Shown piece by piece: positions 1 through 64,000 of a stretch of DNA of 64,000 bases. The position numbers were made by a program, and so were the translations under genes. Below the pieces are notes generated by a model. That model had not been told where the DNA came from. It saw only the letters and a list, made by a program, of their open reading frames with translations, and did no database searches. This DNA is from Verrucomicrobium sp. (GTDB lineage: Bacteria; Verrucomicrobiota; Verrucomicrobiia; Methylacidiphilales; UBA1321). The stretch spans positions 1 through 64,000 of the forward strand of contig JAFIGT010000008.1 in assembly GCA_017849585.1 (NCBI GenBank). Reading direction: 5' to 3'. Every line of letters begins with the position of its first letter. Positions within the stretch are counted from its first letter, which is position 1.

Positions 1-1
1 A

Positions 2-835
2 ACCGGTCAACGCATGCCAGTGGCAGTTTGTCTCGGCGGCGACCCGGTCCTCACCTTTGCCGCGACAGCTCCCCTGCCCGATGGACTCGATGAAGTGATG
101 CTCGCGGGATTCCTGCGCAAGAAATCCGTGACGCTGGTGAAGTGCGAGACCTGCGATCTGGAGGTCCCCGCAAATTCCGATTTCGTCATCGAAGGTTACG
201 TCGATCCCCAGGAAGCGCTACGACCGGAAGGACCGTTCGGCGATCACACCGGTTTCTACACGCCCATCGACAACTATCCGGTTTTTCACGTGACTTGCAT
301 CACCCATCGCAAGGATGCGGTTTATCCCGCCACGATTGTGGGCAAGCCGCCGATGGAGGATTTCTATCTCGGTCACGCAAGCGTCCGCATTTTCCTGCCG
401 ATCTTCAAAATGAATTTTCCGGAGATCGTGGACATCGCCCTGCCGCCGGAAGGCGTCTTCCACAATCTCGTCTTCGTCAGCATCAAGAAGCAGTACCCGT
501 ATCAGGCGTACAAAATCATGCACGGTCTCTGGGGCATGGGGCAGATGATGTTCACAAAGATCATTGTAGTGGTCGACGCGCATGTGGACGTCCACAATAC
601 CAGCGATGTCCTTTTCCATCTTTGCGCCAACATTGATCCGCAACGCGACAGTACGTTCACCAAGGGGCCATGCGACAGCCTGGATCACGCGCCGACGCTG
701 CCGAATATCGGTTCGCACATGGGCTTTGACGCGACGCGCAAGCTGCCCGGCGAGGGTCATGAGCGCGGCTGGCCGGATGAGGTCACGCTGCCGCAAACCG
801 TGCTCGACGACATGGCAAAACGATTCCCGCGCTAA
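2..835 (+). CDS. UbiD family prenyl-FMN decarboxylase, C-terminal part (5' end off window)
   Basis: The frame is open from base 2 and ends with TAA, giving 277 residues; the start codon lies left of the window. The visible part opens just before an LGGDP motif, followed by ATAPLPDGLDE, DLEVPANSDFVIEGYVDP and the GPFGDHTGFY segment, which are hallmarks of the central and C-terminal parts of UbiD enzymes. Full-length members are about 480-620 residues, so roughly half is missing, including the N-terminal flavin-binding residues. Family members use prenylated FMN to (de)carboxylate aromatic or unsaturated acids, for example in ubiquinone or menaquinone synthesis. Which substrate applies here cannot be told, because no partner gene (UbiX or mqn genes) is visible. 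The family call is firm; the role is open. Confidence 0.9.
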   Translation, partial: TGQRMPVAVCLGGDPVLTFAATAPLPDGLDEVMLAGFLRKKSVTLVKCETCDLEVPANSDFVIEGYVDPQEALRPEGPFGDHTGFYTPIDNYPVFHVTCITHRKDAVYPATIVGKPPMEDFYLGHASVRIFLPIFKMNFPEIVDIALPPEGVFHNLVFVSIKKQYPYQAYKIMHGLWGMGQMMFTKIIVVVDAHVDVHNTSDVLFHLCANIDPQRDSTFTKGPCDSLDHAPTLPNIGSHMGFDATRKLPGEGHERGWPDEVTLPQTVLDDMAKRFPR

Positions 836-868
836 AAGTTTTCAGTTCGAAGTTTTCAGTTTTCGGTC
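836..868. repeat. Degenerate oligonucleotide repeat after the UbiD gene
   Basis: Directly after the stop codon the sequence AGTTTTCAGTT occurs twice (837-847 and 852-862), followed by TTCGGTC. It resembles the low-complexity intergenic strings at 2321-2402 and 23498-23527 and has no coding potential. Function unknown. Confidence 0.5.
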
Positions 869-914
869 AGACCTGTCGAAAGTTTAAGTAGAACCTGATT
901 CACCTCTAAAATCT

Positions 915-2309
915 ATGCAACTGACGTCCTTCGGTGCCGCGCGCACTACCACCGGTTCCCAACATCTGCTCGAAGTCAATGGCCAACACCTGCTCCTCGA
1001 TTGCGGCTTATTCGAAGGCAAGCGCGAGGCGGCATACAACCGCAACCGGCATTTCGCTTTTAACCCGAAGGACATCGACGCCGTCATCCTCTCCCACGCG
1101 CATATCGATCACAGCGGCAATCTGCCGAATCTTTGCCAGCAAGGTTACGACGGCAATATTTATTCCACCTCCGCCACGCGTGATCTCGCGGCGATCCTGC
1201 TGCAGGACAGCGCAAAGGTGCAGGCCAGCGACGTCGCGTTCGTAAACAAGAAGCGGGCGAAGCAGGGACAAGCGCCATTCAAACCGCTCTACGATGCCGT
1301 CGCGGCGGAAAAGGCGATCCGCCATTTCGTCACGCTCGATTACGGACGCAAGTTTCCCGTTTGCGACGGGGTGACCGCCACCTTCCTGGATGCGGGACAT
1401 ATTCTCGGCTCCGCGCAGGTGCAGCTCGATGTGCAGGAGGCGCACCGTAAATATCGCCTCGTTTTCTCCGGTGATATCGGCCGGGGCAAGAACGACATCC
1501 TGCGCGATCCGGTGATTGCCGAGCATGTGGACTACCTGATGATGGAAAGCACTTACGGCGGCAAGAAGCATGAGGACATCACCACCGCCAAGGAAGAACT
1601 CTGCGCCGTCGTGAAGCGCACGCTCGAAAAGCGCGGCAAGCTGATCATTCCGTCCTTCGCCGTGGGCCGCGTACAGCACATTGTCTATATCCTGCACATG
1701 TTGCGCGAGGCGAATTGTTTTCCACAGATCCCGATCTTTGTCGATAGCCCCATGGCGGTGAATGCGACCGAAGTGTTCCGGCTCCACCCGGAATGCTTCA
1801 ACGATTCCGTGTACGAGTTCCTGCAGACCAAGCGCAATCCGTTCGGTTGGGAGGACATCACGTATATCCGTGAAGTGTACGACTCAATGAAGCTCAACGA
1901 TCGCACCGAACCGTGCATCATCATCTCCGCTTCCGGCATGTGCGAAGCGGGTCGTATCCTGCACCATCTGCGCAACAGCCTGCCGGACGAGAAAAATACG
2001 ATTCTCTTCGTCGGTCACTGCGCGGAGTCGACGCTCGGCCATCGCATTCTCTCCGGCGAAAAGGAAGTCCGCGTCTTCGGCGAATCGGTCACGGTAAAGG
2101 CCGAGATCGTGCAGATCAACGCGTTCAGCGGTCACGCCGACGAACCGGAGTTGCTCGCGTATGCCCGTCCCACCGCCAAGAATCACGCGAAGATCTTTCT
2201 CGTCCACGGCGAGCCGGAGCGTTGCGAGGCGATGCAGGTTGCACTGCAGAAAAATCACATCGGCAAGGAAGTGGTCATCCCCGAGCAGGGAAAGCCGATC
2301 AAGATTTGA
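915..2309 (+). CDS. MBL-fold beta-CASP ribonuclease-like protein
   Basis: The 464-residue product has the complete metallo-beta-lactamase and beta-CASP motif set: HAHIDHSG at residues 61-68 (metal ligands H61, H63, D65, H66), DAGHILGS, FSGDIGR, then the beta-CASP motifs MESTYG, IPSFAVGR and a terminal FSGHADEPEL followed by the KIFLVHGEPE strand of the RMMBL domain. This is the architecture of the YSH1/CPSF-73-like bacterial proteins (COG1236), which are RNA endo- or exonucleases acting in the cytoplasm. No signal peptide is seen. It stands alone downstream of the UbiD gene with about 80 bp between them. The family is certain; a role in RNA processing is inferred from the family. Confidence 0.9.
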   Translation: MQLTSFGAARTTTGSQHLLEVNGQHLLLDCGLFEGKREAAYNRNRHFAFNPKDIDAVILSHAHIDHSGNLPNLCQQGYDGNIYSTSATRDLAAILLQDSAKVQASDVAFVNKKRAKQGQAPFKPLYDAVAAEKAIRHFVTLDYGRKFPVCDGVTATFLDAGHILGSAQVQLDVQEAHRKYRLVFSGDIGRGKNDILRDPVIAEHVDYLMMESTYGGKKHEDITTAKEELCAVVKRTLEKRGKLIIPSFAVGRVQHIVYILHMLREANCFPQIPIFVDSPMAVNATEVFRLHPECFNDSVYEFLQTKRNPFGWEDITYIREVYDSMKLNDRTEPCIIISASGMCEAGRILHHLRNSLPDEKNTILFVGHCAESTLGHRILSGEKEVRVFGESVTVKAEIVQINAFSGHADEPELLAYARPTAKNHAKIFLVHGEPERCEAMQVALQKNHIGKEVVIPEQGKPIKI

Positions 2310-2320
2310 GAGAAGTTCTA

Positions 2321-2402
2321 AGCCATCAGCGGTCAGCTTTCAGCCAGAAGCCAACCGATGGTGGCATTTCCGAAAGCTGATGGCTGATCGCTGACAGCTA
2401 TC
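2321..2402. repeat. Degenerate CTGATGGCTGAT-type intergenic repeat
   Basis: Between convergent genes lies a string of related words (CCATCAGCGGTCAGCTTTCAG, then AGCTGATGGCTGATCGCTGACAGC) that read as an imperfect inverted pair around a GC-richer centre. The same vocabulary recurs at 23498-23527. Possibly a folded 3' end or a decayed repeat family; no coding signal. Confidence 0.5.
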
Positions 2403-2406
2403 GTGG

Positions 2407-2928
2407 CTAATCGATCAGATCTTCGAGCACGTCGTCAACGCGGACGTCAATGAGCATCCACGTCTTTTCCGGCTTGTAGTACACCACGCGCCAGCGCAAC
2501 GGCTGCACGGGGTGGAGTGACAGATAGGTCAGCACCATGAGGCTGGAGCCGACGTTGTAATTGTCGTAAATCTCAAAGTTGAGTACCTTGCCATAGAGCC
2601 CGAGCGCCTGATCGGTTTTCTCGATGAAAAGCTTGAGGTTCTCCTTGCGCTCCGCGAGCCGGGTATTGACGAGCAGTTCCTCGTACGCCTTCGTGGTGTC
2701 GCCCGTTTTAAGGGTGTTGAAGAATTTATCGAGCGGAACTTTGACCTCGGCTGGCGGCTGGGTCGCGGTCGGTGTGCGGCGGGTTTGCAACTTGAAATAA
2801 TCGCGAGGATTAGGCGGCGTTTTCGTCGCCGGAGTGAGCGGCAGATCCACCGCCATTGCGCTTGTCATCACACCGAAAGCCAGCACGGCTCCCATCAAAA
2901 GTTGTCGTATCATATAAATGGAATTCAT
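2407..2928 (-). CDS. Exported hypothetical protein, NTF2-like/DUF4019-like
   Basis: The product (173 residues from the ATG at 2928) starts with a hydrophobic signal peptide ending near TSAMA, so it is probably exported. The mature part contains LDKFFNTLKTGDTTKAYEELL and a C-terminal beta-rich stretch ending in WMLIDVRVDDVLEDLID, a pattern seen in small NTF2-like secreted domains (DUF4019/DUF3887 type). That assignment is by resemblance only. A GTG at 2940 overlaps the stop codon of the upstream gene as TAGTG and would add four residues; either start leaves the signal peptide intact. It is the last gene of the minus-strand run that begins with gcvT, but nothing ties it functionally to glycine cleavage. 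Confidence 0.7.
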   Translation of the reverse strand: MNSIYMIRQLLMGAVLAFGVMTSAMAVDLPLTPATKTPPNPRDYFKLQTRRTPTATQPPAEVKVPLDKFFNTLKTGDTTKAYEELLVNTRLAERKENLKLFIEKTDQALGLYGKVLNFEIYDNYNVGSSLMVLTYLSLHPVQPLRWRVVYYKPEKTWMLIDVRVDDVLEDLID

Positions 2929-2939
2929 CACTTCAACCA

Positions 2940-3536
2940 CTAGCCGATCACGGCTTGCAGTCGTTCCTTCGCCTGCTGCGTCAGGGGCAGACCATGCGCA
3001 AAGGTGACGGTATTGAAATCGAGCGCGAGCAGCTTGCGCAGAGATTCCCGGCTCTGCTTGCTGTCTTTCGCGTATTTGTCCGGCAGGAGGGCGAGTTCGT
3101 TGCCGAGATTGAGAATGGCATCGCCCAACATGAGAATGCCTTCCTCGCTGAGAAAGGCGGTTTCGCCCGGGCCCGCGCCGGGAATCAGGATTGGCTTCAA
3201 GCCGTGAATGACCTCCGTGCCAAAGAGCACGACATCCACGTCCTTGCCGAGCTCCTCGCGGGTGCCGACGGAACCGGCCACCGGGATGCGGCAGAGATTT
3301 TTATAGTGAGCCGCATCGCGCAGGTGATTGCCACTCGTGAGCAAAATAGCGCGCGGCTCGCCGAGCTTGAGGAGGTCATTCCACGCTTCGTCGGCCAAGG
3401 CAACGGGATCGATCAGGACGAGCGACCCTTGATGCACGTACGCGGCGGAAGTCAGATCACATTTTACCTCGGGTGAGTAAGCCGACCAGACACAGAGGTT
3501 GGGAGCAACGACCTGAATTTCTTCCGCTTTGGGCAT
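2940..3536 (-). CDS. Metallo-beta-lactamase-fold protein with degenerate metal motif
   Basis: The 198-residue protein has the outline of an MBL-fold hydrolase: an N-terminal strand with AAYVHQGSLVLIDPVAL, a central LLTSGNHLRDA where the HxHxDH metal motif should be, then GAGPGETAFL, EEGILMLGDAIL and a final FAHGLPL. Only one histidine of the canonical HxHxDH cluster survives (NHLRDA), so zinc binding and hydrolase activity are doubtful; it may be a sensor or binding protein. Shorter than typical 210-300-residue members. The start lies 39 bp from the gcvP stop and the gene is co-oriented with it; the next gene begins at its stop codon. Function unknown. Confidence 0.75.
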   Translation of the reverse strand: MPKAEEIQVVAPNLCVWSAYSPEVKCDLTSAAYVHQGSLVLIDPVALADEAWNDLLKLGEPRAILLTSGNHLRDAAHYKNLCRIPVAGSVGTREELGKDVDVVLFGTEVIHGLKPILIPGAGPGETAFLSEEGILMLGDAILNLGNELALLPDKYAKDSKQSRESLRKLLALDFNTVTFAHGLPLTQQAKERLQAVIG

Positions 3537-3575
3537 AGGCCTCCTTTTAGGGTGTTCGGACCACCGCGGCAGCCC

Positions 3576-6524
<2,949 letters not shown>

Positions 6525-6731
6525 CGGGTCATACTAAAATCCGCGCCCGGCATTGCAAGAGGCATTGCGGAAAAGGGGGAAGTTTTTTCGCGAATTTACA
6601 GCATTCTCGTTAAAAACTACCCTCGTGATTTGGCTCGATTTGCCATGAACGTTGCTCAAGCGGATTGAACAGGACTCCTGCTTCTGGGAGTCATCATTGC
6701 CGAAAGTCCCGGTCTGGTCGTCAGCGTAAGC

Positions 6732-6776
6732 GGCGCGCATCGCGCGCCAGCTACGGAGTGCAGGGCTCAGCTCTGC
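6732..6776 (-). repeat. Two adjacent palindromes, one touching the gcvH stop codon
   Basis: GGCGCGC-ATC-GCGCGCC (6732-6748) and GCAGGGCT-C-AGCTCTGC (6760-6776, one mismatch) lie between gcvH and gcvP. The second abuts the gcvH stop codon (6777-6779) with no spacing and closely matches the palindrome after aguA at 21881-21897. No U-tract follows, so a classic terminator is unlikely; mRNA 3'-end processing or partial attenuation between gcvH and gcvP is possible. Confidence 0.6.
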
Positions 6777-7163
6777 CTAGCCCTTGAGGAGGGCGGCGTA
6801 ACCGGCGGCGTCCTTGAGGCTCTTGAGTTCCTCGACGTTGCTGAGCTTGATCTTGAAGATCCAGCCGTTGCCGTGAGGGTCGGTGTTGACCTGAGCGGGA
6901 TCGGTGGAAAGCACGTCGTTCACTTCGGTGATTTCACCGCTGACAGGCGAGTAAATGTCGGAAGCGGCCTTGACCGATTCGACGACGGCGACGGGAGCCT
7001 TGGCGGCAACGGTGGCGCCGATCTTGGGGAGTTCGACAAACACGACGTCGCTGAGTTCATGCTGGGCGTGATCGGTGATGCCGACGGTGCCGATGTTGCC
7101 ATCGACTTTGATCCATTCGTGGGATTCGGCGTAGTACAGACCGGCGGGGATATTCTGGCTCAT
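6777..7163 (-). CDS. gcvH: Glycine cleavage system H protein
   Basis: The 128-residue lipoyl carrier has [18 protein letters not shown] at the N terminus and the lipoylation site [18 protein letters not shown], with the attachment lysine at K65. It shuttles the aminomethyl arm between GcvP and GcvT. The ATG at 7163 starts the conserved protein; longer in-frame readings run into gcvT and have no family resemblance, so they were discarded. It sits 38 bp after gcvT on the same strand. Length is normal for the family. Confidence 0.97.
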
Positions 7164-7201
7164 AGATGAATTGGGGTTAGTGAGGTTCAACAGACTGCAG
7201 C

Positions 7202-8317
7202 CTAGGCCGCGCGTTTGTAAAAGGGTTTCTTCACGGTGACGGCGGGAATGCGGGTGCCGCGCACTTCGATTTCGATGGCCTTGCCGGGTTCGGCCCAAGC
7301 TGCGGTGACGTAGCCCATGCCGATGCCGGTGCCAAGCGTGGGCGATTGGCTGCCGCTGCTGATCTCGCCGATCTTCTGGCCATCGCCATAGAGAACGTAA
7401 TGCGAGCGGGGCGGCGCGCCTTTGCCGGTGAGTTTGAACGCGGCGAGCTTTTCCTTCACGCCGTCGGCCTTCTGTTTTTGCAGGACGTCCTTGCCGGGGA
7501 AATTCGCGGCCTTCGTGAGCGAGACGAAGAAGCCGAGTCCCGCCTCGAGCGGCGTGCGCTTGGGGGAAAGATCGTTGCCGTTGAGCGGCAGGCAAGCTTC
7601 GAGACGAAGCGTGTCGCGCGCGCCGAGGCCGGTCGGTTTCAATCCGAACGCTTTGCCGAGGGCGAGGAGACCATCCCAGACTTTTTCCGCATCGACGGCG
7701 GGGAAGAAGAATTCGAAGCCGTCTTCGCCGGTGTAACCCGTACGGGCGACGCGGCCCGAGACGCCATTCCATGTGAACGCAGTGATCGTATTACGCGCGG
7801 GCGGAGTAATGCCGGGAACGAACGCTTTGAGGATCGCCTCGGACTTCGGCCCCTGCAGCGCGAGACCAGCCGTGACGTCGCTGAGGTTGGTGAGCGTGAC
7901 GCCGCTGGCGGGGAGTTTCGACGAGGCCCACTTGAAGTCCTCCTCGATCATGGAGGCATTGACGATGACGTAGTATTCGTCGGCCGCGATGCGGTAGAGA
8001 ATGAGGTCATCGATGACGCCACCCTGCTCGTTGAGCATGATGGAGTACTGCCCCTGCGAGTCGCCGAGCTTGTCGATATCGTTCGTGAGGAGGGAATTCA
8101 ACCACGCCCCGGCTTGCGGGCCCTTCACGACGAATTCACCCATGTGGCAGATGTCGAACAACCCGGCGGCGGTGCGCACGGTGGTGTGTTCGTCGAGAAT
8201 GCCCGTGTACTGGACCGGCATCCACCAGCCGCCAAATTCCACCATGCGACCGCCGTAGCGAACGTGAGTTTCAGCAAGGGCGGTGCGTTTCAGGGAGGCG
8301 GGATCGGTGGTGCTCAT
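7202..8317 (-). CDS. gcvT: Glycine cleavage system T protein (aminomethyltransferase)
   Basis: The 371-residue product matches GcvT throughout: [20 protein letters not shown] near the N terminus, [27 protein letters not shown] (folate-binding region) and [20 protein letters not shown]. It releases ammonia from the aminomethyl-lipoyl arm and makes 5,10-methylene-tetrahydrofolate in the cytoplasm. I chose the ATG at 8317 ([11 protein letters not shown]); an in-frame start at 8365 adds 16 residues without family resemblance. First gene of the gcv run; it is divergent from dctA across 185 bp. I looked for the conserved core of a glycine riboswitch in the leader and did not find it. Confidence 0.97.
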
Positions 8318-8414
8318 GGGATAAAAGGGAGGGGGTAAACTGAAAAAGAATTCCACGCTTGGCAAGCTTGTTTAACGCGCCGGAGCCTAAACGCCTCTCC
8401 ACCAAGATAACTTC

Positions 8415-8445
8415 TTGGCTATTAGAAAAATTATCCTCATATAAT
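8415..8445 (+). promoter_or_regulatory. Candidate sigma-70 promoter for dctA
   Basis: A perfect TATAAT (8440-8445) is preceded by TTGGCT (8415-8420) with a 19-bp spacer, about 58 bp upstream of the dctA start. The -35 box overlaps one arm of a small hairpin, CCAAGA-N5-TCTTGG (8402-8418), which could be a regulatory site. The spacer is slightly long, so confidence is moderate. Confidence 0.4.
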
Positions 8446-8502
8446 CCAGATCTCGTTTTTCTCTAATCAATACGCACTCGAGCCGATCCCCCTTACCGAC
8501 CT

Positions 8503-9813
8503 ATGAACGCACCGCTTCCCCCTTCCCTGCCCGCACGCATTCTTCGCTACATCGCCCGCGAGCTGTATATGCAGGTGCTCATCGCGGTCGTGCTCGGCAT
8601 TCTGGTCGGTCTCGTTTATCCCCACTTTGGCAAAAGCCTCGCGCCGCTCGGAGTTGGCTTCATCAAGCTGATCCAGATGATCATCGCCCCGATCATTTTC
8701 TGCACCATCGTCAATGGCGTCGCCTCGATGGGCGATCTGAAACGGCTCGGGCGGGTCGGGTTCAAGACCATCCTTTACTTCGAGATCGTCTCGACCTTCG
8801 CGCTGGTGATCGGTCTTGTCGTGGTCAACGTGCTCAAACCCGGAGCCGGATTCAATATCGACGCGAGCACGCTCGACCCGCACGTGGGGCAAACCTTCTC
8901 GGCGCAGGCGCACTCGATGAATGTAACGGACTTTGTGCTCCATATTATTCCCTCCACGTTCTTCGGCGCGTTCGCCACGGGGGAATTGCTGCAGGTGTTG
9001 TTCGTCGCGATCCTGACGGCCATGGCGCTCTCGGGCATGGGTGAAGCGGGAAAGCCCGCGCTGCAGGCCATCGAGTCGATATCCAAGATCTTCTTCGGCA
9101 TCATCCGCATCATCGTCAAGGCGGCACCGCTGGGAGCGTTCGGCGCGATGGCTTTCACGGTGGGCGATTACGGCGTGAACTCGTTGAACCGGCTGCTGAT
9201 TTTCATGGCGGAGTTTTACCTCACCGCGGGACTCTTCATCGTCGTGGTGCTCGGCGGCGTGGCGCATTACTGCGGGTTCAACATCTTCCGTTTTCTCCTC
9301 TACATCAAGGACGAATTGCTGCTCGTCGTCGGCACGGCGTCGTCGGAAACGGCCCTGCCCGGCATGCTGGAAAAACTCGAACGCGTGGGTTGCCCCAAGG
9401 CCACGGTCGGACTCGTCATTCCGACCGGGTACAGCTTCAATCTCGACGGCACGAATATCTACATGACCATGGCCGCGATCTTTCTCGCCCAGGCCACCAA
9501 CACCCACCTCACCCTCTGGCATCAACTCAGCCTGTTGCTCATCGCCATGATTTCCTCCAAGGGCGCGTGTGGCGTGACGGGCGCGGGCTTCGTCACCCTC
9601 GCCGCGACGCTGACCATCGTTCCGGAAATCCCGATTGCGTCGCTGGCGCTGCTCGTGGGCATCGACCGGTTCATGAGCGATTGCCGCGCGGTGACGAACC
9701 AGATCGGCAATGGCGTCGCCACGATTGCGATCAGCCGCTGGGAGAACGAGATTTCGAAGGAAACGCTGCAGGCTAATCTGCGGGCCGGCACAGAAAAATC
9801 CGTGGCGGCCTAA
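8503..9813 (+). CDS. Dicarboxylate/amino acid:cation symporter (DAACS, DctA/GltP type)
   Basis: The 436-residue membrane protein has the DAACS pattern: an N-terminal transmembrane helix after QVLIAVVLGILVGL, PIIFCTIVNGVASM, then the re-entrant loop HP1 serine-rich segment LLLVVGTASSETALPGM, the NMDGT-like motif written here as SFNLDGTNIYMTMAAIF, HP2 with ISSKGACGVTGAGFVTLAAT, and the substrate-binding VGIDRFMSDCRAVTNQIGN. It imports C4-dicarboxylates or acidic amino acids with protons or sodium. DctA versus GltP specificity cannot be fixed by eye. It converges with the next gene at a 2-bp spacing. Confidence 0.93.
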   Translation: MNAPLPPSLPARILRYIARELYMQVLIAVVLGILVGLVYPHFGKSLAPLGVGFIKLIQMIIAPIIFCTIVNGVASMGDLKRLGRVGFKTILYFEIVSTFALVIGLVVVNVLKPGAGFNIDASTLDPHVGQTFSAQAHSMNVTDFVLHIIPSTFFGAFATGELLQVLFVAILTAMALSGMGEAGKPALQAIESISKIFFGIIRIIVKAAPLGAFGAMAFTVGDYGVNSLNRLLIFMAEFYLTAGLFIVVVLGGVAHYCGFNIFRFLLYIKDELLLVVGTASSETALPGMLEKLERVGCPKATVGLVIPTGYSFNLDGTNIYMTMAAIFLAQATNTHLTLWHQLSLLLIAMISSKGACGVTGAGFVTLAATLTIVPEIPIASLALLVGIDRFMSDCRAVTNQIGNGVATIAISRWENEISKETLQANLRAGTEKSVAA

Positions 9814-9815
9814 AA

Positions 9816-10079
9816 TCAACGCTTCTTCTTTTTCTGCTGCCAGTAGGTGAGTCCGTCCTCAAAGTGAGTCGCGGGCAAATCCTCGATTTTGTCCCGGAAA
9901 AAAGTCTCCGCATCGCGTACGCCCTTATTATAGGCAAAGGGCGCGATCTCTTTGAGAATGTAGTCGAGCAGAAATCCCGCCCGCATCTCGTTGATTTCCA
10001 TTTCCAGTTCTTCCTCGAAGTAACGCTGAATGGAGGCGCGAACCTCTTTGACTTCCTGATGGGTTAACTCAATGGCCAT
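9816..10079 (-). CDS. DUF2164 family protein
   Basis: This 87-residue protein contains IQRYFEEELEMEINEMRAGF followed by LLDYILKEIAPFAYNKGVRD and FRDKIEDL, the typical sequence of the small DUF2164 family (about 80-90 residues, function unknown). No signal peptide or membrane segment. The C terminus is a run of lysines (QQKKKKR). It starts 17 bp downstream of the ClC gene on the same strand, so the two are probably co-transcribed, and it is convergent with dctA. Confidence 0.85.
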   Translation of the reverse strand: MAIELTHQEVKEVRASIQRYFEEELEMEINEMRAGFLLDYILKEIAPFAYNKGVRDAETFFRDKIEDLPATHFEDGLTYWQQKKKKR

Positions 10080-10096
10080 ACGAAGGATTCCTCTTT

Positions 10097-11842
10097 CTAC
10101 CCCTCCGACGCCTTGGCGAAATTCTCTTCCACGCGGAAGAGATCGTGGAGCGTCATGAGCCCGAGCACCGCGCCGGTCGTTTCGTGCAGGACGACGAGAA
10201 GGCCGTGGTTGGAGTGGATCAATTTCATCTGCGCGACGGCGAGGGTTTCGTCCGGCGTCGCGGTAGTGGCGGAGTCGATGCGCGGCTCGCGGAATTCCCG
10301 CAGTGCGAGATCGAGTTCGCCACGGGTGACGGTGCCTTGGAGCTTGCCATCGAGCACAACGGGGAAGCGACGATAGGCATGCGCTTCGAGGAGATGTTTC
10401 AAGTCCTGATGATCGAGCGAGGTGACGCAGACCGGCTTGAAATTGGCCACGGTGCCGAGCCGCGATTGGCGGTACTCCTCGAGCGTGCGGGGCGGGATCA
10501 GGCGGGCGAGATCGTGGCCGTCTCGGGCGAGGACGTCGGTGTAGAAATTATCCTTCGTCATCCACCGGCTGACCAACTGGCTCGCGAACGTGCCGAGGAG
10601 CAGGACCGGCACGAAGGTGAATTCATGGGTCATCTCGAAGACAATGAGAATCGATGTGATCGGCGCGCGTACAACCGCCCCGAGGCAGGCGCTCATGCCG
10701 ACGACCGCGAGCGCGATGCGGTCCCCCTCCCACAACGGGAAGACCCACGAGATCGCCTCGCTGATGCCAAGTCCAAACGCCGCGCCGAGAAAGAGCGTCG
10801 GCGCAAAGATACCACCGCAACCACCCCACGCGTAGGAGGCGACCGTGGCGACAAACTTGGCCACGAGGAGAAGCAGAGCGACCTTCCAGAGCATATTATT
10901 ATGCAGGATGTCGGTGAGGTCGGGATAGCCGAGACTGAAGACGCCGAGCCGACCGTGACCATAGAGCTTGAGCGTGAGGACAAAGACCGCGCAGCCGAGC
11001 GCCCAGGTGATTAACATGCCCACCATGGGCCGCGCCCACGTGGGGATGGGACTGGTCTTGATCCGTTCGCGCCAGCCGAGGGTGAAAAGTTGGAACCATG
11101 CGCCGATCACGGCGGCAAGAGCCGCAACGATGGGGGCAAGCAGGTAGAGTTTCCAACTGATGCTTTGCACGATCGGGATGACAAACGCCGGGTGACTGCC
11201 GAGAAAAAGATGCGTGACGAACGTGGCCAGCACCGCCGCAAGCAAGGCGTGGCCGAGGTAGCGGGCGCTGTTGAGGTCCTCGATGACTTCCTCGAGCACA
11301 AAGGTGATGGCCGAGATGGGCGTATTGAACGCCGCCGCGAGTCCCGCCGCCGCACCCGCCGCGAGAGCGGAACGACGTCCGTGCTTCGGCACGCCGAGCC
11401 ACCCGGCGATATTGGACGCGAGCGAGCCGGAGAGATGGACGCTGGGCCCTTCGCGACCGAGGCTGGCACCGCCGCCGATGGTAACGGCCCCGGCGACGAA
11501 CTTGACGATGCCCGCCCGGAGCGAGACGAAGCCGGAGTCGCGCCAGAAGGCGAGTTTGACCTGCGGAATGCCGCTGCCCGCCGCTTCGGGGCAAAAGGCG
11601 CTGAGCAGCCAGCCGGAGATCGCGCCGACGCCGACCATCACGAGCAAACTCCAGCCGAGGAAGCCCCACAGGTCGCCCGCCGCGAGTCGCGGCCAGATGG
11701 CTTCGTAGATGAAGTTGATGCTCCGGTTGAAGGCCACGGCGGCCAGACCGCCCCCGAGGCCGATGGCCACGGTGACCATGAGCTCCCGGGTCGGTTTGGA
11801 GAACCGGTTGAGCTGGTCGGTGAGGGTCGAGGGGAGATTCAT
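10097..11842 (-). CDS. ClC-family chloride transporter with C-terminal CBS pair
   Basis: The 581-residue product has the three ClC signatures: GSGIP (residues 89-93), GREGP with the gating glutamate (E131), and GGIFAPTLFLGAAFG. FVLEE at 181-185 carries a glutamate where the internal proton glutamate of Cl-/H+ exchangers sits, which favours an exchanger over a channel. About ten to twelve hydrophobic helices are followed from about residue 440 by two CBS domains (ending MTLHDLFRVEENFAKASEG), which usually bind nucleotides and gate transport. Located in the inner membrane. It precedes the DUF2164 gene by 17 bp. Confidence 0.94.
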   Translation of the reverse strand: MNLPSTLTDQLNRFSKPTRELMVTVAIGLGGGLAAVAFNRSINFIYEAIWPRLAAGDLWGFLGWSLLVMVGVGAISGWLLSAFCPEAAGSGIPQVKLAFWRDSGFVSLRAGIVKFVAGAVTIGGGASLGREGPSVHLSGSLASNIAGWLGVPKHGRRSALAAGAAAGLAAAFNTPISAITFVLEEVIEDLNSARYLGHALLAAVLATFVTHLFLGSHPAFVIPIVQSISWKLYLLAPIVAALAAVIGAWFQLFTLGWRERIKTSPIPTWARPMVGMLITWALGCAVFVLTLKLYGHGRLGVFSLGYPDLTDILHNNMLWKVALLLLVAKFVATVASYAWGGCGGIFAPTLFLGAAFGLGISEAISWVFPLWEGDRIALAVVGMSACLGAVVRAPITSILIVFEMTHEFTFVPVLLLGTFASQLVSRWMTKDNFYTDVLARDGHDLARLIPPRTLEEYRQSRLGTVANFKPVCVTSLDHQDLKHLLEAHAYRRFPVVLDGKLQGTVTRGELDLALREFREPRIDSATTATPDETLAVAQMKLIHSNHGLLVVLHETTGAVLGLMTLHDLFRVEENFAKASEG

Positions 11843-12031
11843 AGGCGCTTCTTCGGGTAAAACCGGGTCAGCATGTCACTGGAGCCGCCCCGGCGCACGA
11901 AAAAAAAGCCGTCGACAACGCGCTACAAGACGCTACCGCCTCTGTTGGGCGTCGGAGTGATGTCGCCCCAATCCACGCGAATTCGAGATGGGACACTGGA
12001 ACTGGCTAAGAGCCTGTTCTAACAGAAATCG

Positions 12032-12085
12032 GGCGGGAACGTTTGCGTTAGGTGAGCTACGTGAGCTGCGTGTGCGATATTTTTG
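12032..12085 (+). repeat. 54-bp dispersed repeat, copy A
   Basis: This segment matches the reverse complement of 27471-27524 at about 50 of 54 positions. It begins GGCGGGAACGTTTGCG and ends TGCGATATTTTTG. The middle consists of tandem nonamers (GTGAGCTAC, GTGAGCTGC, GTGTGCGAT). Non-coding in both places. Confidence 0.85.
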
Positions 12086-12223
12086 CCCCAGGAGGCGGCC
12101 AAAGTGGAATTTCTTCGATCTTTTTCGATTTGATCAGAAACAATGCGATGTCCACGATAACGAGAACCCCCGAGAAGATTGACATTCCCCAAGCCCTCTC
12201 GCGTTCTTTCTGAAAATAGCAGG

Positions 12224-12252
12224 TTGACACTCTCGGGCGGGTCTGCCAATGT
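12224..12252 (+). promoter_or_regulatory. Candidate rplI promoter
   Basis: TTGACA (12224-12229) is a consensus -35 box; 17 bp further CAATGT (12247-12252) is a weak -10. It lies about 53 bp upstream of the rplI start. Support is the -35 match and correct spacing only. Confidence 0.35.
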
Positions 12253-12304
12253 TTGCGGCTCCCCAACTGTCATGGTGACGGCTGGGTGTAACTAATATTG
12301 ATTT

Positions 12305-12853
12305 ATGCCCGTTGAAGTCATTCTGAAAACCAAAGTCGAAGGTCTTGGCGCCGAGGCCGATATCGTGTCCGTGAAACCCGGATACGCCCGCAACTATCTC
12401 ATCCCCCAAAACTTCGCGGCCCCCGCCACCAGCGCCACCAAGCGCCAGATCGAAGACCTGAAGCGCAAGCGCGCCGCCCGTGAGGCCGAGGAATTCAACA
12501 AGGCGCAGGAATTTGCCACCAAGCTCGGCAAGGCCAAGCTCAACTTCACCCTGTCGGCTGGCGAAGGCCAGACCAAGGTGTTCGGTGCCGTTACCTCGCA
12601 GGATATCGCCGATAAGCTCAAGGAAGCCGGTTTCGAGATCGACAAGAAGAAGATCAACCTGCCGAAAGCCATCAAGGATCGCGGCGATCACGAAGTCGAA
12701 ATCGACCTCGGCCACAATGTGACCGCCAAGGTCAATGTCGTGGTGGAAGTGAATACGCCCAAGACGGAAGAAGCTGAAGAAGGCGCCGACAAGAAGCATG
12801 GCAAGAAGTCCGCTTACAAGGCCAAGAAGGAAAAGGCCGAGAAAGCCGAATAA
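12305..12853 (+). CDS. rplI: 50S ribosomal protein L9
   Basis: The 182-residue protein starts MPVEVILKTKVEGLGAEADI and continues VSVKPGYARNYLIPQNFA, the L9 signature that binds 23S rRNA. The long central helix (RKRAAREAEEFNKAQEFATK) and C-terminal domain (GAVTSQDIADKLKEAGFEID) are present. Compared with the usual about 150 residues it has an extra lysine/glutamate-rich tail of about 30 residues after NVVVEVNTPK, which may extend rRNA contacts. It is monocistronic here, with its own terminator 28 bp after the stop. Confidence 0.97.
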   Translation: MPVEVILKTKVEGLGAEADIVSVKPGYARNYLIPQNFAAPATSATKRQIEDLKRKRAAREAEEFNKAQEFATKLGKAKLNFTLSAGEGQTKVFGAVTSQDIADKLKEAGFEIDKKKINLPKAIKDRGDHEVEIDLGHNVTAKVNVVVEVNTPKTEEAEEGADKKHGKKSAYKAKKEKAEKAE

Positions 12854-12880
12854 GTCTTTCGCCAGCGCTCTTTTAAGAAG

Positions 12881-12915
12881 CAGGCCGCGTTGATCTCAAC
12901 GCGGCCTGTTTTTTT
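12881..12915 (+). terminator. Rho-independent terminator of rplI
   Basis: A perfect 13-bp stem (CAGGCCGCGTTGA / TCAACGCGGCCTG, 12881-12908) with a 2-nt centre is followed by seven T residues (12909-12915), 28 bp after the L9 stop codon. Confidence 0.92.
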
Positions 12916-12952
12916 GGACGGAAGGGGGGAGGGTTCCGCGAAACCATAGATT

Positions 12953-13104
12953 ACCACCCCCTTGCCCGATCCCTCGGCTTCGCTCGGTATGACCAGCGTG
13001 ACGCTGGACCCAATAGCTGATTTGCTCCGCAAATCGCTTCAAAGGCGTTCGCATCTAAACTCCGTCATCCCGAGCGAAGCCGAGGGATCGGGCAAGGGGG
13101 TGGT
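12953..13104. repeat. Composite inverted-repeat element with 41-bp arms
   Basis: Arm 12953-12993 is the reverse complement of 13064-13104 with one mismatch in 41; each arm contains the word GAGCGAAGCCGAGGGATCGG or its complement. Between the arms sit a second palindrome, CCAGCGT-G-ACGCTGG (12993-13007), followed by ACCCAATAG, and a third, GATTTGC-TCC-GCAAATC (13019-13035). The arm word resembles a REP-like string (GTCATCC-GAGCGAAGC-GAGGGATC) that I recall from many bacterial genomes. No open reading frame with support lies inside, so it is not an insertion sequence by itself. Confidence 0.85.
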
Positions 13105-13317
13105 TTATGCCGTTTCCGATAACGACTTGGTTCCTGTCAGGATCGTCCCACTCTCCCCTCCCCTTTTCCTCTCCCATGGCCCCGGTTTTTGGGGTCGGAA
13201 TAAATACTTGACCTTTACCGGGGTCTTGGACAGAGTCAGCCTGCTTTATATTAGGGCGTATTATTGGCAAAAATCAGGACCAACTAAGTCGCTCAAGGAC
13301 AGAAGGAAAGGCGAATT

Positions 13318-15702
13318 TTGAAATTAAAACTTGGACAAAGCTTTGTGGGGAGACTGACACTGCTTTTGTGCGTGCCCGTTTTGATGTGGGGAAACCTGCA
13401 GACGGTCTCGGCGCAAGCGACCCCGGCCCGCGAGAAGAAATTGATCGCTCCGCCTGCGGCTGCCAGCACGCAATTGCAGGGCCCCGTGGTCAAGGAAATC
13501 GAAGTCGTTTATGGCGGCCCGAAGTCTGTCAGCAAGGCCGTCATTCTCGCCAACATGCGTACGACGGTGGGTCAGCCCTACTCCGCGGCAGGCGTGGAAG
13601 AGGATGTGCGTAATCTCTACGCGACCGGATTTTTCACCAACCTGCGCATTCAGGATGAACCTCTCGCCGACGGCGTGAAGGTGATCGTGATCGTGGTGCC
13701 AAAGGCGTTGGTGAAGGAAATCGTGGTGAACGGCGCGCAGCAGATCAAGGAAAAGCGCGTGCGCAAGGAAACGAAGACCAAGATCGGCGATTACCTGAGC
13801 GAACAGCAGGTGGCGACGGATGCGGACAAGATCAAGGAGTATTACCAGAACAAGGGATATGACCGGGTCCAGGTCAGCTACAAGATCGACGTGAACGAGG
13901 AATTCGGTCGCGCGGTGGTGACCTTCAACATCAAGGAAGGCTCTCGCGCGTATGTGACGGAGGTCGATTTCATCGGCAACAAGGCACTGACGACGAAGGA
14001 ACTGCGCAAGCAGATGAAGACCCGCAAGAAGAACTTCTTCTCGTGGATCAACAAGTCGGGTCTCTACAAGGATGACCAGTTCAAGGAAGACTTGAAGAAG
14101 GTCCGCGAGTATTACCAGAGCAAGGGCTACATCGACATGGAGATCAAGGATATCCAGTTCAAGTATCCCGAGAAAGACAAGATGACGGTGATCCTGACGG
14201 TGTTCGAAGGCATCCAGTATCACGTGGGCAAGATCTCTTTCGAAGGCAACACCATCTTCACCACGCAGCAGATTTACTCGCGATTCACGATGAAGGACGG
14301 TTCGGTTTACTCGCCGCAGGGTCTCGAGGCGGACAAGAAGGCCGGCACGGATCTTTACGGCCAGAAGGGTTACATCGATACGCGGTTCAATCCGGAACGG
14401 CAGGCGAACGTGGAAAGCGGCAAGATGGACCTGCTCTTCACCATTCAGGAAGGCCCGCAGTCGTTCGTGGAAAAGATCATCATCCAAGGCAACAACAAGA
14501 CCAAGGATAAGGTCATTCGCCGTGAATTGGCCCTCGCCCCGGGCGAAGTCTATGACACGACGCTGGCTGACGCGAGCAAGCAGCGCCTTGAGAATCTCGG
14601 TTACTTCAGCAAGGTCGATGTGAGCCCTCAGGATACGAGCGTGCCGAACCGCAAGAACATGGTGGTGTCGGTGGAGGAAAAGCGCACGGGATCGATCACC
14701 TTCGGCGTGGGCTTCAGCTCGGTCGACAGCGTGCTCGGTTTCGTTGAGTTGTCGCAGGGTAACTTCGACATCCAGAATTTCCCCTACTTCACCGGTGCGG
14801 GCCAGAAGTTCCGCACGCGCGTGCAGTACGGTTTGCAACGGCGCGACTTTACGCTGTCGTTCACGGAACCGTGGTTCCTCGACCAGCGGCTGTCGCTCGG
14901 CTTTGACCTGTTCGCCCGCGAAGCGCAGTACCTCTCCAGCGAGTACGATCAGCGCAACTACGGTGGCGCGGTTCGCATGTCGCGTGCGTTGAGCCAGTTC
15001 TGGACCGCCTCGATCAAGTATCAGCTCGAGCAGATCGAACTCTACGATTTCGCGGATGACGCCTCGAATACGCTCAAGCAGGAAGCCGGAAACCGCTCGA
15101 AGAGCGCGATTACGGTGGGCTTGGTCTATGATACCCGCGACAACGTCTTCCTGACCCGTCGCGGTGAACGCATTGAGTTCAGCACCGAAGTGGCGGGCGG
15201 CCCGCTCCTCGGCCAGACGGACATCTACAAGATCCAGATCGAAGGCCAGAAGTACTTTTCCCTTCCCTACGACATGATCATCATGGTCGGCGGCGCCACC
15301 GGCGTGGCCAGCCAATATGATGATTCGACCCGGGTGCCGATCTTCGACCGCTACTTTGTCGGTGGTTCCCGTTCAGTGCGCGGTTTCGATAATCGCCAGG
15401 TCGGTCCCAAGGATGAAAACGGCGAACCGATCGGTGGTAACACCTTCGGTTATGCCAATCTTGAGCTGACCTACCCGATCATTGACCGCGTCCGCGGTGC
15501 GGTCTTCGTGGATACCGGCTTTGTGCGCCAGAAATCCTACGACTGGGAAAGCGCCAACTTCAGCGTCGGCGCGGGCGTGGGCTTGCGCTTGAATCTTCCG
15601 ATTGGTCCCCTGCGTCTCGACTTCGGCGTCCCCCTCATCCACGACAAGTGGACGGGAGGCGGCGGAAAATTTGCCTTTGACGTCGGCTATCAATTCAACT
15701 AA
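13318..15702 (+). CDS. bamA: Outer membrane protein assembly factor BamA
   Basis: The 794-residue Omp85 protein inserts beta-barrel proteins into the outer membrane. The TTG start at 13318 is supported by AGAAGGAAAGG just upstream and by the signal peptide that follows (residues 1 to about 32, ending VSAQA). Residues of about 55-400 form five POTRA repeats (for example VDFIGNKALTTKELRKQMKT, ISFEGNTIFTTQQIYSRF, IIIQGNNKTKDKVIRRELAL). The remainder is the barrel, with the FTEPWFLDQRLSLGFDLF strand and the diagnostic GGSRSVRGF motif (VRGF) in loop L6, ending in an aromatic-rich FAFDVGYQFN. It is followed by skp and lpxD in the usual order. Confidence 0.97.
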   Translation: MKLKLGQSFVGRLTLLLCVPVLMWGNLQTVSAQATPAREKKLIAPPAAASTQLQGPVVKEIEVVYGGPKSVSKAVILANMRTTVGQPYSAAGVEEDVRNLYATGFFTNLRIQDEPLADGVKVIVIVVPKALVKEIVVNGAQQIKEKRVRKETKTKIGDYLSEQQVATDADKIKEYYQNKGYDRVQVSYKIDVNEEFGRAVVTFNIKEGSRAYVTEVDFIGNKALTTKELRKQMKTRKKNFFSWINKSGLYKDDQFKEDLKKVREYYQSKGYIDMEIKDIQFKYPEKDKMTVILTVFEGIQYHVGKISFEGNTIFTTQQIYSRFTMKDGSVYSPQGLEADKKAGTDLYGQKGYIDTRFNPERQANVESGKMDLLFTIQEGPQSFVEKIIIQGNNKTKDKVIRRELALAPGEVYDTTLADASKQRLENLGYFSKVDVSPQDTSVPNRKNMVVSVEEKRTGSITFGVGFSSVDSVLGFVELSQGNFDIQNFPYFTGAGQKFRTRVQYGLQRRDFTLSFTEPWFLDQRLSLGFDLFAREAQYLSSEYDQRNYGGAVRMSRALSQFWTASIKYQLEQIELYDFADDASNTLKQEAGNRSKSAITVGLVYDTRDNVFLTRRGERIEFSTEVAGGPLLGQTDIYKIQIEGQKYFSLPYDMIIMVGGATGVASQYDDSTRVPIFDRYFVGGSRSVRGFDNRQVGPKDENGEPIGGNTFGYANLELTYPIIDRVRGAVFVDTGFVRQKSYDWESANFSVGAGVGLRLNLPIGPLRLDFGVPLIHDKWTGGGGKFAFDVGYQFN

Positions 15703-15736
15703 CACCATTCTTCTCCGCAAGGACCAATCATACCCT

Positions 15737-16372
15737 ATGAAAAAATCGCTGTCTCTGTTAACCACGTTGCTCACCCTCTGCCTCTGTGCCGCACCGGCGA
15801 AGGCGGCCGACCTCAAACTGGCCGTCGTCGACATGCAACAGGTCTTCAAGGAATACTACAAGACCAAGGAAGCCGACACCCGCCTGAAGGAAGTGCTCGC
15901 CAGCTACCAGAAGGAATATCAGGATATGATGGCCGACTATCAAAAGATGGTCGACGAAGCCCAGAAACTGCGCGCCGACACGCAGAACACCACCCTCGAC
16001 GCCAAGGTGCGCGATGAAAAGACCAAGGCCCTCCAGGCCAAGGTGCAGGATCTCCAGAACACGGAACGCAAGATCCGCGAATTCGACGTGACCCGCCGCA
16101 AGCAGCTCGACGACCAGAGCGGCCGCATGCGCAAGAACATCGTAGAGGAAATCACCAAGGTCATCAACAGCATCGGTGCCCGCGACAAGTACAACCTCAT
16201 TCTCGACAAGTCCGGCATGTCCCTCAATGGCACGCCCTCGGCCTTGTACGTGGAAGGGGTGACCGATATCTCCGACGAAATCATCAAGACGATGAATGCG
16301 ACGGCCCCCAAGGGTGGCGCTGCCTCAACTCCCGCTCCCGCCGCCCCGGCACCTGCGGCTCCGAAGAAATAA
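15737..16372 (+). CDS. skp: Periplasmic chaperone Skp/OmpH family
   Basis: The 211-residue protein has a clear signal peptide ([23 protein letters not shown]) and then [20 protein letters not shown], the OmpH/Skp opening strand. Long charged helices follow ([20 protein letters not shown] and after), consistent with the tentacle coiled coils, and the C-terminal half has [21 protein letters not shown] 30-residue Ala/Pro-rich tail is unusual. It escorts unfolded outer-membrane proteins to BamA. The ATG at 15737 lies 34 bp after the bamA stop; an upstream in-frame start would overlap bamA and lose the signal peptide, so it was not used. Confidence 0.93.
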
Positions 16373-16401
16373 CCGTTCAGCCCTTTACGTTAGAACCAAC
16401 T

Positions 16402-17436
16402 GTGGCCGAATACACGGCTTCCTCACTCGCCGCCCTCGTGGGCGGCGAGGTGGTGGGGGATGGCTCCAAACCCATCACCGGCGTCGCGGATCTGAAAACC
16501 GCGCAGCCTCACCACCTCTCCTTTCTCGCGAACTCGAAGTATGAACCTGCGGCCCGTCAAACGGCGGCCGGTGCCATCCTCGTCGCCCGGAAAGGTCCCT
16601 CCGATTTCAGCGTCACGCAGATCCGCGTGGATGATCCCTCCGTGGCCTTCACGAAGATCGTGGATCTCTTCGCCCCTGCCCCCATTGTCTACCCTCCCGG
16701 CATTCACCCGAGCGCGGTGATCTCGCCGGATGCCATCCTCGGCAAGGAAGTGTCGATCCAGCCGGGCGTGGTCATCGAGGCCGGCGTCACCATCGGCGAC
16801 CGCACGGTCATCGGGGCAAACACCTACATCGGTCACGAGACGACCATCGGTTCGGACTGCCTCCTTTACGCCAACGTCACCCTCCGGGAACGCACGCAGA
16901 TCGGCAACCGCGTGATCATCCAGAGCGGCGCCGTGCTCGGCTCCGACGGCTTCGGCTACTCAACGAAGAACGGCCGCCACACGAAGATCCCGCAGATCGG
17001 CTACGTGCAGATCGACGACGATGTGGAGATCGGCGCGAACACGACGATCGACCGCGGCCGCTTCGACAAAACCTGGGTGCAGGAAGGCGCGAAGATCGAT
17101 AATTTAGTCATGCTCGCCCACAACGTGGTGGTCGGAAAACATTGCATCATCGTTTCGCAAGTCGGCATCTCCGGCAGCACGACGCTGGGCGACTACGTTA
17201 CCCTCGCCGGACAGGCCGGTCTCGCCGGACATCTCCATATCGGCACCAAGGCCGTCGTGACAGCCCAAGCGGGCCTGAACAAGGACGTCCCTGCCGGAGC
17301 CGTCGTGGCCGGTCACCATGCCCGTCCGCTGCGCGAAAGCCTCAAGCTCGAAGCCCTCACCGCCCGCCTCCCCGAATTGCTCGAACGCATCAAGCAGCTC
17401 GAAGCCCAGCGTGACGGTGGACCCAGCAAAAGCTGA
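16402..17436 (+). CDS. lpxD: UDP-3-O-acylglucosamine N-acyltransferase
   Basis: The 344-residue enzyme adds the second acyl chain to UDP-3-O-acyl-glucosamine in lipid A synthesis. The N-terminal uridine-binding domain includes [20 protein letters not shown]; residues of about 100-295 are hexapeptide repeats of a left-handed beta-helix ([20 protein letters not shown]). The catalytic histidine is in [10 protein letters not shown] (H240), preceded by GANTTIDRG. The C-terminal helix ([14 protein letters not shown]) is present. The GTG start at 16402 gives family-standard length. Third gene of bamA-skp-lpxD, with a 29-bp spacer after skp. Its presence implies lipid A-containing outer membrane. Confidence 0.97.
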
Positions 17437-17437
17437 C

Positions 17438-17491
17438 GCTAAGACGCAAAGATTCTTATTGGAACCTTCGCGTCTTGGCGAGCTTTGCGAG
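17438..17491. repeat. Imperfect inverted repeat with AAGACGC and GCAAAG words after lpxD
   Basis: Right after the lpxD stop, AAGACGCAAAG is followed about 20 bp later by CGCGTCTTGGCGAGCTTTGC, giving complementary words AAGACGC/GCGTCTT and GCAAAG/CTTTGC. Such GTCTTTGCG-rich strings are common degenerate intergenic repeats. It lies between convergent genes and could fold at the 3' end of the lpxD message. Confidence 0.5.
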
Positions 17492-17511
17492 AAAAAACTC
17501 CCCTTCCCCGC

Positions 17512-18597
17512 TTACGCGGTGAGTGCAGGATAATCGATATACCCCTCGGGATGATTCGGGCCCGGGATGTAGAACGTTTCCTTGTGGGGCGCGTTCAACG
17601 GCGCATCCGTCTTGAAGCGCTGCACGAGGTCCGGGTTGGCGATAAAGAGCACACCAAAAGCCACCGCATCGGCTTCACCATTGGCCAGTAATTGCGCGGC
17701 CGTATCCTTGGTGAGCGAATCATTGGCGATATACCCGCCGCCGCCCGCCGTCTGAAAGATTTTCTTCAGTTCGGGGCCGAGACGGCCCCCTTCCGGAGCG
17801 AGGCCTTCGCGGGCAAAGAGGAACGCGATACCGCGCTTGCCGAGTTCGCGGGCGACGTATCCAAACGTCGCGACCGGATTCGAATCGGTGATGCCGTACG
17901 AATGTCCGCCCGGAGCCAGGTGCACGCCCACGCGCTTCGCACCCCAGACGGTAATGGCCGCGTCAGTCGCTTCGAGCAGGAAACGGGCACGGTTCTCAAT
18001 CGGTCCACCGTATTCGTCCGTGCGGTGGTTTGTGCCGTCCTGCAAAAATTGATCCGGCAGATAGCCGTTCGCGCCATGAATTTCCACCCCGTCGAACCCG
18101 GCGCGCTTGGCGTTTTCAGCGCCCTTGCGATAGCCTTCGATGAGGGCGGGAATTTCGGAAAGTTCCAACGCGCGCGGCGTGACAAACGGCCGGATGGGAC
18201 GAATCAGATTGGGATGGCCTGTCGCCGCGATGGCGCTGGGGGCGACCGGGAGTTCCCCATTCAAATGCACCGGGTCCGAAATTCGACCCACGTGCCAGAG
18301 CTGTGCCACGATGCGACCGCCCTTCGCATGAACGGATTCCGTGACGCGCTTCCAGCCTTGCACCTGCTCCTCGGACCAGAGTCCGGGCGTATTCGGGTAG
18401 CCAACGCCTCCGGGAACCACGGCGGTCGCTTCCGTCAGGATCAACCCCGCCGTGGCGCGTTGGGTGTAGTACTGCGCCATCAATTCGGTCGGCACGCGAT
18501 CCTCGCCCGTGCGGCAGCGGGTGAGCGGTGCCATGATCAGGCGGTTGGGAAGTTCAAGATCACCGAGGCGGATGGGGTCAAAAAGCCGGGTACTCAT
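17512..18597 (-). CDS. Old Yellow Enzyme-family alkene reductase (NemA-like)
   Basis: The 361-residue flavoprotein has LFDPIRLGDLELPNRLIMAP followed by LTRCRT, QYYTQRATAGLILTEA, LWHVGRI, VEIHGANGYLPDQFLQD (active-site H and N) and YIANDSLTKDTAAQLLANGE, matching the NemA/OYE class. These FMN enzymes reduce activated alkenes, nitro compounds and quinones with NADPH. The ATG at 18597 (MSTRLFDP) is preceded by AAGGAA and is preferred to an upstream start that adds 24 residues unlike the family. It is divergent from an ArsR-type regulator, and its putative -10 box overlaps an operator palindrome, suggesting repression relieved by an electrophile. Confidence 0.94.
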   Translation of the reverse strand: MSTRLFDPIRLGDLELPNRLIMAPLTRCRTGEDRVPTELMAQYYTQRATAGLILTEATAVVPGGVGYPNTPGLWSEEQVQGWKRVTESVHAKGGRIVAQLWHVGRISDPVHLNGELPVAPSAIAATGHPNLIRPIRPFVTPRALELSEIPALIEGYRKGAENAKRAGFDGVEIHGANGYLPDQFLQDGTNHRTDEYGGPIENRARFLLEATDAAITVWGAKRVGVHLAPGGHSYGITDSNPVATFGYVARELGKRGIAFLFAREGLAPEGGRLGPELKKIFQTAGGGGYIANDSLTKDTAAQLLANGEADAVAFGVLFIANPDLVQRFKTDAPLNAPHKETFYIPGPNHPEGYIDYPALTA

Positions 18598-18625
18598 GGG
18601 GAAGATTCCTTGGTTCAGGGTTACT

Positions 18626-18645
18626 AGTTCGTTATTGATCGAACT
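18626..18645. promoter_or_regulatory. Operator palindrome A, reductase/ArsR intergenic region
   Basis: AGTTCG-N8-CGAACT is a perfect 6-bp-arm palindrome. It is preceded by TACT as in operator B, 49 bp away. It overlaps the candidate -10 of the reductase promoter. Confidence 0.7.
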
Positions 18646-18669
18646 TAATACTGTTTTATTTCCTGTCAA
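18642..18669 (-). promoter_or_regulatory. Candidate promoter of the OYE reductase
   Basis: On the minus strand TTGACA (18669-18664) is followed after 16 bp by TAAGTT (18647-18642). The -10 lies over operator A and the -35 ends 2 bp from operator B, a layout expected for repression. Confidence 0.5.
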
Positions 18670-18670
18670 A

Positions 18671-18698
18671 TACTAGTTCGATCATTGCCGAACAAGTA
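18671..18698. promoter_or_regulatory. Operator palindrome B, reductase/ArsR intergenic region
   Basis: TACT-A-GTTCG-N8-CGAAC-A-AGTA: nine of ten arm positions are complementary. The TACTAGTTCG half is identical to that of operator A (18622-18631). It lies 24 bp upstream of the regulator start. Confidence 0.75.
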
Positions 18699-18722
18699 AA
18701 GATGCGGTAGAGTAACCTTGTC

Positions 18723-19025
18723 ATGAAAAAGTATCGTCATCCGGAGATCAAGAACGTCACCCTCGCCGACGTCATGCAGGCGCTGGCCGACCCGTGCCGG
18801 ATCAAGATTGTGCGCCACCTCCTGAACGAACCGGAACGGCCCTTTGCCTGCAACGAGATTCCGTTGCGAATCGCCAAGGCGACCCGCTCGCATCACTTCG
18901 ATGTGCTGCGCACGTCGGGCCTGATCCAGACGCGGGTGGAAGGCACGAAAAGCCTGACCTCACTGCGGCAGGCGGAAATCGAGAAGCGCTTTCCGGGATT
19001 GTGGAAGCTGATCTCTCGTTCCTAG
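18723..19025 (+). CDS. ArsR-family transcriptional regulator
   Basis: This 100-residue winged-helix protein has LADVMQALADPCRIKIVRHL followed by ACNEIPLRIAKATRSHHFDV and LRTSGLIQTRVEGTKSLTSL, the full ArsR-type HTH and wing. The recognition helix is around residues 52-65. A single cysteine (FACNEI) sits just before the HTH; no CxC metal motif is visible, so a redox or ligand signal is more likely than a metal. It is divergent from the OYE reductase, and two near-identical palindromes in the shared 125-bp region suggest that it represses the reductase and itself. Confidence 0.9.
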   Translation: MKKYRHPEIKNVTLADVMQALADPCRIKIVRHLLNEPERPFACNEIPLRIAKATRSHHFDVLRTSGLIQTRVEGTKSLTSLRQAEIEKRFPGLWKLISRS

Positions 19026-19078
19026 TGCCAAGGTCGGCTTCAACTTGACTCTTCCCACTCAAATTTCATAATGGATCC

Positions 19079-19672
19079 GTGACTTTACGGGTTCCTTGCA
19101 AAGAGTGTGGCGCCGAAATACTGCCAACAACCGCTGAAGCGACCGGTGGTGTTTGCATGGCCTGCCGACAGGGCATTCGCAAAAGCATTGAACAGTCTAA
19201 ACTGAACTCCCAAAAAGCCCGTGAGTACTCTCCATGGAAAGCTCTATGGGCGGACTTGGTAAATAAAGTTTACAAAACTGAGCAAGGGATGAATGGCTTA
19301 ACTCCCTCCGAGAGGGTTTATTATGTAGTAGGCGTTCTCGAAGGCGAGGTATATAATGGTGGATTCAGTCAATTTTTCACCAATAGTTCGGGTTCTTTGT
19401 ATCAAGAAGCTGTAGAAGGATTATACATACTCAAGGCCACCCAAAGCCTTGAGCTGCTGCAAAGAGCCAAAACTCTCTATTTTGGGAATGCAGTCCCACC
19501 CAAAGAGCGTCGGGCACGGTATGAGGCAATGCGTCATTATTCTGATGACGATCCAAATTACCACGTACTAGATAAGCTCGATAGCGACTACTACAAAAAT
19601 CCTGACAAGCTTTCGGATAAGTTATGTCAATACGCCGAAAGTAACGGCCTCATTACTCCATTCTATAAGTAA
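19079..19672 (+). CDS. DMP19/DUF4375-like protein with N-terminal zinc ribbon
   Basis: The 197-residue product (GTG start; the ATG at 19071 is closed after three codons) opens with a four-cysteine ribbon: C7-x2-C10 and C26-x2-C29. From residue 60 it has LTPSERVYYVVGVLEGEVYN, GGFSQFFTNSSG, and LELLQRAKTLYFG, the pattern of the DMP19 (DUF4375) family of unknown biochemical role. The gene is visibly richer in A+T and in AT-ending codons than its neighbours, suggesting recent transfer. No signal peptide or membrane segment. It has no obvious partner: the regulator ends 53 bp upstream and the agmatine genes start 118 bp downstream. Confidence 0.75.
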   Translation: MTLRVPCKECGAEILPTTAEATGGVCMACRQGIRKSIEQSKLNSQKAREYSPWKALWADLVNKVYKTEQGMNGLTPSERVYYVVGVLEGEVYNGGFSQFFTNSSGSLYQEAVEGLYILKATQSLELLQRAKTLYFGNAVPPKERRARYEAMRHYSDDDPNYHVLDKLDSDYYKNPDKLSDKLCQYAESNGLITPFYK

Positions 19673-19751
19673 TGCTAGTTTGAGTCGGCTCTCCTGCTCA
19701 CACAAGCATTGTCACAACGCGGTAACTTTTATATCGAATTCCACAGTTTTG

Positions 19752-19778
19752 CCTTTCGACTTTTGACCTTTGACTTTA
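19752..19778. repeat. TTTGACC/TTTGACT heptamer-like repeat upstream of aguB
   Basis: The leader of aguB contains TTTCGAC-TTTTGACC-TTTGACTTTA, a short tandem of related 7-8-mers. The same words occur in both orientations in the aguB-aguA gap. Confidence 0.6.
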
Positions 19779-19790
19779 CATTGCCCGACT

Positions 19791-20687
19791 ATGACGACGC
19801 CCCGTTCTTCCAAGGTGAAAATCGGCCTCATCCAGACTCACGCCACCGCTGATCCGGCGGAGAATCTGTCGCGTCAACTCGCCCTCGTGGAGAAGGCCGC
19901 TGCCGCCGGCGCGAACATCATCTGCACGCAGGAGCTGTTCCGCTCGCAGTACTTTTGCCAGAGCGAGAATCACGACTACTTCAAGCTCGCGGAGGAAATT
20001 CCGAACGGCCCGAGCACCGTCGCCTTGCAAGCGTCGGCGAAGAAACTCGGCGTGGTGATCGTGGCGTCGCTGTTCGAAAAACGCACGGCGGGGCTTTACC
20101 ACAACACGGCGTCGATCATCGATGCGGACGGCAGCTATCTCGGCATGTACCGCAAGATGCACATTCCCGACGATCCCCTCTTCTACGAGAAGTTTTATTT
20201 CACTCCGGGCGATCTCGGTTTCCGCACGTGGAATACCAAGTTCGGCCGCATCGGCGTGCTCATTTGCTGGGATCAATGGTATCCCGAGGCGGCGCGACTG
20301 ACCGCGATGAGCGGCGCGCAGATTCTTTTTTATCCGACCGCCATCGGCTGGCATCCGTCCGAAAAAGCGCAGTACGGCACGAACCAGCACCTCGCGTGGG
20401 AGACGATCCAGCGTTCGCATGCGGTGGCCAACGGCTGCTACGTCGCGGTGGCAAATCGCATCGGTCTCGAGCAACCCATCGGCGGCGACGGCATCGAGTT
20501 CTGGGGGCAGAGCTTCATCGCGGGGACGTCGGGCCAGATCCTGGCCAAGGGCAGCGTGGACAAGGAGGAAATCCTCGTCGCGGAAGTGGATCTGGAAACG
20601 GTCGACACGACACGCACGCATTGGCCGTTCCTGCGCGATCGCCGGATCGATGCGTATGGGGATCTGACGAAGAGACTGATTGATTAA
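19791..20687 (+). CDS. aguB: N-carbamoylputrescine amidase
   Basis: The 298-residue nitrilase-superfamily enzyme hydrolyses N-carbamoylputrescine to putrescine, CO2 and ammonia. The catalytic triad is visible: E48 in CTQELF, K122 in YRKMHIPDDP and C159 in GVLICWDQWYPEAAR. SQYFCQ and KFYFTPGD are typical of the AguB subfamily. I chose the ATG at 19791 (MTTPRSSKVKIGLIQ); the GTG-like upstream extension MTLHCPT has no support. It is followed by aguA on the same strand, so the pair converts agmatine to putrescine. An arginine decarboxylase supplying agmatine is not in the window. Confidence 0.95.
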   Translation: MTTPRSSKVKIGLIQTHATADPAENLSRQLALVEKAAAAGANIICTQELFRSQYFCQSENHDYFKLAEEIPNGPSTVALQASAKKLGVVIVASLFEKRTAGLYHNTASIIDADGSYLGMYRKMHIPDDPLFYEKFYFTPGDLGFRTWNTKFGRIGVLICWDQWYPEAARLTAMSGAQILFYPTAIGWHPSEKAQYGTNQHLAWETIQRSHAVANGCYVAVANRIGLEQPIGGDGIEFWGQSFIAGTSGQILAKGSVDKEEILVAEVDLETVDTTRTHWPFLRDRRIDAYGDLTKRLID

Positions 20688-20694
20688 TTCTGCG

Positions 20695-20808
20695 AAAAGT
20701 CAAAACTCAAAGGTCAAAAGTCAAAGCTATAACTGAAAAGTAAAAACTTGGCCGATGAAACCTTCCTTCGTGAACTTTTGACTTTTTCGTTTTGACCTTT
20801 GACTTTTA
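20695..20808. repeat. Oppositely oriented AAAGTCAAAGG words between aguB and aguA
   Basis: 20695-20726 reads AAAAGTCAAAACTCAAAGG then TCAAAAGTCAAAG; 20774-20808 has the reverse-complement words CTTTTGACT, TTTTGACCTTTGAC. The two blocks could pair into a long imperfect hairpin between the two genes. Confidence 0.6.
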
Positions 20809-20813
20809 TTCCC

Positions 20814-21878
20814 ATGCCTTCCCTCCTGACTCCCACTCCGAATTCCCCCGCCGCGCAAGGTTACCGTATGCCCGCCGAATGGGCACCGCACGCCGCCACG
20901 TGGTTGACTTGGCCGCGCAAGGATGGGATCAGCTTCCCCGGCGCTTACGAGGCGATTCCCGGCATCTGGGCCGACATGGCGCGACTGCTTTGCAACGGGG
21001 AAAAGGTGCACATCAATATCTTTGATGATGCGGTCGATGCCGAAGCGCGCGCCGCGTTGGCCGAAGTGCACACCGCCCTCGGCAAGAATGTTTTCCTGCA
21101 CCGGTTCCCCTCATACGAACCGTGGTGCCGGGATCACGGGCCGATCTTCATCAACAAGCCGAACGGCGAGCAGGCCATTATCGATTGGGGCTACAATGCG
21201 TGGGGTGGAAAATATCCGCCGTGCGATCTGGATGACGCAGTGCCGCAACATGCCGCGAAGTTCCTCAATCTTCCCCTGTTTCAGCCCGGCATCGTGATGG
21301 AGGGCGGCTCGATTGACGTGAATGGCGAAGGCACCTTGCTGACCACAGAGGCGTGCCTGTTGAATCCGAACCGCAATCCGACACTGACGAAGGAACAGAT
21401 CGAGCAGCATCTGTGCGACTATCTTGGCATCGAAAAAGTGCTCTGGCTTGGCGACGGCATTGTGGGCGACGACACGGACGGTCATGTGGATGACCTCACT
21501 CGCTTCGTCGGACCGAGCACCGTTGTGACGATCATCGAGGACGATCCCGCCGATGAGAACTATGCGCTGCTGCGCGAGAATCGTCGCCGTCTGGAAAAGA
21601 TGACCACGGCAAAGGGCGAGCCGCTCACGATTATCGATCTGCCCATGCCCGGCCGTATCGAGAGCGAAGGACAACGGCTCCCCGCGAGCTATGCGAATTT
21701 TTACATCGGCAACGAAGTCGTGCTACTGCCGGTGTACCGGCATCCGGTCAATGACGAGAAGGCTCGCGCGATCCTGCAGAAGTTGTTCCCGATGCGGCGC
21801 GTTTTGCCGATCGATGCGACGGATCTGATCTGGGGTCTCGGGTCGTTCCATTGCGTAACGCAGCAGCAGCCCGCGTGA
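20814..21878 (+). CDS. aguA: Agmatine deiminase
   Basis: The 354-residue guanidino-group-modifying enzyme converts agmatine to N-carbamoylputrescine. Diagnostic segments are YRMPAEWAPHAATWLTWP, EPWCRDHGPIF (residues 102-112), the WGYNAWGGKYPP stretch, VMEGGSIDVNGEGTLLTTE, DTDGHVDDLTRF (catalytic His) and the C-terminal nucleophile C347 in FHCVTQQQPA. The ATG at 20814 is preferred; five extra upstream residues are possible. It follows aguB after 126 bp containing a heptamer-type repeat. A perfect palindrome lies 2 bp after its stop codon. Confidence 0.96.
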   Translation: MPSLLTPTPNSPAAQGYRMPAEWAPHAATWLTWPRKDGISFPGAYEAIPGIWADMARLLCNGEKVHINIFDDAVDAEARAALAEVHTALGKNVFLHRFPSYEPWCRDHGPIFINKPNGEQAIIDWGYNAWGGKYPPCDLDDAVPQHAAKFLNLPLFQPGIVMEGGSIDVNGEGTLLTTEACLLNPNRNPTLTKEQIEQHLCDYLGIEKVLWLGDGIVGDDTDGHVDDLTRFVGPSTVVTIIEDDPADENYALLRENRRRLEKMTTAKGEPLTIIDLPMPGRIESEGQRLPASYANFYIGNEVVLLPVYRHPVNDEKARAILQKLFPMRRVLPIDATDLIWGLGSFHCVTQQQPA

Positions 21879-21880
21879 TC

Positions 21881-21904
21881 GCAGGGCTGAGCCCTGCACC
21901 CAAT
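21881..21904. repeat. Palindrome with ACCCAAT tail after aguA
   Basis: GCAGGGCT-G-AGCCCTGC (21881-21897, perfect) is followed by ACCCAAT (21898-21904). It has no U-tract. The palindrome matches 6760-6776 and the tail matches the unrelated palindromes at 12993 and 25285. Confidence 0.7.
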
Positions 21905-22039
21905 GACGCTTCGCGCGAGCGTGCCGATCCAGTCTTACGGAGATAAACTGGGAGAGTGAGCCCTCGCCTCATTAGGCTTGCCGGGCGATGGGAGCGATGC
22001 CACGCTGAAAACGAGTCATTTTTTCAACCGTCCACCACC

Positions 22040-23422
22040 ATGAATCGTTACCGTCTCAAACCCCAACACCTCCTCCTTTCCCTCATTCTCACCCTGAGTC
22101 TCGCCGTTTGGCACGTGGCCACCGCCGCCCCGGCGGCTCCGGCCGTTGTCACCGCGCAACCGGCTGCGACCAACTCCGCCCCGCTGATCACGGTCGCCCC
22201 GCAAAAATCGAGCGGCGTCTACGCGGTGAACGAGAAGATCGTGTGGGATGTGAAACTCTCCGAGGAGGCCAAGGCAACGGTGACAACCGCCACCTATTCC
22301 GTCCTGAAAGGCGGCGCCACGGCCCTGAGCAAAGGCACTCTCACTTTTAGCAATGGCGTGGCTACGATTGAGTCCGCGCTCGACACCCCCGGCACGCTGC
22401 TGGTGCAGGTGACCCCCACCCCCGTTAACAATGAAAAGCCGGTGCCCGCTTACGGCGGTGCGGCGGTTGATCCGGACAAGATCGGAGTTTCCGCGCCCGC
22501 GCCGGACGACTTCGATGCGTTCTGGAAAGCGAAACTCGATGAGCTCGCCGCCGTGCCCGCGAATCCCGTACTCGAAAAAGTCGACATCAACAAGCCCGGC
22601 GTCGACTACTGGAAGATCACGATGGATAACATCCGCGGCTCGCATATCCGGGGTCAACTGGCCCGGCCCGCGCAGGGCGAGAAATTCCCCGCCATGCTGA
22701 TCGTCCAATGGGCAGGCGTCTATCCGCTGGAACGCAACTGGGTGGCCGGTCCCGCTGCGCAAGGCTGGCTCGTGCTGAACATCATCGCTCACGATCTCCC
22801 CATCGACGAGCCGAAGGAATTTTACGACAAACTCAAGGAAGGCGAGCTGAAGGGATACACCGCGATCGGCAATGACGACCGCGAGACGAGTTATTTCCTG
22901 CGCATGTACCTTTCGTGTTTCCGCGCGGCGGAATACCTGACGCAACGCCCGGACTGGAATGGCCAGGTGTTCGTCGTCACCGGCAACAGTCAGGGCGGCT
23001 TGCAATCGTTCGTGACGGCAGGATTGCATCCGAAAGTCACCGCATTGATGACCTGCGTGCCGGCCGGTTGCGACAACACGGGACAACTCGTTGGCCGCAC
23101 TCCCGGCTGGCCCAACTGGGTGTTCAATGTCAAAGACAAAGACCCGAAGAAGGTGCTCGAAACATCGCGCTACTATGACGCGGTCAACTTCGCCGCCCGC
23201 GCGAAATGTCCCGCGCTGATCAGCGTGGGCATGATCGATACCACCGCGCGCCCCGAGGGAATTCTCGCGGCAGCAAATCAACTCAAGGGCCCCAAGGAAG
23301 TCGTCATCATGCCGCTGGCCGATCATCACGGGAAGAACAACACGTTCGCCGCCTATGGCCCGCGCCTGGAAGCATGGAAACAAGCCCTGCTGAAGGGGCA
23401 AAGCGTGCCACCCGCGAAGTGA
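22040..23422 (+). CDS. Exported acetyl-xylan-esterase/cephalosporin-deacetylase-like hydrolase
   Basis: The 460-residue protein starts with a signal peptide (residues 1-30, ending VATAAPA), then an Ig-like beta domain (about 45-130, ITVAPQKSSGVYAVNEKIVW), then an alpha/beta-hydrolase of the AXE1 type: DDFDAFWKAKLDELAAVP, RGSHIRGQLARPA, and the nucleophile elbow GNSQGG (S317). SVGMIDTTARPEG and LADHHGKNN supply the expected acid and histidine. AXE1 enzymes deacetylate xylan, sugars or cephalosporin C; the exported location fits polysaccharide deacetylation. The ATG at 22040 is chosen because it starts the signal peptide. It stands alone between aguA and a glycosyltransferase. Confidence 0.9.
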   Translation: MNRYRLKPQHLLLSLILTLSLAVWHVATAAPAAPAVVTAQPAATNSAPLITVAPQKSSGVYAVNEKIVWDVKLSEEAKATVTTATYSVLKGGATALSKGTLTFSNGVATIESALDTPGTLLVQVTPTPVNNEKPVPAYGGAAVDPDKIGVSAPAPDDFDAFWKAKLDELAAVPANPVLEKVDINKPGVDYWKITMDNIRGSHIRGQLARPAQGEKFPAMLIVQWAGVYPLERNWVAGPAAQGWLVLNIIAHDLPIDEPKEFYDKLKEGELKGYTAIGNDDRETSYFLRMYLSCFRAAEYLTQRPDWNGQVFVVTGNSQGGLQSFVTAGLHPKVTALMTCVPAGCDNTGQLVGRTPGWPNWVFNVKDKDPKKVLETSRYYDAVNFAARAKCPALISVGMIDTTARPEGILAAANQLKGPKEVVIMPLADHHGKNNTFAAYGPRLEAWKQALLKGQSVPPAK

Positions 23423-23497
23423 TTGGTAGCTTGAAGTCGAATGGGAGACCTCCACACGCACCAGCCCTCCGCGCAAACGAATTGTGTTTTGGCGGAA

Positions 23498-23527
23498 AGC
23501 TGATAACTGATGGAGTCAACAGCTGAC
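23498..23527. repeat. Degenerate AGCTGATAACTGATGG repeat
   Basis: AGCTGATAACTGATGG followed by GTCAACAGCTGAC lies just upstream of the glycosyltransferase start and shares words with 2321-2402. It begins and ends with AGCTGA. Confidence 0.45.
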
Positions 23528-23531
23528 ACGA

Positions 23532-24839
23532 ATGAAATTTCTTCTCGCCTCCTGGGGGTCAAGCGGCGACCTGCACCCCTTCCTGACCCTCGCCCGCGAA
23601 ATGCGCCAGCGCGGTCACGAGGTGACCATGGTGGGCATGAGCCACTGGAAGCCGGAATTCCTCGGCATCGGCGTGGACTTCGTGTCGGTGGGACCGGAAC
23701 TTTCGCCGAAGGAACTCTTCGAACATCCGGAAATCATCTCCACGAAAAACTTCGGCCTCGTGTCGCTGAAGGCACTGATGGAGCTCGCCATTGTGCCGAT
23801 GATGGACGACGGCCTGCGCACGCTGTGCGAACTCGCTCCCGAGCATGACGCCCTCGTGGCGCATCATTTTTTCCTCCCCGCCAGCGCCGCCGCGGAAAAA
23901 GCGAAGATCCCGTGGGCCACCATTTCCCTCGCCCCGAGCATCCTGCCGTCGCGTTACACCCTGCCCGCCGGTCAGCCGATGCAGCCCTTCACCGGACCGA
24001 TCGGACGATTGGCCAATCACGGCGCGTGGAAGCTGGCGCGCATGATGGTGCGCCCGCATATTGACCCTGTCGTGAACGGTCAACGGCAACGCGAGGGCCT
24101 GGAGCCCATCACCGATGCGATCTTTGAGGCGGTCTCGCCCACGCTCAATCTCGCCCTCTTCAGCGAACACTTCTCGCCGCGCCAACCCGATTACGCCGAG
24201 CACATCCACCTCGCCGGATTTTGCCCGTGGGACCCGGCCTATACGCCGTCGCCCGAATTGACCTCCTTTCTTGAGGCGGGCGAAAAACCGTGGCTCTTCA
24301 CGCTCGGCTCCTCCGCTATTGCCAATCCCGGCGAATTCTACAACGCGGCTGTGGAAGGTCTGCGTGGTCAAAAGGAACGCGCCATCCTGCTCGTCGGCGA
24401 CAAACGGAACATTCCGGCCAACCTCCCGCCCAACGTGCTGGCGCTCGATTACGCTCCCTACCATTGGATCATGCCCCGGTGCCGCGCGGTGGCGCATCAA
24501 TGCGGCATGGGCACCACCGCGCAATCCCTCCGCGCCGGCATTCCCATCGTCGCCTGTCCCTACGCATTCGAGCAACCGCACAACGCGATGTGTCTCGAGG
24601 CCATGGGCGTCGCGGTCTATCTCCCTCCCCGCAAACGGAATGCAAGCGGCCTGCTGAAAGCGCTGCGTCAGGTCAGCGAAGGCAAAATCGCCCAGCGCGC
24701 CCGCGAGATTGGCGAGAAAGTGCGCACGGAAAATGGCCCCGCCCAAGCGTGTCAGCTCTTGGAAAAGACCTTCTTCACCCGTCCCCGGCCCGGCGAAGAG
24801 CGAGTGTACGGCTTTGTCGAAGGGTTGGCTGTTCTATAG
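23532..24839 (+). CDS. UGT/MurG-like GT-B glycosyltransferase (family 1/28)
   Basis: The 435-residue protein shows the N-terminal GT-B start MKFLLASWGSSGDLHPFLTL followed by AREMRQRGHEVTMVG, and the C-terminal nucleotide-sugar domain with LFTLGSSAIANPGEF, ALDYAPYHWIMPRCRAVAHQ, CGMGTTAQSLRAGIPIVACP and EQPHNAMCLEAMGVA. That is the layout of family 1/28 transferases that glycosylate sterols, lipids, antibiotics or rhamnolipids. The C-terminal HxxxxT acceptor motif is written HQCGMGTTAQ. No signal peptide. The acceptor is unknown, and no biosynthetic partner is adjacent. Confidence 0.9.
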   Translation: MKFLLASWGSSGDLHPFLTLAREMRQRGHEVTMVGMSHWKPEFLGIGVDFVSVGPELSPKELFEHPEIISTKNFGLVSLKALMELAIVPMMDDGLRTLCELAPEHDALVAHHFFLPASAAAEKAKIPWATISLAPSILPSRYTLPAGQPMQPFTGPIGRLANHGAWKLARMMVRPHIDPVVNGQRQREGLEPITDAIFEAVSPTLNLALFSEHFSPRQPDYAEHIHLAGFCPWDPAYTPSPELTSFLEAGEKPWLFTLGSSAIANPGEFYNAAVEGLRGQKERAILLVGDKRNIPANLPPNVLALDYAPYHWIMPRCRAVAHQCGMGTTAQSLRAGIPIVACPYAFEQPHNAMCLEAMGVAVYLPPRKRNASGLLKALRQVSEGKIAQRAREIGEKVRTENGPAQACQLLEKTFFTRPRPGEERVYGFVEGLAVL

Positions 24840-24915
24840 TATTCCATAAGCGCAGCTTGTATCGTGTGTACGGCTACTTGACTCAGGGACAAAATTGCCG
24901 ATATATTAAATCATT

Positions 24916-25284
24916 ATGAAGAAATTATGCCTGATTGTGACAGCCTTGGCCTTCCTGCCCTGTCTGCAGGCGCAGGACAAACCGACGATCAGCGCCTCGC
25001 AAAACTCGACGATCAGCACCGAAAAGCCCTCCGCACCCGTGCGGACGCAACCGCAGAAGAGCTCCACCCCGACCGTAAATACCAAGGGTTGGCAAACCAC
25101 GGGTCTGATCTATGAGATGTCGGAAAAAGGTCTGGTTGTGATTTCTCCGACCGCTCCCGCCAGCATGGGTTACGGCACCAAAGCCATCATCCCGCCCGGC
25201 ACACCCACCTCGGTGGCAAGCGCCCAGGTTAACCACAATGACCGCATTGTGGACGGTATCAATCTGATCGGTTGGTCCTGGTAG
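24916..25284 (+). CDS. Small exported hypothetical protein
   Basis: The 122-residue product has a signal peptide (MKKLCLIVTALAFLPCLQAQ), a Thr/Ser/Pro-rich linker (residues 25-55) and a beta-rich C-terminal part ending HNDRIVDGINLIGWSW. I recognise no family. The ATG at 24916 gives the signal peptide directly. Its stop codon is immediately followed by a palindrome with an ACCCAATAG tail. Probably periplasmic or surface exposed. Confidence 0.65.
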   Translation: MKKLCLIVTALAFLPCLQAQDKPTISASQNSTISTEKPSAPVRTQPQKSSTPTVNTKGWQTTGLIYEMSEKGLVVISPTAPASMGYGTKAIIPPGTPTSVASAQVNHNDRIVDGINLIGWSW

Positions 25285-25308
25285 CCAGCGTGACGCTGGA
25301 CCCAATAG
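25285..25308. repeat. 24-bp palindromic repeat, identical to 12993-13016
   Basis: CCAGCGT-G-ACGCTGG (25285-25299) plus ACCCAATAG is an exact copy of 12993-13016. It touches the stop codon of the preceding gene. No U-tract. Confidence 0.9.
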
Positions 25309-25455
25309 GTTGTCGGTAACGCTCCGTCTCGATAATGGGACGGGGGCTCTCAGAATCCCTTTTTTGTCGTTTTTGTTGAAAATCTTTAATTTCCGCTTGC
25401 ATCCCTTGCCGACCATGGCATGCTAGCCCGCTCTACTTTAAGGAGTTAATTTATT

Positions 25456-25770
25456 ATGTTTGCAGTGATCAGAACCGGTGGAAAACAGTACAAGGTGAGC
25501 GAAGGCGAAACGCTGGAAGTCGAGCTTCTCACAACCGAAGAGAATGCCAAGACCGCGACCGTCTCCGACGTGCTCCTCGTGGCTGATGGCGAAAAGGTGA
25601 CCGTGGGCAAGCCCGTTGTGGCTGGCGCGACCGTCACGCTCGAATTGCTGGAGCAAATCAAGGCCCCGAAGGTCATTGCCTACAAGTTCCAACGCCGCGA
25701 AGGTTACCACCGCACGGTGGGTCATCGCCAGAAGCTGCAAAAGGTCAAAGTGACCAAGATCAAGGCCTAA
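25456..25770 (+). CDS. rplU: 50S ribosomal protein L21
   Basis: The 104-residue protein begins MFAVIRTGGKQYKVSEGETL and ends GYHRTVGHRQKLQKVKVTKI, the standard L21 frame with the conserved HRxGHRQ-like tail. It binds 23S rRNA near L20. AAGGAG (25439-25444) lies ten bases before the ATG. A possible promoter is TTGCAT-N17-ATGCTA about 60 bp upstream. It is followed by rpmA after 47 bp, the universal L21-L27 order. Confidence 0.98.
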   Translation: MFAVIRTGGKQYKVSEGETLEVELLTTEENAKTATVSDVLLVADGEKVTVGKPVVAGATVTLELLEQIKAPKVIAYKFQRREGYHRTVGHRQKLQKVKVTKIKA

Positions 25771-25817
25771 TCCCCTTCATCCCCAACCCCTATTTTCGAT
25801 AACGAAAGAGATACACC

Positions 25818-26066
25818 ATGGCACATAAAAAAGGTCAAGGAAGCGTACGTAACGGCCGCGACAGCGTCAGCAAGCGCCTCGGCGTCAAAAAATTCGGCAG
25901 CGAATCCGTTGTCGCCGGCAACATCATTGTTCGCCAGCGTGGCACCCGCTATCGCGCCGGACTCAACGTCGGCATGGGCCGCGACCACACCCTGTTCGCC
26001 CTCATCGACGGCATCGTGAAGTTCGACAAAGCCAACCGCCGCGTGCACGTTTCCGCCGCCGCCTGA
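25818..26066 (+). CDS. rpmA: 50S ribosomal protein L27
   Basis: The 82-residue protein starts [20 protein letters not shown] and continues [20 protein letters not shown], then [20 protein letters not shown], the full L27 signature. The N terminus reaches the peptidyl-transferase centre. There is no N-terminal extension of the type cleaved in Firmicutes. Second gene of rplU-rpmA, with a strong terminator 20 bp after the stop. Confidence 0.98.
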
Positions 26067-26086
26067 TCGCATTCTGTTTTCCAGAC

Positions 26087-26127
26087 AAACCGGGTTGCCT
26101 CGCAAGAGGCCTCCCGGTTTTCTTTTT
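26087..26127 (+). terminator. Rho-independent terminator of rplU-rpmA
   Basis: Stem AACCGGG/CCCGGTT encloses a second stem GCCTC-GCAA-GAGGC, followed by TTTTCTTTTT. It starts about 20 bp after the rpmA stop. Confidence 0.88.
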
Positions 26128-26195
26128 GGGCACAATAGCAGATTCGATTGAGACAGGAGGCCGCTCCAATCCGTCGTTTTGCGAGTTGGCTTCCC

Positions 26196-27392
26196 CTACG
26201 GCAGCTTGATGAGCTTGATCTTCTTCACATCGCCCTCGCCGAGACCATAGGCCGCCGCCGTCGCCACGTGCGACGCCTGCTTGCCGAGCGCATCGATCTG
26301 ATTCTCCTGGCGCCACCGCTCCATGCGCTTCAGCACCAGCGTATCCACCGCGACCGGATCCTGGCTGACATACAGCGCGCCAATACTGGTCGTAAACATC
26401 GGATTGAACCGCGGTCCGCCCGCGTACTGCGCGACAAAAGCATCGAGCACGTGCAGCACCACCTTTTGCCGCATGAAATCCTTGTCCAGAATTTCCGGCA
26501 CCGCGGGGTCTCCCCACGACGGATCCGCACTGAAGCGCCGTGTGTTGTCCACCGCCCCCATCGCCAGCGTGCTCAGGCAACCGGAGAGCCCGGTGGCAGG
26601 ACTGTCCGACAGCACCGGCACATTGATAATCTTCGTGCAGGTCTGCGTCAGCAACGTTGTGTAAAACGATTTATTGCTCGTCTGGTCCGGGCTCGGTGGC
26701 GCCACCGGTGAGCCCTCGTCATCCCCCACCCCCGGATTCGCCGCCTGCACGGCGCGGCGCGTGGCATTCATCAAATCGGCCGCTGTCGGACGCGTGCCAC
26801 GAAATTGCAAGTCGCCCCAAATCAGGCGCCCCAAGATTTCATTCACATAGAAAACCTTCGGATCAAATCCCGCCCCCGGTACAACCGAGACAATCGCGGG
26901 CGTTCGTGCGCCCGGTCCGATCGGAGTCCACCCCGCCAGCCGCATGTGGTCACTGAATTTATCCCAGATGATGATTTTGTTGCCCGGCACCCCCGCCGAC
27001 ACCAATCCCTCCACGATGGCGGCCACGAGTTCGCGATGAGTGCTGAACCCCACCCCGCCCGCCGTATCAATCTTGATACCGACAATGTCTGTGGGGACGA
27101 TACCGAGGCTTTTCCACGCCGACGCACTATCCGGCTGCCCGGTCAAGGCCCGGAGCCCGTCATTGAACATATCCGTCACATCCGCCGGATTGGGGGCAAA
27201 ATTCATCACGCACGATGGTCGCTCCACCTGCACCACCACACCGACTTTTGTTGCCGTTGCCGGGGCTGCGGCAGGGACGGGAGCCGTTGCCGCGGGCGTC
27301 GAGCCCCCCTCCTGGCCCTTCGCCACAAAGCAGTCCAACCCGTGACACCACGCCACGAGGAAACAAAGCACCGCTAGAGACCGCCGATTCAT
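26196..27392 (-). CDS. Exported DUF362-family protein
   Basis: The 398-residue protein has an N-terminal signal peptide (MNRRSLAVLCFLVAWCHGLDC; start at 27392 preferred over 27473, which adds 27 non-hydrophobic residues). After an Ala/Pro/Thr linker it shows DMFNDGLRALTGQPDSASAW, IVPTDIVGIKIDTAGGVGFS, VEGLVSAGVPGNKIIIWDKF, KIINVPVLSDSPATGLSGCL and YVSQDPVAVDTLVLKRME, which is the DUF362 pattern. The family often accompanies Fe-S proteins, but no 4Cys cluster motif is visible here and its chemistry is unknown. The first mature residues include a cysteine that could be a lipobox (HGLDC) though the context is weak. It converges with rpmA and is divergent from dnaG. Confidence 0.85.
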   Translation of the reverse strand: MNRRSLAVLCFLVAWCHGLDCFVAKGQEGGSTPAATAPVPAAAPATATKVGVVVQVERPSCVMNFAPNPADVTDMFNDGLRALTGQPDSASAWKSLGIVPTDIVGIKIDTAGGVGFSTHRELVAAIVEGLVSAGVPGNKIIIWDKFSDHMRLAGWTPIGPGARTPAIVSVVPGAGFDPKVFYVNEILGRLIWGDLQFRGTRPTAADLMNATRRAVQAANPGVGDDEGSPVAPPSPDQTSNKSFYTTLLTQTCTKIINVPVLSDSPATGLSGCLSTLAMGAVDNTRRFSADPSWGDPAVPEILDKDFMRQKVVLHVLDAFVAQYAGGPRFNPMFTTSIGALYVSQDPVAVDTLVLKRMERWRQENQIDALGKQASHVATAAAYGLGEGDVKKIKLIKLP

Positions 27393-27760
27393 TGGAAAAC
27401 CGTCGAACCTTAACGAGAAAAGCGGCGAAACTCCAAGCAGAACTTTTACCGCCGCTCCCGCCCCAACCCTCAAAAATATCGCACACGCAGCTCACGCAGC
27501 AAACCTAACGCAAACGCTCCCGCCGCTTTTCTGCTTCAATGGCTCCATGCCCGGCCTATCGCTCCTGACGCCTTCAACCCTGATTGAGCCCCCCGCGCTA
27601 CAGGGCGGTTCCATGAATCGCCGCAAACGCAACAGGCCATCGACACCTACAGAGAAAAAGCCGCTTGTAGCGGATCGTCGACGCGTTTTTTTCGGACTGC
27701 TCCGCGTCACGCCGCGATTGACCTTCGTGGCAACTTGATCACAATAACCCCTCACCACGT
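27393..27760. other. 368-bp non-coding region between DUF362 gene and dnaG
   Basis: Holds repeat copy B (27471-27524) and the dnaG leader. A 63-codon frame at 27547-27738 has no family resemblance or ribosome-binding site and was not called. No further structure was recognised. Confidence 0.55.
27471..27524 (-). repeat. 54-bp dispersed repeat, copy B (inverted relative to copy A)
   Basis: Read on the minus strand this begins GGCGGGAGCGTTTGCG and ends TGCGATATTTTTG, matching copy A at 12032-12085 in about 50 of 54 positions. The tandem nonamers GTTTGCTGC, GTGAGCTGC and GTGTGCGAT form its middle. Confidence 0.85.
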
Positions 27761-29575
27761 ATGTCCGGCATGATCCCCAAGGAAGTCATCGAGCAGGTCC
27801 GCCAGGCCAGTGACATCGTGGAGATCATCGACGGCTACGTCCCACTCAAGAAAGCCGGCTCGCGCTACAAGGCGTGCTGCCCCTTCCACAAGGAAAAGAC
27901 TCCCTCGTTCAACGTCGATCCCGCCCGCCAGTACTTCAAGTGCTTCGGCTGCGGCAAGGGCGGCAGCGTGATCGACTTCGTCATGCTCTACGAGAACCTC
28001 GATTTCCCCGCCGCCGTGCGCACCCTGGCGAATCGCGCGCACGTGCCGATTCCCGAGGCCTACTCCGCCGAGAACACCGCCGAGCAAAATCAACGCGAGC
28101 GATTGCTCAACCTCCATGCCGCCGTCACCACGTGGTGGAAATCGATCCTGCGCCGCGACCCCGCCGGGGAACCGGCCCGGGAGTACCTGAAGAGCCGCAA
28201 GATCAACTCCGACCTCGCCGGGGAATTCAACCTCGGCTACGCGCCTGATTCGTGGGACGCCACGATGAACTGGGCGAAGTCGCAGGGCTACGACAACGCC
28301 ACGCTCGAACTGGCCGGACTCGTCACCGTGAATGAAACCGGTCGCCGCTACGATCGCTGGCGCGGACGACTCATGTTTCCCATCAGCAACGAATCCGGGC
28401 AGGTCGTCGCCTTCAGCGGCCGCCTCCTCGATGCGAATGCGAAGGCCGCGAAGTACGTGAACTCCCCCGAGACGCCGCTCTTCTCGAAAAGCCGCATTCT
28501 CTTCGGGCTGGAAAAAACCAAGCGCGCGATTCTCGACGCCCGCACCGCCATCGTGTGCGAAGGCCAGATCGATCTGATCCGCTGCTACGAGCATGGCTTC
28601 AAGAACATCGTCGCACCGCAAGGCACCGCCTTCACCGAACATCAGGGGCGGCTCCTGAAACGTTACTGCGACGAGGTCATCCTCTGCTTCGACGCCGACA
28701 AAGCCGGTCAAAACGCCGCCGACCGCAGCGTGGATATTCTATTGCAGTGCGATCTCCACGTCCGCATCGCCGCGATCCCCGAAGGCGAAGATCCCGACAC
28801 GCTCCTGCTCAGTGGCCGCGACGAGCAGTTCCGCGAGATCCTCACCACCGCTCCCGCCTTCACCCGCTATCTCTTCGACAAGGCCTGCCGCGAAAACGAC
28901 ATCACCAGTCCGCGCGGTCGCAGTCTGGTATCGGAAAAGATGGCCGCCGTCGTCAAAAAAATTCCCGACCCCACGCAACGCCACACCGTCTCGATGGAAA
29001 TCGCCACCCGCCTGCAAATTCCGCTCTCCGTCTTTCAGGAGGAAATGGGCAAGGTGCGCGAGGTGACGCCCCGCACCAGCGAGCTGCGCGGCGCGGTCGA
29101 CCTCACCGGTCCGAACGCGGCGGCTCCCGTGGAAGCACCCGCGCGCCCACTCGGCCCCGTTGCCGACGTGATCGAAGTGATGCTCACGCTGCTGCTGCTC
29201 CATCCGCAAGTCGTGCCAATCGTGCAACGGCACCTCGACACCACGTGGCTCGCGGGTCTCGGCGGCAGCGAAATCCTACAGGCACTCCTCGACGCCCACG
29301 CCCATGACGCGTGGGAAGATGCCAGTCACTTTGCCAACGAACGGCCCGCCAATGAACGCGATTACCTCGCGGGCCTACTGATCAACCCCGTTCCACTCTC
29401 CGCCAAGGCCGCCCCGGAAGATTTTGCGCTGGAACAGGTTTTACGCATTCAACATCTCTGGAAACTCAATCGCATGGCCGTGCTCGAGCAGGAAATCAAA
29501 TCCGGACTTTTGAGCCCCGATGAATTGTTAAGGAAGTCCAAGGAGCTACTTGACATCAAACGTTCCAGCGCCTAG
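27761..29575 (+). CDS. dnaG: DNA primase
   Basis: The 604-residue primase synthesises RNA primers at the replication fork. The N-terminal zinc finger is C40-x2-H43 ... C61-x2-C64 (CPFHKEKTPSF, FKCFGCGKGG). The central RNA polymerase region contains SRILFGLEKTKRAI; TOPRIM motifs are VCEGQIDLIRCYEHG (the usual EGYMD is EGQID here) and LCFDADKAGQNAADR. The C-terminal part, which would meet the DnaB helicase, is divergent but of normal length. An alternative ATG three codons later is possible. dnaG and rpoD are adjacent on the same strand with 60 bp between, the classic macromolecular synthesis order minus rpsU. Confidence 0.97.
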   Translation: MSGMIPKEVIEQVRQASDIVEIIDGYVPLKKAGSRYKACCPFHKEKTPSFNVDPARQYFKCFGCGKGGSVIDFVMLYENLDFPAAVRTLANRAHVPIPEAYSAENTAEQNQRERLLNLHAAVTTWWKSILRRDPAGEPAREYLKSRKINSDLAGEFNLGYAPDSWDATMNWAKSQGYDNATLELAGLVTVNETGRRYDRWRGRLMFPISNESGQVVAFSGRLLDANAKAAKYVNSPETPLFSKSRILFGLEKTKRAILDARTAIVCEGQIDLIRCYEHGFKNIVAPQGTAFTEHQGRLLKRYCDEVILCFDADKAGQNAADRSVDILLQCDLHVRIAAIPEGEDPDTLLLSGRDEQFREILTTAPAFTRYLFDKACRENDITSPRGRSLVSEKMAAVVKKIPDPTQRHTVSMEIATRLQIPLSVFQEEMGKVREVTPRTSELRGAVDLTGPNAAAPVEAPARPLGPVADVIEVMLTLLLLHPQVVPIVQRHLDTTWLAGLGGSEILQALLDAHAHDAWEDASHFANERPANERDYLAGLLINPVPLSAKAAPEDFALEQVLRIQHLWKLNRMAVLEQEIKSGLLSPDELLRKSKELLDIKRSSA

Positions 29576-29635
29576 GTTATTCGATTCCATCCTCAGGTCC
29601 GTTTTTTTAAAGAAGAATTTGCGTTCAAACGAGTT

Positions 29636-31537
<1,902 letters not shown>

Positions 31538-31856
31538 TCCTCATCACGGCTCAAGCCGTGATGTGTTCTAAGCATTCAGTTCTAGGTAGGCTATCGCCGA
31601 AGCTGAATCTCCGTTCGTACTGTGTCGATAGTATCGATTTTCTGTAGGGCGCGATACAATTGCGCCCCTACAAAGCAGACACGCCTCTGTACGCGGTTCT
31701 TGAAAATGCCTAGGCACAATCTGCCCACCGGGCCATTCTATTTTCTCCAAAATAATTCTAAAGTTCCCGCCTCTCGTACCGACACACTTAGCAAACTCTT
31801 CTTGGGAACGCGCCCCTGGGAAGAGAGGGTATACCACTAGGGAAAGGGGTATCATT
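31538..31856. other. 319-bp non-coding region after rpoD
   Basis: Contains the rpoD hairpin and a second imperfect hairpin, TGTAGGGCGC-N9-GCGCCCCTACA (31643-31672), which resembles a widespread GTAGGGGCGC intergenic repeat. GAAAGGGG (31840-31847) is the ribosome-binding site of the next gene. No coding gene seen. Confidence 0.55.
31542..31563 (+). terminator. Hairpin just after rpoD, possible terminator without U-tract
   Basis: CATCACGGCT-CA-AGCCGTGATG is a perfect 10-bp stem four bases after the rpoD stop. Only a scattered TGTTCT follows, so termination may be Rho-dependent or the hairpin may protect the 3' end. Confidence 0.5.
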
Positions 31857-32282
31857 ATGAGTGACATGAATGTCAACACACAGGGCGCGGTCGTGAATTA
31901 CTACTTCACGAGTCCCGTCAAAGGTCCAGACGCCTTTGAGAAAGATCTGAAGTCAGGCGATTTGGATTCCGCCAAGACTTCGCTCGCCTCGCAGCAGCAA
32001 AACATGGCGGGGGCTTTGAGCAACATGAACCCCTCGCTGGTGGATACGTCCAACCTTTCGACCCGCCACGTCGAAGCGCTCGCGGGTGCCATGGCTTCGG
32101 GCGATGTCATCGCTGCGCAAAAGCTGGAAGAAGAAAAGAAGGAGGACGAAAGCGAGTCCGTTCCACATCATCTTCCAAACGAAGGGGGAGAAGAAACCCC
32201 ATCACAAGTCATTTACTCCGCGAACAAGGGCAACGTTTCCGTTCCCACACCAACCGGAGCCCGGTTCTTTGTGCAGGTCTGA
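31857..32282 (+). CDS. Orphan hypothetical protein, hydrophilic
   Basis: The 141-residue product starts MSDMNVNTQGAVVNYYFTSP, has an Asn/Ser/Gln-rich helix region (SLASQQQNMAGALSNMNPSL) and an acidic stretch (KLEEEKKEDESES), and ends in TPTGARFFVQV. No signal peptide, transmembrane segment or known motif. A good ribosome-binding site (AAAGGGG) precedes the ATG, so translation is plausible. It faces purC across 72 bp. Function unknown; not recognised as any family. Confidence 0.55.
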   Translation: MSDMNVNTQGAVVNYYFTSPVKGPDAFEKDLKSGDLDSAKTSLASQQQNMAGALSNMNPSLVDTSNLSTRHVEALAGAMASGDVIAAQKLEEEKKEDESESVPHHLPNEGGEETPSQVIYSANKGNVSVPTPTGARFFVQV

Positions 32283-32354
32283 AAAAACGATTCTCTTTCT
32301 CGTTTTCACTTCCGGCCGACGCAGAATCCGACGAGCGATTTTTTCAGCAAGCGG

Positions 32355-33212
32355 CTAGACGCTCAAACGCTTGAGCGCTTCTTCGTACTTGGCACGGGTG
32401 CGCTCCACAATCTGCGGGGGCAGTTCCGGGCCGGGCGCCTGTTTGTTCCAGTCGAGTCCTTCGAGGTAATCGCGGACAAATTGTTTGTCAAAGCTCGGTT
32501 GGCTCTTCCCCGGTTGCCAGCGGGCGGCGGGCCAGAAGCGGGAGCTGTCGGGTGTGAGCGCTTCGTCGGCGAGAACAATCTGGCCATCGAACCAGCCGAA
32601 TTCGAACTTGGTATCGGCAATGATGATGCCACGCTCACGAGCGTACTGGGCCGCAAAGGTGTAGAGATCGAGTGTAAGTTTCTCTAGCCGCTTGTACAGA
32701 TCCTCGCCCATCTGCTCGCGCGCTTCGGCAGGCGTGAGGTTCATATCGTGACCGGCTTCCGCCTTGGTGGCGGGCGTGAAGATCGGCTGCGGCAATTGAC
32801 TCGATTCCTGCAAGCCTTCGGGAACCACATGCCCGCACACCGTGCCCTTTTCCTTGTATTCCTTAAGCCCCGATCCAGCGAGGTAACCGCGGGCAACGCA
32901 TTCAAAGGGGATGATCTCGAGCTTGCGCGCGCGCATGAGGCGACCTTTCCACTCGGGGATGGTCAGCTCGGCAGGCACGTCGTAGCTGATGATGTGGTTC
33001 GGACAAATGCTCTTGGTCAGTTCAAACCAGTGACGCGAAAGCTGGGTGAGGATCACGCCCTTATCCGGAATCGGCGTGGGCAAAATGACGTCAAAAGCCG
33101 AGATGCGGTCGGAAGCCACGAGCCACATTTCATCGTGGTACTCGTACAGATCGCGGACCTTGCCGCTGCGAAGTTTCTTCAGGGGAAGTTTGGAAAAGTC
33201 AGTTCCGGCCAT
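32355..33212 (-). CDS. purC: Phosphoribosylaminoimidazole-succinocarboxamide synthase
   Basis: The 285-residue enzyme joins aspartate to CAIR in purine synthesis. Visible motifs are LRSGKVRDLYEYHDEMWLVA, SDRISAFDVILPTPIPDKG, RARKLEIIPFECVARGYLAG, SGLKEYKEKGTVCG and IIIADTKFEFG, the single-domain type of about 290 residues. AAGGTGG sits seven bases before the ATG at 33212, which decides for this start over one 10 codons upstream. It lies downstream of the NCS2-like permease on the same strand (72-bp gap); co-transcription is possible. Confidence 0.96.
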   Translation of the reverse strand: MAGTDFSKLPLKKLRSGKVRDLYEYHDEMWLVASDRISAFDVILPTPIPDKGVILTQLSRHWFELTKSICPNHIISYDVPAELTIPEWKGRLMRARKLEIIPFECVARGYLAGSGLKEYKEKGTVCGHVVPEGLQESSQLPQPIFTPATKAEAGHDMNLTPAEAREQMGEDLYKRLEKLTLDLYTFAAQYARERGIIIADTKFEFGWFDGQIVLADEALTPDSSRFWPAARWQPGKSQPSFDKQFVRDYLEGLDWNKQAPGPELPPQIVERTRAKYEEALKRLSV

Positions 33213-33284
33213 AGTCCACCTTTTTAGCGGAATCAGGTTCACATGGGAACGAGATTCTGCACCCGCGTCACACGATGAACTTTT

Positions 33285-34871
33285 TCACACCGCTGGTTTG
33301 ACCGCTTGCTTCCGGGTGTAGAAGTGCAGCCAGTAGAGCAAGGCCGCCACGACGGCGTAGACAATCGTGAAGTCCGTCGCCGCGAGGGAATAGCCGCCCA
33401 GCGCGCCGCCATCATGACGCAGGCCGATCACATTCTGCACGCCGAGGGGTGTGAGGTTGTAGGCGTGGATGAAACCCGTGGCGGAGAGCACCGAGCCAAC
33501 CATCATCCACCCCGCGGCAAGTTTGAATTTCTTTTCGATGAGAAATACCAGCGTGGCAGAGAGGATCATCGAGGTGAGCAGGAAGCCCTGATTGAGCGCG
33601 ATGATGCCGTAGATATACAGATTATCACCGAACTTGGGAGCCACCGCATAAAGCGATGTTCCGGCCGCGCGCAAGGTGGTTTCCACGAGTAGCAAAGCCC
33701 AACCCGCCAGCGGCGGTACCAGACCGAGCGCGACGCCCGCCGCATGCTCCTTTGGCACTTCCTGGAACGCTTGCGCCATAATGATGACCCCGATCCAAAG
33801 CAGGATGCCGAGTGTCGCCTCGATCGGCAGAACCTGCATGACAACCGTGATGCCGCCGCAAAGGCAGAGCAGCGTGATCACCACGCCGTTGAGGATGGAA
33901 TAACCGGCCCGCGCTCCCATCACCTTCCAACCGGGATGACCGATGTAAATCGTCGTGGCAAACGCACTGCCAAAGAATGCCGCAATGACACTGCCGAAGC
34001 CGTTCACAAGCAGCGAGGACTTGGTGCTGTAGACGTCACCCGCGGCCTCGGCGCTTTCCAGATTTTGCAGCGAACCGATCACATTGAACAATCCCATCGG
34101 AATGATCACGGCGAGATAACGCCACGAGAGCGGGTCAAACAGCAACTCCCATAAATCGCCCGGCACCGGTCGGGGCGGATAGAATCCAAACTCGGAGTTC
34201 AGTTTCGGCGGATGCCAGTAATCAAACCCAGCCAGTTTGAAACCCCATGCAAGGGCGATGCCGATGAGCACGGCGATGAATCCCGCCGGCAACCGGTAGG
34301 GCCATTTGATGCGGGCCGCATAACCGACGAGGATGATGGACATCGGAATAAAGGCAATGGCTGGCGCAGCAAAAATCTGGAAGATGAAACCCATCGCGAT
34401 GAAGGTGATCGCGATTCCCGCCAGCGCGGAGAGCAGCGCAGCGCGCGGTGTATGGGCCCGCAGCCAGTCGCCAATGAAAGCTCCGACGATTTCCATGATG
34501 CCGCTGGCGAAACAGGCCACGAGGCCCACCTGCCAGGCGAAGACGGCGCTTTTAGTCTCGGCATAGACCGGGGCCATGATGAGAAAAACGAAAGCAAAGA
34601 GACTGACCGTATTAATGCCGTACGGCAAGGCGGTCACGTCATCACGGCCCGTGCTCCGGGCGAGGCGCCGTGCCTGCCAGGCGTAGAAGAGATTCCCGAA
34701 GAGAATGGAGAGCGCCGCTCCGGGCAGGATCGTTCCGGTGACCAACTTCTCCGGCAAACCACATACCGCCGGACACAACAAGGCGATCAGCATCAACTGC
34801 AACAAATTGTCGATGAAAAGGGCGAAGAATCCGTCCAGATCCCCGCGGACAAACCATTTGGAGAGGGTCAT
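33285..34871 (-). CDS. NCS2/AzgA-like permease, probable nucleobase transporter
   Basis: The 528-residue membrane protein has about 12-14 hydrophobic segments. N-terminal KWFVRGDLDGFFALFIDNLL, ALPYGINTVSLFAFVFLIMA, then FNVIGSLQNLESAEAAGDVY and SVIAAFFGSAFATTIYIGHP match the NCS2-like (AzgA/UraA/SulP fold) group, with the ALPYGINT and NLESAEAAGD regions in the transport-domain helices. Location in the inner membrane; a purine or other nucleobase is the likeliest substrate, supported weakly by purC next to it. The subfamily of about 520 residues is not well characterised. It may be a proton symporter. Confidence 0.8.
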   Translation of the reverse strand: MTLSKWFVRGDLDGFFALFIDNLLQLMLIALLCPAVCGLPEKLVTGTILPGAALSILFGNLFYAWQARRLARSTGRDDVTALPYGINTVSLFAFVFLIMAPVYAETKSAVFAWQVGLVACFASGIMEIVGAFIGDWLRAHTPRAALLSALAGIAITFIAMGFIFQIFAAPAIAFIPMSIILVGYAARIKWPYRLPAGFIAVLIGIALAWGFKLAGFDYWHPPKLNSEFGFYPPRPVPGDLWELLFDPLSWRYLAVIIPMGLFNVIGSLQNLESAEAAGDVYSTKSSLLVNGFGSVIAAFFGSAFATTIYIGHPGWKVMGARAGYSILNGVVITLLCLCGGITVVMQVLPIEATLGILLWIGVIIMAQAFQEVPKEHAAGVALGLVPPLAGWALLLVETTLRAAGTSLYAVAPKFGDNLYIYGIIALNQGFLLTSMILSATLVFLIEKKFKLAAGWMMVGSVLSATGFIHAYNLTPLGVQNVIGLRHDGGALGGYSLAATDFTIVYAVVAALLYWLHFYTRKQAVKPAV

Positions 34872-34954
34872 GCGGGGTAGGTTGTAGCGCGAGAGCGCGA
34901 TGGGCTCAAGCGGAAAGCCAGAATGGGATGGCTCAGGAGCTCCTGATAAAGCCT

Positions 34955-36007
34955 TTAGCCCTGGATTGCCTTCGCAATCTGCTCGAGGATATCGCGCATG
35001 TTATAGCGATATCTCCATCCCGGGTAATGCGCCTGGAATTTGCGTACATCACTGACATACCAGATGTGATCGCCAATGCGGTTGTCCTCCACATACGCAT
35101 AGTCGAGCTTCTTGCCGGAAATCTCTTCGCACAGCGCAATCGACTCCAGCATGGAACCGTGACTGTGACGGCTGCCGCCGATATTATACACCTCCCCCGC
35201 GCGCGGAGCCCGGAAGAACTGCCAGAATGCTTCGACAAGATCGTAACTATGGATATTATCTCGCACCTGTTTCCCGTGATAGCCAAACACGCGATACGGC
35301 TTGCCCGTGACGGTGCATTTCATGAGGTAAGCGAGAAAACCGTGCAGTTCCGTGCCGGCATGGCCCGGTCCAGTCAAACACCCCCCACGGAAGCATACCG
35401 TGGGCATATTGAAATAGCGGCCATACTCCTGCACCAACACATCCGCCGCCACCTTGCTGGCCCCAAAGAGAGAATGCTTCGTCTGGTCGATGCTCATGTC
35501 CTCGGCAATGCCCGGTTCGTAGGGATGACCCGCCGCGATTTCCCAACGGGTGTCCGTCTCATGCAAGGGAAGTCGATTCGGCGTATCGCCGTAGACTTTG
35601 TTGGTGCTGGTGAAAATGAAAGGGGCTTCCGGGGCGTTCAGGCGGGTGGCTTCCAGAAGATTCAGGGTACCGGTAGCGTTGACGCCGAAATCGGTGTGCG
35701 GTTCCCTCGCGGCCCAATCATGTGATGGCTGGGCCGCGGTATGAACGATTAGCGCAATCTGCCCACGATACTTTTCAAACACTCCTTTGACCGCATCAAA
35801 ATCGCGAATATCGATAGCATGATGGTCGTAATGCTTCAGATCCCGCTGCAACCGCTCCAGTGTCGGATGGGTCGAGGCATCCGCACCGAAGAAACGGGCG
35901 CGCATGTCATTATCGATCCCGGCGATCGCATAACCCTCCTCATGAAAACGGCGCGCCGTCTCTGAGCCAATCAATCCTGCTGAACCGGTAACAATAACGA
36001 TTTTCAC
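34955..36007 (-). CDS. NAD-dependent epimerase, CDP-paratose/tyvelose 2-epimerase-like
   Basis: The 350-residue SDR enzyme starts [20 protein letters not shown] followed by the unusual [20 protein letters not shown], which is characteristic of the RfbE (CDP-tyvelose epimerase) branch; the NAD-binding GxxGxxG is [16 protein letters not shown] is the catalytic-Tyr neighbourhood. Further conserved pieces are [14 protein letters not shown] and [11 protein letters not shown]. Family members epimerise CDP- or UDP-sugars for surface polysaccharides. Last of three minus-strand genes with an upstream epimerase and a methyltransferase, 24 bp after the upstream gene. CDP-paratose specificity is inferred, not proved. 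Confidence 0.85.
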
Positions 36008-36031
36008 TGCGTGATCTTTCCTTCTTATAGA

Positions 36032-37108
36032 TTAAAAAACTGTCTTGAGCGTCATCTCGTATTTTTTCAACCAGACAAATGTATCCTTCAAAATCGTCTC
36101 CGCGTCGCGCTGCGGGCGCCAAGTAGTGCGCGCAAAAAGCCGGGCGCAATCCCCATAATAAACGGGAATATCCATCACACGATTTTCCGGCACGCTGGCG
36201 ATGTCCAACTGATTGCCCGTGATCTGTCGGCACAGCGCGCTGGCCTGTGCCAGGGAGAGACTGATTTCGCGACCGCCACTCACATTGAGCACTTCTCCAT
36301 CCCATGAGGTGAGATTGCCCGATTGTTCTAATACGAGATCCGCGAGATCGTCCACATGCAACAAATCCCGCACTTGCTTGCCCTGTCCGCCGAATCCGAT
36401 ATAGGCCAGAGGTTGTTTGAAATAGTGGCGCAGGAGCCAAAACGTAAACACCCCCTGATCAATCTTCCCCATCTGCCATGGACCAGCCAGCACGCCGCAA
36501 CGGTTAACCACCGCTTTCATGCCATAGGCCGCGCGGTATTCCTCAATCATCAATTCTGCCGCCAGCTTGGTAGCTCCATAGAGCGAGCGATGTCCGCGCA
36601 AAGGAAAATCCTCCGAGATACCCACCGCACCGGCACCGGAAATCGCCTGCTGCGCGGCGATATCCAGTCGCTCCGCACTTTCTTCCAAGGCAAGTTCCGC
36701 CAGCGCCTTTACCGGGTAGATGCGGCTGGTTGACAGAAAGAGAAGTCCCGCCTTGCGTTCGCGACACCATTCCAGGCAATGAAGCAGCCCATGCAGATTC
36801 GTGTCGATCAGATATGACGGTGAAGAACCGTATCCCGCCAGCACGGAAGGTTCCGCCGAACACTCGATCAGCAAATCGTATTCGCTCGCCGGAAGATCCT
36901 CGCGCACCCGGACATCGCCATGGAGGAATTCGATGCCGTGTTCGCGCAACCGCTGAACTATCAGTTCCGTGCCGCGACGCTTGAGATTGTCCAAAGCCGT
37001 GATGTGCGCCTGCGGCCACGCCTGCTTCAACCTCACCGCAATGGCCGAACCAACAAAACCCGAGCCACCGGTGATCAGAATACGTGAAGGCAATGAGGCT
37101 CCGGTCAT
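36032..37108 (-). CDS. NAD-dependent epimerase/dehydratase (extended SDR)
   Basis: The 358-residue protein starts with RILITGGSGFVGSAIAVRL, a GxxGxxG Rossmann motif, and has LLIECSAEPSVLAGY, LLFLSTSRIYPVKAL (SxxxY with catalytic-type Tyr), SLYGATKLAAELMIEEY (YxxxK) and VRDLLHVDDLADLV. It shares its layout with the next gene; the pair probably acts on one nucleotide-sugar in two steps. Its start overlaps the stop codon of the methyltransferase gene (37105) by 4 bp, suggesting translational coupling. Exact substrate unknown. Confidence 0.85.
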   Translation of the reverse strand: MTGASLPSRILITGGSGFVGSAIAVRLKQAWPQAHITALDNLKRRGTELIVQRLREHGIEFLHGDVRVREDLPASEYDLLIECSAEPSVLAGYGSSPSYLIDTNLHGLLHCLEWCRERKAGLLFLSTSRIYPVKALAELALEESAERLDIAAQQAISGAGAVGISEDFPLRGHRSLYGATKLAAELMIEEYRAAYGMKAVVNRCGVLAGPWQMGKIDQGVFTFWLLRHYFKQPLAYIGFGGQGKQVRDLLHVDDLADLVLEQSGNLTSWDGEVLNVSGGREISLSLAQASALCRQITGNQLDIASVPENRVMDIPVYYGDCARLFARTTWRPQRDAETILKDTFVWLKKYEMTLKTVF

Positions 37109-37779
37109 TCTACATCCTTTTTAGCCACGATTAAAAATTGCTTTCCAAAAAAACGCCAGAGCCAGGGGAAACGCAGATACCAAGCCACGCAGGCAACGGG
37201 AGGTTGAAATCCCTGCGACATGGAATAGGGCAAAAACCGGGCCACACTGCTCTCCACGCGGAAGCCGGAGAGAGAGAGCCCCTCTCCAAGAGATAACTCG
37301 GTCAACGGAAGGTAATGATCCCAAAAATCCCAGTACGCTCCGGGAAGATACTTGATATTCGGCCCCATGCAGATAATCCGGCCTCCGGGCTTGAGACAAC
37401 GATAGGCCTGATCCAGTGTTGCTTTCAGCGCCGCCTTATCCGGCAGATGTTCAAAAAAATTACTGGTAAAAACAACATCCAGCGACGCCTCGGGAAGAGT
37501 CCACTCGCGGGAACAGTCCTGCGCCTTGAATTCGATGGAGGCTTCCAGATGTGCGGGCGAATCAGGATTGAGATCCATGCCATATTTGCGCGCCGCCTTC
37601 ACTTGGTTGATGAACTCGCCCCAACCACAACCCAAATCCAGCACAGATCCTTCAGCAGGCACCCACTTTTGAAAAAAATCGCGTATTAAAACTTGCCAGA
37701 CTTTCCGTCGATAGTCGACCAGATGCATGAATCTTGCCTCGTATTGCCGAGTAAGTTCATGAGTCAAAATGTCAGCCAT
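37105..37779 (-). CDS. Class I SAM-dependent methyltransferase
   Basis: The 224-residue protein has the methyltransferase fold: VLDLGCGWGEFINQVK (motif I), KYGMDLNPDSPAH, SLDVVFTSNFFEHLPDKAAL (motif IV) and RCLKPGGRIICMGPN (post-motif). It is the first gene of the minus-strand unit with two epimerases, divergent from a family 2 glycosyltransferase. Context suggests methylation of a nucleotide-sugar, glycan or lipid precursor. The catalytic base and acceptor are not identifiable. Cytoplasmic. Confidence 0.85.
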   Translation of the reverse strand: MADILTHELTRQYEARFMHLVDYRRKVWQVLIRDFFQKWVPAEGSVLDLGCGWGEFINQVKAARKYGMDLNPDSPAHLEASIEFKAQDCSREWTLPEASLDVVFTSNFFEHLPDKAALKATLDQAYRCLKPGGRIICMGPNIKYLPGAYWDFWDHYLPLTELSLGEGLSLSGFRVESSVARFLPYSMSQGFQPPVACVAWYLRFPWLWRFFGKQFLIVAKKDVE

Positions 37780-37911
37780 GGCAGGAAAAGATCGGTTCCA
37801 GTCTTACCGCAGCTGCCTTTTTCCAGCAATACCCAAAATCATCGGGCGCCTCCAGAGGACTGATTCTTTGTTTTGACACCGTCCGACATATGAGCCAAAA
37901 GAGCCTCGTCC

Positions 37912-38688
37912 ATGTCCGGCCCGGCCCCCATCCGCAAATTCTCGATCCTTATCCCGGCTCATAACGAAGCTGAGTCTCTTCCCTCCACGATCAATGCCAT
38001 TTTGCATGAATTTTCCTCACGGCCGGTCGAACTGGAAATTCTTGTCATCAATGACAATAGCTCGGACGACACAGAGTCTGTGCTGCACGAATTGGCAGCC
38101 CGGCATCCCCAAGTGCGCGCACTCAACAATCATCCTCCCCACGGGTTCGGCCATGCTGTCCGTCGCGGCCTGGAGAATTTCACGGGCGATGCGGTAGCCA
38201 TCGTCATGGCGGATGGGTCCGATCTGCCGCATGATATCCTCGTTTACTACCATCGTCTCGACGAGGGCGCTCAATGTGCTTTTGGTTCCCGTTTCATGCC
38301 GGGTGCGAAAACCGTCGATTACCCCCCCGTAAAACTTCTCCTCAACCGGATGGCGAATCTCTTTATACAGGCCTTGTTTGGCCTGCGCTATAACGATGTG
38401 ACCAATGCCTTCAAAGCCTACCGCCGAGAGGTAATTGTTGGCTGCCAACCGCTCCTCTCGCATCATTTCAACCTCACCGTCGAACTCCCCCTAAAAGCCA
38501 TCGTGCGCGGCTTCAACTATTCCATCACACCCACAGGCTGGATCAACCGCAAGAGTGGCGAATCCAAGCTGAAGATCAAGGAAATGGGCAGCCGCTATCT
38601 CTTCATCGTGCTCTATGTCCTGCTCGAAAAATGGCTTTCAAAAGGCGATTATCGATCAAGATCCGCAGATTCCTCCGAGAAGAATTAG
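37912..38688 (+). CDS. Family 2 glycosyltransferase, polyprenyl-phosphate sugar transferase-like
   Basis: The 258-residue GT-A enzyme has FSILIPAHNEAESLPSTINA, the nucleotide-binding VINDNSSDDTESVL (DxD-type neighbourhood) and VMADGSDLPHDI, and SRFMPGAKTVDYP, matching the dolichol/polyprenyl-phosphate mannose synthase (DPM1-like) group. A C-terminal stretch SRYLFIVLYVLLEKWLS is one hydrophobic helix, membrane associated. It probably loads a sugar on undecaprenyl phosphate for cell-surface glycans made with the divergent epimerase-methyltransferase unit (132-bp shared promoter region). Confidence 0.88.
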   Translation: MSGPAPIRKFSILIPAHNEAESLPSTINAILHEFSSRPVELEILVINDNSSDDTESVLHELAARHPQVRALNNHPPHGFGHAVRRGLENFTGDAVAIVMADGSDLPHDILVYYHRLDEGAQCAFGSRFMPGAKTVDYPPVKLLLNRMANLFIQALFGLRYNDVTNAFKAYRREVIVGCQPLLSHHFNLTVELPLKAIVRGFNYSITPTGWINRKSGESKLKIKEMGSRYLFIVLYVLLEKWLSKGDYRSRSADSSEKN

Positions 38689-38737
38689 CCCCTCAGATTT
38701 CATTTTCCTTGTCGCAAATACGCGCTAGTTTCATGGC

Positions 38738-39379
38738 ATGCTCAAATATGGCATTGGTTGTCTCGTCGTGTTGGCACTCGCGGTTGGCTTGGCCCTGATC
38801 CTCGGCCTCTGGGCCATGGGCATCTATAACGGCATCATCACGCGCAATCAGGCCGTGGATAAACAATGGTCTCAAGTGGAAAACGTTTACCAACGCCGAT
38901 ACGACCTGATCCCCAACTTGGTAAATACCGTGCAGGGCGCGGCGAATTTCGAGAAATCGACACTGACGGAAATCACCAATGCCCGCGCCACTGTCGGCCA
39001 GGTGAAACTCAGTCCGCAGGATCTCTCCGATCCGGAAAAGTTCAAACAGTATGAGCGCGCCCAGGGAGCCATGTCCTCCGCGCTGTCACGGCTTCTGGTC
39101 GTAGCGGAACGCTATCCCGACCTCAAAGCCACGCAGAATTTCCGCGATCTGCAGGTGCAACTGGAAGGCACGGAGAATCGCATTTCCGTCGAGCGCGGCC
39201 GCTTCAACGATTCCGTGCAAGAGTACAACGCCTACATCCTGCAGTTGCCGAACTCGCTGGTCGCCAACTTCTCCGGCTTCCGTCAGCGGCCTTACTTCAC
39301 TTCGGTAGCAGGAGCCAATCAAGCGCCAGCCGTGAAGTTTGATTTCAACAATACCCCGGCACCGACACCCGCCCGCTAA
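38738..39379 (+). CDS. lemA: LemA family protein
   Basis: The 213-residue protein begins with a transmembrane helix (YGIGCLVVLALAVGLALILG) followed by LWAMGIYNGIITRNQAVDKQ, then WSQVENVYQRRYDLIPNLVN and TVQGAANFEKSTLTEITNAR, the LemA signature. The cytoplasmic/periplasmic helical part follows (YPDLKATQNFRDLQVQLEGT). LemA proteins are membrane anchored and usually sit beside TPM-domain proteins, as here, with 23 bp to the next gene. Biochemical role unclear. Confidence 0.95.
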   Translation: MLKYGIGCLVVLALAVGLALILGLWAMGIYNGIITRNQAVDKQWSQVENVYQRRYDLIPNLVNTVQGAANFEKSTLTEITNARATVGQVKLSPQDLSDPEKFKQYERAQGAMSSALSRLLVVAERYPDLKATQNFRDLQVQLEGTENRISVERGRFNDSVQEYNAYILQLPNSLVANFSGFRQRPYFTSVAGANQAPAVKFDFNNTPAPTPAR

Positions 39380-39402
39380 GTGATGGCGGGATCAAGGGGA
39401 AC

Positions 39403-40176
39403 ATGCGTCACTGGCTCTTAGGAATCATCGCCGCGCTGGCGATTGTGCTCCCCCTCGTCGCGGCGGAGGTGATTCCGCCTGCCCCCAAGGCGTACTTCAA
39501 TGATTATGCCGGAATTACTTCGACCGCCGCACAGCAGAAACTGAATACCGAACTCGCGCAGTTCGAGCGCGACACCTCCAATCAACTCGTCGTCGTCATC
39601 TACCCGACGATGCAGTCGAATTCCTCCATCGAAGACTACACCGTCCGCGTGGCACAAAAATGGGGCGTCGGCCAAAAGGATAAATCCAACGGAGCGGTTC
39701 TCTTCGTTTTCAGTCAGGACCGCAAACTCTACCTGCAAGTCGGGTACGGTCTCGAAGGCGCCCTGCCCGACGCCCTCACGCGACGCCTCATCGCGAATGA
39801 AATCGTTCCCTCCTTTAAAGCCGGTCAATACGCCGCCGGACTGCAACGGGGCATTCACGCCATCATGGCCGCCACAAAAGGCGAGTACAAAGGCACTGGA
39901 AAGACGGTCCAGGAAAGCAAGGCACTCAGCGATGGCCAAGGCCTCGCGATCTGTGTCGTTCTGGCTCTCGTCGGATTCTTTATTCTGCTGGTGATCGCAG
40001 GTGCCTTACCCTCCACCACAAACTACGACAAGCGCGGTCGCCGCCACTATTACGACAGCGGCAGCAATTGGACTTCGAGCAATTCCAGTAGCAGCTGGAG
40101 CAGCGGTGGAGGCGGAGGTGGATTTTCCAGCGGCGGCGGTTCCTTCGGTGGTGGTGGCTCGGGAGGGAGTTGGTAA
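39403..40176 (+). CDS. TPM-domain protein, YgcG type, glycine/serine-rich tail
   Basis: The 257-residue protein has a signal peptide (MRHWLLGIIAALAIVLPLVA), then a TPM domain: YFNDYAGITSTAAQQKLNTE, LVVVIYPTMQSNSSIEDYTV, KWGVGQKDKSNGAVLFVFSQ and GLEGALPDALTRRLI. A transmembrane helix near residues 180-205 (LAICVVLALVGFFILLVIAG) follows, and the C terminus is a cluster of Gly and Ser (GGGGGGFSSGGGSFGGGG). The order LemA-TPM-TPM is frequent. Part of the lemA operon, 1 bp from the next gene. The TPM domain binds divalent metals in characterised relatives. Confidence 0.92.
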   Translation: MRHWLLGIIAALAIVLPLVAAEVIPPAPKAYFNDYAGITSTAAQQKLNTELAQFERDTSNQLVVVIYPTMQSNSSIEDYTVRVAQKWGVGQKDKSNGAVLFVFSQDRKLYLQVGYGLEGALPDALTRRLIANEIVPSFKAGQYAAGLQRGIHAIMAATKGEYKGTGKTVQESKALSDGQGLAICVVLALVGFFILLVIAGALPSTTNYDKRGRRHYYDSGSNWTSSNSSSSWSSGGGGGGFSSGGGSFGGGGSGGSW

Positions 40177-40177
40177 A

Positions 40178-40612
40178 ATGAAACCGAAACAATTCCTCAA
40201 TGCACTCGACGAGGCCCGATTGCTGGAAGCGATCCGCGCGGCGGAAGCCCGTACCTCCGGCGAAATTCGTCTCGTGATCGCCCATCATCCCGCGCCCGAT
40301 CCCCTTTTCGCCGCGCAAAAGCATTTCGACCATCTAGGCATGGCCAACACCCGCGAACGCAATGCCGTTCTCCTCTTCGTCGCACCCAAGTCTCACACCT
40401 TTGCCATTATTGGTGACAGCGCCGTCCATGCCAAATGCGGGCAGCCTTTTTGGGACGACGTGGCCGCCACCTTGGGCACTCATTTCAAGAAGAACGAATT
40501 TACTGAAGGACTTCTCGCCGCGATTGATCGCGCCGGAACCTTGTTGGCGGAACACTTCCCTCGTCAGGGCGATGACCGCAACGAATTGAGCGACCAGATC
40601 ATTCAAGACTGA
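40178..40612 (+). CDS. Second TPM-domain protein
   Basis: The 144-residue product starts MKPKQFLNALDEARLLEAIR and contains SGEIRLVIAHHP, RNAVLLFVAPKSHTFAIIGD, VHAKCGQPFWDDVAATLGTH and FTEGLLAAIDRAGTLLAEHF, a shorter TPM fold without signal peptide. The start at 40178 follows the stop of the first TPM gene by 1 bp; an earlier start would overlap that gene and has no support. It probably works with LemA and the previous protein at the membrane. Function unknown. Confidence 0.88.
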   Translation: MKPKQFLNALDEARLLEAIRAAEARTSGEIRLVIAHHPAPDPLFAAQKHFDHLGMANTRERNAVLLFVAPKSHTFAIIGDSAVHAKCGQPFWDDVAATLGTHFKKNEFTEGLLAAIDRAGTLLAEHFPRQGDDRNELSDQIIQD

Positions 40613-40727
40613 GCTATCGCTCTCCTTTTGATCAACAAAGAGGCGTGGCATCCCGTCCACCTTCCTCCTCTCTATACAGTCCGTTTTGGCGCCCAGCCAA
40701 TTCATCGGCCATCCATCAGCTGCCATT

Positions 40728-40748
40728 TATAGTTTATTAATAGTAAAC
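40728..40748 (+). promoter_or_regulatory. Candidate IclR-regulator operator upstream of the regulator gene
   Basis: TATAGTTTA-TTAATAG-TAAAC contains a 7-bp palindrome (TAGTTTA/TAAACTA, 40730-40750). 18 of 21 positions match 41849-41869 read in reverse. It lies 82 bp upstream of the regulator start. Confidence 0.65.
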
Positions 40749-40776
40749 TACTGAAGTCTCATATTCTTACACTAAC

Positions 40777-40789
40777 AGACCTATAATAC
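40777..40789 (+). promoter_or_regulatory. Promoter core AGACCTATAATAC of the IclR regulator
   Basis: AGACC-TATAAT-AC carries a perfect -10 (TATAAT, 40782-40787). AGACCTA-A-AATAC recurs at 41807-41819 upstream of the 822-residue-protein gene, and CTTACA precedes it in both places. No clear -35 box. Confidence 0.55.
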
Positions 40790-40829
40790 TTATTTACAAC
40801 TTAACATATGTTCACTATAAACAAACAGA

Positions 40830-41645
40830 ATGCCGCGCGTCCTAACCCTCGACAAAAGCTTATCCGTACTGGAACTCGTTTTCTCCAAACGCGATGGGAT
40901 CGGCACCCGCGATCTGGCCGGACAACTCAAAGTCAACGTCGCCACCGCACACAACATCGCCCGTACCTTCTGCCTAAGAGGATACTTGCGCCAAGACCCT
41001 GACACCAAAGTTTTCTATCCCGGCATCCGACTCATGCTGATGGGACGGCACCCCTCCTATCTGCGCTCCCTCTCCCTCTCCGCCAGCAGCATCATCGACG
41101 ATCTCGCCAAAAAGCTGAACGAAAGCGTCATGCTCGCCTCGATCGATCACGGACACATTCTTAACCTCAAGTACGTCCCGAGTCGCCAAGCGTTACGCGC
41201 CCAAGAGTCGGAAGACATGAGCAGCCACTCCTACTGCACAGCCGTAGGAAAAATCTTGCTCGCCTCCCTGAGCGACTCCGAACTAGACAGCTACCTTCAC
41301 CACACCCCACTCCAGCGCCTCACCCCCCACACCCTGTGCACCCCCCAACTCGTGAAGGATGAGCTCAGGAAAGTAAAATCCCAAGGCTACGCCGAGACTC
41401 GAGATGAATTCTGCGAAGGCCTCAGCGCTGTAGCCGTCCCGGTACGCGATCCGTGGGGCAATATCGTTGCCAGCGTGGGAGCCAGCGCGCCCAGCGTACG
41501 CCTCCAAAAGACCAGCCAGCTCGACCACGCCCTGAACGAACTTCGCCGCGCCGCGAATGAAATCGAACTCCACTGGACCAATGCCCAGTCCACCCCCGGA
41601 GAAAAAGCCAAACGTCGCACCACCAAGGATCTTGCCGCCCAATAA
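40830..41645 (+). CDS. IclR-family transcriptional regulator
   Basis: The 271-residue protein has the N-terminal winged helix (VLTLDKSLSVLELVFSKRDG, IGTRDLAGQLKVNVATAHNI, ARTFCLRGYLRQDPDTKVFY) and an IclR effector domain with SVMLASIDHGHILNLKYVPS, SYCTAVGKILLASLSDSELD and CEGLSAVAVPVRDPWGNIVA. IclR proteins sense small carbon metabolites. The region upstream is AT-rich and carries an operator that is repeated before the next gene, so it probably autoregulates and controls the following 822-residue protein and isomerase. Basic tail GEKAKRRTTKDLAAQ. The ATG at 40830 gives family length. Confidence 0.92.
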   Translation: MPRVLTLDKSLSVLELVFSKRDGIGTRDLAGQLKVNVATAHNIARTFCLRGYLRQDPDTKVFYPGIRLMLMGRHPSYLRSLSLSASSIIDDLAKKLNESVMLASIDHGHILNLKYVPSRQALRAQESEDMSSHSYCTAVGKILLASLSDSELDSYLHHTPLQRLTPHTLCTPQLVKDELRKVKSQGYAETRDEFCEGLSAVAVPVRDPWGNIVASVGASAPSVRLQKTSQLDHALNELRRAANEIELHWTNAQSTPGEKAKRRTTKDLAAQ

Positions 41646-41806
41646 GCAAGACGCGCACCCCCGACTCACAACCCTTTCAAATCCGAATTATTCGTTTCGC
41701 GCAAAAAAGTTACTACGTTCATTTATAACGAACGACTAAGCAATCTCGCAAAAACAACCTAAATCATTATTACTACAGCATAAACAAGAAATCACCCTTA
41801 CATTAT

Positions 41807-41819
41807 AGACCTAAAATAC
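41807..41819 (+). promoter_or_regulatory. Promoter core AGACCTAAAATAC before the 822-residue-protein gene
   Basis: TAAAAT (41812-41817) is a -10-like box with the same flanks as 40777-40789. CTTACATTAT lies just upstream, like CTTACACTAAC at the regulator promoter. Confidence 0.5.
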
Positions 41820-41848
41820 CGTCGAAATCTCAAAAATTTATTTCTTGC

Positions 41849-41869
41849 GTTTAGTATAACTAAACTATA
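41849..41869 (-). promoter_or_regulatory. Candidate IclR-regulator operator upstream of the 822-residue-protein gene
   Basis: On the plus strand GTTTAGT-ATA-ACTAAAC (41849-41865) is a perfect palindrome. In reverse, TATAGTTTA-GTTATAC-TAAAC matches 40728-40748 in 18 of 21 positions. It lies 32 bp downstream of the promoter core and 110 bp upstream of the ATG. Confidence 0.65.
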
Positions 41870-41979
41870 GCTTAGATCACAGATGACCGCACTCTTTTCC
41901 TCCCAAACAACTCAAGCCATCGCCTTCTTTTTCGGCAACTGTCCCCGGTAGTTAAACGCCATCTTTTCATTTTGCATTT

Positions 41980-44448
41980 ATGAAACGCCTCATTCTCGAA
42001 CTCAGCGTCAAACCCTTCCGCGTGATGACCGACGAGGCCATTCGCGCGGTCGTCGCTGACATTTGCTCTCAGTGGCACAATCTCATCTCTCGCGCCGACT
42101 CGCTTTCGTTCATGCTCTGGACCGCAGACGGCAGCGAAATCCTAGACTACCGTGGTAATCCGAATGACGAGATCTCCTATGCCAAGTGGATTGGTATCGC
42201 CAACTCGCCGCCCAATGATTCATGGCACAACAACATGAAGTGTCTGCATACGCAGCGCTTTCCCTATTGTGATAATCCCCCCCGCCTGACCTACGAGCGA
42301 CTCGCGTTCATCATTAAGTCGCTCAAAACTGAGAGTTCCCGCCTTACCGGCAAGCCGGTCACGGTCGGCACCACGTTCGATCCCGGTCCCGAATTCGCCG
42401 AATCCGATTTCAAGTACAAGCGCCACCCGGAAATCTGCAAAGGCACCATCATGGGCGCATCGCAGTGGGTTCACTGCGCGGCCGTCTTGCACGGAGACAA
42501 GGTTGCTTACGCCGGCTTCCCGAATGGCATCGAAGAAGGCACCACGCTCGGCACGTTCCTCGGCCGTCAGGCGCAACACTTTCTCACCGATCTGAATCTC
42601 GACTACATCTGGTTCTCCAACGGCTTCGGTTATTCGCTCGATTCGTGGAACGTCACGGGCGAAGCCTTTGATGGCAAGACCTTCGACGCGAGCATCGCCC
42701 CGAAGGTGCACCAGGCGATCCTCAAGTTCTGGCACGATTTCCGCAAGGAATGCCCCCATTACCGCATCGAAAGCCGCGGCAGCAATCTTTCCACCGGCAT
42801 GGATCTTTCCAGCGATGCCTCCCCGATGCGCGAAATCTATCGCGGCGGCTTCAATGTCATCGCTCCGGTCAATTCCCCCTGGGCGGCGCTCAATGCCGAC
42901 TATGGTCTGGAGCTCGTGGGCTGGCTCTCACACATCGCCGAATTGCCCGCTGGCAGCGGCGTGCCGTTCCGCTACTACATTCATGACCCGTGGTGGATGA
43001 ACAGCCCGTGGCTGGATCGTTATGGCCGTGAAGCGCACGATATTTATCTGCCGCTTTCCATTGGCCGCATCGACGAAAAGGGCGAGATGGCCTTCCCCGC
43101 GTCGGTCTCCATGCTCACGATCGACAACTCCTATGGCGAAATGCCGCAGGTTGTCCCGAACGAAGTGACGCCGCATATCCTGCGCGCGCTCGAAGATTTC
43201 CCGAACCAACCCGGTCTCATCACGTGGATCTATCCTTTCGAAGAATACCACAACTGGACCTTCGCCAAGCCGAGCCGAGCCAACGAAGTTTTCTTCGGTG
43301 ACTGGTTCATGCGCTCGGCGATCAATCAAGGTTTCCCACTCAACACAGTCGTCTCGACGGAGAATTATCTCTCCAGCCTGAAGGCCAAGCCCGCACTCTA
43401 TCAGGACACTATCTTGGTCTGCCCGCCGCCGGACGCCGGCTCCGCGTTGGCTAAGGCACTTATCGCCCATGTCAACAATGGCGGCAAAGCCCTGCTCTAC
43501 GGTCCCGTCGGTCATGCCGATCCAGAACTCCTCAAACTGCTCGAACTCAAGACAACCACGCCGCTGCCCGCTGGCGTGCTGGAATTCTCCACGACACTCG
43601 CAGCCGATCCGCTAGGTGATGGCAAATTCCCGACCAGGATGGAATTCCGCGATTGGCTTTCTGGCGGCGACATCAATACCGTCGTATCCGAAAAGTCTGC
43701 AGCCGGACTCACCGTTCTGGCCGAAGTCGCCTCTGGCAACGAACGCCGCGCCTTCGCTGTCACCCGTAAGCTCTCCACCGGTGGACAGCTCGGCTGGGTC
43801 CGCGGCGCTTTCAGCGAAAACGTCATCAAGGACGGCGATCATCTGCCCAAGAAAACCGACCCGCTCCAATGGTTCACCTCCGAGCGTGTCATGCGCTGGG
43901 CACTGCAATCGTTTGGATACTCCATCCGCTTCACCAAACCCTCCGCCGCCACGGTTGACCCGCTCATTCTCGCGGCACGGAAACAAAACGGCTGGTTCTT
44001 CTCCGGCTTCAGCCCCTCGACCAACATCGAACTCCAGTGGAAATTCCCGCTGGGCGCTCCCGTTCCCATTGGCTGCGACGTGCTGCTCAAGAACGGCGTT
44101 GGCAGCATGGTGCTTTCCCGCGCCTGGCATCGCGAATGCCGCGTCTTCGTCGAGCAGAACGAGAACACGGAAATCTCCTGCCGCGAGTGCCTCACGGGCG
44201 ATGTAGACATCGCCCGCCGCGTGCTCGTGCGCGGCTTGAAAAATGCCACCGTTCATTACCTGATCGATCCGGCCTACCCGGCGGATGACGTTTACTTCAG
44301 CCAAAACAATGCCTACACGGGCCGCGGAACAGCGATTCCCCACGCTGAATCGCAACCGGGCGTGCTCACGGCCAAGAATGTCACGGGAGAAATCCTGATC
44401 TCCTGCCGTATGAAAACATCGTTAACCCCTACCCCCTTCAACATATGA
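41980..44448 (+). CDS. Large uncharacterised protein, TIM-barrel/glycosidase-like
   Basis: The 822-residue protein has no signal peptide and no family I can name. Its N-terminal 450 residues read like a glycosidase-type TIM barrel with many aromatic residues (LSFMLWTADGSEILDY, LDYIWFSNGFGYSLDSWNVT, YRIESRGSNLSTGM, VPFRYYIHDPWWMNSPW, GLITWIYPFEEYHNWTFA). A GATase-like middle (DTILVCPPPDAGSALAKALI, NNGGKALLYGPVG) recalls the second domain of GH42 beta-galactosidases, followed by a beta-rich C-terminal part. Candidate acid residues (E in YHRIESRGS-like regions) cannot be assigned. Its stop overlaps the next start as ATGA, so it is co-translated with a fucose/arabinose-isomerase-like enzyme; both likely belong to one sugar pathway. 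Confidence 0.6.
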   Translation: MKRLILELSVKPFRVMTDEAIRAVVADICSQWHNLISRADSLSFMLWTADGSEILDYRGNPNDEISYAKWIGIANSPPNDSWHNNMKCLHTQRFPYCDNPPRLTYERLAFIIKSLKTESSRLTGKPVTVGTTFDPGPEFAESDFKYKRHPEICKGTIMGASQWVHCAAVLHGDKVAYAGFPNGIEEGTTLGTFLGRQAQHFLTDLNLDYIWFSNGFGYSLDSWNVTGEAFDGKTFDASIAPKVHQAILKFWHDFRKECPHYRIESRGSNLSTGMDLSSDASPMREIYRGGFNVIAPVNSPWAALNADYGLELVGWLSHIAELPAGSGVPFRYYIHDPWWMNSPWLDRYGREAHDIYLPLSIGRIDEKGEMAFPASVSMLTIDNSYGEMPQVVPNEVTPHILRALEDFPNQPGLITWIYPFEEYHNWTFAKPSRANEVFFGDWFMRSAINQGFPLNTVVSTENYLSSLKAKPALYQDTILVCPPPDAGSALAKALIAHVNNGGKALLYGPVGHADPELLKLLELKTTTPLPAGVLEFSTTLAADPLGDGKFPTRMEFRDWLSGGDINTVVSEKSAAGLTVLAEVASGNERRAFAVTRKLSTGGQLGWVRGAFSENVIKDGDHLPKKTDPLQWFTSERVMRWALQSFGYSIRFTKPSAATVDPLILAARKQNGWFFSGFSPSTNIELQWKFPLGAPVPIGCDVLLKNGVGSMVLSRAWHRECRVFVEQNENTEISCRECLTGDVDIARRVLVRGLKNATVHYLIDPAYPADDVYFSQNNAYTGRGTAIPHAESQPGVLTAKNVTGEILISCRMKTSLTPTPFNI

Positions 44449-46022
44449 AAGCCTCACAAGATACCGTCCTTCCGACCGAGCGCCCGGCCAAGGCCACGGC
44501 GGAATTGAAGTCCAGCACCACTCCGGCCAAAACCACCGCCGCGTCCACCGCACCGGTCACGGTGAAGCGTCTGCGCCCTCTACGCGCCAAGGCCGGCTTG
44601 CTCGGCATTGGTCACCACGTTTACTGGCCGCAATTTGACGGCCTGCTCGACGAAATGCATCGCAAGCTCGGCTACGCCAAAGGCCTCATCGAAGCCAATG
44701 GCCTCGAAGTTGCCGAATTCGGCATGCTCGATACCGCGCAAAAAGCGTACGACGTCGTGCCGAAGATTAAGGCCGCCGACATCGACATCCTCTTCGTCGA
44801 CATGGTCACCTACGGCACCTCGTCGACCTTCGGCATTCTCTGCCGCGAGATCCACGTGCCGATCGTGCTCATCGCCCTGCAACCACTCCAGGCGATGGAT
44901 TATCCGAATGGCACGACCTACATGCAGCTCTGCAACGATGACTTCTGCTCCGTGCCGGAATTCACCGGCGTCGCCGTCCGTTTCGGACGCCGCCCGCCGC
45001 CCGTCATCCTCGGTCACGAAGGCAATGATCCGATCGCTCAGAAGGAACTGAACCGCTGGTGCCAGATCGCCAAGGTGCTCCACGACCTGCGCCGTTCCCG
45101 CATCGGCCTGATGGGCCACGTGCTGGAATCGATGCTCGACATGCACACCGACCCCACGGCGATCACCGCCGCGTTCGGCCCGCACGTCGTGCTCATTGAA
45201 CCCGAAGACATCCTGCGGCATTACCTCGCCGCGCCGAAGGATCTCATCGATGCCAAGCAGGACGAAATTCTGAGCTTCTTCGATACGCCCGATCCGAAGT
45301 CGGATCCGCTCACCGAGAAGTTGACGCCAAAGGATCTCGAAACTGCCGCTCGCGCCGCGATCGCGCTCGACGGATTGATCAAGGAAAAGAAACTCGATGG
45401 TCTCGCCTACTATTATGAGGGCGAACCCGGCTCGCAACTGCGCACGCTGGTGACCAACCTCATCGTGGGCAATTCCCTGCTCACCGGAGCGGGCTTCCCG
45501 ATGTGCGGTGAGTTCGACATCAAGACCTGCATCGCGATGATGATCATGGATCGCCTCGACATCGGCGGCAGCTTCGCCGAATTCCACCCGGTGGATTTCG
45601 AGCGCGACAGCGTCCTCGTCGGTCACGACGGCCCGCACCACATCAACATCGCCGCGTCGAAGCCGGTCATCCGCAGTCTGAAAAAATACCACGGCAAGCC
45701 CGGTTCCGGCGCTGGCGTGGAATTCCAGATCAAGGAAGGCCCGATCACGATGCTCAGCATCGGCGTTACGGCTCAAGGCAAATTCAAGTTTGTCATCGCG
45801 GAAGGCATGTCGGCCAAGCGCCCCATCCCGCCGACCGGCAACACGAACACCCACGGCGTCTTCGCCCCGGACGTCCGCACGTTCTTGAAGAAGTGGGTCG
45901 CTGAAGGACCAACGCACCACTTCGCCCTTGGCATCGGCCATCACGGCGCGGAACTCGTCGAAATCGCCCAGATTCTCGGACTCGAGTACGCCGTCGTCAC
46001 GCCGCTCTCGTCGAGCATGTAA
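44445..46022 (+). CDS. L-fucose/L-arabinose isomerase family protein
   Basis: The 525-residue product has the aldose-ketose isomerase fold: VYWPQFDGLLDEMHRKLGYA, IDILFVDMVTYGTSSTFGIL, GLMGHVLESMLDMHTDPTAI, LAYYYEGEPGSQLRTLVTNL, and ITMLSIGVTAQGKFKFVIAE with PIPPTGNTNTHGVF in the C-terminal domain; E and H metal residues such as in YYYEGE and GHHG are visible. The first about 45 residues are a Lys/Thr/Ala/Ser-rich low-complexity extension not usual for the family. The substrate is unknown; the partner is an 822-residue uncharacterised protein. A strong terminator follows the gene. Confidence 0.8.
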   Translation: MKASQDTVLPTERPAKATAELKSSTTPAKTTAASTAPVTVKRLRPLRAKAGLLGIGHHVYWPQFDGLLDEMHRKLGYAKGLIEANGLEVAEFGMLDTAQKAYDVVPKIKAADIDILFVDMVTYGTSSTFGILCREIHVPIVLIALQPLQAMDYPNGTTYMQLCNDDFCSVPEFTGVAVRFGRRPPPVILGHEGNDPIAQKELNRWCQIAKVLHDLRRSRIGLMGHVLESMLDMHTDPTAITAAFGPHVVLIEPEDILRHYLAAPKDLIDAKQDEILSFFDTPDPKSDPLTEKLTPKDLETAARAAIALDGLIKEKKLDGLAYYYEGEPGSQLRTLVTNLIVGNSLLTGAGFPMCGEFDIKTCIAMMIMDRLDIGGSFAEFHPVDFERDSVLVGHDGPHHINIAASKPVIRSLKKYHGKPGSGAGVEFQIKEGPITMLSIGVTAQGKFKFVIAEGMSAKRPIPPTGNTNTHGVFAPDVRTFLKKWVAEGPTHHFALGIGHHGAELVEIAQILGLEYAVVTPLSSSM

Positions 46023-46036
46023 GACGTTGCCAATTA

Positions 46037-46077
46037 AAAACCGTCACGTTTCCTAGTGAAGCGTGACGGTTTTTTTA
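46037..46077 (+). terminator. Rho-independent terminator of the IclR-linked unit
   Basis: AACCGTCACG-N14-CGTGACGGTT (inner TTC-CTAGT-GAA pairs too) followed by TTTTTTT, 15 bp after the isomerase stop. A mirror A-tract upstream means it may also work for the convergent mannosidase gene. Confidence 0.9.
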
Positions 46078-46091
46078 TTGAGCAGGATTGA

Positions 46092-48569
46092 TTACTTAAA
46101 TTCCGGAATGTCGGTGCGCGTGACCTTCCACCCGGTCTTGGATTTCGTTAACCCCCACGAGGCAATCTCTCCCTCGCGCACAGAACCGAGAGACAGCACG
46201 CACCCTTGCCAGGTTAATTTGGCTTTCACCGTCCCACCCGCCAGTGCCTGAGCTCGCAGCACGAACCCCTTGCCCGATTCAGCTCGCTTCAAGGCGAGCA
46301 CCCGCAGGGAAGCTGGCTCCAGAACCGCCAGCGAACCGCTCCTCGGCAAATCTCCCTTCTGGGTCTTCGATGGGACCAGCAAGACCACCGGCGGCTGCTC
46401 CAGCTCCATCGCCAATCGAGGAAGCTCGGCGACGGCAGCGGTCATGACGAATTTAAACCGTAACTCGCCATTGTCCGCAGCAGGCAACCAAGAAAGCGCG
46501 TCCGCAGCCGTCTTAACGTCATTGGCATAACGACTGGCCCGCACGACCGTGGCACGCAGCGCGCCTTCGTGCGTGTCGAAGTTGTACAACGCATCGCTGG
46601 TCAATCCAAACGAGCCGGTCTTCGACTTCACCCGCACCCAACGGCCACCGGGAACTTCACCCAGAGGCCCTCGCTTCACCACCGCTCCGGGCACTTCGTA
46701 CTCGGCTTGATCGCCCACGGGAAAATTGAGCTTCAATCGCGCCGAGCGTTCGTCCCAATGCACCCGCGCCGCCACATCGACCGCACCGCGTCCGCGTAGG
46801 AGCGAAAACGACAAATCAATCCGCGATTTCGCGCCCGCCAGTCGCACCCACAGCGTCGCGCGTTCGGGACCTTTTTCGAGCAACTCCATGGCCGTCACCG
46901 TCCACTCTTCGCGAACCTGAGTGAGGTAAAGGGAGTCCTTCTCCTCATTCATTCCGCCCCACGAACCCCACGGATCATCATAGACCGTCGCCGTCAGTTC
47001 TTTTTCGCCAAAGATGGATTTGCCGCGATGCTGAATCTGAATTCCCTTCGCGCCCACTTTCGTTACCACGCGATACTCTTTATTGGCGATCCAACCTTCG
47101 CCGCATTGCACCGGGTCCTTCGGCACTTTCGGTTTCGGCGCGCCTTCGACATAACCGAGTTCGACAACGTTCCAGCCAAATGCGGGCAGCGTCACGGGAA
47201 TCAATACCCGTTTGCGGAACGCGAGGTGCGGCATGCTGGTGTGTTCCGTGGCAATTTCCTGAAAGCCAATCGGCTTGCGATTTGCATCCAGCACGCGAAT
47301 CGGGACCTCCGCGGCACGATTCTCGTATGACCAGAGCGGACGGTAATCGAGACAACCCTCATATTCGATGTGTCCTGTGAATGGCTGCGGATGAGGATTC
47401 CACACCAGCGCAGCGGTGCCGGACGGTTGATCCTTCGCTGGAGTAGCAACCTTCGTGTCCACACGCATGGCAAGCTCATTCAACGCGCGCAACTCCACCT
47501 CCTGCGTGCGATGCAAGACCCCGCCCATCCACGCCATCTGATCGTCATACGCCCGCTCGATGCTCGATCCGGGGAGAATGTCGTGGAACGAGTTGAACAA
47601 CACTCCATCCCAAGCCTTCGTCAAATCCGCGCCAGCTCGACCCGTAAATCCGGCCACGACCGAGTCTGTGCGCTCCGCACGTGCCAGTAAATTCTCGGTG
47701 CGACGATAGAGAAATTTGAACTTCGCCATGGACGAGTAGCAGCCACGCAGACAGAAATTCAGTTCGCCGCGATGCGTGGGAATACATTTCGCCCCCTTCT
47801 TCTTCACTTCTTGTTTCAAGGCGGCAAAGAAACGGTGCAATCCCGAGTGAATCACCTTCACCTCCGGATGTTTCGCTGCCCAGGCACGAATATCGACCAG
47901 TTGTCGACGGGAAGGACCACCCCCGTGATCGCCCAGCCCATAAAAGCACGCCACCGTCTCCAACTTGCTCGTCTTCGCGGCTTCCAGCAGGCCGTCCATG
48001 CGACGAGGAATCTCCTCCCCCTCGGTGCCATACCAACCGGTCATTGGACGATACGACAATATGCGCGCGCCGCCCGCTCCTTCCCACCAAAAGGCGGGTT
48101 CGCTCAGCGGAAATAAATTGCGGTCCGGCCGGGTAAAAGCAAATGAGTCAATGCCCGCTGCCGCCAGCACTTCCGGCAGACCTGCCGTGTGGCCAAACGA
48201 ATCGGCCTGCCAGCCTGCCGTAACGCAACGTCCGAAGCGCGACTGGAAATAGCGTTGTGCGTGCGTGTACTGCCGCGCGAGGGTTTCCACTCCAGCGAGG
48301 TTCGTATCCGGCTGAATGTAGGAACCGCCCACCACATCCCAACGCCCCACCTTGATCATGCGCTTGATGCGTTGGAAGGTTGCGGGATCATGCTGTTCGA
48401 TGTGTTCGTAAACGGCCGACTCGCCTCGCATGTAGGTCATCTCCGGGTCTTCGTCCATGAGATTCAGAATCGTACGGACCGTGACGAGACCTTCGTTCAA
48501 GCCCTCGCGCCAATCCCATAACCAGACGGGGTCAAGATGCGAGTTACCAATCAAGTGAAATTCCAACAT
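46092..48569 (-). CDS. GH38 alpha-mannosidase, cytoplasmic
   Basis: The 825-residue enzyme begins with GNSHLDPVWLWDW (zinc ligands H11 and D13) and has AGWQADSFGHTAGLP with the nucleophile aspartate D123, and FHDILPGSSIERAYDD with the third metal ligands, the three hallmarks of GH38. Length and the C-terminal beta-sandwich (VTKVGAKGIQIQHRGKSIFG) fit full-length bacterial mannosidases. There is no signal peptide, so it acts on mannosides or oligosaccharides already in the cell. A LacI regulator and a LacI-type operator lie immediately upstream, so it is probably induced by a sugar. It converges with the isomerase gene. Confidence 0.93.
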   Translation of the reverse strand: MLEFHLIGNSHLDPVWLWDWREGLNEGLVTVRTILNLMDEDPEMTYMRGESAVYEHIEQHDPATFQRIKRMIKVGRWDVVGGSYIQPDTNLAGVETLARQYTHAQRYFQSRFGRCVTAGWQADSFGHTAGLPEVLAAAGIDSFAFTRPDRNLFPLSEPAFWWEGAGGARILSYRPMTGWYGTEGEEIPRRMDGLLEAAKTSKLETVACFYGLGDHGGGPSRRQLVDIRAWAAKHPEVKVIHSGLHRFFAALKQEVKKKGAKCIPTHRGELNFCLRGCYSSMAKFKFLYRRTENLLARAERTDSVVAGFTGRAGADLTKAWDGVLFNSFHDILPGSSIERAYDDQMAWMGGVLHRTQEVELRALNELAMRVDTKVATPAKDQPSGTAALVWNPHPQPFTGHIEYEGCLDYRPLWSYENRAAEVPIRVLDANRKPIGFQEIATEHTSMPHLAFRKRVLIPVTLPAFGWNVVELGYVEGAPKPKVPKDPVQCGEGWIANKEYRVVTKVGAKGIQIQHRGKSIFGEKELTATVYDDPWGSWGGMNEEKDSLYLTQVREEWTVTAMELLEKGPERATLWVRLAGAKSRIDLSFSLLRGRGAVDVAARVHWDERSARLKLNFPVGDQAEYEVPGAVVKRGPLGEVPGGRWVRVKSKTGSFGLTSDALYNFDTHEGALRATVVRASRYANDVKTAADALSWLPAADNGELRFKFVMTAAVAELPRLAMELEQPPVVLLVPSKTQKGDLPRSGSLAVLEPASLRVLALKRAESGKGFVLRAQALAGGTVKAKLTWQGCVLSLGSVREGEIASWGLTKSKTGWKVTRTDIPEFK

Positions 48570-48614
48570 GGGTATCTTTCGAGAAGTTAGTTTGGAAGCG
48601 AATGAAATCGAGTT

Positions 48615-48634
48615 ATGATTAAACGTTTTATCAT
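48615..48634. promoter_or_regulatory. LacI-type operator before the alpha-mannosidase
   Basis: ATGATTAAAC-GTTTTATCAT is a 20-bp palindrome with one mismatched pair and the central CG common to LacI-family operators. It lies 46 bp before the mannosidase start and 22 bp after the LacI gene ends. Confidence 0.75.
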
Positions 48635-48656
48635 CTCCGCTTAAAAAAGCAAGTTT

Positions 48657-49679
48657 TTAAATCGAATAGGCCGGTCCGACCGATTCCCGCCAGACGAGCT
48701 CCACTGGCAGAAGTCGCTTCTCCACTGGGATTTCCGGGTTCGCCACGCGACGCAAAATCATTTCCGCTCCCACGCGTCCTAGCGTCTTTTTGTCCACGCG
48801 CACGGTGGAAAGGAGCGGCCTCACTTTCTCTACCAACAGATCGTCATCATACCCCACCACGCTCACCTGTTCGGGCACCTTATAGCCGTCTTCCTGCAGC
48901 TGCCGCATCATGTCGACAGCAAGCCCGTCATTCACCGCCACCACTGCTGTCGGAGGCCGCTTGCTCTTCAGACGCGCCTTGATCTGGCGGTAAAATTCAG
49001 CGTTGTCGTTCACACCTTCAATGGAAGTGCGGTCGACGTGCGGCAAATTGCGACGACGCAGGGCATCGAGGAATCCCTGTTTGCGCAAGCGGATATTGTC
49101 ATCCTCATGGGTATAGCCAATCCAGACGAATCGCCTGTGTCCCAGTGCCACGAGGTGCTCCACAATCGCCTCCCCTGCCGCGAGACCATCCGTGACAACA
49201 CTATCGACCGGCAAATCGACATTCGCATCAAGCAGCAGAAGCGGTGTCTCGGTCACACAGAAGCGGCGGATGATCTTTTTCGGAAACGCTCCCAGGAGAA
49301 TCATGCCATCCACTTTTCCTCTCACGAGGAAATCAGGCACTCTCGTGTGGGCGACGGATGCCTCGTAACTTGCCAGCAGCAGATGATACCCCGCCTGGGT
49401 GAGACATTCCTCCAGTCCGGCTGTAATCTCGGCGTAGAAGGTGTTCTGGAAAATCTCCGCGCAGGACGGGTAAAATAACAATCCAATGGTTTCGGAACGA
49501 TTGATGCGCAAATTGCGTCCCGCCGAATTCGTCACATAACCGAGCGACTCCACCGCGGCCAAAACTTTCTGCCGGGTTTTCTCTCCGACACGTCCCTTCC
49601 GATTCAGGACATTCGAGACCGTGGCGATGGAGCAGTGCGCTTTTTTGGCAACGGCATGAATGGAAACAGGCTCGGACAT
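48657..49679 (-). CDS. LacI-family transcriptional repressor
   Basis: The 340-residue protein has the N-terminal HTH/hinge (SIHAVAKKAHCSIATVSNVL, NRKGRVGEKTRQKVLAAVES, LGYVTNSAGRNLRINRSETI) and a periplasmic-binding-protein-like effector domain (YAEITAGLEECLTQAGYHLL, VDSVVTDGLAAGEAIVEHLV, AVVAVNDGLAVDMMRQLQED, VSVVGYDDDLLVEKVRPLLS). It is 87 bp upstream of and co-oriented with the GH38 gene, with a LacI-type operator between, so it most likely represses that gene in the absence of an inducing sugar. The inducer is not predictable from the sequence. Confidence 0.95.
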   Translation of the reverse strand: MSEPVSIHAVAKKAHCSIATVSNVLNRKGRVGEKTRQKVLAAVESLGYVTNSAGRNLRINRSETIGLLFYPSCAEIFQNTFYAEITAGLEECLTQAGYHLLLASYEASVAHTRVPDFLVRGKVDGMILLGAFPKKIIRRFCVTETPLLLLDANVDLPVDSVVTDGLAAGEAIVEHLVALGHRRFVWIGYTHEDDNIRLRKQGFLDALRRRNLPHVDRTSIEGVNDNAEFYRQIKARLKSKRPPTAVVAVNDGLAVDMMRQLQEDGYKVPEQVSVVGYDDDLLVEKVRPLLSTVRVDKKTLGRVGAEMILRRVANPEIPVEKRLLPVELVWRESVGPAYSI

Positions 49680-49801
49680 GGCAGTGGAAACAGCGCGATC
49701 ATAATCAACCGGCGGCCGAAGTCACGCCCGACAAATCGCACGAACTCTTACCAGCCGGATTGACTTGTCCCCCGTTTTGCAAAATCATAGCGCATCAGCC
49801 A

Positions 49802-49874
<73 letters not shown>

Positions 49875-49901
49875 CCCCACCCGCTCACACCACCGAATCT
49901 C

Positions 49902-50687
49902 TCAATGGGGCTGAGAATTCTCCAGAATCACAGACGGAATAAACGGAGCGATCTCCTCCGGCGGCGGAGTGTCCGTGATCAAACTCTGAATCTGCGATGT
50001 GTTGCAGATGGGAAAAAGAGCCGTCTTGTTAAACTTGCTGCTATCCAGCAGCAAATACGATTCTTCCGAAATATCGATGACCTGCTTGAGGAACTCCGCG
50101 TGATTCTCGTTGTAGGTGAAGATGCCTTCTTTGTTCATGCCCACAGCGGAGAAGAATGCCTTGCCGAGGCGCAACTGCCGCAGGTTTTCCATGGCAGCGC
50201 GGCCCAGAAAGGAATTCAGTTGAAAGTTGAAGGTGCCTCCCAGCGATATCAGGCTGAACTGCGGCGGCATGAGGTAGAATTCCTGGATAATCAGGACGGA
50301 ATTGGTGACGATAGTCAAATGAGGCAGGGTCGATTTCTGCAATTGCCGCGCGAGATAAAGGGCAGTGGTGGAGGAGTCGAGAAAAAGGATGTCACCACTC
50401 TCTATTTGTTGCTCGGCCAGGCGGGCCATCAGCCTTTTTTTCTCAGGGTTAACGTTGATGCGCTCGGTAAAGTGCCGATTCACCGCCAGCATCTCGGGTT
50501 CCGCCTCACCTTCCAGCGTGGCAATGCCTCCATGAACTTTGCGGAGAATATTCTGCTGCACGATTTCCGCAATATCGCGTTGAATCGTTGCGGGGGATAC
50601 ATCGAAGGCACGCGCCAAATTACTGCTGGAGCAGTATTTACGCTGCTTCACATAATCAATGATCGCCAGTGTCCGTAATTTACTCAT
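49902..50687 (-). CDS. DeoR/GlpR-family transcriptional regulator
   Basis: The 261-residue protein has a DeoR-type winged helix (LRTLAIIDYVKQRKYCSSSN, LARAFDVSPATIQRDIAEIV, QQNILRKVHGGIATLEGEAE) and a sugar-phosphate isomerase-like C-terminal domain (GDILFLDSSTTALYLARQLQ, LGGTFNFQLNSFLGRAAMEN, YLLLDSSKFNKTALFPICN). Such regulators respond to phosphorylated sugars. It is divergent from the 50.87-62.04 kb sugar gene run across 182 bp, with a 9-bp-arm palindrome at 50710-50735 near its own start. It likely controls that run and itself. Confidence 0.92.
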   Translation of the reverse strand: MSKLRTLAIIDYVKQRKYCSSSNLARAFDVSPATIQRDIAEIVQQNILRKVHGGIATLEGEAEPEMLAVNRHFTERINVNPEKKRLMARLAEQQIESGDILFLDSSTTALYLARQLQKSTLPHLTIVTNSVLIIQEFYLMPPQFSLISLGGTFNFQLNSFLGRAAMENLRQLRLGKAFFSAVGMNKEGIFTYNENHAEFLKQVIDISEESYLLLDSSKFNKTALFPICNTSQIQSLITDTPPPEEIAPFIPSVILENSQPH

Positions 50688-50709
50688 CAGATTGAGAGAA
50701 TTCCTTCGA

Positions 50710-50735
50710 GAAAATGAGCAATTTCACTCATTTTC
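50710..50735. promoter_or_regulatory. Candidate DeoR-regulator operator
   Basis: GAAAATGAG-N8-CTCATTTTC is a perfect 9-bp-arm palindrome 22 bp upstream of the regulator start. Related AAATGA words recur at 50817-50834. Confidence 0.6.
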
Positions 50736-50869
50736 GATGAAGCAAACTAATCAGAGCGGTGGAAAAGTCAAGGGAGTATCCGGTCGGCGCGGCAACATGA
50801 GATTATTTGATACAAAAATGATTTTAAATGATTTGACTAAATCTCAATTTGAATTATTCTACTCACAAC

Positions 50870-51820
50870 ATGAACGAGTCCCTCCCCTCCTCTTCTACTA
50901 CGCCTGACTCGGCTTCGCGTTTCGATCTGGTAGGCTTGGGTTATTGCAGTTGGGATTTTCTCTGTGTGGTGCCTGAAGTGCCGATCGATGGAAAAGTAGA
51001 GCTTCTGAGCCGTTTGGAGCAAGGGGGTGGCCCTTCCGCCACGGCAACTTTCGCCGCCCAGCGGTTGGGCGCGCGCACGGCTTTCATCGGGGCCATCGGG
51101 AACGATGAGGTGGGGCGGAAGATTTTGAACGATTTTGGGGCCGAAGGCGTGGATGTCTCCGCAATGAAAACGCGGATCGGTGAGGAGTCGGGAGTGAGTT
51201 ATTGTTGGGCCGAGCAAAAGAAGGGCCGGCGCAGCATCGCGTGGACTCGCGGGACGGCCTCGCCGCTTCGCCCGCAGGAAATCAATGACGCCTTGCTTCG
51301 CTCCTGTCGGGTGCTGCATTTGGATGGTCATCAAACCGAGGCTGCCATCCACGCCTCCGCAGTGGCGAAGGCGGCAGGAGTTACAGTCTGCCTCGATGCC
51401 GGGACGATCGTGCCGGGCATCGAGCTCATTCTGAAGCATGTGGATATTGTCATCGCTTCGGAATCGTTCGCGGAGCGCTATACGCAGGAAAACACCATCG
51501 AGAAACAGCTGTTCGCATTGAAAAAGAACGGTGCGCGCTGGGTGGTGATCACCTGCGGCGAGCGCGGCAGCCTGGGCTATGATGGGCAGGAATGGATCAA
51601 GGTTCCCGCGTTTCGCCTCGCCCAGGTCGTCGACACGACGGGCGCGGGTGATGTCTACCATGGCGCCTTTCTGAAGCATTATCTCGATGGCGCAGCGCTC
51701 GGCGACTGCATGCGATTTGCCTCCGGCGCCGCGGCGCTCAAATGCGGCGCGCTGGGTGGACGCACGGCCATTCCAACGCTGGCCCGGCTCAATGAATTCC
51801 TCCATCAATCCCATCCCTAA
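50870..51820 (+). CDS. PfkB-family sugar kinase
   Basis: The 316-residue kinase has the two PfkB signatures: EQGGGPSATATFAAQRLGAR near residue 55 and DTTGAGDVYHGAFLKHYLDG (catalytic base D261). N-terminal FDLVGLGYCSWDFLCVVPEV and GVTVCLDAGTIVPGIELILK fit a ribokinase-like subunit that phosphorylates a sugar or sugar-acid 1- or 6-OH. I chose the ATG at 50870 (MNESL); a TTG at 50849 would add seven residues. It is the first gene of the sugar run, 13 bp before the IolB-like gene. Its position beside IolB resembles the IolC step of inositol breakdown, but the sequence does not resemble IolC closely. Confidence 0.9.
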   Translation: MNESLPSSSTTPDSASRFDLVGLGYCSWDFLCVVPEVPIDGKVELLSRLEQGGGPSATATFAAQRLGARTAFIGAIGNDEVGRKILNDFGAEGVDVSAMKTRIGEESGVSYCWAEQKKGRRSIAWTRGTASPLRPQEINDALLRSCRVLHLDGHQTEAAIHASAVAKAAGVTVCLDAGTIVPGIELILKHVDIVIASESFAERYTQENTIEKQLFALKKNGARWVVITCGERGSLGYDGQEWIKVPAFRLAQVVDTTGAGDVYHGAFLKHYLDGAALGDCMRFASGAAALKCGALGGRTAIPTLARLNEFLHQSHP

Positions 51821-51833
51821 TGAAAAACGCTCT

Positions 51834-52622
51834 ATGAACTTTCATCTCCCCTGCAAGGCGGACAAAGGCTTCAATCGCATTCTCAACATTGGTCAGGCCG
51901 AAATGGCGCTCACCGGTTTCGGTCTGCTCAAACTCGCAGCTGGGGAGACGTTTTCGACGACCACGGGAAACTTGGAAGTGGCCTTGGTCATTCTGGGTGG
52001 ACGTTGCGCGGTGCGCGGGAAGGAGTTTGATTTTCCAGTGGTGGGTGAACGCGCAGATGTGTTCTCCGGGCTGCCATACACGGTGTATCTACCCACGGGA
52101 ACGTCCTATGAAATTGTGGCCACGAGCGAAGTGGAGATCGCCGTATGCGAGTCCCCCTCCACGCGACGCCTCGGCTCAGCGGCACTGATTGGGCCGGACC
52201 AGGTGAAGAGCCTTTCGATTGGTCGCGATAATTTCACGCGACAGGCGCTGATCATGCTCGATGACAAATTTCCCTCGGAACATTTCTTCATCGGCGAGGC
52301 GCTGGTTCCCTCGGGTAACTGGGCGAGCTTCCCTCCGCATCGGCACGAGTTCGACAATCTGCCTGCAGAAGTCGACATGGAGGAGATCTACTTTTTCCGG
52401 TTCAATCCGAAGGGAGGTTTCGGTGTCCAAAAAATCTATACCGACAGCCGCGACATCGACGTGGCCTACACCGTGCAGGAGAACGACACGGTGGCAATCC
52501 CACGCGGGTATCATCCGGTGGTCAATGCGCCGGGCTACACGATGTATTACCTCTGGGTCATGACGGGCAATACTCGCGGCTTCATTAATTTCAAGGACCC
52601 GGCCCATAGCTGGATAAAATAA
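51834..52622 (+). CDS. 5-deoxy-glucuronate isomerase-like protein (IolB family)
   Basis: The 262-residue bicupin resembles IolB: PPHRHEFDNLPAEVDMEEIY with metal ligands H169, H171, E184, then the second histidine H227 in PRGYHPVVNAPGYTMYYLWV and the tail NTRGFINFKDPAH. IolB isomerises 5-deoxy-glucuronate to 2-deoxy-5-keto-gluconate in inositol catabolism. The ATG at 51834 is preferred; the same frame extends upstream inside the kinase gene, which has no support. The preceding PfkB kinase and the downstream class II aldolase would fit IolC and IolJ. No iolG, iolD or iolE gene is seen in the window, so the true substrate may differ. Confidence 0.88.
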   Translation: MNFHLPCKADKGFNRILNIGQAEMALTGFGLLKLAAGETFSTTTGNLEVALVILGGRCAVRGKEFDFPVVGERADVFSGLPYTVYLPTGTSYEIVATSEVEIAVCESPSTRRLGSAALIGPDQVKSLSIGRDNFTRQALIMLDDKFPSEHFFIGEALVPSGNWASFPPHRHEFDNLPAEVDMEEIYFFRFNPKGGFGVQKIYTDSRDIDVAYTVQENDTVAIPRGYHPVVNAPGYTMYYLWVMTGNTRGFINFKDPAHSWIK

Positions 52623-52652
52623 CCACTTCACCAGCCTCAAAATCATTTTTTC

Positions 52653-54170
52653 ATGAACGCGAACCGACTTCTCGGCATCGATTTTGGTACGGGCGGCTGC
52701 AAAGTCAGCGTGATCGATTTCGAGGGCAAGTTAGTCGCCTCGCACGCGGAAGAGTATCCGACGAGTCACCCACAACCGGGATGGGCCGAGCAAAATCCAG
52801 CGGATTGGTTTCCAGCCCTAGTGCGGTGCCTGCAGCAACTCTGGCAGAGTGGGCGAGTTCAGCCGCACGAAATCGCCGCCCTGGCGCTGGATGGATCGAC
52901 TCACAACGCGGTGTTGCTCGACGACAAGGACAAGGTGCTGCGACCGACAATCATGTGGACCGATCAGCGCAGCGTCAACGAATCCGTCTGGCTATGCCAG
53001 CACCATGTGGACGCCATTTTCCAGATTGGTTATCAGCGGCCCACTCCCACGTGGACCTTGCCGCAGATGCTGTGGATCAAGAATCACGAACCAGATATTC
53101 TCTCGCGCGTGGCCCGGATTCTCTTCGTGAAGGATTACATCCGTTACCTGCTCACGGGAGTAGCGGTCACGGACTACATCGAAGCACAGGGCACCTTGTT
53201 CTTTGATGTGGCCAATAAAAAGTGGTCGCCGGAATTGTGCGCGCTCGCGGGCGTGCCGCTGAAAGCGTTGCCGAAAGTGGTGACTCCAATTGATCGCGTA
53301 GGAGCCGTGACCGCGCAGGCCGCTTTCGCGACCGGCTTGGTGGAAGGAACGCCGGTGATTTGCGGCAGCTCCGATTCCGCCGTGGAGGACTACGCCGCCG
53401 GAGCCATCGAACCGGGACAAGCCATCGTCAAGCTGGCCACAGCCGGCAACGTAAATGTGATGATTGACCGTGCCGTGCCACATGAACGGACTTTGACTTA
53501 TTCCCATGTGGTACCGGGTCTGTGGTACTCAGTCACGGCGACGAACGCGGCCGCTACTTGTCTGCGTTGGTTCCGTGACCATTTTTGCGCAGCGGAAGCG
53601 CGACAGGCGCTGGACCGGGGCGTGAGCCCTTACCAGATCATGGGCGAACTCGCCGTCCAATCACCCGTGGGGGCGCACGGTCTTTTCTTTCATCCCTACT
53701 TGCAGGGTGAACGATCCCCCTACTGGGATCATGCGTTGCGGGCGAGTTTCACGGGTATTTCCATGTCGCATACAAAGGCGGACTTTGTCCGGGCGTTGAT
53801 GGAGGGAGTGGCCTTCTCCCTGCGCGACTGTCGGCGCGTGCTCGATGAGATGAAATTGCCGATCCACGAAGTACGTCTCATTGGCGGTGGCGCGAAGGAT
53901 GCGCTGTGGGCCCAGATCGTTTGCGATGTCTTGGCCACGCCGGTGGTGTTGCCAGCCAACTCGGATGCCTCGGCCGGTGCCGCCATGCTGGCGGGCGTGG
54001 GTATCGGCGTATTTGCCGACGAACGTACCGCCGCAAAAAAGTGTGTGCAGATAATGAGCGTCCTCACTCCCGACGCCAACAGGGTGGCTGCTTACGCCAG
54101 ACAGTTTGAAACCTATCGCCGCCTGCATGATGTACTGGCCGACATCTATCACGAGTCGGCGGGAAAATAA
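52653..54170 (+). CDS. FGGY-family carbohydrate kinase
   Basis: The 505-residue kinase has the N-terminal actin-like motif GIDFGTGGCKVSVIDFEGKL, SLALDGSTHNAVLLD-like AALALDGSTHNAVLLDDK, MWTDQRSVNE, and the C-terminal PYLQGERSPYWDHALRASFT followed by EGVAFSLRDCRRVL and VRLIGGGAKDALWAQIVCDV, as in xylulokinases and related sugar/polyol kinases. Substrate could be a ketopentose, hexulose or polyol. It follows the IolB-like gene after 30 bp and precedes the FAD oxidase by 3 bp. A run with two different sugar kinases (PfkB and FGGY) hints at two phosphorylation steps or two substrates. Confidence 0.9.
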   Translation: MNANRLLGIDFGTGGCKVSVIDFEGKLVASHAEEYPTSHPQPGWAEQNPADWFPALVRCLQQLWQSGRVQPHEIAALALDGSTHNAVLLDDKDKVLRPTIMWTDQRSVNESVWLCQHHVDAIFQIGYQRPTPTWTLPQMLWIKNHEPDILSRVARILFVKDYIRYLLTGVAVTDYIEAQGTLFFDVANKKWSPELCALAGVPLKALPKVVTPIDRVGAVTAQAAFATGLVEGTPVICGSSDSAVEDYAAGAIEPGQAIVKLATAGNVNVMIDRAVPHERTLTYSHVVPGLWYSVTATNAAATCLRWFRDHFCAAEARQALDRGVSPYQIMGELAVQSPVGAHGLFFHPYLQGERSPYWDHALRASFTGISMSHTKADFVRALMEGVAFSLRDCRRVLDEMKLPIHEVRLIGGGAKDALWAQIVCDVLATPVVLPANSDASAGAAMLAGVGIGVFADERTAAKKCVQIMSVLTPDANRVAAYARQFETYRRLHDVLADIYHESAGK

Positions 54171-54173
54171 TTT

Positions 54174-55649
54174 ATGAGCAACAATCTGACAACGATCATG
54201 GAATCATCGCGCCTTGCCGGGCGCAGTTACGTCGATGCGATGATTCGCAGTGAGTTGACCGATGCTGTGGGCGCCGACTATGTGTCGAGCAACGCAGCCG
54301 ATCAGCTCGGTCATTCCATCGACTACTATTGGATTCCCGAAATGTGGCATGACCGCGGCCGGGAAAATCCCAAGGCGCAATACATCGTGCATCCGGGCTC
54401 CGCTGAGGAAGTGGCGAAGGTCTTGCGCATTGCCAATAACTATCGGATTCCCGTCACGCCGTGGGGCGGTGGCTCGGGCTCACAGGGCGGTGCATTGCCG
54501 ATGTACGGCGGGATCATTCTCGATACGAAGCGCATGAACAAGGTGATCAACATCGACACCGAGGCGCTGACTGTAACAGTGGAGACAGGGATGAACGCCC
54601 AGCACATGGAATGGGCGGTGGAGAAGAAGGGTTTCTCCACGATGCACTTCCCGGCCTCAATTGCTTGCGCGACCATTGGCGGTTTTCTCGCTCATCGCGG
54701 CACCGGGGTGCTCTCGACCAAGTACGGCAAGATCGAGGACATGGTGATGTCCATCGAAGTGGTCACGCCGGAAGGCGAGATTATCAACACACTGCCCGTG
54801 CCACGCCATGCCTCGGGCCCCGACCTGACGCAACTTTACCTCGGTAGCGAGGGCACGCTCGGCGTGATCACGAAGGTCACGCTCAAGATTCATCCGATCC
54901 CGCAGTGTCGCAAATTCCACGCCTTCCTCTTCAAGGATATGCATCAGGCCATGACGGCGGGGGCGAACATCATGCGCAGCCGCTTGCGTCCGTGCGTCAT
55001 CCGCCTCTATGACGAACCGGAGACGGCGCGGTTGATCAAGCGGGTACTCGGACTCGACAAGCAGGGCGCGTACCTCGTTTTCGGCTTCGACGGGTTTGAG
55101 TCTGTCGTGAATCTCGAAATGGCCGAGGCCATTCGCATCTGTCAGCGCGAGAATCCCGAGGATCTTGGCGAGGAAATGGGACAGGCGTGGTGGGATCACC
55201 GCTACAAGTTTTTCTATCCGCCCTACATGTTTCACATGCCACAAGCTTTCGGCACGCTCGATACGGTGGCAACCTTTGCCAATATCGAGAAGGTTTACTG
55301 GGCGATGAAAAATGTGGTGAACCAGAACTTCCCCGAGGCGGCCTTCATCGGCCATTACTCGCATTGGTATGAGTGGGGTTGCATGCTCTATGCCCGCTTC
55401 ATTGTCGAAAATCCCCCACGCGATCCGGAGGAGGCGACTGCTTACTACAATCGCATTTGGGATATGGCGATTCGCGCAGCCATAGCGAATGGCGGCGTAA
55501 TCAATGAGCACCATGGTGTTGGTCTCAAGCTGGGACGTCTGATGAAGGATCTCTACGGCCCCGCCTTCAAGGTTCTTGCCGACATCAAGAAGGTGATGGA
55601 CCCGAACAATATCATGAACCCTGGCAAGATGGGATTTCGAGGAGTATAG
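54174..55649 (+). CDS. FAD-linked oxidase (VAO/GlcD type)
   Basis: The 491-residue flavoprotein has the PCMH-type FAD-binding domain (YRIPVTPWGGGSGSQGGALP, MYGGIILDTKRMNKVINIDT, HFPASIACATIGGFLAHRGT) and the C-terminal FAD-oxidase cap with PDLTQLYLGSEGTLGVITKV and the active-site-type NGGVINEHHGVG. It resembles GlcD, D-lactate and alkyl-glycerone-phosphate oxidases. Together with the next gene it should form a flavin/Fe-S dehydrogenase for a hydroxy acid, sugar acid or polyol phosphate that passes electrons to quinone. Substrate unknown. It overlaps no gene but is only 2 bp from the Fe-S gene. Confidence 0.88.
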   Translation: MSNNLTTIMESSRLAGRSYVDAMIRSELTDAVGADYVSSNAADQLGHSIDYYWIPEMWHDRGRENPKAQYIVHPGSAEEVAKVLRIANNYRIPVTPWGGGSGSQGGALPMYGGIILDTKRMNKVINIDTEALTVTVETGMNAQHMEWAVEKKGFSTMHFPASIACATIGGFLAHRGTGVLSTKYGKIEDMVMSIEVVTPEGEIINTLPVPRHASGPDLTQLYLGSEGTLGVITKVTLKIHPIPQCRKFHAFLFKDMHQAMTAGANIMRSRLRPCVIRLYDEPETARLIKRVLGLDKQGAYLVFGFDGFESVVNLEMAEAIRICQRENPEDLGEEMGQAWWDHRYKFFYPPYMFHMPQAFGTLDTVATFANIEKVYWAMKNVVNQNFPEAAFIGHYSHWYEWGCMLYARFIVENPPRDPEEATAYYNRIWDMAIRAAIANGGVINEHHGVGLKLGRLMKDLYGPAFKVLADIKKVMDPNNIMNPGKMGFRGV

Positions 55650-55651
55650 AT

Positions 55652-56728
55652 ATGTATAGTGAAAAATTTACAGAAACGATCCATGCCTGCCGGTTTTGCT
55701 TCATGTGCCGGCACCTGTCTCCGGTCGGTAATGTGACGTACCGCGAATCGGATACGCCGCGCGGCCGCGCGTTGATGCTCGACAAGGTCTTGCAGCAACC
55801 GCAACTGCTGGAGAACCCGGACTTTCAATCCACCATCTACGACGCGGAGTTAAGCGCGGCCTGTCGCACTCATTGCGTCAGTCATTTTGACGAGGCTGGC
55901 CTGTTACTGGCCGCCCGACGAGATATTGTCGAGAGTGAGAAAGTCCCCGCCTCTATCAGGCAGGTGGCCGATTCGATCAAGGCGCTGCCGCTCACCGTAA
56001 AGGGTGAAGCCAAGGCTGAGCTGATCTACTACGTGGACCGCTACACCGAGCGACACCAGCCGGAGATTGCGGTTGCAATGGAAAAAATCCTCAAGTCTGC
56101 TGGCATCCGCTTTCAAATGATTTCCGGTGCCGATACAGGCAAGGCGCTGTCCGTCCTCGGTTACTGGAATGACGCCAAGGAAGCGGCAACGAACTTTGCC
56201 AGAATGGCACGCTCTGGTGAGCAGAAGCTAGTGATCACCTCGTGCCCGGCTTCGTATGACTCACTGAAGAATGATTTCCCCAAGTACGGCATTGATTTGG
56301 GTAAGGAGCTGGAGGTACTCCACACTTCGGAATTCCTGCAGCGTCTCGTGAGAACAAGCCAGCTACCGCTGGGTCCGTTAGCGATTCAATCGGTCTTTCC
56401 GCTGGCAAGCGATTTCCTCAAGAACTACAACGCGGGATTCAAGGCCCACGAGGAGTTGGCGACGTTGGCGGGAGTCACCCTGTTGCCGTTTGGATTCAAT
56501 CGTGAGGAGTCGTATACGGCGGGCGAAGGCGGTGTGGTGATGGACGAACTCAATCCACGGCTGGTCTCGAAACTGGTCCAACATGTTTTCGAACAGATCG
56601 ACAATCCCGAACAGGACACACTTCTGGTTCTGTCTCCCTACACGAAATATGTCCTCACCAAATTCGCGCCGAAAAAAATTCAGCTCACGACCGTTGAAGA
56701 ACTGATCGCCGCCCGCATCAAGGAATAA
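55652..56728 (+). CDS. Fe-S oxidoreductase subunit (GlcF/CCG-like)
   Basis: The 358-residue protein has C13-x2-C16-x2-C19 (HACRFCFMCRHLSPVG) and C71-x3-C75 (AACRTHCVSHFDEAGLL), enough for one 4Fe-4S cluster; the second CP-type motif of full GlcF is missing. A later C198 in VITSCPASYDSLKNDFPKYG fits one CCG-domain cysteine. It follows the FAD oxidase by 2 bp, so it is very probably the electron-transfer partner. The reduced cysteine count compared with GlcF suggests a divergent branch. No transmembrane helix is seen. Confidence 0.82.
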   Translation: MYSEKFTETIHACRFCFMCRHLSPVGNVTYRESDTPRGRALMLDKVLQQPQLLENPDFQSTIYDAELSAACRTHCVSHFDEAGLLLAARRDIVESEKVPASIRQVADSIKALPLTVKGEAKAELIYYVDRYTERHQPEIAVAMEKILKSAGIRFQMISGADTGKALSVLGYWNDAKEAATNFARMARSGEQKLVITSCPASYDSLKNDFPKYGIDLGKELEVLHTSEFLQRLVRTSQLPLGPLAIQSVFPLASDFLKNYNAGFKAHEELATLAGVTLLPFGFNREESYTAGEGGVVMDELNPRLVSKLVQHVFEQIDNPEQDTLLVLSPYTKYVLTKFAPKKIQLTTVEELIAARIKE

Positions 56729-56730
56729 AA

Positions 56731-57558
56731 ATGTCACTCGTTACACTCAGGGAAATTTTGCCCGCCGCTCGCACCGAGGGGAAAGCCGTCTGCGCCTTTA
56801 ACTTTGCCGACTCCGGAACAGCAGAAGCGGTGATCGATGCCGCAGTCGCGGAGAATCGCCCCCTCATTCTTCAGGTCTACCAGCGCCTGATTGGCTATCC
56901 CCACATTGACGCGCTCATCGCAATGGCGCGAAAACTTGGAGAGAGCAGTCCCATTCCCGTCGCGATTCATCTCGATCATGGCGCTTCGCTGGATCAGATC
57001 AGGAAGGCAATCGATCTCGGATTTACATCCGTGATGCTTGATGGATCAACGCTGTCGCTCAAAGAGAATATCGAGATCACTCGCCAAGGCGTGGAGATCG
57101 CGCACCGCGCGGGTCTTTCCATCGAAGGCGAAATCGGTCATGTGCCAGCCAATGACCGTCAGCCTACTCCCTACTCTGACCCTGCGGAGGCAGAATTGTT
57201 CGCTCGCGAGACCGGCGTTGATGCTCTCGCTGTTGCCGTGGGTACGGCGCACGGTTTCTACACGGAAACACCGAAGGTCAGTGTGGAGATCGCCGAGGCT
57301 GTCAGCCAACGCGTGAAAATCCCCATGGTCTTGCACGGTGGCTCCGATACGCCTCGCGACAAAGTGCGTGCGATTGTCCGCTGCGGCTTTGCCAAGGTAA
57401 ACATCGCGACCGAATTCCAGTACGCCTACCAGCAGGAAATCAAGCGCACCCTCAACGAGATGGATGCCAAATTCAAGCCAGTGGACCTGATTCTTAAGCC
57501 AGCCATCGCCAAGGCATCGGCACACGCGGCTGAAATCATTCGCTTCCTCGGAGAATAA
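56731..57558 (+). CDS. Class II fructose-bisphosphate aldolase family protein
   Basis: The 275-residue zinc aldolase has AIHLDHGASLDQIRKAIDLG (D82 and metal ligand H83), SIEGEIGHVPANDRQ (E-type metal region), AVAVGTAHGFYTETPKVSVE (H174) and PMVLHGGSDTPRD (H202), the ligands and base of class II aldolases. This branch is shared by GatY, KbaY, FbaA and IolJ, so the substrate is open. Next to IolB and a PfkB kinase it may act as the IolJ step (DKGP to malonate semialdehyde and DHAP) or cleave a ketohexose/ketopentose phosphate. It lies 2 bp after the Fe-S gene. Confidence 0.88.
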   Translation: MSLVTLREILPAARTEGKAVCAFNFADSGTAEAVIDAAVAENRPLILQVYQRLIGYPHIDALIAMARKLGESSPIPVAIHLDHGASLDQIRKAIDLGFTSVMLDGSTLSLKENIEITRQGVEIAHRAGLSIEGEIGHVPANDRQPTPYSDPAEAELFARETGVDALAVAVGTAHGFYTETPKVSVEIAEAVSQRVKIPMVLHGGSDTPRDKVRAIVRCGFAKVNIATEFQYAYQQEIKRTLNEMDAKFKPVDLILKPAIAKASAHAAEIIRFLGE

Positions 57559-57584
57559 CCGCTTTCTCGAGAAGCGGAAAATCG

Positions 57585-58799
57585 ATGAACTTCACCAAAA
57601 ACTACGACGTCATCGTAGCTGGCGCAGGTATGGCCGGCATTGCGGCCGCATTGGAAGCAGCGCGTTCGGGGCTGCGTACCGCTTTGGTGGAAAAAACGGT
57701 CTTTCCGGGCGGCCTCGCCACCTCGGGTCTGGTCTATTTCTACCTGCCGATTTGTGACGGCTATGGAAGACAGGTGAATTTTGGCATCGCCGAGGAGTTG
57801 TTGCACTTATCGTATCAATGCGGTCCGGGCGAGGTTCCGGCGAACTGGCGGCAATCGACCCGGGAAAAGCCACTGGGCCGCTATCGGGTCGATTTTTCCC
57901 CAGCAGCGTTCATTCTCGCGCTGGATCAATTACTCACTGAGGCAAATGTCGACATCTGGTACGACACATTGATTTGCCAGACGATCGTCGAAACCGGATG
58001 TGCCGCCGGAATCGAGGTAGAGAACAAGAGCGGACGCGGAAGCTTGCGAGCGTCGGTCCTCATTGACGCCACCGGCGATGGAGATGTGGCTTTTCGCGCT
58101 GGCTGTTCCTTCGACGAGGAAACAAACAAGACAACCCTCTGGGCCATGCAAGCCTCACTGGAGCGCGCCCGCGAAGCGGTGGAAAGAAGTGAGGGAACGC
58201 GACTGATGTCCTTCCACCAAATCGGTAGCGAAGGCGAAGAGATTCGGAGCGACATCAAAGCCAAAACTTATCCCTGGAAAGGAACGGATGGCCGTTCGGT
58301 CTCTCATTTTCTTCTCAAGGGTCGGAGTGTCCTGCGCGAACACTACGAAAAAATGCGCGCCAAAGGCTATCGCCGTCAGGATTTATTTCCCGTAACGTTA
58401 CCCGCCATGGCGCAATTCCGCACAACACGCGCAATTCGCGGCCGATTCACTCTCCAGGCTGGCATGGCAGGGCAACGATTCGAGGACAGTATCGCCCTCG
58501 CCGCCGATTGGCGCAAACGCGGTTCGGTGTGGGAGATTCCCTATGGATGCCTGATTCCTTCCGTGCCGGGATTGGTAACAGCAGGCCGGTGCCTTTCTTC
58601 GGTCGGCGATGCGTGGGAAGTGACCCGATCCATCCCGATCGCCGCGCACACGGGACAGGTAGCCGGTATCGCCGCACGATTGGCGATTGCGCGGAAAACG
58701 ACACCGGATATGCTTCCCGTTGCGGATGTGCAGGCCGAGTTACGTCGCAAGCAAATGCCCTATCACCTGGCCGATCTGACCCAAGAGGATGTCAAATGA
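57585..58799 (+). CDS. FAD-dependent oxidoreductase (PF12831-like)
   Basis: The 404-residue protein has the FAD Rossmann motif YDVIVAGAGMAGIAAALEAA, PGGLATSGLVYFYLPICDGY, the second FAD strand LIDATGDGDVAFRAGC and the C-terminal VTAGRCLSSVGDAWEVTRSI and PIAAHTGQVAGIAARLA. It matches flavoproteins often encoded in PVC sugar clusters with no known substrate. A GxGxxG-type loop binds FAD; no Fe-S motif. It follows the aldolase after 26 bp and overlaps the cupin gene as ATGA, so it is co-translated. Confidence 0.82.
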   Translation: MNFTKNYDVIVAGAGMAGIAAALEAARSGLRTALVEKTVFPGGLATSGLVYFYLPICDGYGRQVNFGIAEELLHLSYQCGPGEVPANWRQSTREKPLGRYRVDFSPAAFILALDQLLTEANVDIWYDTLICQTIVETGCAAGIEVENKSGRGSLRASVLIDATGDGDVAFRAGCSFDEETNKTTLWAMQASLERAREAVERSEGTRLMSFHQIGSEGEEIRSDIKAKTYPWKGTDGRSVSHFLLKGRSVLREHYEKMRAKGYRRQDLFPVTLPAMAQFRTTRAIRGRFTLQAGMAGQRFEDSIALAADWRKRGSVWEIPYGCLIPSVPGLVTAGRCLSSVGDAWEVTRSIPIAAHTGQVAGIAARLAIARKTTPDMLPVADVQAELRRKQMPYHLADLTQEDVK

Positions 58800-60043
58800 G
58801 CCCCGAATCCATCGCCTCACGCGCACTTGACCAGGGGGGCGGCATTGTTCATTTCGCGCCAAATTGGGTTCCGCGCTTTTTATCCGTGCCCGGAAAGCGA
58901 CTCCGCCTGCATCCAGATGATTACTATGCACTGGGAGCCCAACGAGGCGGCATCAGCGAACGCTGGCTTGCTTCAACGGTGAAGGCTGACAACGGCCCCT
59001 TGACCTCTCCCAATGAGGGCTTGAGTGAAATCGTGATGAGGGACGGCCGCGTGGAAAATCGGGTGCTCTTTCGCGATGCGGTGTCCACATTGAAGCAGGA
59101 ATTGATTGGAGAGACTCTCTGGCAGGACTACGGCGGCTGGCCGATGTACGCCAAGTTTTTTGACACACGTGGCGCGATTCCTTTTCACATTCATCCTCGG
59201 GATTGTCACGCCAAGCTCGTCGGCCAATCCGGCAAACACGAGTCTTACTATTATCCCCCGCAGCTTAACAATCATGGGGGCGATTTTCCCTATACCTTCT
59301 TTGGATTCGATCCGGGCACCACGAAGGCGCAGGTGCGCGAAGCCTTGATCGGTTTCGCGAAAGGTGACAACAGAATCCTGAGCTTATCGCGCGCCTACAA
59401 ACTGGAGCCGGGCACAGGATGGGATGTTCCGCCAGGAATTTTACATGCTCCGGGGAGCCTCTGCACGTACGAGCCCCAAAGTAATTCGGATGCCCGAGCG
59501 GTTTATCAATCCCTGGCCGGAACGCGACTCATTCCGGAGGAGATGCTCTGGAGGGATTCACCACCGGAGAAGCGCGGCGATTATGATTACCTCCTCGAGG
59601 TGATCGATTGGGAAGCCAATGTCGATTCACAATTCATGGCGCATCATTTCATGCCGCCGCTTCTCATCCGTCCTGCGGATGAGATGCCCGGATACAGCGA
59701 GCGATGGATTTGCTACCGCTCCCCCTTCTATAGCGCCAAGGAACTCACGGTGAATCCCGGAGAGATTGTAACGCTATCCGATACTGGAGCCTTTGGATTA
59801 GTTCTGGTGCAAGGACACGGCAAAATCGGAGAATGGAAAGCGGAATCACCGGGAATGATTCGCTATGGACAATTGACCTGCGACGAATTCTTTGTGAGCG
59901 CCAAAGCCGCGCGCGATGGAGTGGTTTTTGTGAATGAATCCTCCTGCGAGCCGATGGTACTCCTCAAACATTTCGGGACGGCGCACCCGGAGCTGGCAAC
60001 ATTTCGCAGTCCAATCGAAAAACAAGCGGTCACCCGAGACTAG
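58796..60043 (+). CDS. Cupin protein, mannose-6-phosphate-isomerase-like
   Basis: The 415-residue protein has a cupin with PFHIHPRDCHAKLVGQSG (metal-type histidines) and WDVPPGILHAPGSLCTYEPQ (second motif), plus a C-terminal second cupin-like region (ELTVNPGEIVTLSDTGAFGL). The layout is that of type I mannose-6-phosphate isomerases, but ManA-specific catalytic residues cannot be confirmed by eye. The start at 58796 gives the ATGA overlap with the FAD gene; an upstream in-frame reading enters that gene and was rejected. It may isomerise a phosphorylated sugar made by the two kinases. Confidence 0.78.
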   Translation: MSPESIASRALDQGGGIVHFAPNWVPRFLSVPGKRLRLHPDDYYALGAQRGGISERWLASTVKADNGPLTSPNEGLSEIVMRDGRVENRVLFRDAVSTLKQELIGETLWQDYGGWPMYAKFFDTRGAIPFHIHPRDCHAKLVGQSGKHESYYYPPQLNNHGGDFPYTFFGFDPGTTKAQVREALIGFAKGDNRILSLSRAYKLEPGTGWDVPPGILHAPGSLCTYEPQSNSDARAVYQSLAGTRLIPEEMLWRDSPPEKRGDYDYLLEVIDWEANVDSQFMAHHFMPPLLIRPADEMPGYSERWICYRSPFYSAKELTVNPGEIVTLSDTGAFGLVLVQGHGKIGEWKAESPGMIRYGQLTCDEFFVSAKAARDGVVFVNESSCEPMVLLKHFGTAHPELATFRSPIEKQAVTRD

Positions 60044-60059
60044 TCGGGGAGAATTTTTT

Positions 60060-62039
60060 ATGAGCCAAAAGAAAATTTCGTCTTCTGAATCTTTTCTATC
60101 AAACGGGAAATTCATCACTGGCGTCAACTACTGGCAATCTCAGACGGCAACTGAAATGTGGTCGAAATGGGACGAAAGGGAAGTTGATAAGGACTTTAAG
60201 GCCCTAGCCGCCCAAGGGGCACGAGCCCTGCGAGTGTTCCCGCTCTGGCCCGATTTTCAACCTATCACGCGAATGTACCTCGGCGATGGCACCCCCACGA
60301 GTGAATTTCGTTTTGGCGAGGAACCTCTTCCCAAGACCGAGGCGGGTCGTGCGGGAGTAAGCGAAGTGATGATGCAGCGCTTCGAGCGGCTTGCAGACCT
60401 TGCCTCGAAGCACAAGCTTTCCTTAATCGTGGCGCTCTTGACGGGGCAAATGACTTACCGACTCTACATGCCGCCAGGACTGGCGGGCTTGAGCCCGTTG
60501 AATCATCCCGTGGCACTGACATGGGAGAGACGTTTTGTTCAGTATTTCGTCAGCAGAATGAAGGGGCATCGCTCCATCGTGGCGTGGGATTTTGGCAATG
60601 AATGCGATATGTGGAAAACCGCCAGCCGGGAAGAAGCCTGGTCCTGGATGGCGTACATCTCCGACGCCATCCGGATCTGCGATCCGAAGCGGCCCATCGC
60701 CTCGGGGATGTCGGCCCGACATGTGGATGACTCCGTCTTTTCCAAGGAAAACTGGCCAGTTCAATCGCAAGCCGAACATTGCGACATCCTGACCTCCCAT
60801 TCCTATACTCAATGGGGATTTGGCGGCAGCGACCCCTGCGACACGATCAAGCAAACGACCGCGCCCACGGTGGAAGTGCGGCTGGCAACCGACATCAGCG
60901 GCAAACCGGCGTTCATGGAGGAAATCGGATTGGCCTGGCGTCCCATGCTCGCCAGCTATGATCGGCTCGGCGCCTACATTCGCAATAATCTCTGGAACCT
61001 TTGGGCTGACGATTGCCGTGGACTTCTGTGGTGGTGCGGATTTGATCAATCACACCTTGGGATCGCGCCGTACAACTGGGAAGTACCCGGACCGGAACAT
61101 GGGATCATGGATCGAAACCGGAAGCCATGGAGTAGCGGCTTGGAGCTGAAAACGTTCAGAAGTTTTCTCGATGAATTGCCTTTTGACACACTCCCGGCCG
61201 CAGAAAAAAGAGCCGTCTGCCTGATCGGGGATCATCGACAGAAACAAACTGCCGCAGCCACCGGAGCTTACATCCTGGCCAAACAGGCTGGCTTTAATTT
61301 GGAATTTCAGCACGCCAATCAACCTCTGAAGCCGGCATCGCTTTACCTCCTCCCCTCGGCCAAAGGAAAATGCGGATTATCGATCGAGGGATTGGAGAAT
61401 TTGAAGCAAGCGGTACGCCGGGGTGCCTCTCTTTACCTATCGACGGATGACGTTTACATGCCCGACATCGCCAAGTTGTTTTCTGCGGAGGTGGAAAACC
61501 GTTTTGGAAAGGAGGACCGTTTCACCTTCGATTTCCAACTGAATACGGGTCCCCTCAACCTGACACTCCCCCTCAAGACCACTTACCAGATGAAGCCCCT
61601 CGGCGCTCGCGTACTGGGGCGATCATCAGAAGGATCACCAATCTTTTTTGAAGCGAAGCATGGCAAGGGAACCGTTTTCCTCCTCAGTTTTCCGCTGGAG
61701 ACCACCATGGCCGAAACCCCACTCGCCTTTCTCGACAAAGATTCGGCCGAGGCGTGGAAAATCTATGGCCATATCGCCAAGGATATCCTCGCGATGCGCG
61801 CTATCGTCAAAGAGAATCCCCAGCTATTCGTAACGGAGCATCGCCTTTCTTCTACAGAGATGGCCTGCCTGGCGATCAACAATGGGCCGCAACGAATCAT
61901 CTCCACCCTGTCTCTTAGAAAAGGTTGGCGATTCAAGACATGTTATTCCGAAAATGGATCCGCCAAATCAGGCGTAAAGGGAGTGAATTTAAGCCTCGCT
62001 GGAAATTCGGGGGCGGTACTGCTGTTGACCAGAAAGTAG
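60060..62039 (+). CDS. GH5-like glycoside hydrolase, cytoplasmic
   Basis: The 659-residue protein opens with FITGVNYWQSQTATEMWSKW and AAQGARALRVFPLWPDFQPI, then WDFGNECDMW, with the acid/base in NE (N180, E181), and PAFMEEIGLAW (nucleophile-type E288). This is the GH5 clan-A pattern of cellulases and mannosidases. About 200 C-terminal residues form a GATase-like and beta-rich part (SLYLSTDDVYMPDIAKLFSA, TVFLLSFPLETTMAETPLAF). No signal peptide, so it acts on imported oligosaccharides. GGGGAGA lies just upstream. It closes the run, 16 bp after the cupin gene. Confidence 0.82.
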   Translation: MSQKKISSSESFLSNGKFITGVNYWQSQTATEMWSKWDEREVDKDFKALAAQGARALRVFPLWPDFQPITRMYLGDGTPTSEFRFGEEPLPKTEAGRAGVSEVMMQRFERLADLASKHKLSLIVALLTGQMTYRLYMPPGLAGLSPLNHPVALTWERRFVQYFVSRMKGHRSIVAWDFGNECDMWKTASREEAWSWMAYISDAIRICDPKRPIASGMSARHVDDSVFSKENWPVQSQAEHCDILTSHSYTQWGFGGSDPCDTIKQTTAPTVEVRLATDISGKPAFMEEIGLAWRPMLASYDRLGAYIRNNLWNLWADDCRGLLWWCGFDQSHLGIAPYNWEVPGPEHGIMDRNRKPWSSGLELKTFRSFLDELPFDTLPAAEKRAVCLIGDHRQKQTAAATGAYILAKQAGFNLEFQHANQPLKPASLYLLPSAKGKCGLSIEGLENLKQAVRRGASLYLSTDDVYMPDIAKLFSAEVENRFGKEDRFTFDFQLNTGPLNLTLPLKTTYQMKPLGARVLGRSSEGSPIFFEAKHGKGTVFLLSFPLETTMAETPLAFLDKDSAEAWKIYGHIAKDILAMRAIVKENPQLFVTEHRLSSTEMACLAINNGPQRIISTLSLRKGWRFKTCYSENGSAKSGVKGVNLSLAGNSGAVLLLTRK

Positions 62040-62127
62040 ACGACCTCTCGAAACATCAAAACGCCCGGCACGAACGTTGTACTTTCGTATAAGCTGCTAT
62101 TGCCTGCAGCGAGACAGGAGCTAGACT

Positions 62128-63360
62128 ATGGCTCGAAGAATGAATGACACGCAGAGCATCATTGTGCAATTATTGCGCAAGCATGGCAGCTTGACCCGCG
62201 ACCAAATCGGCCAAAAATTGGGCCTCTCCGCCATGGGAACTTCCAAACCCCTTTTGGCACTCAGCCGCAGTGGATTGGTCACCTTGGGGCACAAAGCCCA
62301 GCCCGGCCCCGGCCGTCCCTTTCAGCTGGTCCAACTCACGGAAGATGGCGGTTATTCCCTGGGCTTGGTCGTGCGTCCTCATGACGTCCAATTCGCCTTG
62401 GTCAATTTTCAAAACAAGGTGATTCGTTTCGAATGTGTTTCGTTTTGCTTTCGTACCGAACAAACCGATTTTTCACGACTGCTGCAAGTGGCACGCAAGA
62501 TGATCAAGGGACTTCCGCGCAAGGCCTTATTCACCGCGGGTCTGAGTTTTAGCGGACAGTTTGAAGACGAGACGGAGCACATTTTGGCCGTGAATGACTT
62601 TGCCTCACCAGGTCAGGCAGAGCTCTTTCGTCGCCAGCTTTCGGAAACCGTTGGAGTTCCCGTCCCCATTCTTCATGACATTGACGCCATCCTGATTGCC
62701 GAACGCTGGTGCAATCCCGATCTCCCTCCCAACCCAACCGTGCTGATGGTCGGGGAACGCCTTGGCGTCAGCCTGATGATGAACGGACGTCTTTTCACCG
62801 ACAAGGTGCCTTGGCCTCGCTGGCTCGGCCGCGTCCAGGTTCCCTATTCCACGGCCCAATCTCCCGGGTTCCTTCCCGGTGCCTTGGTGAATACGGCCAG
62901 CTTTGATTCGTGGGTTAATGATTGGCTCAATATCTCTCCCGAGGCGCGACCATCCACACCTCGAGAACCCGTGGATGTCGCGAAGCTGTACCAACTTTGG
63001 GAACAGAAGGACCCGCGAGTTCAGCAACTCGTGAAGCGCGGTGCGCGCGATCTGGCTGCTGTGATCCGTAATCTTTGTCTGGTCTTCCCCTTTGAACGCG
63101 TCGTGTGCCATGGGTGGGTACCCAGCGTTCTGGAATTTATTTTAAAAGAAATCCGCGATGCCTTTGATGAAGCAGAAAAAACCCACATTCATCAGGATAC
63201 AAGTCCCAGCCCGATCGTGAGCGCTTCCATTCTCGGCTCTCAAGGTTACGCCACCGGCACCGCACTGGGAGCCATCGACCGGGCCCTGGAATTCAAAATG
63301 GCCCAACGCGGCCGCAAGTATGCGGATCTGCTCCTCAAAAAAGACGAGCTCGAGGTTTGA
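62128..63360 (+). CDS. ROK-family transcriptional regulator
   Basis: The 410-residue protein has a winged helix (MNDTQSIIVQLLRKHGSLTR, DQIGQKLGLSAMGTSKPLLA, LSRSGLVTLGHKAQPGPGRP) and a ROK kinase-like domain (LFTAGLSFSGQFEDETEHIL, ILHDIDAILIAERWCNPDLP, LMVGERLGVSLMMNGRLF). The usual CxCGxxGC zinc motif of sugar-sensing ROK proteins is not visible, as in some repressors. It follows the hydrolase after 88 bp on the same strand and may belong to the same transcript, giving the run a second sugar-responsive control besides the DeoR protein. Confidence 0.88.
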   Translation: MARRMNDTQSIIVQLLRKHGSLTRDQIGQKLGLSAMGTSKPLLALSRSGLVTLGHKAQPGPGRPFQLVQLTEDGGYSLGLVVRPHDVQFALVNFQNKVIRFECVSFCFRTEQTDFSRLLQVARKMIKGLPRKALFTAGLSFSGQFEDETEHILAVNDFASPGQAELFRRQLSETVGVPVPILHDIDAILIAERWCNPDLPPNPTVLMVGERLGVSLMMNGRLFTDKVPWPRWLGRVQVPYSTAQSPGFLPGALVNTASFDSWVNDWLNISPEARPSTPREPVDVAKLYQLWEQKDPRVQQLVKRGARDLAAVIRNLCLVFPFERVVCHGWVPSVLEFILKEIRDAFDEAEKTHIHQDTSPSPIVSASILGSQGYATGTALGAIDRALEFKMAQRGRKYADLLLKKDELEV

Positions 63361-63395
63361 GTCTCTAGGGCGTATTAACAGACCTCATCGAGCGA

Positions 63396-64000
63396 TCACT
63401 TCACTATAACTGGTTCGATGTCGAGGAGTCTGCAGATATTGTGCAATTCTTCGACGATTTCACCGTGTATCACGGCGAAGTGGTGCTCAAACCCTTCATA
63501 AATCAAAGTCCTCGCCAACTCAGGCAATGGGGCATCGAACTGAACACGCAAGGGATTGCCACGCAAGAGCTGCTCAGTCTCAACCGCCGCCCCCGTCGTA
63601 ATGAGCATGCGATAGCCATCGTTATCGCGCGTTTCGCTGACCCGTGCAAGGGTAACGCGGCCTGGCTTCAGCGGAAATTCGTTGGTTAATCCTTTTTTGT
63701 CACCGCCATCGATAATCGAATGCTGGCGCAATTTCGCGTCAGCTCCGGGACGGCGCAGTCCTTTCGGCGCAGCGCCACAATGCCAGGTGATGCCCGTATT
63801 CTGCGCTCCATCAATGGAAATCAGATCGCAGAAAAACGGCAAACCACCCGTAAGCTCATTTTCCATAATCATCGTCACCGTTCCGTAGACATCTCCTTCA
63901 CAGCCGCTGAGGATGGAGCGGTCATTGAGCATGCCAAGAATGGCGCAGACACCGATGCCGTAATATTGAGCGAACTCGGGCCAGCATTTGACGCTGAAGA
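63396..64000 (-). CDS. Sugar isomerase (L-fucose/L-arabinose-isomerase-like), C-terminal part cut by window end
   Basis: The reading frame is open to the right edge and ends at TGA (63396); about 200 residues are visible. Frame before the first ATG continues with SVKCWPEFAQYYGIGVCAIL, then LNDRSILSGCEGDVYGTVTM, SIDGAQNTGITWHCGAAPKG and ATGAAVETEQ-like VLITTGAAVETEQLLRGNPL, typical of the C-terminal domain of fucose/arabinose isomerase-like proteins. The N-terminal half is missing. It converges with the ROK gene (35 bp). It differs from the isomerase at 44445-46022, so two distinct isomerases flank this accessory region. Confidence 0.8.
   Translation of the reverse strand, partial: FSVKCWPEFAQYYGIGVCAILGMLNDRSILSGCEGDVYGTVTMIMENELTGGLPFFCDLISIDGAQNTGITWHCGAAPKGLRRPGADAKLRQHSIIDGGDKKGLTNEFPLKPGRVTLARVSETRDNDGYRMLITTGAAVETEQLLRGNPLRVQFDAPLPELARTLIYEGFEHHFAVIHGEIVEELHNICRLLDIEPVIVK

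Follow-up and report, generated by a model that had tools for sequence, protein, structure and literature searches.

Glycoside hydrolases of families GH42 and GH164 carry their catalytic Glu residues on strands 4 and 7 of the barrel, these being Glu160 (beta4) and Glu297 (beta7) in GH164 (PMC7105311). In GH151 the nucleophile is Asp154 on beta4, and the acid on strand 6 is a Glu (PMC10154630). For L-fucose isomerase the reference residues are Glu337, Asp361 and His528 (PMC6894278). Here we describe a gene pair that joins an 822-aa protein of predicted GH42-type architecture to a sugar isomerase-like protein; our literature search found no description of this pair. The genes lie in a 64,000-nucleotide stretch of DNA (the window; contig C30) from a Verrucomicrobiota genome of 4.79 Mb. 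The closest named relative, with 89% identity in the 822-aa protein and 98% in the isomerase, is the MAG Verrucomicrobia bacterium Tous-C9LFEB, one of the MAGs reconstructed from Spanish freshwater reservoirs (PMC5673642).

The locus and its putative regulation

Both ORFs, and the ATGA overlap at which the stop codon of one meets the start codon of the other, were found exactly where they had been predicted (Table 1), making translational coupling of the 822-aa protein and the isomerase possible. The original prediction also saw the locus as a compact, self-contained unit. This view holds for the IclR-family gene and for the terminator hairpin 3′ of the isomerase gene (-26.9 kcal/mol, z -7.5), which a simple terminator scanner missed. 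It does not hold further, as a GH38 gene (assigned by Pfam) runs convergently toward the pair just past the terminator and the pair recurs across phyla. Nor is this the only locus of the 822-aa family, which is widespread and has a second member in the same genome (a paralogue on contig C2, 42% identity).

Table 1. Features of the locus, in window positions.
Feature	Positions	Strand	Basis
Candidate operator palindrome, one mismatch to GTTYNNTATAANNRAAC	40732-40748	-	
Candidate operator palindrome, 5′ of iclR	40810-40826	+	
IclR-family regulator gene, 5′ of the 822-aa ORF	40830-41645	+	Pfam IclR_C 1.8e-32
Candidate operator palindrome, 3′ of iclR and 5′ of the 822-aa gene	41717-41733	-	
Candidate operator, palindrome GTTTAGTATAACTAAAC	41849-41865	+	
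822-aa ORF, unnamed family	41980-44448	+	ORF call
ATGA stop/start overlap, 822-aa ORF/isomerase ORF	44445-44448	+	sequence
525-aa isomerase-like ORF, L-fucose/L-arabinose isomerase fold	44445-46022	+	Pfam, NCBIfam
Intrinsic terminator hairpin and T run, between convergent genes	46037-46073	+	folding energy

The window holds three exact copies of the palindrome GTTYNNTATAANNRAAC and a fourth with one mismatch, all at 40732-41865, against an expected 0.13, a figure that is not a clean test because the palindrome was spotted by eye and then counted. In a close relative (L003) the same four positions are kept, two of them exact and two with one mismatch. This clustering and conservation make GTTYNNTATAANNRAAC a good IclR operator candidate, and the four palindromes around iclR are likely its operator. 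The whole genome has eight exact sites; besides those in the window, three are on contig C2, close to two IclR paralogues and at a distance of 6-12 kb from the paralogous 822-aa gene. Several IclR paralogues of the genome may share GTTYNNTATAANNRAAC. IclR homologues (60-66% identical) lie near the 822-aa-family gene in both G089 and G139 as well, and the paralogous 822-aa gene of the source genome has two IclR paralogues in its vicinity. On contig C2 (L153, C2:10000-29000), the paralogous gene is preceded by two IclR paralogues, an SGNH-type esterase and an alpha/beta hydrolase, and large glycosidase-like proteins are encoded there as well.

Further along the window, genes running in one direction at 50849-58799 encode a PfkB kinase, a KduI/IolB-type isomerase, an FGGY kinase, an FAD-linked oxidase, an Fe-S-type protein, a class II aldolase and an FAD oxidoreductase, a run that resembles an operon for inositol- or uronate-like catabolism. 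A pathway common to this cluster and the pair was not established, since the FAD oxidase/Fe-S pair lies near these genes at only one other locus (L107). Two proteins beyond the cluster have no Pfam match: one of 415 aa (58796-60043), cupin/phosphomannose-isomerase-like by eye, and one of ~660-701 aa (59934-62039), whose motifs WDFGNECD and FMEEIGLAW resemble the acid/base and nucleophile of clan GH-A and which is possibly a GH5-like enzyme with a GATase-like domain. The source genome (4.8 Mb) is rich in GH-A-like enzymes, with 29 GH42-profile matches.

Distribution and linkage of the pair

The 822-aa protein had been described as belonging to no recognisable family. For Pfam, NCBIfam and PDB sequences this is true: the single sequence gave zero matches in Pfam and in NCBIfam and nothing of value against PDB sequences (phmmer), and profiles built from 13 and 45 relatives were equally without match, the 45-member one in all three. 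When the 45 relatives were scanned singly we found scattered weak matches, the relevant ones being the GLMA second domain and the GH42 trimerisation domain (E ~0.07; for Glyco_hydro_42M one member of the 45, E 0.074), both from barrel-plus-GATase-like glycosidases. A number of recent GH families lack a Pfam model, and the architecture of the protein is typical of GH families by Foldseek, so that it could belong to an existing CAZy family that has neither a Pfam or NCBIfam model nor a solved structure; the silence of even the 45-sequence profile against these collections makes this unlikely.

Relatives share 35-89% identity with the 822-aa protein. The family is present in 54 of 388 Verrucomicrobiota genomes, in 3 of 12 genomes of the source's own family, and at 13 genome loci including those of Larkinella, Paenibacillus, Ruminococcus-type and Kiritimatiellae genomes. 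Conservation across phyla (89% identity in L003; 54/388 genomes) rules out a chance ORF, and the relatives in many genomes rule out an orphan gene. A viral origin was also rejected, as viral contigs held no match to the family and viral fold matches were poor; plasmids gave a single partial match. Spread over Verrucomicrobiota, Bacteroidota and Bacillota yet absent from Pfam and NCBIfam, the family marks a genuine gap in current annotation. No signal peptide is present in the 822-aa protein, and a hydrophobic N-terminal extension is absent in 48 of 51 members and present in three, including the Larkinella protein. Judged by this hydrophobicity rule, which is not a signal-peptide predictor, the pattern suggests a family that is cytoplasmic in most species and exported in a few.

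Counting the isomerase subfamily at > ~400 bits with split fragments added, we observe it in 63 of the 388 genomes. Both families occur together in 51 genomes, the 822-aa family alone in 3, the isomerase alone in 12 and neither in 322, giving a co-occurrence odds ratio of ~456 (p 3e-48, with genomes treated as independent and kinship ignored). The genes are neighbours in 31 of the 51 genomes, lying within ~1.3 kb and always on the same strand, in both gene orders. They are adjacent in Paenibacillus and Ruminococcus-type genomes too, where the 4-base overlap is found again with the gene order reversed, and in Larkinella both genes belong to a single SusC/SusD locus that also holds two GH106 genes and a GDSL esterase. 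Additionally, distances among the 822-aa proteins correlate with those among the isomerases (Mantel r 0.44, p 0.001).

Clustering the neighbours of ~50 loci gave the isomerase and regulators (AraC, IclR) as the recurrent partners, with occasional SGNH esterases and no other enzyme as frequent as the isomerase. Pilin-like prepilin genes also recur near the loci and are probably genome background. Elsewhere the neighbours include GH106, GH95, GH94, GH3, GH10, SusC/SusD and esterases. Because the nearby glycosidases vary among loci, no substrate emerges from them, and a search for a fixed substrate among neighbours did not find one. The strong pairing with one isomerase subfamily makes the function testable, since the sugar specificity of the isomerase would point to what the 822-aa enzyme probably produces.

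Predicted structure and conserved residues of the 822-aa protein

An AlphaFold2 model built from 13 sequences (mean pLDDT 82.6, pTM 0.86) has a TIM barrel (~1-455), a GATase/Rossmann-like domain (456-645) and a beta-sandwich (648 to 810-812), with low confidence at residues 336-350. The eight barrel strands in the model span residues 3-9, 41-47, 127-133, 209-212, 262-265, 328-332, 373-379 and 414-418. The top Foldseek matches were full-length GH42 (5e9a, E 1.1e-11) and GH164, followed by GH112 (E ~6e-6). In VIA many barrel enzymes scored Z 11-13; for GH42, GH35-type, GH164 and GH151 the alignment covered ~500-540 residues. TM-scores were modest (0.4), indicating a common architecture and not close homology. 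HMM-HMM comparison matched residues 445-696, in the middle and C-terminal region, to GH42 (probability 83%, E 9e-6), which supports homology of that part to GH42; the barrel did not align with GH42 or GH112. Folded alone, the barrel was modelled less confidently (pLDDT 63), and no structural family stood out, with Cwp19, GH20, GH35-type, GH151, GH156 and beta-amylase all at Z 11-13. Altogether, model, Foldseek and VIA agree on the TIM-barrel/GATase-like layout that had been proposed and support a protein built like GH42. The comparison with GH42 suggested in the original prediction thus recovered the architecture, with catalytic residues that differ.

We placed a 48-sequence alignment on the predicted strands and found that, of the three domains, conservation is highest in the barrel. 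Conserved polar residues are enriched at the C-terminal ends of its strands (15/32 vs 22/143, p 2.5e-4), and near-invariant residues stand at the strand ends throughout: E7/K11, D50/E53, D134/E138, N214, R266/N269, R331/H335/D336, D382 and E422. The acids among them that are nearly invariant are D134, E138, D336, D382 and E422; H149, R266, N269, N298 and R331 do not vary at all, and H335 is nearly invariant. Residues of this kind at all strand ends point to a working active site in the predicted barrel. Strand 4 is followed by an invariant S213-N214-G215, with no conserved acid before D231 (90%), and strand 7 carries D382 (Asn in two members), with no conserved Glu before E395 in the next helix. 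On the predicted strands, then, neither the clan GH-A Glu pair (beta4/beta7) nor the GH151 dyad is present in the family.

Without the strand-4 and strand-7 Glu pair, the barrel may be dead or non-hydrolytic. The lost clan GH-A acid/base position and the ATGA coupling would fit a GH-like protein that has no catalytic activity and instead binds sugar or serves as a scaffold for the isomerase. We consider such a protein highly improbable: every barrel strand end is near-invariant and polar or acidic over the 48 sequences, and at least two of the three members with a predicted hydrophobic leader have no isomerase detected nearby. A non-hydrolytic enzyme that uses the same sugar as the isomerase, such as a lyase or transglycosidase, would account for the missing glycosidase dyads, the invariant His, Arg and Asn residues, and the tight link to one metabolic enzyme with no fixed polymer-degrading partner. 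The close architectural matches are GH-type glycosidases, phosphorylases or transferases, however, and we regard such an enzyme as unlikely.

The reading we favour, and consider fairly probable as a whole, combines a GH42-like glycosidase or phosphorylase, a hand-over to the isomerase and control by IclR. The 822-aa protein would represent an unnamed, widespread, mostly cytoplasmic family of carbohydrate-active enzymes with a GH42-type architecture and a different active site. As we infer the order of reaction, its substrate would be a glycoside or small oligosaccharide, which it would split hydrolytically or phosphorolytically, releasing an aldose that the isomerase would then convert to a ketose, and the IclR protein would control expression via the repeated palindromes. 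The 12 genomes with the isomerase but without the 822-aa protein count against this reading. A more specific version, which we hold tentatively, is that a new GH or phosphorylase family has a relocated catalytic apparatus (candidate residues D134/E138 after strand 3, D336 after strand 6 and D382 after strand 7) and, with a dedicated isomerase subfamily, forms a conserved route of two enzymes for a sugar without a known pathway. The proposed new glycoside hydrolase or sugar-processing class is plausible; the absence of the clan GH-A residues that GH42 would lead one to expect speaks against it.

Comparison with known isomerases and glycosidases

The neighbour had been called fucose/arabinose-isomerase-like, and both C-terminal Pfam domains score above cut-off, PF02952 (Fucose_iso_C) at 35.7 vs 29.3 bits and PF11762 (Arabinose_Iso_C) at 34 vs 25 bits. 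It falls far below the NCBIfam equivalog cut-offs for L-arabinose isomerase (51 vs 622 bits) and sulfoquinovose isomerase (42 vs 700 bits), matches solved L-arabinose isomerases weakly in sequence, and has a non-conserved N-terminal extension of ~40 aa. E356 and H491 show no variation across 22 isomerase sequences; at position 325, Glu is replaced by Asp in one and by Lys in another. Owing to this Lys, not every member can be assumed to be active. E325 aligns with the Glu of the L-arabinose isomerase TTFE motif, which we take to be the catalytic Glu306. By analogy with L-fucose isomerase, E356 and H491 are plausible metal ligands. The partner shares the L-fucose/L-arabinose isomerase fold, with E325, E356 and H491 near known metal-ligand positions, and forms a subfamily of its own.

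Among the glycosidases and phosphorylases, GH112 galacto-N-biose/lacto-N-biose phosphorylase is alike as a three-domain barrel enzyme that Foldseek recovers; membership found no support, as hhalign with 10 GH112 sequences was not significant and the protein has no Lact_bio_phlase (PF09508) match. The GH151 alpha-L-fucosidase 6tvk has a similar barrel, Rossmann domain and C-terminal beta domain (VIA Z 11.3) and no sequence match to the 822-aa protein. The acid D336 lies after strand 6, where GH151 has E235, but the family has N214 and no conserved acid on beta4, where GH151 has its nucleophile.

With GH42 and GH164, the 822-aa protein shares the same order of barrel, GATase-like trimerisation domain and beta-sandwich, a full-length Foldseek match and, for GH42, the HMM match of the middle domain. 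It differs in having ~10% identity, S213-N214-G215 on beta4 and D382 on beta7. GH42 membership was rejected on the Pfam Glyco_hydro_42 cut-off, below which the protein falls, and on the missing catalytic Glu pair, and on the catalytic residues, with beta4 SNG and no conserved acid there, GH164 and GH151 membership was rejected as well. If active, the 822-aa enzyme would be a GH42 scaffold running with different catalytic residues.
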